DNA of 35,163 nucleotides from positions 1 to 35,163 of the forward strand of contig JACRCI010000012.1 of NCBI GenBank assembly GCA_016219105.1, in the 5' to 3' direction. Made by a program: the position numbers and the translations under genes. Under the pieces are notes generated by a model. It was not told the DNA's origin, made no database searches, and saw only the letters and a program-made list of their open reading frames with translations. This DNA comes from Deltaproteobacteria bacterium. GTDB taxonomy: Bacteria; Desulfobacterota; GWC2-55-46; DRQE01. Shown piece by piece: positions 1 to 35,163 of this stretch. Within the stretch, counting starts at the first letter, position 1, and each line of letters begins with the position of its first letter.

Positions 1-1
1 A

Positions 2-895
2 ATGGCAATATATGAGAAGAGCGTTATTATCGAAGGCGGATGGAAGGCCGTATTCAACGCGCGGGAGTGCACCGCCCCGCTTCAGTCTGAAGTAGAAAAA
101 GCGCTCGGCTCTCCCCGCATGCCCGAGGATTGGACGCTCGTCGGAAGTTCCTCCACGAGCAGGGTCTGGAAGTTCCGGGCGGCCGGGGAAAGCGAAAAAG
201 GTCTTGAAGGCAAGGGGAAATGGTATGTCTTCAAGGAGTTCCTTCCGAGGGGCTCCCTTGAGTCCTTGAAGGCGCGCGTTAGGGGGACCAGGGCCGAGAG
301 GGCCTGGAGGGGAGGCGGCCTCCTTGCAGAAAGGGGATTTCTTACGCCCCCGCTGGTGGCGTGGGGCGTTAAATTGAGGGGAGGGTTTCCGACGGCAAGG
401 AACTTCCTTGTCACCGGGTTTGTCCCCGGGGTTTCCGGACTTTTCACGTTCCTTAGAGACCGTTTCAATACCTGTAAGGGCGATGACCGCTTTTACATAA
501 AAAGGCGACTTGCCATAGGGCTCGGCTCCACCATCGGGAGAATGCACTCCGGGGGCGTCATACATGGGGATTTAAGACTCGATAATATCATGGTCACAAT
601 GCCCGAGGGGTGGGGGGCGCAGGGGCCGCGGTTTTACTTCATAGACAATGAGAGAAACGCCGTTTTTAAAAAGGCGACGCTTAAGCTCATAATAAAGAAC
701 CTTGTTCAGGTGAACATGGTTCTCCTTCCATGCGTAACAAGGTCGGACCGGATGCGCTTTTATCTCGCCTATCTCTCGAACAATAGCGCGATGCTGCCCC
801 TTAAGAAGACCCTTGCCGCGGAGGTCTGGGCCAAAACCATGGAGAGGCTCGGAAAGAAGTCTTTATTCGCCGGCCGGCCGATAGAGAAGAAATAG
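2..895 (+). CDS. LPS/Kdo-type small-molecule kinase (RfaP/InaA-like fold), possibly 5'-truncated
   Basis: This 297-residue protein looks like a lipopolysaccharide-kinase-family enzyme, a protein-kinase-like fold that phosphorylates core sugars on the cytoplasmic side. A candidate ATP-binding lysine is K78 (VFKEF). The catalytic loop HGDLRLDN starts at H188, with D190 as probable base and N195 as metal ligand. A DFG-equivalent D215 lies in FIDNE. It opens a packed run of polysaccharide genes and is followed 14 bases later by a GT4 glycosyltransferase, so a role in LPS core or O-chain decoration is inferred. The ATG lies at base 2, so the true start could be upstream of the window. The acceptor sugar cannot be read from the sequence. 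It is distinct in sequence from the two other kinases at 6101 and 6934. Confidence 0.75.
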   Translation: MAIYEKSVIIEGGWKAVFNARECTAPLQSEVEKALGSPRMPEDWTLVGSSSTSRVWKFRAAGESEKGLEGKGKWYVFKEFLPRGSLESLKARVRGTRAERAWRGGGLLAERGFLTPPLVAWGVKLRGGFPTARNFLVTGFVPGVSGLFTFLRDRFNTCKGDDRFYIKRRLAIGLGSTIGRMHSGGVIHGDLRLDNIMVTMPEGWGAQGPRFYFIDNERNAVFKKATLKLIIKNLVQVNMVLLPCVTRSDRMRFYLAYLSNNSAMLPLKKTLAAEVWAKTMERLGKKSLFAGRPIEKK

Positions 896-909
896 AGAAG
901 AAACGGACG

Positions 910-2022
910 ATGGGGAATCATACGCCGCCAGTCAAGGTTCTCGTGCTCGCGGGGAAATACAGGGGCGATTACCCGCTTTTAAACGGCATGGTGCTCGGGC
1001 TGGACCAGGATGCTTACGAGGCGAAGGTCTGCTACCTGAAGGGAAGGCCGGACGGCGGAAACTCCCTCGATGGATTGGGCAGGGCCGTTTATCTGGAGGA
1101 TGGCGGAACGCCGGGGAAGTCCCTCGTCAGGCTTTTGAAGAAGGAGAGGCCGCGGATCCTCCACTGCCACCGCCACGGGCCCACGGTCTACGGCGTTGTC
1201 GCGGGCGCAATCGCCGGGGTTGGGCACGTGATATCCCATGTCCACGGCCTGGGCCGGACGCGCAATTTCAAGAGGCGTCTTGCCAACTTTTTTATCCTCA
1301 AGCGCGTGGACAGGATACTTACGGTTTCAAACACGGTGAGGGAAGACGTTTTAAAAACTAACTGGGGCCTTCCTCCCTCGAAGGTCATAACGGTCTTAAA
1401 CGGCATTGACGCGGAGGGGATAGCCTTTGGCCCGGCCGCCAGAGAAAGGGCGCGGCTCAAGATGGGGGTGGGGAGCAAAGAATTCGTGCTTGGCACGGTC
1501 GGCAGGATGACCGAGACGAAGGGGCAGAGGCACCTCCTTTCGGCCTTCGCCGAGGTTGCGGGGAAGATACCGGGGCTGAGGCTCGTCGTGGCCGGCGAAG
1601 GCCCGGACGCGGGGTCTTTGAAGGAGCTGGCCGAGGGCCTCGGCATATCAGGGAAGGTGGCGTTTTTAGGGTTCAGAAGCGATGTCAGGGAACTTTTAAG
1701 CGGTCTCGACGTGTTTGTATTCCCTTCCCTGGCCGAGGGCCTTCCGCTGGCGCTGCTTGAGGCAATGGCCGCAGGGTTGCCGGTCGTGGCCTCAAGCGTC
1801 GGCGGAATCCCCGAGGTCTTCGGCGGATGCGACATGGGCAGGCTCGTTCCGGCAAAGGACCCGCAGGCCCTCGCCGTTGCCATAATGGAGATTTACTCGC
1901 TTGGGGAGGAGGGGAGAAACAGGATGGGGCAGGCCGCGAAAGGAAGGGTCTTTGAGGCGTTTACCCATAAGACCATGTGCAGATCCCTTACGGACGTTTA
2001 CCGCAGTGTCCTTGGGGCGTGA
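910..2022 (+). CDS. Glycosyltransferase family 4 (GT-B fold)
   Basis: A 370-residue retaining glycosyltransferase of the GT4 group. The N-terminal half resembles Glyco_transf_4 (acceptor domain, with an LHCHRHGP stretch and a GVGHVISHVHG segment). The C-terminal half is a Glycos_transf_1 domain with the motif LGTVGRMTETKGQ and the nucleotide-sugar-binding E-x7-E pair at E276/E284 within AEGLPLALLEAMAAGLPVV. There is no signal peptide or membrane segment, so it should be a cytosolic or membrane-peripheral enzyme adding a sugar to a lipid-linked or LPS-core acceptor. The methyltransferase follows after 6 bases, which indicates one transcription unit. Donor and acceptor are not predictable; GT4 members in such clusters often transfer mannose, glucose, galactose or heptose. 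Confidence 0.9.
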   Translation: MGNHTPPVKVLVLAGKYRGDYPLLNGMVLGLDQDAYEAKVCYLKGRPDGGNSLDGLGRAVYLEDGGTPGKSLVRLLKKERPRILHCHRHGPTVYGVVAGAIAGVGHVISHVHGLGRTRNFKRRLANFFILKRVDRILTVSNTVREDVLKTNWGLPPSKVITVLNGIDAEGIAFGPAARERARLKMGVGSKEFVLGTVGRMTETKGQRHLLSAFAEVAGKIPGLRLVVAGEGPDAGSLKELAEGLGISGKVAFLGFRSDVRELLSGLDVFVFPSLAEGLPLALLEAMAAGLPVVASSVGGIPEVFGGCDMGRLVPAKDPQALAVAIMEIYSLGEEGRNRMGQAAKGRVFEAFTHKTMCRSLTDVYRSVLGA

Positions 2023-2028
2023 CGGCGC

Positions 2029-2673
2029 ATGAAATTTAAAACCATCAAAAACCGGTTTGACGCCATGGAGCCGTATGTCAGGGGGAAGGCCGTCCTCGAC
2101 ATAGGATGCGTGGACGCAAGACCCGGCGGCGTGAGGAAGTACAGGATGACGGGCCTGCATCTTTTTTTAAAAGAACGCGCATCCAGCCTCGTCGGGGTTG
2201 ACGTGGACGAAGAGGGCGTAAGGCAGATGAAGTCCGAGGGGCTCGACGTTGTCGCGGCGGACTGCGAGCGTATGGACCTTCAAAGGCGATTCGACTGCAT
2301 CGTGGCCGGCGAGGTCATCGAGCACCTGAGTAACCCGGGTCTTTTCCTCGATAACATGCGCGGCCACCTCGTTGACAGAGGGGTTCTCGTAATCACCACC
2401 TCAAACGCCTTCGCGATAGGTAATTTCTACCGTATTTTAAGGACCAGCAGGATAAAGGTGCACGGCGAGCACACGTGCTGGTACGACCCTGTAACCCTCA
2501 CGCAGCTTCTCTCGAGGCACCGCTTCATGGTGGAGGGGTTGTTTTTTTCAAACAAGAGGAAGTGGTATGAAAGGAAGAACCTCCTCAAGTTGAAATACCA
2601 GGTGCCGAGGTTTTTTTCGCGCCTCAGGCCGTATTTCTCCGGCACGATAATAGCGGCCGCGAGGAAGGCCTGA
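2029..2673 (+). CDS. Class I SAM-dependent methyltransferase (Methyltransf_11/23 type)
   Basis: A 214-residue Rossmann-fold methyltransferase. Motif I is VLDIGCVDAR (residues 22-31). Its usual glycine-rich run is shortened, but the acidic motif II region (VGVDVDEEGV) and the post-II/IV region (CIVAGEVIEHL) are clear. The last 40 residues are basic and aromatic. Such proteins in O-antigen or LPS clusters methylate sugars or ubiquinone-like lipids; the context of flanking glycosyltransferases favours a glycan substrate, which is inference. The ATG follows the upstream stop by 6 bases with no strong Shine-Dalgarno, so translational coupling is likely. Confidence 0.82.
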   Translation: MKFKTIKNRFDAMEPYVRGKAVLDIGCVDARPGGVRKYRMTGLHLFLKERASSLVGVDVDEEGVRQMKSEGLDVVAADCERMDLQRRFDCIVAGEVIEHLSNPGLFLDNMRGHLVDRGVLVITTSNAFAIGNFYRILRTSRIKVHGEHTCWYDPVTLTQLLSRHRFMVEGLFFSNKRKWYERKNLLKLKYQVPRFFSRLRPYFSGTIIAAARKA

Positions 2674-2711
2674 GCGCCGCGGTGAGGTAAAAAAAGGGTG
2701 TTGAGGTCTTC

Positions 2712-3581
2712 GTGGTCATAGTCCATTTGAGCGGCGGCATAGGGAACCAGATGTTCCAGTACGCGGCCGGCCGCGCTCTTGCGCACATAAACGGCGTCGC
2801 GTTGAAACTCGATGTAACCTCCTTCGGCAGGACCCGCGGGAACGCAACGCAGAGGCAATACGCCCTGGGGGCGTTTGATATCGCCGGGGTCTTCGCCGCG
2901 CCGGAGGAGATAGAGAGGCTTAAGGACGGCGAAGGCAAACTCGTGAGACTTGCCAAACTTCTTGCCGGCAGGCGGAGCCGCGTCCGCGAAAAGCACTATC
3001 ACTTCGACCCGGAAGTGTTAAAATTCAGGGGGGACGCGTATCTCGACGGATACTGGCAGAGCGAGAGGTATTTCGTTGACATAGAAGACATTATACGGAG
3101 GGAATTCACCATAAGGGTTGAGCCGGACGAACTCAACAGGAAGATGGCGGAGACGATAGGGGGGATGGAGTCCGTTTCCATCCACTTCAGAAGAGGCGAC
3201 TACGTTTCCAATCCTGTCGTAAGCCGCGCCATCGGAACCCTCCCGTTGGAGTATTATTCCGCGGCCGTGGAAAGGTTACGCGCGCACGTGGCGCATCCGC
3301 ATTTTTTCGTATTTTCCGACGACGTCCCGTGGGTGAAGGAAAACCTCAGGATAGGTTGTCCCGTGACCTTCGTGGACCACAACGGTCCGGATAAGGCGTA
3401 TGAGGATTTAAGGCTCATGAGCTCCTGCAGGCACCATATCATCGCGAACAGCTCGTTCGGCTGGTGGGGGGCGTGGCTCGCAAAAAACCCGGCCAAGACC
3501 GTCATCGCCCCGTTGAAATGGTTCGCGCGAAAGGACGTGGACACCCGGGACCTGATACCGGAGAAATGGATAAGGATATAG
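2712..3581 (+). CDS. Glycosyltransferase family 11, alpha-1,2-fucosyltransferase-like
   Basis: This 289-residue protein matches GT11 across its length. The N-terminus carries HLSGGIGNQMFQYAAGRALA (residues 5-24), the family hallmark. The HxRRxDY-type donor-binding motif appears as IHFRRGDYV near residue 158. The C-terminal SSFGWWGAWL motif lies near residue 246. Family members transfer L-fucose from GDP-fucose to galactose in alpha-1,2 linkage, as in Lewis-type antigens or O-antigen repeats. No GDP-fucose synthesis genes are present in this window. The start is a GTG placed at the family's usual N-terminus. A neighbouring TTG 11 bases upstream is out of frame. The 3' end overlaps the next gene by 16 bases. 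Fucose specificity is inferred from family membership. Confidence 0.88.
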   Translation: MVIVHLSGGIGNQMFQYAAGRALAHINGVALKLDVTSFGRTRGNATQRQYALGAFDIAGVFAAPEEIERLKDGEGKLVRLAKLLAGRRSRVREKHYHFDPEVLKFRGDAYLDGYWQSERYFVDIEDIIRREFTIRVEPDELNRKMAETIGGMESVSIHFRRGDYVSNPVVSRAIGTLPLEYYSAAVERLRAHVAHPHFFVFSDDVPWVKENLRIGCPVTFVDHNGPDKAYEDLRLMSSCRHHIIANSSFGWWGAWLAKNPAKTVIAPLKWFARKDVDTRDLIPEKWIRI

Positions 3582-4306
3582 AGGCCGTGCCGTTCAGTCT
3601 GAAAGAAGGCTATAAAAAACTCAAGAAAAGCCTGAAGCGAGGGTATAAGAAATCCTATTCCCAGTCAGGCGAGGACACTATCGTCGCGCTCATCTTCGGG
3701 GCCATACGCATCAAGAGGCCGAGTTGCCTGGACATCGGCGCGCACGACCCGGTTCTGTTGAATAACACCTACCTTTTTTATGAAAGGGGGTCGAGCGGCG
3801 TGAACATAGAGCCGAACCCAATCCTGTTCAAAAGGCTTGAGTCCAGAAGGCGCCGCGACGTTAATCTTAACGCCGGGGTTGCGGCGAGCGCCGGCGTCCT
3901 CGATTTTTACGTCATGACGTCGGAGGACAATACGCTCCATACGTTCTCGAAGGAGACGGCTGAAAGGTACTCAGGCTACGGCACTCAGGCAATCAAAGAG
4001 GTTTTAAGGATCAACACGGTGAACGTCAACGACGTCATGCGTGAGTATTTCAGTCCGAAGCCGAATTTCGTATCCATGGACATAGAGGGCCTTGAGATGG
4101 AGGTCTTGAGAAGTTTTGATTTCAAGAATTTCAGACCCGAGGTTTTCTGCATAGAGACCATCCTCTACACCGAGGACGGTTCCGAGGGCAAGGTCGCGGA
4201 GATAATAGATTTCATGAAGTCCGCGGGATACATGGTTTTTGCCGACACGTATATAAACACCATATTCGTGGATTCCCGGGTGTGGAAAAACAGGCCCCGG
4301 CGCTAA
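3566..4306 (+). CDS. FkbM-family methyltransferase (first of two)
   Basis: A 246-residue FkbM-type SAM-dependent O-methyltransferase. The N-terminal basic segment is followed by SQSGEDT (residues 32-38), a common opening of this subfamily, then motif I CLDIGAHDP (residues 54-62) and the downstream FVSMDIEGLEMEVL motif. FkbM proteins methylate hydroxyls on polyketides, and in surface-glycan clusters they methylate sugars; the latter fits here. I chose the ATG at 3566, which overlaps the fucosyltransferase end. An in-frame start at 3464 exists, but it would lie deep inside the upstream gene and add residues unlike the family. The stop overlaps the start of the second FkbM gene by one base (TAATG). 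Confidence 0.85.
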   Translation: MDKDIEAVPFSLKEGYKKLKKSLKRGYKKSYSQSGEDTIVALIFGAIRIKRPSCLDIGAHDPVLLNNTYLFYERGSSGVNIEPNPILFKRLESRRRRDVNLNAGVAASAGVLDFYVMTSEDNTLHTFSKETAERYSGYGTQAIKEVLRINTVNVNDVMREYFSPKPNFVSMDIEGLEMEVLRSFDFKNFRPEVFCIETILYTEDGSEGKVAEIIDFMKSAGYMVFADTYINTIFVDSRVWKNRPRR

Positions 4307-5172
4307 TGGGGGCCTCCGTGGAAACCCCGGAGGGGATGATGGGCTTAAAACAGCCGAAACCCATGAAGAGGATATTGAAGAGGCTCTCGCCTGTACTCGG
4401 CAAGAGGCGGTTTCAGAGGTTTTTCGAGGCCATGCACGCGATATCCCTCGCGGGCATGAATTTCGGGGTGGGCGGCAACCCGGAAAAAAGCGGGGAGATA
4501 GCCGCGGCAAGATATGTCGCGGGGAAACTCGGTGGCGTGCAAGGGGCCGTTATTTTCGACGTCGGGGCCAACGTGGGCACGTACGCCCTCCTCCTTCTCG
4601 ACAATATTAAATGCGCGGGACTGAAGATATTCGCCTTCGAGCCCTCGACAGAAGCGTTCAGCAAGCTTGAACGCAACGTGGCCGGCAGGAAAAACATCAG
4701 CCCGTGGAACCTCGGCCTCGGCGAGGAGGACGGGCTGGCGACCCTGTTCTACGATTCTCCCGCTTCAACCCTGGCCAGCGTGTATAAAAGGAGGCTCGAC
4801 CACCTCAATATCGCCGTCGGCCTGAACGAGGACGTAAGGATGAGGACGATTGACTCGTTCTGCGGGGAAAACGGGATAGACCGGATAAATTTCCTCAAAC
4901 TCGACGTCGAGGGGCACGAACTCAGCGTGCTGAAAGGGGCCAAAAGGATGATGGAATCCGGCGCCATAGATTTCATCCAGTTCGAATTCGGCGGCTGCAA
5001 CATAGATTCAAGGACTTATTTCCAGGATATGTTCTACCTTTTAAAACCGCGATACGACATCTACCGGGTATTGAAAAACGGGCTTTATCCGGTCCGCGAG
5101 TACATGGAGACACATGAGATATTCATTACGACCAACTATCTGGCCGAGAATAAACACCTCCGCCGTACGTGA
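4306..5172 (+). CDS. FkbM-family methyltransferase (second of two)
   Basis: A 288-residue FkbM-type methyltransferase. Motif I is VIFDVGANVGTYALLLL (residues 82-98), followed by FAFEPSTEAF (acidic loop) and the FLKLDVEGHELSVLKGA motif. It has a longer N-terminal leader than its neighbour (about 80 residues before motif I against 54). The two proteins share the fold but not close sequence, so they probably act on different hydroxyls or sugars. The ATG at 4306 gives a one-base stop/start overlap with the upstream gene. A GTG at 4282 in the same frame is an alternative, and ATGs at 4336/4339 could also serve. O-methylation of a surface glycan is inferred from family and context. Confidence 0.85.
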   Translation: MGASVETPEGMMGLKQPKPMKRILKRLSPVLGKRRFQRFFEAMHAISLAGMNFGVGGNPEKSGEIAAARYVAGKLGGVQGAVIFDVGANVGTYALLLLDNIKCAGLKIFAFEPSTEAFSKLERNVAGRKNISPWNLGLGEEDGLATLFYDSPASTLASVYKRRLDHLNIAVGLNEDVRMRTIDSFCGENGIDRINFLKLDVEGHELSVLKGAKRMMESGAIDFIQFEFGGCNIDSRTYFQDMFYLLKPRYDIYRVLKNGLYPVREYMETHEIFITTNYLAENKHLRRT

Positions 5173-5187
5173 ACAGGGTGATGCGCC

Positions 5188-6120
5188 ATGGATAAGCCGG
5201 CGCCTTTGGTGACCGTGGTCGTGCCGACCTACAACCACGAAAACTATGTGCTGGACTGCATAACGAGCATACTCGAAGAGGACTATCCGGCCATTGAACT
5301 GATAGTGATAAACGACGGCTCGACGGACTCGACCGACTTGAGGATACGGGGATTCATCAAAAAGAGCGGCCGCGGTTTCAAGTATATATCCAAACCGAAC
5401 GAGGGCGTATGCAGGACGATGAACCTCGGCCTGGGCATGGCGAAAGGCAAATACTTCTGCGAGGTGTGCTCCGACGACATACTCCTTCCGGGCGGCATAA
5501 GGAAAAGGGTGGACTATCTTGAGGCAAACCCGGCCGTGGACGCGGTCTTCGGCCATGTGGAGATGATGGACGCCTCAGGCCGGTCGTTCGACCGCGAGGG
5601 CGAGGGAAGGAAAAAGGCGTATACGAGCGCCGACCATACCTTTGAGGACTTCGTGAAAGGCGACGCGTTCATAATAGTCCACGCCGGGATGTACAAGACC
5701 TCTGTGTTAAGAGACCTCAAGGTGTTCGACGGGGATTTTTACACCGAGGATACATACGCGCAGTGTCTTCTGGCAATGCACCCCAATATCGCCTCTATCG
5801 GCGAGACGGTGCTGCGTTACAGGCGGCACGATACCAATATTTCGAAGACCATGCGCCTGAGCATAAGGCGGGATAAGGTGATGGCCTTCGAGAAGCTTTA
5901 CGCGTCCGCCGGCGAGGGCCGCTTGAAAGAGGTCATAAGGAGGCAGCTCTTCACGGAATACCTTAAATACGTCAAGGTCGGACTTCAGCAGGGCGTTAAC
6001 AGGGGTCTCCTGACGAGGGAGGTCGGAAAGGCCATTGGTATCCGCCCCTGGTCGTTCAAGGCGTTTTATTATATGCTTGTGTGCATGATGAGGGGGCGGC
6101 TTGATAAAAGGCGCGCGTGA
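5188..6120 (+). CDS. Glycosyltransferase family 2 (GT-A fold)
   Basis: A 310-residue inverting GT2-type glycosyltransferase. The N-terminal nucleotide-binding motifs are VTVVVPTYNHENYV (residues 8-21) and VINDGSTDS. The metal-binding DXD equivalent lies in VCSDDILLPGG near residue 96. The C-terminal third is basic and partly hydrophobic (AFYYMLVCMMRG), suggesting peripheral membrane association but no clear transmembrane helix. It starts with an ATG 15 bases after the second FkbM gene and overlaps the next kinase by 20 bases. A role as chain-extending or core glycosyltransferase is inferred; the sugar is unknown. Confidence 0.88.
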   Translation: MDKPAPLVTVVVPTYNHENYVLDCITSILEEDYPAIELIVINDGSTDSTDLRIRGFIKKSGRGFKYISKPNEGVCRTMNLGLGMAKGKYFCEVCSDDILLPGGIRKRVDYLEANPAVDAVFGHVEMMDASGRSFDREGEGRKKAYTSADHTFEDFVKGDAFIIVHAGMYKTSVLRDLKVFDGDFYTEDTYAQCLLAMHPNIASIGETVLRYRRHDTNISKTMRLSIRRDKVMAFEKLYASAGEGRLKEVIRRQLFTEYLKYVKVGLQQGVNRGLLTREVGKAIGIRPWSFKAFYYMLVCMMRGRLDKRRA

Positions 6121-6946
6121 GGCGGTTTTGAAATACCAGGAGATGGACATAAGCACTGTGGATAAGAGGGGGAGGTTAGTTGAAACCGGGCATACCGCCG
6201 GGATAATGTCCCTTCTTGAAGGAGTGGACGGGCTTATGGATGATACCCGGCGCTTTACGCTCATAAAAGACGACCGCGCCACAACGGTGGGTGTGGCAGG
6301 CGGGCCTCAGGCCGGTCTTCCGTTTGACGTCGTCATCAAGCGTTTCAACTATAAAGGGGCGTTGCATTCCATGGCGAAAAGGTTTTCCGGCACGAGGGCT
6401 CGCCGGCTCTACGGCCTTACCCTCGAGCTTTTCAAAAGGGGGCTTGGCGTCCCCGATCCAATAGGGTTTCTGGAGGACGTCAGAGGAAGGAATTCCTTTT
6501 ACGTCTCAAAATTTATTGCCGGCGCGGAAAACCTCGCGCTCATGTGGAAGGACGGGAGATTCGAAGAGCCGCACGCGCTTACGGCCGCTCTCGCGGGCGC
6601 CATCGCCGGCTGGCACGCCAGGGGCGCGGTCCACGGAGACCTCAAGTGGTCCAACATGCTTGTGAAAAAAGGCGGCAGGGTTCCGACGTGTTTTTTCATT
6701 GACCTCGACAACGCCCGGCTCTATCCCGAGGCCAACTTGAAGGGCATGGTCAAGGACCTTGAACGGTTTTACAGGTACGCGTTGAGGCTCGGGGCGCGGG
6801 AATGGGTGGACGAGGAATTCCTTCCAGCCTACCTGAAGGCCCTGCCGGAGAGGATACGGGAGAAGATAGGCCCCGATAGGATTAATAAGATACGGGAAGA
6901 CGCCGGGAAAAAAAGCGCGCGCAAGAGAGCGGGATGCGGTTCATAA
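6101..6946 (+). CDS. LPS kinase-like protein (RIO/Kdo kinase superfamily)
   Basis: A 281-residue protein-kinase-like enzyme of the lipopolysaccharide-kinase superfamily. A probable ATP-site lysine sits in FDVVIKRFNYKG. The catalytic loop AVHGDLKWSNML has H178, D180 and N185, and the metal-binding aspartate is D201 in FFIDLDNARLY. The TTG start at 6101 overlaps the GT2 gene and has a purine-rich AGGGGG about 5 bases upstream. An in-frame ATG at 6143 is an alternative; its AGGAG is directly adjacent, which is too close. The gene overlaps the following WaaP-like kinase by 13 bases, so the two are probably made together. Phosphorylation of LPS core sugars is the family role; the exact target is unknown. 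Confidence 0.77.
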   Translation: MIKGAREAVLKYQEMDISTVDKRGRLVETGHTAGIMSLLEGVDGLMDDTRRFTLIKDDRATTVGVAGGPQAGLPFDVVIKRFNYKGALHSMAKRFSGTRARRLYGLTLELFKRGLGVPDPIGFLEDVRGRNSFYVSKFIAGAENLALMWKDGRFEEPHALTAALAGAIAGWHARGAVHGDLKWSNMLVKKGGRVPTCFFIDLDNARLYPEANLKGMVKDLERFYRYALRLGAREWVDEEFLPAYLKALPERIREKIGPDRINKIREDAGKKSARKRAGCGS

Positions 6947-7791
6947 GGCACAATGACCTGATAATAAACGAAAAGTTCCTCGGACTTTTAAAGGCCAACG
7001 GCCTCGACGGCCTTGACGTCCTTATGGATTACGGCGGCGGCAATACCGTTATCGTAAAGCGCAAAGCCGCGAGGAGCGTCGTAAGGTTCGACCTCGGCGG
7101 CGCGGAGGGAAAAAAAACGTTTTATCTCAAGCGCCATTGCCGTTCAGTCGAGGCGAGGGTCAAGAGGCTTTTTTCCTTAAGCCTCGCTGCGGACGGCAGG
7201 AACGAATGGGAGAAGATAATCCTTTTGACCGAACTCGGTTTCCCGACCATGGTCCCCGTGGCTTACGGCGAGAAGGCCGGCGGGGGCTCGTTTACCCTTA
7301 CCGAAGAGCTTTACGGCTGCGTGCGGGTCGAGGACTACATCCCGGCCCTCTCATCCCGGCTGAAGGGGTTTGACGGCGTAATCGAAAAAAGGCGGCTTAT
7401 AAAAAGGCTGGCCCTTCTCGCAAGGGAGTTTCACGCGAAGGGATTCAACCACCAGGATTTTTACCTGTGTCATTTTTTCATAAGGCCGGCAACAGGCGAG
7501 TTTTTCATCGTGGACGTGCAGCGGGTGCAGAAAAGGGACGGCCTTCCGGCACTGAGGTGGGACGCAAAGGACAGGTGGGTGGTAAAAGACCTTGCGCAGT
7601 TCGCGTTTTCGGCGAAGAATACGGAGAATTTTTCGTCCGCCGACCTGGTGAGGTTCGGTCACGCCTATCTCGGAAAGGACAGATTCGGCCGCGAGGATAA
7701 GAAAAGGATACGCGGGATACTGGCGAAATCCCGAAGGATAGCAAGGCACGACGCGAAATTGCTTGAGCGCATGAAAAGGGAGGGTAGATGA
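6934..7791 (+). CDS. WaaP/RfaP-like LPS core heptose kinase
   Basis: A 285-residue kinase closest in motif content to WaaP (heptose I kinase). The catalytic loop reads FNHQDFYLCHFFI with H173, D175 and C179-H180; WaaP enzymes carry the similar HRDCYICHF. The metal-binding aspartate is D194 in FFIVDVQRV, and a candidate lysine sits in TFYLKRHCRS. WaaP phosphorylates inner-core heptose on the cytoplasmic face of the inner membrane. A heptose-phosphate kinase gene (hldA) lies one gene further on, which fits a heptose-containing core. The ATG start overlaps the upstream kinase by 13 bases, and the end overlaps the epimerase start as ATGA. Assignment to heptose rather than another sugar is inference from motif similarity. 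Confidence 0.8.
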   Translation: MRFIRHNDLIINEKFLGLLKANGLDGLDVLMDYGGGNTVIVKRKAARSVVRFDLGGAEGKKTFYLKRHCRSVEARVKRLFSLSLAADGRNEWEKIILLTELGFPTMVPVAYGEKAGGGSFTLTEELYGCVRVEDYIPALSSRLKGFDGVIEKRRLIKRLALLAREFHAKGFNHQDFYLCHFFIRPATGEFFIVDVQRVQKRDGLPALRWDAKDRWVVKDLAQFAFSAKNTENFSSADLVRFGHAYLGKDRFGREDKKRIRGILAKSRRIARHDAKLLERMKREGR

Positions 7792-8783
7792 CATATCCGG
7801 AATTCGGCGGCAAAAGGCGCCGTTTCCTCGTAACGGGCGGGGCCGGGTTCATCGGGTCCAACCTCGCGTTGAGCCTCGTTGAAAACGGGCAGGACGTGGT
7901 CGTGCTGGATAACCTCTCAACCGGCAGGAGGAGGAACATCGAAGACATCGCCGCGTTTATGAGAGAGGGAGGCATACCCGCGGAGCGCTTCCGTTTCGCC
8001 GAGGGCGATATAAGGGACAGGCGCGCGTGCGTGCAGGCGGCCGTTGGGGCGGATTTTATCCTGCATAACGCCGCGCTCGGAAGCGTGCCGCGCTCGATAG
8101 AAGACCCGGTCACCTCCGCCGAGGTCAACGTGACCGGCACGGTGAACATGCTCTTTGCCGCCAAGGAGAACGGGGTGAAACGGTTCGTCTACGCGTCGAG
8201 TTCCTCGGTCTACGGGGACTCGGCGGCGCTGCCGAAGGTCGAGGGGGGGGAGGGGAGACCCCTTTCCCCGTACGCGGCGAGCAAGATTGCATCCGAGCTC
8301 TATGCCAGGAACTTTCAGGACGTATACGGCCTTCCGGTCATCGGGCTCAGGTATTTCAACGTCTTTGGCCCGAGGCAGGACGCCCTTTCCCCGTATGCCG
8401 CGGTCATACCCATATTCATAAGAAGCCTTATGGACGACGTCCCGCCGACGATAAACGGCGACGGAGAAACCACGAGGGACTTCACCTATGTGGAAAACGT
8501 CGTGCAGGCCAACTTCAAGGCCGTCTTTGCGGACCCCCGCGCAAGCGGTGCGGCCTATAACATAGCCTGCGCGAAAAGGGCGTCGCTCAACGACCTCTAC
8601 TCCGGGATTGCGTCGCTCCTTGGTAAAAAAATAAAACCCGTCTACGGCCCGGAAAGAAAAGGGGACGTGCGCCACAGTTTCGCCGACATAGGGATGGCGA
8701 GAGAGCGTCTGGGATACAATCCCGTGATAGGATTTGAAAAAGGGCTTGAGCTTTCGATAGAATGGTACAGAGACAACCTCTGA
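7788..8783 (+). CDS. SDR-family UDP-sugar 4-epimerase (WbpP/TviC-like)
   Basis: A 331-residue extended short-chain dehydrogenase. The NAD-binding motif is VTGGAGFIGSN near the N-terminus, and DNLSTGRRRN is the usual acidic loop. The catalytic set is the serine run YASSSSVYG with Y162 and K166 in SPYAASK. The HNAALGSVPRSI stretch is characteristic of the UDP-GlcNAc 4-epimerase (WbpP/Gne) subgroup rather than GalE. The likely reaction is interconversion of UDP-GlcNAc (or its uronate) and the galacto form to feed the glycosyltransferases upstream. The start overlaps the preceding kinase stop (ATGA). It is the last gene of the cluster. Substrate assignment within the 4-epimerases is moderately certain. 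Confidence 0.88.
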   Translation: MTYPEFGGKRRRFLVTGGAGFIGSNLALSLVENGQDVVVLDNLSTGRRRNIEDIAAFMREGGIPAERFRFAEGDIRDRRACVQAAVGADFILHNAALGSVPRSIEDPVTSAEVNVTGTVNMLFAAKENGVKRFVYASSSSVYGDSAALPKVEGGEGRPLSPYAASKIASELYARNFQDVYGLPVIGLRYFNVFGPRQDALSPYAAVIPIFIRSLMDDVPPTINGDGETTRDFTYVENVVQANFKAVFADPRASGAAYNIACAKRASLNDLYSGIASLLGKKIKPVYGPERKGDVRHSFADIGMARERLGYNPVIGFEKGLELSIEWYRDNL

Positions 8784-8800
8784 TAGGGGCAACCTCTGAT
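8774..8800 (+). repeat. 11-bp direct repeat at the epimerase 3' end
   Basis: CAACCTCTGAT occurs at 8774-8784 and again at 8790-8800, a 16-base period. The first copy contains the epimerase stop codon; the second runs into the proposed -35 box of the hldA promoter. It looks like a small local duplication. No function is evident. Confidence 0.6.
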
Positions 8801-8829
8801 TGATAGGCGGCCTCGGTTTATGTTATAGA
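8800..8829 (+). promoter_or_regulatory. Candidate sigma-70 promoter for the hldA operon
   Basis: TTGATA (8800-8805), an 18-base spacer, and TATAGA (8824-8829) preceded by TGt, an extended -10. The predicted start of transcription is near 8836, leaving about 34 bases of leader before the hldA ATG at 8870. This lies in the only sizeable gap between the polysaccharide cluster and the hldA-yicC-gmk genes. Confidence 0.4.
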
Positions 8830-8869
8830 AACGGATACGCGCTGCGCGCGGAAAAAGGACGGGAAGAGG

Positions 8870-9883
8870 ATGACAGGACTTTTAAGCGACAAAAAGGCGC
8901 GTTCCATAATAAGGGGTTTTAAAAAGGCGAGGGTCCTCGTCATAGGGGACATCATCATGGACCATTTCATATGGGGCGGCGTCACGCGCATATCCCCGGA
9001 GGCGCCGGTCCCCGTGGTGGACGTCACCGGGGAGACCATCCTCCTCGGCGGCGCGGCCAATGTCGTTAACAACATAATGCGCCTCGGCGGCCGCTCGTTC
9101 GTGGCCGGCGTGGTCGGCGCGGACTCCGACGGGCGGAGGCTCAGGGAGATGCTCAAGTCTGGCGGCGTCTCCACCGAGGGCGTGGTTGTGGATAGACTCC
9201 GCCCAACGACCATAAAAACGCGCGTCATAGCGCACCACCAGCAGGTCGTGAGGTTCGACCGCGAGAGAAAGGACCGCGTCGCCAAAAAGGTCTGCGGCAG
9301 GGTTTTAGACTACATCGAAAAGGCGTGGCCGGACGCCGACGCGGTCGTCGTATCGGACTACGCAAAGGGGATTGTAACCCCCGAGCTTATGGACGCGGTA
9401 AGGGAACTCGTTGCCCTCGATTGTAAGCCGGTTGTCGTTGACCCGAAGGTGGAGCATTTCGATTACTACAGGGGCATGACCGTCGCCACCCCTAATAACC
9501 ATGAGGCCGGCCTTGCCTCCGGCATAGAGATAAAGGATGCATCGAGCCTGAACAGGGCGGGCAGGGCGCTTATGAAAAGGATCGGGAGCAGGGCGCTCCT
9601 CATAACGAGGGGGGAGAGCGGGATGAGCCTCTTCGAGGAAGGCGGGCAAACCCATATACCGACCGTTGCCAGGGAGGTATACGACGTAAGCGGCGCCGGA
9701 GACACGGTCGTGGCCGTCATGGCGCTCAGCCTCGCCGCGGGCGCCGCGCTTAAAGAGGCTTCCGTGCTGGCAAACCTCGCCGCCGGCAGGGTCGTTGAAA
9801 AGCTCGGCACCGCCACGGTAAGCCCATTGGAGTTAAAGGAGGCGGTTTCCGCGTGGCTTGAGGCCGTGGAGGGGTCAAGATGA
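8870..9883 (+). CDS. hldA: D-glycero-beta-D-manno-heptose-7-phosphate kinase
   Basis: A 337-residue PfkB-family carbohydrate kinase of the RfaE domain I type. It makes heptose 1,7-bisphosphate in the ADP-heptose pathway for LPS inner core. Visible features are VIGDIIMDHFIWG near residue 24, GGAANV at residues 60-65, and the catalytic/anion-hole motif DVSGAGDT with D278 as base. The protein ends after the kinase domain. The cytidylyl/adenylyltransferase half found in bifunctional HldE is absent, so a separate HldC must be encoded elsewhere. The start ATG has a GAAGAGG-type ribosome site just upstream. It overlaps the following DUF4416 gene as ATGA, indicating coupling. The heptose link supports the WaaP-like assignment of the nearby kinase. 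Confidence 0.9.
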   Translation: MTGLLSDKKARSIIRGFKKARVLVIGDIIMDHFIWGGVTRISPEAPVPVVDVTGETILLGGAANVVNNIMRLGGRSFVAGVVGADSDGRRLREMLKSGGVSTEGVVVDRLRPTTIKTRVIAHHQQVVRFDRERKDRVAKKVCGRVLDYIEKAWPDADAVVVSDYAKGIVTPELMDAVRELVALDCKPVVVDPKVEHFDYYRGMTVATPNNHEAGLASGIEIKDASSLNRAGRALMKRIGSRALLITRGESGMSLFEEGGQTHIPTVAREVYDVSGAGDTVVAVMALSLAAGAALKEASVLANLAAGRVVEKLGTATVSPLELKEAVSAWLEAVEGSR

Positions 9884-10425
9884 GGGCTGATGAGCAAGGG
9901 CCGGCTCCTGCAAAGCTCTTCTCGAGCGTCATCTCCGGCGCCACGGATCTTATAGAGGCCGTCTCCGGGGAGCTTGAGAAAGAGTTCGGCCTGAGCGATT
10001 ACTCAAGCCCGCTCATGGATTTCGGCTACACCGATTACTATGAATCCGAGATGGGCGGGGCGTTGAAAAGGAGACTGCTTGCGTTTGAAAGGCTCGTATC
10101 CCCGGCGGAGTTGGCCGGGATAAAACTCTTTACCAACGGGGTCGAGGGGCGCTACCTCACCGGGGATGGAAGGCGGAAGGTCAACATAGACCCCGGTTAT
10201 CTCACGCTGTATAACCTCATCGTCGCCTCCTGCAAGAACTACTCCCACAGGGTCTATCTCGAAAAGGGAGTCTACGCCGAGGTAACGCTCATCTTCAGGG
10301 ACGGCGAATACAGGGCGCTTGATTGGACGTATCCGGACTATCGCGGGGATATGATGAGGGGCGTGTTCAGGGAGATACGGGGCCGCTACGCAATGGAGCT
10401 CGGGAGGGTTAAAAAAGGTGTGTAA
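9880..10425 (+). CDS. DUF4416 family protein
   Basis: A 181-residue cytosolic protein of unknown function, recognised as DUF4416. Conserved stretches are APAKLFSSVISGATDLIEA, the MDFGYTDYYESEMG segment, KLFTNGVEGRY, NIDPGYLTLYNLIVASCKNY, SHRVYLEKGVYAEVTLIF and the LDWTYPDYRG end. There is no signal peptide or membrane helix. The family is commonly found beside yicC and gmk in deltaproteobacteria-like genomes, as here, but no biochemical role is established to my knowledge. It overlaps hldA (ATGA) and the yicC GTG start (8 bases), so it is translationally embedded in this operon. The strong conservation of aromatic residues and the acidic/tyrosine-rich patch could indicate ligand binding; that is speculation. 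Confidence 0.85.
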   Translation: MRADEQGPAPAKLFSSVISGATDLIEAVSGELEKEFGLSDYSSPLMDFGYTDYYESEMGGALKRRLLAFERLVSPAELAGIKLFTNGVEGRYLTGDGRRKVNIDPGYLTLYNLIVASCKNYSHRVYLEKGVYAEVTLIFRDGEYRALDWTYPDYRGDMMRGVFREIRGRYAMELGRVKKGV

Positions 10426-11302
10426 CAGCATGACGGGCTACGGAGGCGCCGAGTTCACGTCCGGCAAGGACGCGGGGCCGGGCTATACAATCGAGGTTAA
10501 GTCCCTCAATCACCGCTATCTCGACATAAATATCCGCATGCCGGAGGGGTTCAATCCGATAGAGGCGCGGATAAGGGACTGCATAAAGAAGAATTTTTCG
10601 AGAGGGGCTTTTTCCGTCTATGTGAATTCGAAGGGCTGCGCGGCCGGGGAGTTGAGGTTGAACCTCCCGGTGGCCGCGGCGTATGTGAAGGCCGCCGGGG
10701 CGCTTAAAAAAAAGCTCCATGTCAAAGGGGACGTGGATGCCGCGGAACTCTTGAGGCTCAAAGACGTCTTTGCTTTCTCGGGCGGCGGCGGAATTGACGT
10801 TGAAAAGGACTGGAAAGGCCTCGCCGCGGCGCTTAAAAAGGCGCTCCTCGGGGTTTCCTCCATGAGGAAAAAGGAAGGCTCATCGCTCAAGAAAGACGTC
10901 GAGGAAAAACTTGAAGGCATAGAGCGGCTCCTCGCCAATATCGAGAGGCGCGTCCCCGGGGTGGTTGGGCTCTACAGGGAGAGGCTCAGGCAGGAAATCC
11001 GCACGCTCCTCGAGGGGCACGACGTCGAGGAATCAAGGATTCTCACGGAGGCCGCGATCTTCGCGGACAGGACGAACGTAAGCGAGGAGATATCAAGGTT
11101 TAAAAGCCACCTCTCGGAGTTCCGCCGCTATCTGGGGCTTAAAGAGCCGATCGGCAGAAGGCTCGATTTCCTTTGTCAGGAGATACTGAGGGAGGCCAAC
11201 ACCATGGGCTCGAAATCGCCGGATACCGGCATAACGCAGGCCGTTGTAGAGATAAAAGGGGAGATTGAGAAGGTGAGGGAGCAGGTGCAGAACATAGAGT
11301 AG
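10418..11302 (+). CDS. yicC: YicC-family endoribonuclease
   Basis: A 294-residue member of the YicC/YloC family. The N-terminal signature SMTGYGGAEF begins at residue 4, followed by VKSLNHRYLDINIRMPEG. The C-terminal DUF1732 region ends with GSKSPDTGITQAVVEIKGEI and KVREQVQNIE, as in family members. YicC proteins are Mg/Mn-dependent endoribonucleases that affect small-RNA turnover and stationary-phase survival. The GTG start overlaps DUF4416; the ATG at 10430 (MTGYG) is an alternative. The usual neighbour gmk follows after 10 bases. The small remA/DUF370 gene often found between the two is missing here. Confidence 0.93.
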   Translation: MCNSMTGYGGAEFTSGKDAGPGYTIEVKSLNHRYLDINIRMPEGFNPIEARIRDCIKKNFSRGAFSVYVNSKGCAAGELRLNLPVAAAYVKAAGALKKKLHVKGDVDAAELLRLKDVFAFSGGGGIDVEKDWKGLAAALKKALLGVSSMRKKEGSSLKKDVEEKLEGIERLLANIERRVPGVVGLYRERLRQEIRTLLEGHDVEESRILTEAAIFADRTNVSEEISRFKSHLSEFRRYLGLKEPIGRRLDFLCQEILREANTMGSKSPDTGITQAVVEIKGEIEKVREQVQNIE

Positions 11303-11312
11303 GGGACGGAAG

Positions 11313-11933
11313 TTGAAGGACATGGGCAAAAAAACGGGAAAACTATTCATAGTCTCCGGGCCGTCGGGCGCGGGAAAAAGCACGTTGTCCAAAAGGGTCA
11401 TTGGTTTTTTCGGCGACCTCGGCTTTTCGGTCTCATACACGACAAGGCCGCCGAGGCCCAATGAGACCGACGGCGTGGACTACAGGTTCGTGGACGAAGG
11501 ACGGTTTGACGGGATGGCGGAAAAGGGAGAATTCGTCGAGTATGCCGTGGTGCACGGCAGGAAATACGGGACGAACTGGAAGGACCTGAAGCGGATGCTC
11601 GATAGAGGCTCGGACGTGCTCCTCGACATAGACGTCCAGGGGGCCGAACAGATGTCGGAAAAGGTAAAGGGAGGGGTTTCAATATTCGTGCTCCCGCCCT
11701 CGATTGAGGCCTGCGCGAAGAGGCTCAACCTGAGGGGGGATATAGCCCCCTCCGAGATGGAAAAAAGGCTCGCCGCGGCCATGGATGAGATAAAAAGGGC
11801 GGCCTCGTACGATTATATAATAATAAACGACGACCTCGACGGCTCTTTCGAAAGACTCAAGGCGATAATAACGGCGGAGAGGTCTAAAAAAGACGTTGTG
11901 ATGGGCAGGGTGAAGGAACTCTTTACGCTGTAA
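11313..11933 (+). CDS. gmk: Guanylate kinase
   Basis: A 206-residue guanylate kinase that converts GMP plus ATP to GDP plus ADP, an essential nucleotide step. The P-loop is VSGPSGAGKST (residues 14-24), the GMP-binding segment is SYTTRPPRPNETDGVDY, followed by FVEYAVVHGRKYGT and LLDIDVQGAEQ. Length and motif order match the family. The TTG at 11313 has an AGGGG about 7 bases upstream; an ATG three codons later (11322) is nearly as plausible and does not alter the P-loop. It is usually followed directly by rpoZ; here a palindromic element and a DUF4412-like gene separate them. Confidence 0.95.
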   Translation: MKDMGKKTGKLFIVSGPSGAGKSTLSKRVIGFFGDLGFSVSYTTRPPRPNETDGVDYRFVDEGRFDGMAEKGEFVEYAVVHGRKYGTNWKDLKRMLDRGSDVLLDIDVQGAEQMSEKVKGGVSIFVLPPSIEACAKRLNLRGDIAPSEMEKRLAAAMDEIKRAASYDYIIINDDLDGSFERLKAIITAERSKKDVVMGRVKELFTL

Positions 11934-11957
11934 GGTTTTTCTGCTACACTGTTTCAG

Positions 11958-12099
11958 GGAAGGTCTGATTAATTCCCAAACCTGTCATTGCGAGCGCAGC
12001 GAAGCAATCTCGTCCTACAGGCAAATCAGCGAGTTACGAGATTGCTTCGTAGCAAAGGCGCTCCTCGCAATGACAAAAAGAGAATTAATCAGAGTTTCC
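11958..12099. repeat. 142-bp nested palindromic (MITE/REP-like) element
   Basis: Three nested inverted repeats define the element. Outer arms are 11958-11975 and 12082-12099 (16 of 18 match; core TCTGATTAATTC / GAATTAATCAGA is perfect). Middle arms are GTCATTGCGAG (11984-11994) and CTCGCAATGAC (12064-12074). Inner arms are GAAGCAATCTCGT (12001-12013) and ACGAGATTGCTTC (12036-12048). The whole could fold into one long hairpin. Dispersed repeats with TCATTGCGAG...GCAATCTC are known from many unrelated bacterial genomes and look like non-autonomous elements; that match is from memory. The element fills most of the gap between gmk and the DUF4412-like gene and contains no convincing gene. Confidence 0.85.
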
Positions 12100-12143
12100 T
12101 TAGGAAAATGACCGGCAAGGCCGATTTGCTGGAAGGACGGGAT

Positions 12144-12797
12144 ATGGAAGCCTTGACTGAACTCTATTTCCGCGCATGTTCCATCAGGCGGCTGCGGCTG
12201 ACGGCATCTGCCGCGCTTACGGCAACGGTCGTCGTTATTTTATTCTGCGGCGCCGCGTTTGCCGTGGATTTTTCCGCCGACATGGTGTCAACCACAAAAA
12301 AGCAAGGGGTTTTCAGGGGGAAGATAGCGGTCGCCGGAGAGAAGGCCCGGATGGAGGCCGAGGGGGCGATAAGCATAACGAGGATGGACAAAAAGGTCGT
12401 CTGGGTGCTCATGCCGGCTGAAAAGATGTATATGGAGCAGCCCCTGAGGCCCGAAAACGTCGTCCCTTCCGGCGAAGACAAGATGCAGGGCGAGGTGGAA
12501 AGGAAATCCCTCGGCACCGAGACGGTAGAGGGCGAGGCGGCCAGGAAATACCGGGTGACCTACAAGGCTGGCGGGAAAAAGGAGGAGGTGTTTCTCTGGG
12601 CGGCGGTCCGCCACGGGCTTCCGCTCAAGATAGCGGCAATTGACGGAAGCTGGGTTGTGGAATATAAAAATATCAAGACCGGACAACAGCCGGATAAGCT
12701 CTTCGAGATACCGGCCGGGTACAAGAAGTTCTCCTTCAGCATGCCGTCAATGCCGGGCATGGGCGGACGGGGCGAAGGCGGAAGAGACGAGGAGTGA
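12144..12797 (+). CDS. Exported DUF4412-like protein
   Basis: A 217-residue probable periplasmic protein. A basic region (SIRRLRL) is followed by a hydrophobic stretch (ASAALTATVVVILFCGAAFA) with an AFA-type signal peptidase site before VDFSADM. The mature part resembles DUF4412: it contains the segments STTKKQGVFRGKIAVAG, VWVLMPAEKMYMEQ and EAARKYRVTYK, a beta-rich fold related to LolA/LolB-like proteins. The C-terminus is Gly/Met/Pro rich. I chose the ATG at 12144 because GGAAGGA lies 6 bases upstream. The open frame extends upstream into the palindromic element, which is unlikely to be coding; ATG 12108 is an alternative. It sits between gmk and rpoZ, an unusual place. Function is unknown. 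Confidence 0.7.
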   Translation: MEALTELYFRACSIRRLRLTASAALTATVVVILFCGAAFAVDFSADMVSTTKKQGVFRGKIAVAGEKARMEAEGAISITRMDKKVVWVLMPAEKMYMEQPLRPENVVPSGEDKMQGEVERKSLGTETVEGEAARKYRVTYKAGGKKEEVFLWAAVRHGLPLKIAAIDGSWVVEYKNIKTGQQPDKLFEIPAGYKKFSFSMPSMPGMGGRGEGGRDEE

Positions 12798-12812
12798 CCC
12801 ACTGCTAAACTG

Positions 12813-12841
12813 TTGAAACCGTCGTGGATACGTGTTATCCT
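12813..12841 (+). promoter_or_regulatory. Candidate sigma-70 promoter for rpoZ
   Basis: TTGAAA (12813-12818), a 17-base spacer and TATCCT (12836-12841) preceded by TGt, giving an extended -10. The predicted start of transcription is near 12848, about 19 bases before the rpoZ ATG, with a GGAGG ribosome site at 12855-12859. Confidence 0.5.
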
Positions 12842-12866
12842 GCATATTACGCTTGGAGGTGCTATC

Positions 12867-13076
12867 ATGGCAAGGATTACCATAGAGGATTGTCTCAAAA
12901 AGATGCCGAGCAGGTTTGCGCTCGTGCACATAGCGGCCCAGAGGGCGAGGCAGCTCATCAAGGGCGCCCCCCGGCTCGTCGAGTCTGAGAACAGGGCTGT
13001 TGTGACGGCCTTGAGGGAGATAGCCGCGGGCAAGGTTTTTGTGGAGGGCGAGACAAAAGAAGGTTCCGAAAACTGA
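12867..13076 (+). CDS. rpoZ: RNA polymerase omega subunit
   Basis: A 69-residue omega subunit, which helps fold and assemble the beta' subunit of RNA polymerase. The N-terminus [20 protein letters not shown] is typical, followed by the conserved [11 protein letters not shown] helix and the [17 protein letters not shown] segment. I chose the ATG at 12867 because GGAGG lies 7 bases upstream and the protein then begins exactly as the family does; the frame is open further 5' to 12813 but that stretch holds the promoter. A strong intrinsic terminator follows at 13130. Confidence 0.96.
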
Positions 13077-13129
13077 CCGGATTTTTTCATTTTTCTGTTT
13101 TTTTCGGCCCTATACCGCATGCCACATGC

Positions 13130-13174
13130 CCCATGCCATTGATATCGCAAGATATCAATGGCATGGGTTTTTTT
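13130..13174 (+). terminator. Strong rho-independent terminator after rpoZ
   Basis: A perfect 17-bp stem (13130-13146 with 13151-13167) closed by a GCAA tetraloop and followed by seven T residues (13168-13174). On the opposite strand no T-run follows the stem, so it should act on the rpoZ transcript and not on the convergent peptide-transporter operon. Confidence 0.92.
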
Positions 13175-13204
13175 GTCCCGCCCCTCAATGACGCCCCGGC
13201 CGGG

Positions 13205-15058
13205 TCAAACCGTCTCTATCCTCGGCACGGCGGAAAGCAGCTTTACGGTGTAAGGGTCTTTAGGGGATGAGAATATCTCCTCGACCGTGCCGCGCTCGAC
13301 TATCTTCCCGCCATACATGACCGCCACCTCGTCCGCTATGTACTCGACTCTGCTCAGGTCGTGCGTTATGAAAAGGAACGACAGCCCGAAATCCCTCTGT
13401 ATGGATTTAAGGAGGTTCAGTATCTGAGCCTGGACCGAAACGTCCAGCGCGCTTGTGGCCTCGTCGCAGACTATGAACCGCGGGTCAACCACGAGCACGC
13501 GCGCTATCCCTATCCTCTGGCGCTGCCCTCCTGAGAACTCGTGCGGATAGCGGCGCATCATGTCCGGGGTAAGCCCGACCATATCGAGTATCCGGGATAG
13601 CTTCTCTCTCCTTGCTTTTCCGTCCATCTCAGGCCTCAAGCTCTTGAGGCCTTCTTCTATTATCTCCCCGACCATGAGGCGCGGGTTGAGCGAGGAGTAC
13701 GGGTCCTGGAATATTATCTGCATAAGCGACCGGTAGGGCTTTATGCCGCGCGGGGTCATCCCGGTGACCTCTTTTCCGTCAAAGACCACCGTACCTCCGG
13801 TGGGCTTCAAGAGCTGTATCATGGCCTTGCCCGCCGTGGTCTTGCCGCATCCGCTCTCGCCAACGAGCGCGAGGGTGGAGCCTTTCTTGATGGTCAACGA
13901 TATTCCGTCAACGGCCTTTAAGTAACCGGAGGTTTTTTTAAAAACCCCTTTTTTGACGGGGTAGTAATATTTAAGGTCCTGTACTTCGAGGATGGTCGTC
14001 CTTTTTTCATGCGGCACATTAACGGGCGCGGGGCGCGCGGACTCAAGCGCCAACAGGGGTCTTGAAAGGGGCTTATTCATGAACTCCGGGTCATAGAGGT
14101 GGCAGGCGGCCGCGTGGCCATTTTCTTTCTCTGAAAGCGCGGGCTCGATTGTCCCGCACCCTTCCATCTCGCGGTGGCACCTCCCCGAAAACCTGCATCC
14201 CTCCGGGAATTCCGTGGGAGGCGGGACGGTTCCAGGGATAGTGTCGAGCATCCTGCCGCGCTTTTCCATGCCCGGGACGCAGCGCAGGAGCTTGAGCGTA
14301 TACGGGTGCATGGGGTTGCGGAAAAGCGTCTTTACGCCGGCCATCTCGACTATCTTTCCGCCGTACATGACCCCGACGTTTTCGGCGTTACGGTATACCA
14401 CCGCGAGGTTGTGGGTTATAAGGAGGACCGCGGTCGAGATCTCCCTTTGAAGCTCTTTTATGAGGTTCAGTATCTCGGCCTGTATGGTCACGTCAAGGGC
14501 AGTGGTGGGTTCGTCGGCTATGAGGAGGTCCGGCCTGCAGGACAGCGCTATGGCTATCATGACCCTCTGCCTCATGCCGCCCGAGAGCCTGTGAGGGTAT
14601 TCGTGGAACATCCTTCCCGGCTCCGGCAGCCGCACCTTTTCAAGCATATCAACGGCTTTTGCCCTGGCCTCGGAAGACGATTTTCCCTGGTGGAGTTTTA
14701 TCGCCTCGGTTATCTGGCTGCCGATGGTTAATACGGGGTTAAGCGAGGTCATGGGCTCCTGGAATATCATGGATATCTTGTTCCCCCGGATTTTTCTCTT
14801 TTCCCGTTCGCCCAGGGGGATTATGTCGCGTCCGTTAAGGAGGACCTCGCCTCCGGCTATAAAGCCCTGGGGCCGCGGGATGAGCTGGATTATAGAGAGG
14901 GCCGTCACGGACTTGCCGCAGCCGCTCTCTCCGACGAGCGCGAGCGTCCGGCCCCTTTCGATGGAGAAGGACACGTTGTCCACGGCCCTGCCCAGGCCCT
15001 CGGGGGTATTGAAATATGTCTTGAGGTTTTTTACCTCTACCACCGGCGTCATCGTCAT
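13205..15058 (-). CDS. Fused dual-ATPase subunit of a peptide ABC importer (YejF/DppDF-like)
   Basis: A 617-residue protein with two complete ABC ATPase domains. Domain 1 has Walker A GESGCGKS (residues 43-50), signature LSGGM (158-162) and Walker B LLIADEP (178-184). Domain 2 has Walker A GESGCGKT (400-407), signature FSGGQ (508-512) and Walker B FIVCDEA (528-534). After domain 1 lies the oligopeptide-transporter C-terminal extension with four cysteines, C288-x5-C294-x6-C301-x17-C319; such clusters have been linked to an iron-sulfur centre in some Dpp/Opp ATPases. The fusion resembles YejF. It energises the two permeases encoded just upstream on the same strand (3-base gap). It is the last gene of the four-gene operon. 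Substrate is inferred as peptides. Confidence 0.93.
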   Translation of the reverse strand: MTMTPVVEVKNLKTYFNTPEGLGRAVDNVSFSIERGRTLALVGESGCGKSVTALSIIQLIPRPQGFIAGGEVLLNGRDIIPLGEREKRKIRGNKISMIFQEPMTSLNPVLTIGSQITEAIKLHQGKSSSEARAKAVDMLEKVRLPEPGRMFHEYPHRLSGGMRQRVMIAIALSCRPDLLIADEPTTALDVTIQAEILNLIKELQREISTAVLLITHNLAVVYRNAENVGVMYGGKIVEMAGVKTLFRNPMHPYTLKLLRCVPGMEKRGRMLDTIPGTVPPPTEFPEGCRFSGRCHREMEGCGTIEPALSEKENGHAAACHLYDPEFMNKPLSRPLLALESARPAPVNVPHEKRTTILEVQDLKYYYPVKKGVFKKTSGYLKAVDGISLTIKKGSTLALVGESGCGKTTAGKAMIQLLKPTGGTVVFDGKEVTGMTPRGIKPYRSLMQIIFQDPYSSLNPRLMVGEIIEEGLKSLRPEMDGKARREKLSRILDMVGLTPDMMRRYPHEFSGGQRQRIGIARVLVVDPRFIVCDEATSALDVSVQAQILNLLKSIQRDFGLSFLFITHDLSRVEYIADEVAVMYGGKIVERGTVEEIFSSPKDPYTVKLLSAVPRIETV

Positions 15059-15061
15059 GGC

Positions 15062-16264
15062 TCAGCGCCTCCCCATCCTCAGGCGCGGGTCGAGGGCGTC
15101 CCTCACCGCGTCTCCGAATATGTTCGCCGGGAGCACAAGGGCGAACATGAACGCGAACGCGGAGGCGAGGTTCCACCACACGGCCGGCTCCCTGGAGAGC
15201 TCAAGCCGGGCCGTGTTTATCATGTTCCCCCAGCTTCCCATCTGGGGGCTTACCCCGATACCTATGTAGCTTAAAACGGCCTCGGCGAGCACAAGCCCGC
15301 TGAACTGCAGCACCAGCGTTATGAGCACCAGGTGCATCACGTTCGGCACGATGTGGCGGGCGATTATCCGCGGCCTGGATACCCCGAAGGCCTTCGCGGC
15401 CTGCACGTATTCAAGCTCCCTCAGTTTGAGCGTTTCTCCCCTTATGATCCTGCAGAGGTCCGTCCACGAGGTTATCCCCATTATCACGCACAGCCAGAAG
15501 AGCCTGTCCCCCGGCACGAAAAACCCCCACAGGAGGTTCCTTTCGGTCACAAGCCCCCCCTCGTAGCCCCCGCCGCCGAATATGAGCATGAACGCCACTA
15601 TCAGGAGCACCCCGGGTATGCTCGATAGGGTCGTGTATACGTATTGGATTACGTCGTCCGTAACCCCGCCGAAATATCCGGCCATCACGCCGAAGAGTAT
15701 GGCGAACGGTATTATGATGACCGTCGTGCCGGTGCCTATGACGACCCCGGTGCGTATGCCCTTCAAGGAGGCGAAAAGGACGTCGCCTCCGACCTTGTCG
15801 GTGCCGAGTAAGTGGGTCCCCGGGTATTTAAGGGGCGGGTAGTCCCTTATGACCTGCAAGCCGGCCCCGACGGCCTTGCCGTCCTGAGGCTCCATCGTCT
15901 CTTTCACGAAGAGGCGTCTTGCGAGCGGCGCGGAGAAGGTCTTTTCCGTCTTTTCCTTTACGCCGGAAAGGGCCCTGTCGAGGAGGCTCAGGGGTTCGGC
16001 GCTGAAGATTTTTTCGCCTTCCGCGGTGCGCGCCATTTTTCCGTCTTCGGCAACGACCGGGTCCCTCCAGCGTATGCTGTCCATAAGGGCAACTCCGCCG
16101 TAAGCGAGCAGTACGAGCATGGAGGCGACCGCGAGGCGGTCTTTCCGTATGTGCCGCCACACCTGCTTCAGATACCCATCGCCCCTGCCCGCGGAAAAGG
16201 CGAGGAAGACCGTGGCGAGGAAGACGGCGTATATTATGAGGTCCGTGGCGAGGATTACCGGCAT
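15062..16264 (-). CDS. Peptide ABC importer permease (DppC/YejE-like)
   Basis: A 400-residue inner-membrane permease. An N-terminal hydrophobic segment (IIYAVFLATVFLAFSAG) precedes the OppC-type N-terminal helix (RLAVASMLVLLAYGGVAL). A long soluble stretch follows, about residues 68-150, bearing the PGTHLLGTDKVGGDVLFASL motif of DppC/YejE proteins. The BPD_transp_1 core follows, including the EAA-like loop REL EYVQAAKAFG. The C-terminus ends NIFGDAVRDALDPRLRMG, typical for the family. At 400 residues it is longer than common DppC (about 300), mainly from the extra N-terminal helix and the soluble insertion. It pairs with the permease at 16269-17249, from which it is separated by 4 bases. Confidence 0.9.
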   Translation of the reverse strand: MPVILATDLIIYAVFLATVFLAFSAGRGDGYLKQVWRHIRKDRLAVASMLVLLAYGGVALMDSIRWRDPVVAEDGKMARTAEGEKIFSAEPLSLLDRALSGVKEKTEKTFSAPLARRLFVKETMEPQDGKAVGAGLQVIRDYPPLKYPGTHLLGTDKVGGDVLFASLKGIRTGVVIGTGTTVIIIPFAILFGVMAGYFGGVTDDVIQYVYTTLSSIPGVLLIVAFMLIFGGGGYEGGLVTERNLLWGFFVPGDRLFWLCVIMGITSWTDLCRIIRGETLKLRELEYVQAAKAFGVSRPRIIARHIVPNVMHLVLITLVLQFSGLVLAEAVLSYIGIGVSPQMGSWGNMINTARLELSREPAVWWNLASAFAFMFALVLPANIFGDAVRDALDPRLRMGRR

Positions 16265-16268
16265 CGCG

Positions 16269-17249
16269 TCACTCCAGGGTTATCCTCGGGTCAACGAGGG
16301 TGTAGCTTATGTCGGTGAGTATAAGCCCGGCTATGTAGAGTATCGAGCCGAGGTAGACCATTGCCCTCACTATCGCGAAGTCCTGCGCGTTTATCGCGTC
16401 TATGGTGAAGCTGCCGAGCCCCGGTATGGAGAAAAAGCTCTCCATGAGAAGGCTTCCGTAGAAAAGAAACGGTATGCTCACGACGACGTTCGTAAGCACG
16501 GGTATCATGGCGTTTTTAAGCCCGTGCCTGAAGAGCACCGCCGTCTCGGAGAGCCCCTTGGCCCTGGCGGTCCTTATGTAGTCCTTGCCGAGTTCCTCGA
16601 GGTATACGGTCCTGTAAAACCTGACCCCGCTCCCCACCGAGCTTATGACCCCTACGACCACCGGAAGTATTACGAATTTGGCGGCATAGCCGCCGGTATC
16701 GTAGCCTGAGATGGGGGATAGCACGAGTAGTTTACCGAAGATATACTGTCCGCCGATGATGTAGAAAAGCGTTGACACCGACATCATTATGACGCAGACC
16801 ACCACGCCCCAGAGGTCGAGATACGTCCCCCTGACGAAGGCAAGCCCCATGGCAAGCGTGAGGTTCACCAGTATACCTATGGCGAAGGTCGGAAGGGCCA
16901 CGGCAAGGCTCGGCCACATACGGTCTTTTATCTCGTAGGCTATGTCAATGTTGTTGCGGTCGGACTTTCCGAAATCGAGCCACGCAAGCGGCACGGACTT
17001 GCTGAAGAATATCGTCCGGGTCACTTTTCCTATCCCGTTTTGCGCCGGGTTTACGAACACGGGGAGGTCGTAGCCGTGCTCCTTCTTCCAGCCCTCGACG
17101 AGCGCCGGGGTCACGTTTTTTTCGCCGAGTATCTTGCGCGCCATGTCGTCCGGGGTGTTCACGTAGAAAAAAAGCAGCGTCGTCAAAAGGTTCACCCCGA
17201 TTATTATGGGCACGGCGTAAAGGACCCTGCGTATGATGTAGTTGAGCAT
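16269..17249 (-). CDS. Peptide ABC importer permease (DppB/YejB-like)
   Basis: A 326-residue inner-membrane permease. It opens with MLNYIIRRVLYAVPIIIGV, the standard first helix of DppB/OppB proteins, followed by a periplasmic loop. Four or five further hydrophobic segments follow. The cytoplasmic EAA-like loop is GKDYIRTARAKGLSE, and the SFFSIPGLGSFTIDAI stretch and closing YTLVDPRITLE are family hallmarks. It should form the translocation pore with the permease encoded next. It lies 6 bases after the binding-protein gene in the same operon. Missing from the usual first loop is the FGxS motif; YejB-type proteins vary here. Confidence 0.92.
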   Translation of the reverse strand: MLNYIIRRVLYAVPIIIGVNLLTTLLFFYVNTPDDMARKILGEKNVTPALVEGWKKEHGYDLPVFVNPAQNGIGKVTRTIFFSKSVPLAWLDFGKSDRNNIDIAYEIKDRMWPSLAVALPTFAIGILVNLTLAMGLAFVRGTYLDLWGVVVCVIMMSVSTLFYIIGGQYIFGKLLVLSPISGYDTGGYAAKFVILPVVVGVISSVGSGVRFYRTVYLEELGKDYIRTARAKGLSETAVLFRHGLKNAMIPVLTNVVVSIPFLFYGSLLMESFFSIPGLGSFTIDAINAQDFAIVRAMVYLGSILYIAGLILTDISYTLVDPRITLE

Positions 17250-17255
17250 ACGGAT

Positions 17256-19451
17256 TCAGCCTCGGCCGGGGCCGAGTCTTCTCCTCACCAGTATTATGGC
17301 CGGGACGCTCCCGGCGATGAGCACAACCGCTAAAATGGCGAGCGGCCAGAGGCGGGCTCTGTTCCATGAGCGCTGAAGCCCGGCCCTTTTCTGCGGGTCA
17401 ATCCTTACGTATTTCAGGGCGTTATTCACCATGGGGTTGGGCTTGAGGTTATGCACCCAGCCGTGCGCGAGGGTGAACGAGACGTGGTGGAAGCCCCATA
17501 CCCAGGGCGAGTCCTCCTCAAGTATCCGCGTCATCTTTTTTATTATCTCAAGCCTTTGCGGGGTGTTGTCCATGTTCTCCATGACCGCGAAGAGCCTGTC
17601 GAACTCGGGCCTTGAGTAGTTCGCCGCGTTCTCCCCCTGGTATTTTACCTTGCCGTTTGTGCCGACGAGGAGGAAGAAGAAGTTTTCCGGGTCCGGGTAA
17701 TCCGCGTTCCACCCCCACGGGAAAAGCTCGAAGTTGCCCTTGAGCATCTTTTCCTGAAAACGGTTGTAGTCGGTCGTCCTGTTTTCAAGCTGTATGCCCA
17801 GGGGCTTGAGCCTCTTTGCGTACCAGTTTATCATCTGGGCGGCGTCCACGCCGGTCCAGGGGTTGTCGAAGGTTATGACGAGGGGCCTGCCGTCCTTGAC
17901 ACCCCTTCCGCCGGGATAACCGGCCTCGGCGAGGAGTTTTTCCGCATATTCGAGCGGCTTCCTGACCGGTCTGCCTTTTGCGTCGTCCCAGTCGTAGACA
18001 AACGGGTTTATGCCGTCTTTCCCCGCGACATGTCCGAATATGCCCGGCGGAACCGGGCCCATTGCCGGGATGCCGCGGCCGTTATTGAATATCTCGATAT
18101 ACTCCTCGCTGTCCAGGGCAATGGAGATGGCCTGCCTGAGTTTTTGCCTCTGCGGAGCGTAGCCGCCCACGACGTCGTCGAGCATGTTGAAGCCCGCGTA
18201 ATACGTCGTGGGGCGCACCGAGGTGATGAGCGTAATCCCCTTGTCCTTCATGGTAGGGGTAGGCTCGGCCCCGCCGGAAGAGAGGGTTACCGCCTGGTCG
18301 AAGCTGTCCGAGGTTATGCCGGAAAGGTCGTAGTAGCCCTGCAGGAATTTGTTCCACCGCGGGATGGCCTCTTTTTCGAGCTTGAAGACGGCCTTTTCCA
18401 CAAACGGCAGACCCCTGCCCGCGTCGTCTAAAAACCCCTTTTCCCTGTCGCCCGGCTCGCCTTCCGCCGGGTATGCCTCGCCGTGGAAGTTTTCGTTTTT
18501 AACCAGCGCTATCTCCATCTGCGGCCTGTATGCGTCCATCCTGAAAGGCCCGGTGCCGACAGGGAACCGGTCGAGGGTTATGTTCTTTTTACGGAGGGCG
18601 CTCTGGTTGTAGAAGACTACAGCCTCTTCTGGAACGGGCGCGAAAAACGGCATCGCGAGCCAGTAGCTGAACTGCGGGTATTTGCGTTCGAGTATGACCC
18701 TGAAGGTATACCTGTCCACCTTTTCCACGCCCGGGAGGCCGTGTCTTCCGTAGTCGAGCGTCGCCGGGGCAGAGGTTTCGTCCGAGGGAGCGTCTGCGCC
18801 CCCGGCCTTCCTTATTCCCTCAAGGTCGGAGTGCAGAAGCGCCGAGTATCCTTTAAGGCCGAGGATGTATTTTTCGAGTATCGGGAGTATCGGGCAGTTA
18901 AGCTGAGGGTCGGCAAGCCTTTTTATCTGATAGATAAAATCGTCGGCCGTAAGCTCCCTTGTCCCTGTAACCGGAAAATCCCGTATCTCGTCTATGCGGC
19001 GGAGGTCTTTTTCCGTAAGGCCGCGGTACAGGGGCTTTCCGTCCGGGCCTTTCGCGAACGCCGGGTGGTCTTGATACATGACCCCTTTTTTTATCCGTAT
19101 CTCATATATCGCGCGGTAAACCTTTTCAGGAGAGGCGTCCTCAGGCAGTTTTTTCCCGCCGCGGTCGAGGTACACGGGCTCAGGCACGGCCCCGGCCGAA
19201 AGCGGGATGAGCCGGTACGGGCGTTCGAGGTAGTGGTACTGAAGCGGCGGCTCGTATATCTGGGCCAGAAGTTCGTATTCGTTCGAGCTGTAGGACCGCG
19301 CGGGGTCGAGGTGCTTCGGGGGTTCGTCGAACGACGAGTAGAAGATGTTTTTGAGCCGTTCGCTCTCGCGGTAAGGGTTGTTCGGGGTGCACCCGAGGAT
19401 AAGGACGGAGAGGAGCATGTAAGAGTAAAAGAGCGGATGGAAATCCTTCAA
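17256..19451 (-). CDS. Extracellular solute-binding protein family 5 (peptide), lipoprotein with C-terminal membrane anchor
   Basis: A 731-residue SBP_bac_5 protein, the receptor of this peptide importer. The N-terminus has a hydrophobic stretch and lipobox LILGC with C21 as lipidated cysteine. Family segments include FDEPPKHLDPARSYSS, VDRYTFRVILERKYPQFSY, FPVGTGPFRM, KLRQAISIALDSEEYI and LFPWGWNADYPDPENF. It is longer than DppA (about 535) or YejA (about 600). The extra length includes a C-terminal helix, LWPLAILAVVLIAGSVPAII, followed by RRR, which looks like an inner-membrane anchor with a basic cytoplasmic tail. A TTG start at 19449-19451 is used here; an ATG at 19418 (MLLSVLILGC) is an alternative but leaves almost no basic n-region. 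First gene of the operon. Confidence 0.9.
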   Translation of the reverse strand: MKDFHPLFYSYMLLSVLILGCTPNNPYRESERLKNIFYSSFDEPPKHLDPARSYSSNEYELLAQIYEPPLQYHYLERPYRLIPLSAGAVPEPVYLDRGGKKLPEDASPEKVYRAIYEIRIKKGVMYQDHPAFAKGPDGKPLYRGLTEKDLRRIDEIRDFPVTGTRELTADDFIYQIKRLADPQLNCPILPILEKYILGLKGYSALLHSDLEGIRKAGGADAPSDETSAPATLDYGRHGLPGVEKVDRYTFRVILERKYPQFSYWLAMPFFAPVPEEAVVFYNQSALRKKNITLDRFPVGTGPFRMDAYRPQMEIALVKNENFHGEAYPAEGEPGDREKGFLDDAGRGLPFVEKAVFKLEKEAIPRWNKFLQGYYDLSGITSDSFDQAVTLSSGGAEPTPTMKDKGITLITSVRPTTYYAGFNMLDDVVGGYAPQRQKLRQAISIALDSEEYIEIFNNGRGIPAMGPVPPGIFGHVAGKDGINPFVYDWDDAKGRPVRKPLEYAEKLLAEAGYPGGRGVKDGRPLVITFDNPWTGVDAAQMINWYAKRLKPLGIQLENRTTDYNRFQEKMLKGNFELFPWGWNADYPDPENFFFLLVGTNGKVKYQGENAANYSRPEFDRLFAVMENMDNTPQRLEIIKKMTRILEEDSPWVWGFHHVSFTLAHGWVHNLKPNPMVNNALKYVRIDPQKRAGLQRSWNRARLWPLAILAVVLIAGSVPAIILVRRRLGPGRG

Positions 19452-19495
19452 CCTTATGCCCCTTTTTTAAAGAGTTTGGATGCCGGATTTTTAAA

Positions 19496-19524
19496 ATTAA
19501 CACAGTATGGCCTGCGCGGTCAAT
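19496..19524 (-). promoter_or_regulatory. Candidate promoter for the peptide-transporter operon
   Basis: On the minus strand TTGACC (19519-19524), a 17-base spacer and GTTAAT (19496-19501; 4 of 6 to TATAAT). Transcription would begin near 19489, about 38 bases before the TTG start. The -35 box abuts the 21-bp repeat array at 19525. Confidence 0.33.
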
Positions 19525-19566
19525 GGCCAACCAGCCGTCCTCGACGGCCAACCAGCCGTCCTCGCC
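19525..19566 (+). repeat. Two tandem 21-bp repeat units (locus A)
   Basis: Units at 19525-19545 and 19546-19566 differ in one base (second last). Each has the core CCAGCCGTCCTCG and a GCCGTC-CTC-GACGGC hairpin spans the unit junction. The array lies between the divergent peptide-transporter operon and the response-regulator promoter. Related units occur at 19811, 28114, 33868, 34806 and 34862. Confidence 0.85.
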
Positions 19567-19621
19567 GGTATAAGGGGATATAAGGGAGTACAGGGGCGCG
19601 TTCAAAGCCTGTGCCCCGCCC

Positions 19622-19649
19622 TTGACATTGTTTTAGTTAAGTGTATAAT
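19622..19649 (+). promoter_or_regulatory. Consensus sigma-70 promoter upstream of the receiver gene
   Basis: A perfect TTGACA (19622-19627) and a perfect TATAAT (19644-19649) separated by 16 bases. Transcription should start near 19656, giving a leader of about 200 bases before the ATG at 19855. A weaker second promoter, TTTAAA (19694-19699), 17 bases, TATACT (19717-19722), lies within the leader. Confidence 0.75.
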
Positions 19650-19854
19650 TATCAACATTAACTTTATTAGCCGTGTTTTATATTCATATTTTATTTAAAT
19701 ATTTACGCCGGGTTAGTATACTGAACTGCGTTAACGCCTCACCGCAACATAGAGAGTCCCCGGAGATTTTCAACAACGGTTTCCTGTTTAAAGCCGGCCG
19801 TGTGTCGCGGGGCGTGGCCGGTTGGTTGGCCGTCACAATATGGAGGTATTGTCT
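19650..19854 (+). other. Long leader region, AT-rich in its first part
   Basis: The 403-base gap 19452-19854 holds no convincing gene. Its contents are the minus-strand promoter candidate, repeat locus A, the consensus promoter, and this roughly 200-base leader. The first 80 bases of the leader (to about 19730) are strikingly AT-rich against a GC-rich genome and include the palindrome AGTATACT (19715-19722). The rest is of ordinary composition and ends with one 21-bp repeat unit and the ribosome site. It could hold a small RNA or a 5' regulatory element. I see no match to a riboswitch class I know. Confidence 0.4.
19811..19831 (-). repeat. Single 21-bp repeat unit, reverse orientation (locus B)
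   Basis: Read on the minus strand this 21-base unit matches the locus A units with the variant core CCAACCGGCCACG. It ends 10 bases before the GGAGGT ribosome site of the receiver gene. Confidence 0.7.
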
Positions 19855-20238
19855 ATGTGGAAAGGCTCAAAGGTCAAGGTGCTTGTCGTGGACGACGAAG
19901 AAACGGTCGGTCTTGGCATGAGCGAGATACTCAAGGACGAGGGCTTTGAGGCCGCATACGTCATAAGCGGCTCCCGGGCGGTCGAGGAGGTAAAGAAGGC
20001 CGATTACGGGATAATATTCATGGATATCATAATGCCCGGCATGAACGGGCTCGACACCTTCAGGGAGATAAGGAAGATACGGCCCGGCGCCCGCGTGATA
20101 CTCTTTACCGGATATTTCAAGGACGCGGCCGACGCCATAAGTCAGGGGGTAAGGGAAGGCATGATAGACGAGTTCATACGGAAGCCTTACTTCGCTGACG
20201 AGATAATACGCACTGCGAGAAAGTACGCGGCCTGCTGA
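19855..20238 (+). CDS. Stand-alone response-regulator receiver protein
   Basis: A 127-residue receiver (CheY-like) domain with no output domain. The acidic pocket is D13-D14 (VLVVDDEE), the phospho-acceptor is D57 in IIFMDIIMPGMNG, the switch threonine is in VILFTGYF, and the conserved lysine is in FIRKPYF. The C-terminus ends within the last helix. Such proteins pass a phosphate signal by protein contact, for example to motility, a phosphorelay or a diguanylate cyclase. No histidine kinase is encoded in this window, so the partner is unknown. The ATG at 19855 is preceded by GGAGGT with 7-base spacing, which decides against the upstream ATG at 19840 (it overlaps the ribosome site). It is driven by the consensus promoter at 19622. 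Confidence 0.9.
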   Translation: MWKGSKVKVLVVDDEETVGLGMSEILKDEGFEAAYVISGSRAVEEVKKADYGIIFMDIIMPGMNGLDTFREIRKIRPGARVILFTGYFKDAADAISQGVREGMIDEFIRKPYFADEIIRTARKYAAC

Positions 20239-20506
20239 ACGGATGTCCGCGAAATTATGGAACCACCCTCGGAGACGTGAGGGGATATATGGTCTCGGCA
20301 TACCGCGTCGGGCCTCTTGCCGTAAGTAAGCCTGCCTCACTTCGCAAGTAAAAAAACCCTCCCGGATCACCGCCGCCCGAACGCACCCGCCTTTTTAAAA
20401 TAGTTGAGTTGAAAATGGAGATATTATAAGATATCAAGGAGTTTTTTGCGGCAGACGCCCGGCTCTTTGAGACCCGCGGCCGCGGAACGGAAAAAGGAGG
20501 AGGATA

Positions 20507-20710
20507 ATGGACAGGGTTTACAAAAAGATAGAGCTTGTCGGCGTATCCACGGTAAGCTATGAGGACGCGGTAAAAACCGCCGTGGAAAAGGCCGCCGCCA
20601 CGCTCCACGGCCTTTCATGGTTCGAGGTAACCGAGCAGCGCGGCAGGATATCCGAGGGGAAGATCGCGGAATATCAGGCCGTGATAAAGGTCGCCTTCAG
20701 GATTGACTGA
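20507..20710 (+). CDS. Dodecin family flavin-storage protein
   Basis: A 67-residue dodecin. These proteins form hollow dodecamers that bind riboflavin, FMN or FAD and are thought to buffer free flavin. The N-terminus VYKKIELVGVS, the AVEKAAATLHGLSWFEVTE segment with the flavin-stacking tryptophan W38, and the ribityl-contacting glutamine Q57 in AEYQAVIKVAFRID all match. The ATG is preceded by an AAGGAGGAGG ribosome site. It is flanked by 268 bases upstream with no gene and 55 bases downstream, so it is probably transcribed alone or with the genes following. The upstream gap (20239-20506) holds a weak TTGAGT/TATAAG pair with a 15-base spacer, not convincing as a promoter. Confidence 0.93.
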   Translation: MDRVYKKIELVGVSTVSYEDAVKTAVEKAAATLHGLSWFEVTEQRGRISEGKIAEYQAVIKVAFRID

Positions 20711-20765
20711 GGCCTTTCGGCCACGGGCGTGCTACGGCATTCATCCGCGGCTGTAAATCGAAAAT

Positions 20766-22148
20766 ATGGGTGATAGAAGAGACCTCGGATTTTTATTTAA
20801 CCCCAAATCCATCGCCGTCGTCGGCGCAACCGACGCGCCGGGAAGGCTCTCCCGCATAATAATGGAGAGCCTTACTCTGGGCGGTTTCCCCGGCGCGGTA
20901 TATCCGGTAAATCCCAAATATAAAGAGGTGATGGGGATGCGGTGCTATCCCTCCCTCCGCTCGGTGGGCGCGGAGATAGACCTCGCGGTCATGGCCGTGC
21001 CGGCGCCGCTGACCGTTGATATCTTCAAAAACGCAAGGGGAGGCCTCAGGGCGGCCGTTGTCATAAGCGGCGGTTTTTCCGAAACCGGCCCCGGGGGCAA
21101 GGCCATGGAAGACGAGTTGAGGGGGGTCGCGGAAAAAGAGGGGATACGGGTCGTCGGCCCCAACTGCATGGGCCTCTACGATACCGTATCGAGGGTGGAT
21201 ACGCTTTTCATATCCCGCGAAAGGGTAAGAAGGCCCAGGCCCGGCGCCATAGCGATACTTTCCCAGAGCGGCTCCTTTGCCCTTACCGCGATGGATGAAT
21301 TTTCATCCCTCGGCATCGGGGTTTCAAGGGTCGTAAGCTACGGCAACCGGATGGACGTAAACGAGGCGGACTGTCTCGATTTCCTCGCTGAGGACGCCTC
21401 CACCGGCGCGGTTGTCCTGTACATAGAGGGGATAGAGGACGGAGGGAGGTTCGTCGAGGCGGCATCCCGCTGCGCAAGGGAAAAGACCGTCATGGCCATG
21501 AAGGTAGGGAAAGGACGCGCCGGCGGCAGCGCGGCGCGCTCGCACACCGGGGCGATGGCCGGGAGGTACGAAGTTTACAGGGCCGCCTTTAAAAAGGCCG
21601 GGGTGATAGAGGTCGCCGGATACGAGGAGTTCATGGACGGGTGCAGGGCGTTGAACAGGTTGCCGCGCTCAAGAGGCGTAAGGATAATGATAATAACGGA
21701 CGGCGGCGGCATGGGCGCCGCCATTGCGGACGCCTGCGAGGCCGCGGGGCTGGAAGTTCCAATGCTCCCCGAGGAGAAAAGGGCGCCGCTTCTCAGGCTT
21801 TTTCCCTCATATTTTACCGTGGCCAACCCCCTTGACCTCACAGGGAGCGTCACGGACGAATGGATGAGAGGCGCGCTTTCAGAGACGCTTAAGGGGGATT
21901 CCTACGACCTCGCGATAGTGGCCGCGCTGTGGGGGCCGCCCGGGCTTACCGACGCCATGCCGGGGATGCTCTCCGCGGTTGCGAAGGCATCGGGAAAGCC
22001 GGTCGTCATTTGCTCGCCCGGCGGCGATTACACGAAGGCGAAAAAACCTCTGTTTGAAAAGGAGGGGTTTGCGGTCTTCGATACCCCGGAGGCCGCGGTA
22101 AGGGCCGCGAGGGTACTGGCCGGACGGCAGAGGGCGCGGTATGGCTGA
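20766..22148 (+). CDS. ADP-forming acetate/acyl-CoA synthetase, alpha subunit
   Basis: A 460-residue alpha subunit of NDP-forming acyl-CoA synthetase (ACD). The enzyme converts acyl-CoA, ADP and phosphate to acid, ATP and CoA, an energy-conserving step in fermentation of acetate or amino-acid-derived acids. The CoA-binding domain starts with NPKSIAVVGAT and includes YPVNPKY and VGPNCMGLYD. The ligase domain carries the phosphohistidine loop ARSHTGAMAG with H260, and a second CoA-ligase-like part with ITDGGGMGA. It overlaps the beta subunit by 8 bases, so the two are coupled. Related single-chain enzymes carry both halves fused (about 700 residues); here they are split. Acyl specificity cannot be told. 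Confidence 0.92.
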   Translation: MGDRRDLGFLFNPKSIAVVGATDAPGRLSRIIMESLTLGGFPGAVYPVNPKYKEVMGMRCYPSLRSVGAEIDLAVMAVPAPLTVDIFKNARGGLRAAVVISGGFSETGPGGKAMEDELRGVAEKEGIRVVGPNCMGLYDTVSRVDTLFISRERVRRPRPGAIAILSQSGSFALTAMDEFSSLGIGVSRVVSYGNRMDVNEADCLDFLAEDASTGAVVLYIEGIEDGGRFVEAASRCAREKTVMAMKVGKGRAGGSAARSHTGAMAGRYEVYRAAFKKAGVIEVAGYEEFMDGCRALNRLPRSRGVRIMIITDGGGMGAAIADACEAAGLEVPMLPEEKRAPLLRLFPSYFTVANPLDLTGSVTDEWMRGALSETLKGDSYDLAIVAALWGPPGLTDAMPGMLSAVAKASGKPVVICSPGGDYTKAKKPLFEKEGFAVFDTPEAAVRAARVLAGRQRARYG

Positions 22149-22824
22149 TAAAATCCTTCTTGAGTCAGAGGCAAAGGATATACTGAGGAAATGGTCCGTT
22201 CCGGTGCCCCGGGGCGCGGCAATAAAGACCGTGGACGAGGCGATAAGCAGCGCGGAGGCAACAGGCTATCCGGTCGTCCTGAAGGTCATGTCCAGGGGCA
22301 TATTGCACAAAAGCGACGCCGGCGGGGTGAAGACCGGCCTTAGAGACCGCGGTGATGTCGAGAGGGCGTGGGCGGAGATATCCTGCGCTGTTAAGAAAAG
22401 CTCCCCGTCCGCTGTGGTTGAGGGTTTTTTGATCGAGGAGATGGCCCCTTCAGGCGTGGAGGTGATAGTCGGCGCCTTGAGGGACGAGCAGTTCGGCCCT
22501 ACGGTCATGTTCGGCACAGGCGGCATAGCGGTTGAGGTCATGAAGGACGTGAGTTTCTCTCTGGCCCCGCTTAAGGAAGAAGAGGCGTTCGAGATGATGA
22601 GAGAGGTCCGGGGCTATCCGCTCCTTACCGGCTTGAGGGGTCGTACGCCGTGCGACGTGGACGCCCTTGCCGGCGTGATAGTGAAGGTCTCGCGGGTCAT
22701 AGCTTCGACCGAAGGGCTCAAGGAGTTCGAGATAAACCCGCTAATCGTATACGGCAAGGGGGTCATGGCCGTTGACGCGCGGGCGATATTTTCGTTCCCT
22801 CGCCCCGACCGTTCGGCCGGTTGA
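22141..22824 (+). CDS. ADP-forming acetate/acyl-CoA synthetase, beta subunit (ATP-grasp)
   Basis: A 227-residue ATP-grasp domain protein, the nucleotide-binding beta subunit of ACD. The N-terminus (ESEAKDILRKWSVPVPRGA) is typical, followed by YPVVLKVMSRGILHKSDAGG, the purine/phosphate loop region, VEGFLIEEMAPSGVEVIVG, and the metal-binding end LKEFEINPLIVYGKGVMAVD. It completes the enzyme with the alpha subunit, whose 3' end it overlaps. The NHL-repeat gene begins 27 bases downstream, possibly in the same transcript. Confidence 0.93.
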   Translation: MADKILLESEAKDILRKWSVPVPRGAAIKTVDEAISSAEATGYPVVLKVMSRGILHKSDAGGVKTGLRDRGDVERAWAEISCAVKKSSPSAVVEGFLIEEMAPSGVEVIVGALRDEQFGPTVMFGTGGIAVEVMKDVSFSLAPLKEEEAFEMMREVRGYPLLTGLRGRTPCDVDALAGVIVKVSRVIASTEGLKEFEINPLIVYGKGVMAVDARAIFSFPRPDRSAG

Positions 22825-22851
22825 TCCTCAGACGGAAGTTACGGAAGGAAT

Positions 22852-23985
22852 ATGCCTTTGGCCGTTTCAAGACGCGGATGGCGCGTCTTCCTGTTCGGTA
22901 TTTTTGTCGTTGCCGCCGGACAGGTCTGCGCGCCCGTATCCCACGGCATACCGGTTATCGAGGGCGGTTCCCTTTACCACGTCACGACCATTGCCGGCGA
23001 CGGCAGGAAAGGGCGTCTGGACGGAAAGGGCGCGGCGGCGAGGTTCAATTGGCCCACCGGGGTGAGCGTGGCCGGCGACGGCACGGTCTATGTCTCCGAT
23101 TATTCCAATAACCTCATACGCAGGATAGACCCGGACACAGGCGTCAAGACCATAGCCGGCTCAGGCAGGGCCGGTTTCGCGGACGGAAAGGGCGCGGCGG
23201 CTTTTTTCTCCGGGCCGGATAATATAACGATGGACTCAAGCGGCAACTTCTATGTCGCGGACGCCGACAACTTCAGGGTCCGTAAGATCGCGCCGGACGG
23301 CACGGTCTCAACCGTCGCGGGAAGCGGCGTTTCGGGCTACAGGGACGGAAAGGCAGGCTCGGCCGCGTTCGGGTACCCCACCGGGATAGCCGTTGACGAC
23401 AAGGGGGTTTTATACGTCTCGGACAGGCGGACTCACACCGTAAGGAAGATAACCGGCGGCGCCGTTACAACGCTTGCCGGCAACGGCATACCGGGTTATG
23501 CCGACGGAGAGGGCATCATGTCGCATTTCAGCGAGCCGATATCCATCGCCGTAACGGGCGGCGTAGTATACGTCGCGGACTCCGGCAATAACGCCATAAG
23601 GAAGATTACCCCGGACGGCGCGGTCACGACGATAGCGGGCGGGATGATGGCCGGGTACAGGGACGGCAGGGGCAGGGAAGCCCTTTTTTCATGGCCTACC
23701 GGCATAGCCCTTGACGCGCTCGGCAATATGTATGTGTGCGACTCGAACAATAACAAGATACGGCGCGTGACGCCGGACGGCGTGGTATCGACCGTGGCCG
23801 GCGGGCTTTTCCCCGGGGCATCGGACGGATGGGGCCTCAGGGCGAGCTTCACTTTTCCCACCGCCGTCGCGGTCGATAGGCTCGGCGGCATCTACGTCGC
23901 CGATTCCGGGAACAATAAGATACGGAAGATAACCTACGGCGAACTTCAGGAGGCCCGGCAAAACCCCGGCGCCCGGGCGCGGTAA
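22852..23985 (+). CDS. Exported six-bladed NHL-repeat propeller protein
   Basis: A 377-residue secreted protein. A basic N-terminus (SRRGWR) and hydrophobic core (VFLFGIFVVAAGQVCA) form a signal peptide, with cleavage likely near residue 32. The mature protein consists of six repeats of about 53 residues, each of the pattern (T/S)T(I/V)AG-x-G-x2-G-x2-DG ... F-x-x-PTG(I/V)AVD-x-x-G-x-(I/L/M)YV(A/S/C)D-x-x-NN-x-IRKI-x-PDG. Six blades make a complete beta-propeller. NHL propellers in the periplasm or on the surface bind ligands or proteins; no catalytic residues identify an enzyme. The C-terminal 13 residues are not part of a blade. Its stop is 2 bases before the helicase start, which suggests co-transcription. 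Confidence 0.88.
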   Translation: MPLAVSRRGWRVFLFGIFVVAAGQVCAPVSHGIPVIEGGSLYHVTTIAGDGRKGRLDGKGAAARFNWPTGVSVAGDGTVYVSDYSNNLIRRIDPDTGVKTIAGSGRAGFADGKGAAAFFSGPDNITMDSSGNFYVADADNFRVRKIAPDGTVSTVAGSGVSGYRDGKAGSAAFGYPTGIAVDDKGVLYVSDRRTHTVRKITGGAVTTLAGNGIPGYADGEGIMSHFSEPISIAVTGGVVYVADSGNNAIRKITPDGAVTTIAGGMMAGYRDGRGREALFSWPTGIALDALGNMYVCDSNNNKIRRVTPDGVVSTVAGGLFPGASDGWGLRASFTFPTAVAVDRLGGIYVADSGNNKIRKITYGELQEARQNPGARAR

Positions 23986-23987
23986 CG

Positions 23988-26900
23988 ATGGCTACGGTCA
24001 AATCAAAAACCGACGGCCCTGCGGACCCGGGTCTTAACGGAGAGCAGACTGAGGCGGTCAACCACGCGCAAGGCCCGCTCCTCATCATCGCCGGCGCGGG
24101 CACCGGCAAGACCCGCGTCGTAACCCACAGGATAGCGCGCCTGATAGAAAAAGGGGTGAACCCCTCCCGCATACTCGCGCTCACCTTCACCGAAAAGGCG
24201 GCGAAGGAGATGGAGGAGAGGGTTGACAGGCTCGTGCCATATGGTTACTCGACCGTGTGGATCTCCACCTTTCACTCCTTCGGGGACAGGGTCCTGAGGG
24301 ATAACGCGCTTTCGATAGGGCTTGTCCCGGATTTCAAGGTCCTTAACGAGGCGGAATGCGTCATATTCCTGAGAGAGAACCTTTTCAGCCTGCCCCTTGA
24401 TTATTACCGGCCCTCCGGCGACCCGGCGAGGTACCTCTCGGCCCTTGTTAAATTCATCGCGAGGCTTAAGGACGAGGACGTAACGCCGGATGAGTACGGC
24501 GATTACGCGCGAATTCTCGCTCGCAGCCCCGGCCCCCGCGGCGCCGATTACGTGGAGGAGCAGACGGAGCTTGCGCTCTGCTACGGGAAATACCAGGAAC
24601 TTATGGCGCGCCGGGGCTATCTCGATTTCGGGGACCAGGTCTCGCTCGCGTTGAAACTTTTGCGCCTGAGGCCGAACATACTGGAACGATACCGGGAAAA
24701 ATTCACGTATATACTCGCCGACGAATTCCAGGACACCAATTACGCGCAGTTCGAACTCGTAAAGCTCCTATCGGGTCCTACCCGTAACGTCACGGTCGTG
24801 GCTGACGACGACCAGAGCATATACAAGTTCCGCGGGGCCGCGATAAGCAACGTCCTCAATTTCAAGAAGGTCTACCCGGACTCTGGCACGGTGGCCCTTA
24901 CGCTCAATTACCGCTCGGTCCAGCCCATACTCGACGCGGCCTACAGGTTGATTACGCACAATAACCCGGACCGCCTCGAGGTCACGAGCCACATTGACAA
25001 AAGGCTCGTCTCAACGAGGCAGGCGCCCGAGGTCACGGGCTCGGTCAGGCACTTCCATTTCGATACCCTCACTAACGAATCCGAGTTCGTCGCCGGGACG
25101 ATAGATGAGAAGGCCGCAAACGGCTCCCGCTCTTACGGGGACTTCGCGGTGCTGGTGAGGGCCAACAGCGACGCCGAGCCATACCTGCGGGCGCTCGGAG
25201 GAAGGGGCGTGAGATACCGCTTCTCCGGCTCAAGCGGCCTTTACCAGAGGGACGAGATAAAGATACTGATCGCGCTCCTCAAGGTGATTACCGACCACCA
25301 CGACAACCTAAGCCTCTTTCACCTCGCAAGCTCCCCGGTCTACGGCATAGGGGCCTCGGACCTCGTGCCGTGCCACAATCTCTCGCGCAGGAGGCACAGG
25401 GGCCTCTTGGGCGTGATGAAGGACGTATCCGGCGGGGTGTTTCCTCCGGACGGGCTTTCGGCGGACGGCGTTAAGGGGATAAAAAGGCTTGTTGACGACG
25501 TTTCGCGCCTGAGCGAGATGGCCCTCAGGGAGACGGCGGCAAAGGTCCTGTATTCGTTTTTGACCGAAACCGGTTACCTCGGGGTGCTTTCAAAGGACGA
25601 TACGGAAGAGGGCACGGAGTCGGTCCGCAACATCGCCAAGTTCTTCGATATCGTAACCGGCATCGAACGGACGCTTTCCGTAAAGAAGGTACAGGCGTTC
25701 GTGGAACATCTCAACCTCCTTATCGAGGCCGGCGACGACCCGGCGACCGTGGACCCGGACGCGGACTCGGACTGCGTGCACGTGCTCACGGTCCATAAGT
25801 CGAAGGGGCTCGAGTTCCCGGTCGTCTTCATGGTGGGGCTGGCCGCGGACAGGTTCCCCCGCAGGGGACGGAAGGACCTCATAGAGGTCCCGGACGAACT
25901 TATAAAGGACATACTGCCTTCCGGGGATTTCCACCTCAAGGAGGAGAGGAGGCTTTTTTACGTCGGCATGACCAGGGCGATGGACGAGCTGTATCTTACG
26001 AGCGCCTCTGATTACGGCGGGGTGAGGGCAAAGAAGATAAGCCCGTTCGTCCTGGAGGCCCTCGACATCCCTCAGGCCCCGATGATAAAGACCGGCGCAA
26101 GGGAGAAGATAGCGAGGTTCGCCCCGCGCGTAAAGTCCGGGTCGAGACCCGGGCCGCCGCCGGGGGACGAGGCGCTTGAACTGAGCTATTATCAGATAGA
26201 CGACTACCTCACGTGTCCCCTTAAATACAGGTACGTGCACGTCCTGAAGATACCGCTCCTCCCTCACCACGCCGTAATGTACGGCAAGGCCGTGCACGAC
26301 GCCATATCGTTTTATTTCAAGAGGAAGATGGAGGGGGAGTCCACGACCGAGGAGGAGTTGCTGCGCGTCTTACGTTCGTCATGGAGGAGCGAGGGTTTCA
26401 TCTCGAGGGAGCACGAGGAAAAACGGTGGCAGACCGGGGCGCAATCCTTGAGGGGCTTTCTTCAAAGGGATGCGGAGCGCGGCATACGGCCCTCCTGCGT
26501 GGAGAGGGATTTCAGCGCGGACCTCGGCAGATACGTCATAAGGGGGAGGTGGGACATAGTCGAGGAAAGGGAGGACGGCCCTTACATAATAGATTTCAAG
26601 ACCTCGGACGTGAGGGACGGGAAAAAGGCCGATAAAAAGGCGTCCGAGTCGGTGCAACTCAAGCTCTATTCGCTTTCCTATCGGAAGAACATGGGACGGC
26701 TTCCGGCCGGGTGCGAACTCCATTTCGTCGAATCAGGCGTGGTGGGCAGGGTGTCCCACGGCGAAAAGGACATGGAAAAAACGATCGAGATGGCCGACGG
26801 GGTCTTTGAAGGGATAAGGGCGAGGGATTTTACGGCCATGCCCGATTACCTCAACTGCGGCTGGTGCGCGTTCAATAATATATGCCCGGAGAGGGCGTAG
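23988..26900 (+). CDS. UvrD/Rep-type SF1 helicase fused to a Fe-S PD-(D/E)xK nuclease
   Basis: A 970-residue single-chain helicase-nuclease. The helicase part has the Q motif (LNGEQTEAV), Walker A AGAGTGKT (residues 35-42), the Walker B/DExx motif LADEFQD starting at D245, motif III (DDDQSIYKFRGA), motif IV/V (VHVLTVHKSKGLEFPVVF) and motif VI (EERRLFYVGMTRA). The C-terminal PDDEXK_1/Cas4-like domain has YIIDFKTSD with D869 and K871. It is bracketed by four cysteines in the AddB/Cas4 Fe-S arrangement: C743, then C957-x2-C960-x5-C966. The closest known analogues are AdnA/AdnB and AddAB subunits; a role in DNA end resection or repair is inferred. No second subunit gene lies nearby, so it may act alone or as a homodimer. 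Not part of an obvious defence cluster here. Confidence 0.92.
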   Translation: MATVKSKTDGPADPGLNGEQTEAVNHAQGPLLIIAGAGTGKTRVVTHRIARLIEKGVNPSRILALTFTEKAAKEMEERVDRLVPYGYSTVWISTFHSFGDRVLRDNALSIGLVPDFKVLNEAECVIFLRENLFSLPLDYYRPSGDPARYLSALVKFIARLKDEDVTPDEYGDYARILARSPGPRGADYVEEQTELALCYGKYQELMARRGYLDFGDQVSLALKLLRLRPNILERYREKFTYILADEFQDTNYAQFELVKLLSGPTRNVTVVADDDQSIYKFRGAAISNVLNFKKVYPDSGTVALTLNYRSVQPILDAAYRLITHNNPDRLEVTSHIDKRLVSTRQAPEVTGSVRHFHFDTLTNESEFVAGTIDEKAANGSRSYGDFAVLVRANSDAEPYLRALGGRGVRYRFSGSSGLYQRDEIKILIALLKVITDHHDNLSLFHLASSPVYGIGASDLVPCHNLSRRRHRGLLGVMKDVSGGVFPPDGLSADGVKGIKRLVDDVSRLSEMALRETAAKVLYSFLTETGYLGVLSKDDTEEGTESVRNIAKFFDIVTGIERTLSVKKVQAFVEHLNLLIEAGDDPATVDPDADSDCVHVLTVHKSKGLEFPVVFMVGLAADRFPRRGRKDLIEVPDELIKDILPSGDFHLKEERRLFYVGMTRAMDELYLTSASDYGGVRAKKISPFVLEALDIPQAPMIKTGAREKIARFAPRVKSGSRPGPPPGDEALELSYYQIDDYLTCPLKYRYVHVLKIPLLPHHAVMYGKAVHDAISFYFKRKMEGESTTEEELLRVLRSSWRSEGFISREHEEKRWQTGAQSLRGFLQRDAERGIRPSCVERDFSADLGRYVIRGRWDIVEEREDGPYIIDFKTSDVRDGKKADKKASESVQLKLYSLSYRKNMGRLPAGCELHFVESGVVGRVSHGEKDMEKTIEMADGVFEGIRARDFTAMPDYLNCGWCAFNNICPERA

Positions 26901-26954
26901 CGCCTAAGCCGCCCGTGCGAGCCATCCAAAGCGTCATCGGCCAACCGCCTTCGG

Positions 26955-27314
26955 CTACAGGCTCACCTTTACGACGGTCTTGACGTTGCCCCTCACGTTG
27001 AAGTCTCCGATGACCTCGAGGCTCCTCGGTTTGAGGAGTTTTTTGAGGTCGTCGAATACCGTATTGGCCGCGGCCTCGTGGGATATATGCCTGTGGCGGA
27101 ATGAATTGAGATAGAGCTTCAGGGATTTGAGTTCAACGACCTTCCGTGCCGGCGTATAGGCCACCCTTATCGTCGCGAAGTCCGGATAGCCTGACCGCGG
27201 GCAGAGGCAGGTGAATTCCGGGTAGCTTATCTCCACCGTGTAGTCCCTGTCCGCGAAGGGGTTGTCCCAGGCCTCGAGTTTCGCTTCCTTTGTTTTTCCC
27301 TCTCCGTGCCTCAT
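26955..27314 (-). CDS. queF: 7-cyano-7-deazaguanine (preQ0) reductase, short unimodular type
   Basis: A 119-residue QueF, which reduces the nitrile of preQ0 to the amine of preQ1 with NADPH on the way to queuosine in tRNA. Catalytic C38 lies in [12 protein letters not shown]45 is the matching acid, and the QueF motif [13 protein letters not shown] starts at E61. A substrate-binding H79-E80 pair follows. The length matches the Bacillus-type tunnelling-fold enzyme. Start ATG lies at the predicted +1 of its promoter with no Shine-Dalgarno. No other queuosine genes are in the window. It converges on the helicase gene with a 54-base gap. Confidence 0.95.
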
Positions 27315-27320
27315 GCGGGG

Positions 27321-27349
27321 ATTCTAACATCTCGCCGGGCTCGTGTCAA
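27321..27349 (-). promoter_or_regulatory. Strong promoter of queF (minus strand)
   Basis: TTGACA (27344-27349), 17 bases, TAGAAT (27321-27326) preceded by TGt. The predicted start of transcription is at or within a base or two of the queF ATG (27314), so the mRNA would be leaderless. Confidence 0.8.
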
Positions 27350-27366
27350 AGGGGCGCGGAAACCTG

Positions 27367-27395
27367 TTGACATAGTTTCAATATTTCGCAATAAT
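27367..27395 (+). promoter_or_regulatory. Strong promoter of arsR-dsrE
   Basis: A perfect TTGACA (27367-27372), 17 bases, and AATAAT (27390-27395, 5 of 6). The predicted start of transcription is about 27402, the A of the ArsR ATG. No ribosome site precedes that ATG. The two divergent -35 boxes are 17 bases apart. Confidence 0.8.
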
Positions 27396-27400
27396 CAAAC
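27375..27400 (+). promoter_or_regulatory. 26-bp inverted repeat, candidate ArsR operator
   Basis: Left arm 27375-27387 and right arm 27388-27400 match at 10 of 13 positions (ends GTTT...AAAC). The palindrome covers the whole region between the -35 box and the start codon of the regulator. AT-rich palindromes of this size in the promoter are typical of ArsR-family autoregulation. Confidence 0.55.
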
Positions 27401-27401
27401 C

Positions 27402-27728
27402 ATGAAGGAGGTATTCAAACTCCACGCCGAGGTCTGCAAGACGCTCGCCAACGCAAAGAGGCTCGAGATCATCTACGCCCTCAGGGACGGGGAGAGGGGC
27501 GTTGATGAGATGACCCGGATGCTCGGCCTCAAGAAGGCGAACGTATCGCAGCATCTTGGGGTTTTAAGGGCCGCGGGTGTCGTAAAGACAAGGAGGGAGG
27601 GCGTCAATGTATATTACAGGATAGCCAACCCCAAGATAATAAAGGCGTGCGCCATGATGAGGGAGGTAATGATGGAGATGCTGGGCGAGAGGCAATCCAT
27701 GCTCAGGATATTGAAAGGGAGGAGGTAG
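27402..27728 (+). CDS. ArsR-family winged-helix transcriptional regulator
   Basis: A 108-residue ArsR/SmtB-type regulator. The opening MKEVFKLHAEVCKTLANAKR is typical, with helix-turn-helix GVDEMTRMLGLKKANVSQHL (about residues 33-52) and the wing VVKTRREGVNVYYRI. It has only two cysteines, C12 and C83, in helix 1 and the C-terminal dimerisation helix. The metal-binding ELCVCDL motif of arsenic sensors is absent. The pair could be a thiol or persulfide sensor, as in SqrR/BigR; that is inference. I chose ATG 27402 because the protein then starts as its homologues do; an upstream frame opening at 27306 lies across the promoter. An AAGGAGG sits just inside the gene. DsrE follows 2 bases after the stop. 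Confidence 0.9.
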   Translation: MKEVFKLHAEVCKTLANAKRLEIIYALRDGERGVDEMTRMLGLKKANVSQHLGVLRAAGVVKTRREGVNVYYRIANPKIIKACAMMREVMMEMLGERQSMLRILKGRR

Positions 27729-27730
27729 GG

Positions 27731-28081
27731 ATGGAAAAGGTCACGATCGTATTGCAGGACGCGCCTTACGGGAACGAAAGGGTGTGGAACGCCCTGAGAC
27801 TTACGGAGGCGCTCCTTACGGAGGGCGTCGGAGTGAGGATATTCCTCTACGGCGACAGCGTCACCTCGGCCGTGAAGGGGCAGTCGCCGCCAAAGGGTTT
27901 TTATAACATAGGCGAGATGCTCGAAAACCTCATGAAAAAGGGCGCGGAGGTGCGCGCCTGCCTCACCTGCACCAGGGCGAGGGGGCTAAAGCAGGAGGAC
28001 TTTGTGGAAGGCGCGGTCGTGGGCAAGACGATAGACCTGGCGCGCTGGATAAAAGAGGGCGGGCAGGTCATGACGTTCTGA
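27731..28081 (+). CDS. DsrE-family sulfur-carrier-like protein
   Basis: A 116-residue DsrE/F-like protein. The N-terminal VTIVLQDAPYGNERVWNALR, the VRIFLYGDSVTSAVKGQ segment and the PKGFYNIGEMLENL helix are family hallmarks. The functional cysteines lie in RACLTCTRARGL (C77 and C80). Family members bind or pass sulfane sulfur as persulfides, or act in sulfur-relay complexes. The ATG at 27731 follows the ArsR stop by 2 bases and has GGAGG about 5 bases upstream. An earlier in-frame start at 27647 would overlap ArsR and is rejected. It is probably the regulated partner of ArsR. The stop is followed at 28114 by the 21-bp repeat array. Confidence 0.9.
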   Translation: MEKVTIVLQDAPYGNERVWNALRLTEALLTEGVGVRIFLYGDSVTSAVKGQSPPKGFYNIGEMLENLMKKGAEVRACLTCTRARGLKQEDFVEGAVVGKTIDLARWIKEGGQVMTF

Positions 28082-28113
28082 GGATAGGCGTAGGGGAGGG
28101 GGGCGGCCACGCC

Positions 28114-28175
28114 GGCAACCAGCCGGCCATGCCGGCCAGCCAGCCGTCCACGACGGCCAGCCAGCCGTCCACGAC
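28114..28175 (+). repeat. Three tandem 21-bp repeat units (locus C)
   Basis: Units at 28114-28133 (20 bases, one deletion), 28134-28154 and 28155-28175; the last two are identical. Core CCAGCCGTCCACG. GCCGTC-CAC-GACGGC hairpins form within and across units. The array lies between dsrE and the promoter of the TMTC-like gene. An open frame starting inside it (ATG 28129) would give a Ser-Gln-Pro-Thr repeat and is not believed to be coding. Confidence 0.88.
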
Positions 28176-28200
28176 GGTTCCCTGCGCCTGGAAACTGTTA

Positions 28201-28206
28201 TATAAT
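28201..28206 (+). promoter_or_regulatory. -10 element of the TMTC-like gene
   Basis: A perfect TATAAT lies 10 bases before the ATG at 28216, with TGT just upstream. The -35 position (28178-28183) reads TTCCCT, a poor match. Transcription would start near 28213, so the mRNA would be nearly leaderless. A GAGGG only 2 bases before the ATG is too close to act as a normal ribosome site. Confidence 0.5.
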
Positions 28207-28215
28207 ACGAGGGCA

Positions 28216-30201
28216 ATGCAGCATAACGCGCCGCACTCAAAAGCCGTCAGGTTCAGGTATGTGGCCATCGCCGTTATTTTTCTGGTTTCAGGCGCGGCCT
28301 ACCTGAACACCCTCTCCTTTTATTTCGTCTACGACGACGAGTTGCAGGTGTTGAAAAACCCGTGGATCAGGGACGCGGGCCATATCCCTCAGATATTTTT
28401 CAAGGACGTATGGGCGTTTTTAGGGGACGAAAAAATGTTTTCAAATTACTACCGTCCCCTGATGCACATGATATTCATGATAAGTTATCACGTCTTTGGC
28501 CTCAAGCCGTGGGGTTTCCACCTCGTAAACGTGCTGCTCAACGCCGCTGTCTCGGTCGTGGTGTTCATGGTCGCGGCCGCGCTTTTTGAGCAAACGACTC
28601 CTTCGACAGCCGGGGAAAAACGGAATGGCCTGTTGCTTCCCTTCATGGCCGCGCTTCTGTTTTCCACCCACCCGGTCCACACCGAGGCCGTTGCGTGGGT
28701 GAGCGGAGTGCCCGAGCTTCTGTTCACGCTCTTTTATCTCCTTTCCTTATATTTCTATATGAAAGACGGGGATAAGGGCGGTAAGAAACTGCTTTTATCC
28801 GCGGTCTTTTTCTTCCTCTCCGCGCTTTCTAAGGAGACCGCCCTTACATTGCCGGTAATTTTATTTGCCTATGATTACTGCAGACCGTCCTTTTTTCAGA
28901 GGGAGAGGGCGGGGATGATGGGTTTAAAGAGATACATTCCCTACGTGGTTGCGGCCGCGGCATACATGATCCTCCGTACCCATGCCATCGGATGGATTCC
29001 CCATTTGAAGCGGCATGCCGAGTTGAGCGGCTACGAATATTTCATTAACATCTTCCCTCTGTTCGCGCAGTATCTCGGAAAGCTCTTCTGGCCAGCGAAC
29101 CTGAACGCGTTTTACGTCCTTCACCCGATATCCTCCGTGTTTGAATGGAGGGGGACGGTTTCTGTTTCAATCACCCTCGCTTTTATCCTCTTTGCGTATC
29201 TTTTGCGGCGGAGGAGCCCAACCGCCTTTTTCGGCCTTCTCCTGATAGCGGCCCCGCTCCTGCCGGTCCTTTACATCGCGGCCCTCGGGAAAAACACGTT
29301 CGCCGAGAGGTACCTGTATCTTCCCTCGGCCGGGTTTGCGATACTCACGGCCATGATGCTGGATAGGGTTTACAGGACGAAGGCGCTTGGACGGGCTGCG
29401 GCTCCTGCGGCAATCGCGGTATTGATTGTCATAACCGGATTTTACTCAGCCGGCACGGCCATGAGGAATCCGGTCTGGAAGGACAGTTACGCCCTATGGT
29501 CGGATACCGTCAAGAAGTCTCCGGACGAGGCTTGGCCTCACACCGCGCTGGCCAATGTTTACTATGCTAACGGGCTGATTGACAGGGCCGTCGAGCATTA
29601 CGAGACCGCCCTCGGATTGATGCCCGGGTATTCCGTGGCCCATAACAACCTTGGAAGCATCTACCAGAAGAAGGGCTTGATTGACAGGGCCATGGAGCAC
29701 TACGAGGCCGCGCTTGCGTCCAAGCCCCAGTCCCCTGAGATTCACTACAATCTGGGCGACGTCTATTACGAAAAGGGCTGGATCGACAGGGCCATCGGAC
29801 ATTACGAGGCCGCCGTGGCGATAAGACCCGCGTTTGAAATAGCCCACTACGGACTGGCCAACGCGTATTACGACAGGGGGTTGGTGGACATGGCCGTTGA
29901 GCATTACAGGATTGCCGTGGACCTGAGGCCGGACTACGCGGATGCGCACTATAAGCTCGGCATAGTCTATGCAAAACAGGGCCGCCTGGACGAGGCGATG
30001 GATGAGTTCAGGATAGACCTCGGCCTTGAGCCCGGCCGGGCGGAAGCCCATTACAATATGGGCGTTATCCTCGAAGCAAAGGGGATGACGGGCGAGGCCA
30101 TGAAGGAATTTGAAGCGGCCTCGAAGCTGAGGCCGGACCTTGCCCGTCCCGGTCAGGCTGTTCGTGCGCCCTTCGATGTCCCGCTGGGCGCCGGACGGTA
30201 A
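28216..30201 (+). CDS. Multi-pass membrane protein with C-terminal TPR repeats (TMTC-like GT-C)
   Basis: A 661-residue protein. The first two-thirds (to about residue 430) contains roughly ten hydrophobic segments. It has a DD pair at D40-D41 in FVYDDELQVLKNPWIRD, just after the first helix, as in GT-C glycosyltransferases of the PMT/TMTC type. Residues 440-645 form six tetratricopeptide repeats of 34 residues. Three of these share near-identical DNA at 102-base spacing (around 29581, 29683, 29785), which suggests recent duplication. Eukaryotic TMTC proteins O-mannosylate cadherins; bacterial relatives are uncharacterised, so protein or lipid glycosylation is a guess. I chose ATG 28216; an upstream ATG at 28129 lies in the 21-bp repeats. 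Confidence 0.85.
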   Translation: MQHNAPHSKAVRFRYVAIAVIFLVSGAAYLNTLSFYFVYDDELQVLKNPWIRDAGHIPQIFFKDVWAFLGDEKMFSNYYRPLMHMIFMISYHVFGLKPWGFHLVNVLLNAAVSVVVFMVAAALFEQTTPSTAGEKRNGLLLPFMAALLFSTHPVHTEAVAWVSGVPELLFTLFYLLSLYFYMKDGDKGGKKLLLSAVFFFLSALSKETALTLPVILFAYDYCRPSFFQRERAGMMGLKRYIPYVVAAAAYMILRTHAIGWIPHLKRHAELSGYEYFINIFPLFAQYLGKLFWPANLNAFYVLHPISSVFEWRGTVSVSITLAFILFAYLLRRRSPTAFFGLLLIAAPLLPVLYIAALGKNTFAERYLYLPSAGFAILTAMMLDRVYRTKALGRAAAPAAIAVLIVITGFYSAGTAMRNPVWKDSYALWSDTVKKSPDEAWPHTALANVYYANGLIDRAVEHYETALGLMPGYSVAHNNLGSIYQKKGLIDRAMEHYEAALASKPQSPEIHYNLGDVYYEKGWIDRAIGHYEAAVAIRPAFEIAHYGLANAYYDRGLVDMAVEHYRIAVDLRPDYADAHYKLGIVYAKQGRLDEAMDEFRIDLGLEPGRAEAHYNMGVILEAKGMTGEAMKEFEAASKLRPDLARPGQAVRAPFDVPLGAGR

Positions 30202-30274
30202 CGGTCCGGACTGTCAGCCGGTCACGGGCGGCGTCTTGAGACGAGCCGGGTTATTTAGTTTCCGGGAGGCTTGT

Positions 30275-31528
30275 ATGGCGAGGATTGTCATAATAGGCGC
30301 ATCAACCGGGGGGCTGTCTGCTGCCTACGAAATGAAAAAGACCCTCGGGCCGGGCCATGACGTCACGGTCATTTCGAACGCCTCGGATTTTCACTTCGTG
30401 CCGTCAAACCCCTGGGTCGCGGTCGGCTGGAGGACGAGAGGCGACATAAGTTTTCCCCTGAAGCCCTGCCTTGACAGGAAGGGAATAAATCTGATAGTTG
30501 AGGCCGCCGGGAATATAGACCCGCGTAAAAACGAGGTGACAACCGTCAAGGGCGTCGTTGTGCCATACGACTACCTCGTCATAGCGACAGGGCCGAAGCT
30601 CGCCTTTGATGAGGTCGAGGGCCTTGGGCCTGATGAAAACACGGTCTCCGTATGCACGGTAGACCACGCCGAGGCGGCTTACGCGGCCTACATGAAATTC
30701 CTCGCGGACCCCGGTCCGGTCGTCATAGGCGCGGCGCAGGGCGCGTCATGCCTCGGGCCGGCGTACGAGTTCGCCTTCATACTCGATACGGATTTGAGGA
30801 AACGCGGGCTGCGCAAGAGGGTGCCGATGACCTTCATAACGCCGGAGCCATATATCGGGCACATGGGGCTTGCCGGCATAGGCGATTCAAAGGGTCTTAT
30901 CGAGCACGAATTCCGCCAGAGGCATATAAACTGGCAAACCAGCGTAAGGATAAAAAAGGCCGGGGCAGGGAAGATGACCGTGGATATCGCGGGGGAGGGG
31001 GAAAAGGAACTCCCGTTCAGGTACTCGATGATAATCCCGGCCTTCAGGGGCGTTTCGGCGGTGGCAGGGGTCGAGGGGCTTACCAACGCCAGAGGCTTTG
31101 TCATGGTTGATGAATTTCAGCGGTCGCCGAAATACGGCAATATCCATGCGGTCGGCGTATGCATCGCGATAGCGCCGGTCGAGGCAACGGCGGTGCCCAC
31201 GGGCGTGCCGAAGACCGGGTACATGATAGAGTCCATGGCGGCGGCGGCCGTGGAAAACATAAGGGCCGCGATAAATGGGGAGGAGGCCCGCGCAAAGGCC
31301 ACGTGGAACGCCATATGCTTCGCCGACATGGGGGATACCGGGATAGCGTTCGTGGCAATGCCCGAGATACCCCCGCGCAACGTCACGTGGGCTAAAAAGG
31401 GCAGATGGGTGCATCTTGTGAAGGTTGCGTTTGAAAAATACTTTTTGAGGAAGATGAAAAAAGGGATCGTAGAGCCTTTCTACGAAAAGATAATCCTCGA
31501 TGCGCTTAGAATCAGAAAAATCGAATAA
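30275..31528 (+). CDS. Sulfide:quinone oxidoreductase (SQR) family flavoprotein
   Basis: A 417-residue FAD-dependent disulfide-type oxidoreductase. The N-terminal Rossmann motif is VIIGASTGGLSAAYEM. Three cysteines sit where SQR of the Acidithiobacillus type has its redox set: C127 in SVCTVDHA, C159 in QGASCLGPAYEF, and C348 in NAICFADMGD. The C-terminal basic, amphipathic helices (VKVAFEKYFLRKMKKG) fit monotopic membrane insertion. SQR oxidises sulfide to polysulfide or persulfide and passes electrons to quinone. The ATG at 30275 has GGGAGG 7 bases upstream; an open frame back to 30140 overlaps the TMTC gene and lacks family resemblance. SQR-like proteins lacking the cysteines do exist, but this one keeps all three. 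Confidence 0.88.
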   Translation: MARIVIIGASTGGLSAAYEMKKTLGPGHDVTVISNASDFHFVPSNPWVAVGWRTRGDISFPLKPCLDRKGINLIVEAAGNIDPRKNEVTTVKGVVVPYDYLVIATGPKLAFDEVEGLGPDENTVSVCTVDHAEAAYAAYMKFLADPGPVVIGAAQGASCLGPAYEFAFILDTDLRKRGLRKRVPMTFITPEPYIGHMGLAGIGDSKGLIEHEFRQRHINWQTSVRIKKAGAGKMTVDIAGEGEKELPFRYSMIIPAFRGVSAVAGVEGLTNARGFVMVDEFQRSPKYGNIHAVGVCIAIAPVEATAVPTGVPKTGYMIESMAAAAVENIRAAINGEEARAKATWNAICFADMGDTGIAFVAMPEIPPRNVTWAKKGRWVHLVKVAFEKYFLRKMKKGIVEPFYEKIILDALRIRKIE

Positions 31529-31543
31529 CCTCCCCGGGCGGTG

Positions 31544-33886
31544 ATGCAGGAAAAAAAATCCATCGTTGAATTCTCCGTTGACCATCCGAGGCTTGTCCTT
31601 GTTGTCACCGCGGCGCTGACCGTTCTCTTCCTTACGCAGTTTCAGAAGATACGGATAGACACGAACCCGAAGAACATGCTCCCGCAGACCTCTTCGGTGC
31701 GTGTCTGGAACGACGAGGTCGAGAAGGCCTTCGGCCTCCATGAGGACACAATCGTCGTTGGGATAGTGAACGAGGACGGGGTCCTCAACCGGCGGACCCT
31801 CGGCAAGGTCATCCGTATGACCGATGAGGCGGCCCGGATAAAAGGCGTGGCGGCCAGCGACATAACCGGTTTCCCGACCATAACCAACGTGACGGTCGAG
31901 CACGGTGTTTTGAGGGTGGCCCCCTTGATGGAGGCGGCGGCAGTCCCCGGGGATGATAAAGAGGCGGATGAGTTGAGGGAAAGCCTCTTTGCAAACCCGA
32001 TGTTCATAGACCGCGTCATATCGAAAGACGGAAAGACGACGGCGGTCTACGTCCCCCTTGAAAAAGGGGCGAACGGCAAGGAAGTCGCCGATAAGTTGAG
32101 GGAGATAGTTAAGAAGGAAGGCGGCCCCGAAAAATACCATATCGCCGGAGACCCGGTGGCGAGGGACACCTTCGGCGCGGAGATGTTCAAGCTCATGGGC
32201 ATATTCTCCCCCATAGCCGGGATGATAATGTTCGCCGTTGCATACGTCATGTTCAGGAGTTTTTTCCTCGCCGCATCCATCATGATACCCGCGATGGTGA
32301 TAATAATCTGGAGCATGGGACTGTTGATAGGCATGGGGTTTCCGGTGCACATCATGAGTTCCATGAGCCCTGTGTTCCTGATGGCCATAGCGACCGATTC
32401 CATCCATATATTCAACGAATTCTGCTTCAGGTTCCGGGAGGGGAAGGAACGGAAGGCCGCGATAATCGAGACCATGAAGGCGGTCGGGGTTCCTCTCGTC
32501 TATTCCGACTTGACGACGGCCGTCGGCTTCGGCTCGCTCCTTTTAGCAAACATCATACCGGTGAAGGTCTTCGGCCTCGGCGTGGCCTTCGGCACGCTGG
32601 TATTGCTTCTGTCGAGCTTTACCCTTATACCGGCGTTTCTCATGTTTATCGGCGATGAAAAATTAAGCCGCGCGTCTTCAAGGGAGGAAGCCGGAGCGGG
32701 CAGGACTCCGGCTTTACTGAGCAGGCTCGCCGGCCTCGGCGCGATGAGGCCGAAGGCGACCGTTGCCGTTGGGTTCGTCCTCCTTATAATCGCCGTTGCG
32801 GGCGTGACCATGATATCGGTCAACAACAACATGGTCGGGTGGTTCAAGAAAGGAAGCGATATACGAAGGGCGGACGCCGTGATAAACTCGTCCCTCGGAG
32901 GGACTTCGCTGGCGTATGTCGTCGCGGTCTCGGATGAAGAGGACTTCATCAAGACCCCGGAGGCAATGAGGTATATAGATGGCCTCCAGAGGCGTCTGGA
33001 AAGGCTTAAGGTTGTCGGAAAGACGGCTTCGGTCGTTGATTACGTAAAGAGGATAAACCTGGTCCTGCACGATAACGACCCGAAATACGACTCCGTGCCC
33101 GGCGCAAAAGGCACGATAGGACAGTATCTCTTCCTCTTCGGCATGTCGGCAAGGCCCTCTGACCTCGACAGCGTCGTGGATTACCCGTTCAGAAGGGCGA
33201 ACGTCTGGGTGCAGCTCAAGACATGGGACGCCGGGGCGATGAGGGATGTGATGAAGGCGGTGGACGAATACAAAAGGGCCAACCAGGACATCGGTCTTGA
33301 GCTTAAGCCGGCCGGCATCGCGTATTTCAACCTCGTATGGAACGACGAGGTCCTCTGGGACATGCTCAAGGGTTTTATATTCGCGATGGCGGTCATCTTC
33401 GTGATCCTCTCATATAACTTCCGTTCGGTGAAATGGGCGGCAGTGGCTTATATGCCGCTGCTTTTCACCATCACCTTAATCTACGGGGTCATCGGGTTTA
33501 TGGGCAAGGACTTCGACATGCCGATAGCGGTCTTAAGCTGCCTGTCGCTCGGCATGGCCGTTGATTTCTCGATACATTTCATAGGCAGGTTCAGACAGCG
33601 TCTTGCGGAGGCGTCCTCGCCGGCCGGCACTCCGGCCTCGACGGATATAACCGAGGCCCTCCTCTGGACAGCCTCAAGGCCGGGCAGGGGCATAATGCGC
33701 AACGCGGTCCTTTTCGCCTCGGCCTTCTCGGTCATGCTCTTTGCGCCCCTTACGCCGTACATAACGGTGGGCGCGTTCATAGCGGCCATGATGATGTTGA
33801 GCGCGTTTTTTACGATAATCTATCTGCCGGCCCTGATAGTTTTGATGAAGGGCCGGCTGCTTAAACCGGCAAAACCGGTTGGTTGA
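31544..33886 (+). CDS. RND/MMPL-type exporter (lipid or hydrophobic-substrate)
   Basis: A 780-residue inner-membrane protein with two MMPL halves and about 12 membrane segments. It has an N-terminal helix (LVLVVTAALTVLFL) followed by a periplasmic domain. The sterol-sensing-like helix set includes MAIATDSIHIFNEFCFRF and the second-half counterpart GMAVDFSIHFIGRFRQRL. Acidic residues in these helices (D in ATDS and AVDFS) fit proton coupling. Family members export lipids such as hopanoids, mycolates or glycolipids. The ATG at 31544 follows a GTG at 31541. The stop codon lies inside a 21-bp repeat unit. It sits 15 bases after SQR and 34 before the sorting-like protein, and is likely in an operon with both. 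Confidence 0.88.
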   Translation: MQEKKSIVEFSVDHPRLVLVVTAALTVLFLTQFQKIRIDTNPKNMLPQTSSVRVWNDEVEKAFGLHEDTIVVGIVNEDGVLNRRTLGKVIRMTDEAARIKGVAASDITGFPTITNVTVEHGVLRVAPLMEAAAVPGDDKEADELRESLFANPMFIDRVISKDGKTTAVYVPLEKGANGKEVADKLREIVKKEGGPEKYHIAGDPVARDTFGAEMFKLMGIFSPIAGMIMFAVAYVMFRSFFLAASIMIPAMVIIIWSMGLLIGMGFPVHIMSSMSPVFLMAIATDSIHIFNEFCFRFREGKERKAAIIETMKAVGVPLVYSDLTTAVGFGSLLLANIIPVKVFGLGVAFGTLVLLLSSFTLIPAFLMFIGDEKLSRASSREEAGAGRTPALLSRLAGLGAMRPKATVAVGFVLLIIAVAGVTMISVNNNMVGWFKKGSDIRRADAVINSSLGGTSLAYVVAVSDEEDFIKTPEAMRYIDGLQRRLERLKVVGKTASVVDYVKRINLVLHDNDPKYDSVPGAKGTIGQYLFLFGMSARPSDLDSVVDYPFRRANVWVQLKTWDAGAMRDVMKAVDEYKRANQDIGLELKPAGIAYFNLVWNDEVLWDMLKGFIFAMAVIFVILSYNFRSVKWAAVAYMPLLFTITLIYGVIGFMGKDFDMPIAVLSCLSLGMAVDFSIHFIGRFRQRLAEASSPAGTPASTDITEALLWTASRPGRGIMRNAVLFASAFSVMLFAPLTPYITVGAFIAAMMMLSAFFTIIYLPALIVLMKGRLLKPAKPVG

Positions 33887-33909
33887 CCGGCGAGGCCGGT
33901 TGGTTGAAA
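33868..33909 (-). repeat. Two tandem 21-bp repeat units, reverse orientation (locus D)
   Basis: Units at 33868-33888 and 33889-33909, read on the minus strand, share the variant core CCAACCGG. The first supplies the last codons and TGA of the RND gene; the second runs into the AAAGGAGG ribosome site of the next gene. Confidence 0.8.
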
Positions 33910-33920
33910 GGAGGCTCGGC

Positions 33921-34736
33921 ATGTCGAGGTATATCGTTATTCTGCTTGTAACGCTCATGCCCTTTAAGGCGTTCGCCCTGTCCGCGACGTCCGCGGAGGA
34001 GGTGATGAAAGGCTCGCAGGCCGCCTTCCTCTATCCGGGCAGGGACTTCAGCGTCAGGGTGATGATGAGGCTCTTAAGCGCGTCCGGGGGCGAGAGGATA
34101 CGGGAGATCGCCATGCTCAGGAAAAATTACGGCTTGAGCGGAGGCGACCAGAAATACTTCATGTATTTCTTCCAGCCCGCCGACGTCAAGGACATGACGT
34201 TCATGGTCTACAAATACCCCGGCAGGGACGACGACAGGTGGCTCTTCGTGCCGGCCCTGAACATGGTGAGGAGGATCGCCGCGCGGGATAAGACCTCGAG
34301 CTTCGTCGGCTCCGATTTCACGTATGAGGACGTCTCCGGCAGGGACATAGGGGACGATGCGCATGAATTCATAAAGATAGAGGAAACCGCGGGAAGCCCG
34401 TGCCTTGAGAAGGAATGTTATAAGATAAAAAGCACGCCGAAGGCCGCGGACGTGGATTACGGTCATAAACTCTCATGGATAGACGGAAAAAGCCTTCTGC
34501 CCCTGAAGGAGGAATATTATGACAAAAAGGGGGAACTTTACAGGGTCTTTACGGCCGATGAGATACAGGACGTCAAGGGGTTCCCCACTGTAACCAAAAG
34601 GACCATGAAGAACCTTAAGAGCGGACACGCAACCGAGGTCACGTTTACCGGGGTGGATTACAACACGGGCATCGAGGACAGCCTCTTCAGCGAAAGGTAC
34701 CTGAAACAGCCGCCCAGGAAATTGATTCAACGATGA
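33921..34736 (+). CDS. Outer-membrane lipoprotein-sorting-like protein (LolA superfamily)
   Basis: A 271-residue periplasmic protein of the 'outer membrane lipoprotein-sorting' group. A short signal peptide (YIVILLVTLMPFKAFA) precedes the mature part, which carries the characteristic stretches YFMYFFQPADVKDMTFMVY, DDDRWLFVPALNMVRRIAA, SSFVGSDFTYEDVSGRD and the C-terminal VTFTGVDYNTGI. Two cysteines (PCLEKECY) may form a disulfide. Such genes are regularly found next to MMPL/RND exporters, as here, suggesting a lipid shuttle from that pump to the outer membrane (inference). Start ATG 33921 has AAAGGAGG 7 bases upstream; an earlier in-frame start at 33879 lies inside the repeat units. The stop overlaps the next gene as ATGA. 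Confidence 0.9.
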   Translation: MSRYIVILLVTLMPFKAFALSATSAEEVMKGSQAAFLYPGRDFSVRVMMRLLSASGGERIREIAMLRKNYGLSGGDQKYFMYFFQPADVKDMTFMVYKYPGRDDDRWLFVPALNMVRRIAARDKTSSFVGSDFTYEDVSGRDIGDDAHEFIKIEETAGSPCLEKECYKIKSTPKAADVDYGHKLSWIDGKSLLPLKEEYYDKKGELYRVFTADEIQDVKGFPTVTKRTMKNLKSGHATEVTFTGVDYNTGIEDSLFSERYLKQPPRKLIQR

Positions 34737-35163
34737 CGGGCGGTGGGAAATTCCAAGTGCCGCTTTTTTTGTCCCCATGCCGTAAGCTCATGGGCATCCC
34801 GCCTCTGCCTGCCAGCCTGCCTCGCCGGTTTTTCGCGCTGATAACAACGCTGTTTTTATCCTTCTTTCCAGTTGGCCTCGCCGGCCTGCCAGCCGTCCTC
34901 GACGGCCATCCGGCCGAGGCGTATGCCGGGGAACCCTCGGCGCACGGTTTTTTGCAGGGGAATTACTCTCTCAACACGGCCGCGCAGAATCCTGACGGCA
35001 AGGATTTCAAATGGGCCGAGGTGCGGGGGCAGATAAAACTCGATGCCCCGGGAGAGACGCTCCGGCTGTTCATAAAGACCGACATATCCTACGACCATAT
35101 AGATGGAGATGGCGGCGGAGAATTAAGGGAAGGCTACCTCGATGTTACGGGCAAGAACTGGGA
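34733..35163 (+). CDS. N-terminal part of a probable outer-membrane beta-barrel protein (runs off window)
   Basis: An open frame of at least 143 codons that continues past base 35163. It overlaps the preceding gene as ATGA. A hydrophobic segment (FFALITTLFLSFFPVGLAG) and an AYAG-type cleavage site form a long signal peptide. The mature part starts HGFLQGNYSLNTAAQNPDG, with alternating polar/hydrophobic strands (WAEVRGQIKLD, LRLFIKTDISYDHI), as in porin-like or DUF1302-type barrels. The codons after the hydrophobic core come from 21-bp repeat units, giving a PVGLAGLPAVLDGHPAEA stretch. An ATG at 34790 is an alternative start. With the RND pump and LolA-like protein it would complete an envelope transport set; that function is inference. 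Confidence 0.6.
   Translation, partial: MTGGGKFQVPLFLSPCRKLMGIPPLPASLPRRFFALITTLFLSFFPVGLAGLPAVLDGHPAEAYAGEPSAHGFLQGNYSLNTAAQNPDGKDFKWAEVRGQIKLDAPGETLRLFIKTDISYDHIDGDGGGELREGYLDVTGKNW
34806..34826 (+). repeat. Degenerate 21-bp repeat unit (locus E1)
   Basis: A divergent unit (core CCAGCCTGCCTCG) inside the 5' part of the last gene, encoding part of an LPASLPR stretch before the hydrophobic core of the signal peptide. The match is weaker than at other loci. Confidence 0.45.
34862..34903 (+). repeat. Two 21-bp repeat units within coding sequence (locus E2)
   Basis: A degenerate unit (34862-34882) and a good unit (34883-34903, core CCAGCCGTCCTCG) in register, followed by a partial third. They lie in the signal-peptide end of the last gene; 21 bases equal 7 codons, so the frame is kept. 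Confidence 0.7.

Follow-up and report, generated by a model that had tools for sequence, protein, structure and literature searches.

An ArsR-family gene with cysteines in helices 1 and 5 heads a conserved operon and may encode a sulfur switch in uncultured bacteria

Does a gene for a two-cysteine ArsR-family protein, standing ahead of genes for a DsrE protein, a TMTC-like protein and a sulfide:quinone oxidoreductase (SQR), mark a sulfide-responsive operon and, if so, is its sensor of the type already known? The window, by which we mean the whole stretch of 35,163 nucleotides analyzed here, is one contig (C114) of a 1.87 Mb genome. On its forward strand, the gene for the putative ArsR-family repressor (27402–27728; 108 aa) is followed by those for a DsrE-superfamily sulfur-carrier protein (27731–28081; 116 aa), a TMTC/TPR membrane protein (28216–30201) and SQR (30275–31528; 417 aa). 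The original prediction ended at 31528; the same-strand genes run on past that point with an MMPL-family RND exporter (31541–33886) and a LolA-like outer-membrane lipoprotein-sorting protein (PF17131; 33918–34736), both conserved partners in the operon, and then a porin-like gene of which only the start (34737–35163) precedes the contig end and whose relatives match DUF1302 weakly. The divergent flanking gene, QueF (26955–27314, reverse strand), has its own promoter and lies outside the proposed response.

The regulator belongs to the ArsR/SmtB superfamily, as it matches the HTH_5 profile PF01022 at 46.4 bits (cut-off 22) and its predicted structure (pLDDT 93.8) is a winged helix-turn-helix with the order H-H-H-H-E-E-H. 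A start at GTG 27306, which would give a protein of 140 aa, was ruled out by the conserved promoter and the alignment, both of which point to ATG 27402. Its only cysteines are those at positions 12 and 83, and its only histidines are H8 and H51, so that the protein lacks a CXC metal motif while keeping C12 and C83, just as had been claimed for it. In the model, C12 lies within helix 1 (residues 2–15) and C83 within helix 5 (residues 77–106).

A search of 97 genomes for this ArsR gave matches in 87, many of them distant; the 60 loci around the better matches were read and, together with the window, form an alignment of 61 rows. Of the 59 rows with a residue at position 12, 58 have cysteine there and L081 has serine; at position 83, cysteine is found in 60 of 61 rows, the distant L088 having isoleucine. 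Orthologs thus conserve both cysteines, a point on which the original prediction depended. Among 80 named loci, 46 of them outside Deltaproteobacteria, 79 keep both residues (row L158, where a second ArsR gene stands, was left out); because one of the two search patterns contained C12, the C12 figure in this named set is biased, and the conservation we quote for C12 is that of the genome search. A paralogous ArsR with cysteines 12, 14 and 83 (such as ICQCLANPKRLEI) was seen at L073–L075, L077–L079, L083–L085, L090 and L091. It precedes a small protein, h8 (L075:8033–8473 and relatives), which matches no Pfam or NCBIfam model and is followed at several loci by genes for SQR, a methyltransferase, MMPL, LolA and a porin; the upstream DNA of this paralog is different, with a TATTTAATAAATTG-like repeat in some cases.

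Directly upstream of the window ArsR gene lies a sigma-70-type promoter, TTGACA-17-AATAAT (27367–27395, forward strand), which has 11 of 12 consensus bases, and since the start codon follows the -10 element by only 6 nt, the ArsR message is likely to be leaderless. On the reverse strand, QueF is preceded by TTGACA-17-TAGAAT (27321–27349), also close before its ATG, so that both messages look leaderless. Within the ArsR promoter we predict an operator, GTTTCAATATTTCGCAATAAT (27375–27395, forward strand), an imperfect inverted repeat with arms TTTC-N8-GCAA at 27376–27379 and 27388–27391 that is centered between the -35 and -10 elements. The 61 loci, some of which have their upstream DNA cut off or are of the paralog type, yielded 31 distinct upstream sequences; these share TTGACATtGTTTCaAaATTTCGCAATAATgcAAat, with the ArsR start codon directly after it in most. 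The TT/AA pairing between the arms is present in 31/31 sites and the C/G pairing in 30/31. When the window was excluded from the training set, its site scored 36.8, and no other separate site in the 35 kb scored above 4.7. In the window's own genome this is the single site within three mismatches, and no further operator targets were found there.

Across the 97 genomes, the operator pattern gave 60 matches within two mismatches, compared with 19 for a reversed control pattern. Nearly all of the 34 matches at zero or one mismatch lie upstream of ArsR genes (32, two of them about 140 bp up), the other two preceding a TolC-MFP-RND and an MMPL gene, respectively. The 26 matches with two mismatches include four upstream of ArsR and seven upstream of DsrE genes unlinked to ArsR; the remaining 15 are at chance level, and three that were inspected looked unrelated. 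A search for DsrE found 29 genes in 29 of the 97 genomes, 11 adjoining ArsR and 18 elsewhere. Of these 18 lone DsrE genes, the same seven carry the operator (scores 21–26, against a maximum of 16.7 for shuffled windows), one has a weak site (11.0) and ten score at most 1.5; QueF also flanks lone DsrE genes in several relatives. Two results here were counted against a sulfur switch, namely that 11 of the 18 lone DsrE genes are without a clear operator and that none of five SQR genes away from ArsR is preceded by one (best score 0.7). The stretch ATATTTAATAAGTTGCGAAAC, upstream of the lone SQR of G034 (L231), resembles the upstream repeat of the C12/C14/C83 paralog, and the lone SQR genes may therefore answer to that paralog.

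The genes behind the regulator recur as a conserved operon comprising ArsR, DsrE, a YgaP-like membrane protein, SQR, a methyltransferase, an MMPL pump, a LolA-like protein and a porin. Among 44 close loci (at least 55% ArsR identity, window included), the operon contains the YgaP-like membrane protein in 31, MMPL in 19, the LolA-like protein in 15, SQR of either kind in 14, a cytochrome c'-like protein in 14, a porin in 13, DsrE in 10 and TolC-MFP-RND in 9; one of the 44 was without a gene call. Over all identity classes, the loci that contribute nothing to the operon counts are L044, which lacks an ArsR gene call, and L083 and L088, for which there was no downstream run. Thirty-six of the 44 have SQR, DsrE or the YgaP-like protein in the operon, which bears out the proposed link of this ArsR to sulfur genes, and an MMPL or RND pump is present in 28. 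SQR and DsrE occur together in only four of the 44, which we counted against a sulfur switch. At 45–55% identity, SQR is found in seven and MMPL in eight of 15 loci, and at two loci below 45% neither is found. The 0.75 Mb around the ArsR relatives holds 19 SQR genes as against 30 in all 97 genomes, so that the ArsR–SQR arrangement is not due to chance; 25 of the 30 lie within 8 kb of an ArsR gene, 13 beside the ArsR described here and 12 beside the close paralog with cysteines 12 and 14. These 30 SQR genes are spread over 26 of the 97 genomes while ArsR matches occur in 87, a mismatch also weighed against a sulfur switch.

Outside Deltaproteobacteria, SQR and DsrE are both in the operon at 11 of the 46 named loci (seven Nitrospirota-type, two WOR-1, one Dehalococcoidia and one unnamed bacterium), DsrE or DsrH at 14, SelD or TauE/SafE at 8 and a pump at 6. 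None of the sulfur and pump genes sought is present at 24 of the 46, again counted against a sulfur switch; the association with sulfur genes is thus widespread but does not hold everywhere. SQR thus accompanies the ArsR–DsrE pair elsewhere, an association without which the original prediction would have fallen, and the arrangement recurs in other phyla. At the Nitrospirota-type loci L138, L141, L146, L148, L149, L164 and L170, genes for another ArsR, two DsrE-family proteins, DsrH and SQR stand behind the ArsR gene.

The TMTC-like gene matches TPR-family profiles as a membrane/TPR protein, the name TMTC coming from sequence only. Of its two possible starts, ATG 28216, which closely follows a TATAAT at 28201–28206, is more likely than ATG 28129. 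Two more copies are present in its own genome (78% and 58% identity) and relatives occur in 33 of 59 genomes, up to 11 per genome; none of the other loci read has it in the ArsR operon. We rejected it as a functional partner on these grounds and regard it as probably a duplicated insert, private to this genome at the ArsR operon and outside the module. Three 21-bp direct repeats (28116–28178) between the DsrE and TMTC genes are a possible trace of insertion, and at L037 a 257-aa TPR protein is encoded upstream of ArsR on the opposite strand. No separate promoter or operator could be made out clearly for SQR, which lies behind the TMTC gene. The idea of a sulfide-responsive neighborhood therefore stands in its sulfur-gene link, its cysteines unlike those of SqrR and its conservation, and falls as regards TMTC.

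Both sulfur proteins of the operon retain the residues expected of them. DsrE matches PF02635 at 82.9 bits and has a CLTC pair (C77 and C80), as originally noted, that is kept in 10 of 11 relatives; with this domain and conserved cysteine, and a score of 41.1 bits against a TusD equivalog cut-off of 89.25, it is by its sequence a member of the DsrE superfamily of carriers and not TusD itself. SQR aligns over its full length with a solved SQR, 3sz0, at 525 bits, and its three redox cysteines (C127, C159 and C348), whose retention had likewise been predicted, align with those of the solved protein; they are kept in 18 of 19 relatives, the remaining one being gapped there. The solved enzyme is of the Acidithiobacillus type; unlike it, the window SQR shares an operon that begins with ArsR and includes DsrE and an MMPL exporter. 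The only C12S ArsR, that of L081 (genome G001), keeps its operator (score 23.8), and the DsrE beside it is the only one of the 11 relatives without C77 and C80, IIES replacing CLTC. This joint loss, a single case, ties C12 to the DsrE thiols.

How does this ArsR compare with known sensors? Like SqrR, BigR, HlyU, YgaV and sHdrR (SSN cluster 4), it has the ArsR fold, two conserved cysteines and no metal motif; it also shares the SqrR/BigR trait of a genome link to sulfur oxidation and transfer genes, and its type of operon recalls SqrR/BigR-type operons in SQR, sulfur transferases and a YgaP-type membrane domain (E. coli ygaV-ygaP). Unlike SqrR, BigR and HlyU, whose cysteines lie in helices 2 and 5 (aligned positions 25 and 91), its pair lies in helices 1 and 5 (12 and 83), and it has MMPL/LolA/porin exporter partners and scores below the NCBIfam BigR cut-off (62.3 vs 155 bits). 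In the PDB alignments, at about 30% identity to the SqrR, BigR and HlyU structures, the residues aligned with the HlyU cysteines, without gaps, are Y25 and M91, and the SqrR structure aligns with an offset of 16; the C12/C83 pair is therefore not the SqrR pair, in agreement with the earlier remark that the positions differ. Screening the 97 genomes at the BigR cut-off gave no protein above it; this is weak evidence of absence, because E. coli, which has YgaV, gives none either. By sequence (80 bits) and by Foldseek (43% identity), the closest solved structure is Rv0081 of M. tuberculosis (PDB 6jmi, SSN cluster 3), which has neither cysteine, F and L standing at the aligned positions. The NCBIfam model TsoR (NF045707, Dbac_1936 type) gives a near full-length match at 55 bits, below its 115-bit cut-off, and our literature search for a TsoR regulator found only unrelated uses of the word.

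In a 2023 ArsR network study (PMC10509353), the persulfide sensors known to it all belong to a single cluster, whose cysteine pairs lie in helices 2 and 5; the Rv0081 cluster is left largely uncharacterized, Rv0081 itself being linked to the hypoxic response. A 2025 study of Hyphomicrobium (PMC12423496) used a model for regulators near shdr genes and describes many ArsR proteins retrieved by that model that are without the usual pair and may act differently. The window ArsR looks like a new variety of the known family of sulfur sensors. We propose tentatively, as a nearly even call, that it represents a second, independently placed persulfide-sensing dithiol of ArsR proteins, spanning helices 1 and 5, in a lineage near the Rv0081 group, and that it controls a sulfide regulon linking SQR and a DsrE carrier to trans-envelope exporters (MMPL-LolA-porin or RND).

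Starting from the operon, operator, regulon and cysteine conservation, all read from sequence, we infer the following mechanism. ArsR would sit on the inverted repeat between the -35 and -10 elements of its own promoter and block RNA polymerase, keeping the operon shut and limiting its own synthesis. The operon would serve the handling of sulfide and sulfane sulfur through the DsrE carrier and SQR, to which the operons of relatives add the YgaP-like membrane protein, methyltransferases and either MMPL/LolA/porin or TolC-MFP-RND exporters. Upon entry of sulfide, SQR and other enzymes would raise the level of persulfides or polysulfides, and these would modify C12 and C83, most likely to an S-S or S-Sn-S link within or between subunits, so that the repressor comes off the DNA and expression begins. 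DsrE and SQR would then take up and oxidize sulfide, while the exporters and the methyltransferases may remove products or repair the envelope. In many uncultured bacteria the ArsR switch lies ahead of genes for sulfide handling and pumps, and very probably has them under its control; that it is an autoregulated repressor of a sulfide or sulfane-sulfur response acting through the helix 1–helix 5 dithiol we hold with modest confidence.

Sulfur is favored over a metal, peroxide or another toxicant as the signal because of the neighboring genes and the joint loss. A thiol-liganded sensor of metals or metalloids (As, Hg, Cu, Cd), with C12 and C83 as ligands in the dimer and the pumps and methyltransferase under its control, would suit the fold, since the model aligns to SmtB, CzrA and CadC at Z 13–16, as it does to SqrR and BigR; pumps and methyltransferases are also frequent in these operons, and the best-scoring models for the MT23 protein are those of arsenite methyltransferases. 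It is nevertheless unlikely, given that the two cysteines form no CXC in helix 3 of the kind that marks metal-sensing ArsR proteins (SSN cluster 1), that the ArsM score is 96 bits against a cut-off of 263 and that the RND pump scores 487 bits with multidrug models vs 295 with CusA/CzcA; among annotated neighbors, moreover, no arsenic or metal-transport family recurred, whereas SQR, DsrE, DsrH and TauE/SafE did.

Two invariant cysteines could also form a C12–C83 disulfide in a general thiol-redox sensor of oxygen or peroxide, for which PMC10509353 offers a precedent in RexT, an ArsR protein that senses peroxide. The RexT cysteines described there are proximal and lie in helix 3, and the RexT group adjoins NADH oxidoreductases, while in our protein the third helix (34–41) is without cysteine, lacking the paired residues of the RexT type (SSN cluster 6), and the neighbors are sulfur genes; with the DsrE cysteines lost together with C12, we judge a redox sensor quite unlikely. 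It is decidedly improbable that the protein senses a selenium compound or a hydrophobic toxicant and that the sulfur genes simply travel along with it: the pumps at 28 of the 44 close loci and the SelD or TauE/SafE genes after ArsR at 8 of the 46 loci outside Deltaproteobacteria would fit such a sensor, but lone DsrE genes bear the same operator with no pump gene adjoining. That the protein is a canonical SqrR/BigR/HlyU member that we have misaligned can hardly be right, for despite its BigR match and its identity to the three structures, it scores far under the model's cut-off and the gapless HlyU alignment and SqrR offset leave it without the helix 2–helix 5 pair.

What is new here is a near-invariant predicted operator between the -35 and -10 elements of a leaderless-type promoter; for the tie between the MMPL exporter and sulfide, the cysteine pair and the operon, we found no description in the open-licence literature searched. 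If the sulfur switch proposed above is correct, the ArsR fold has been turned to this use more than once, and a broad unnamed branch spanning Deltaproteobacteria, Nitrospirota, WOR-1 and other uncultured lineages would gain a testable function. Because the operator is near-invariant, part of the regulon can be read from genomes alone. This predicted operator also ties the MMPL exporter module to sulfide. If the proposal holds, the regulon would suggest that sulfane sulfur prompts these uncultured bacteria to export components of their envelope or to remodel them.
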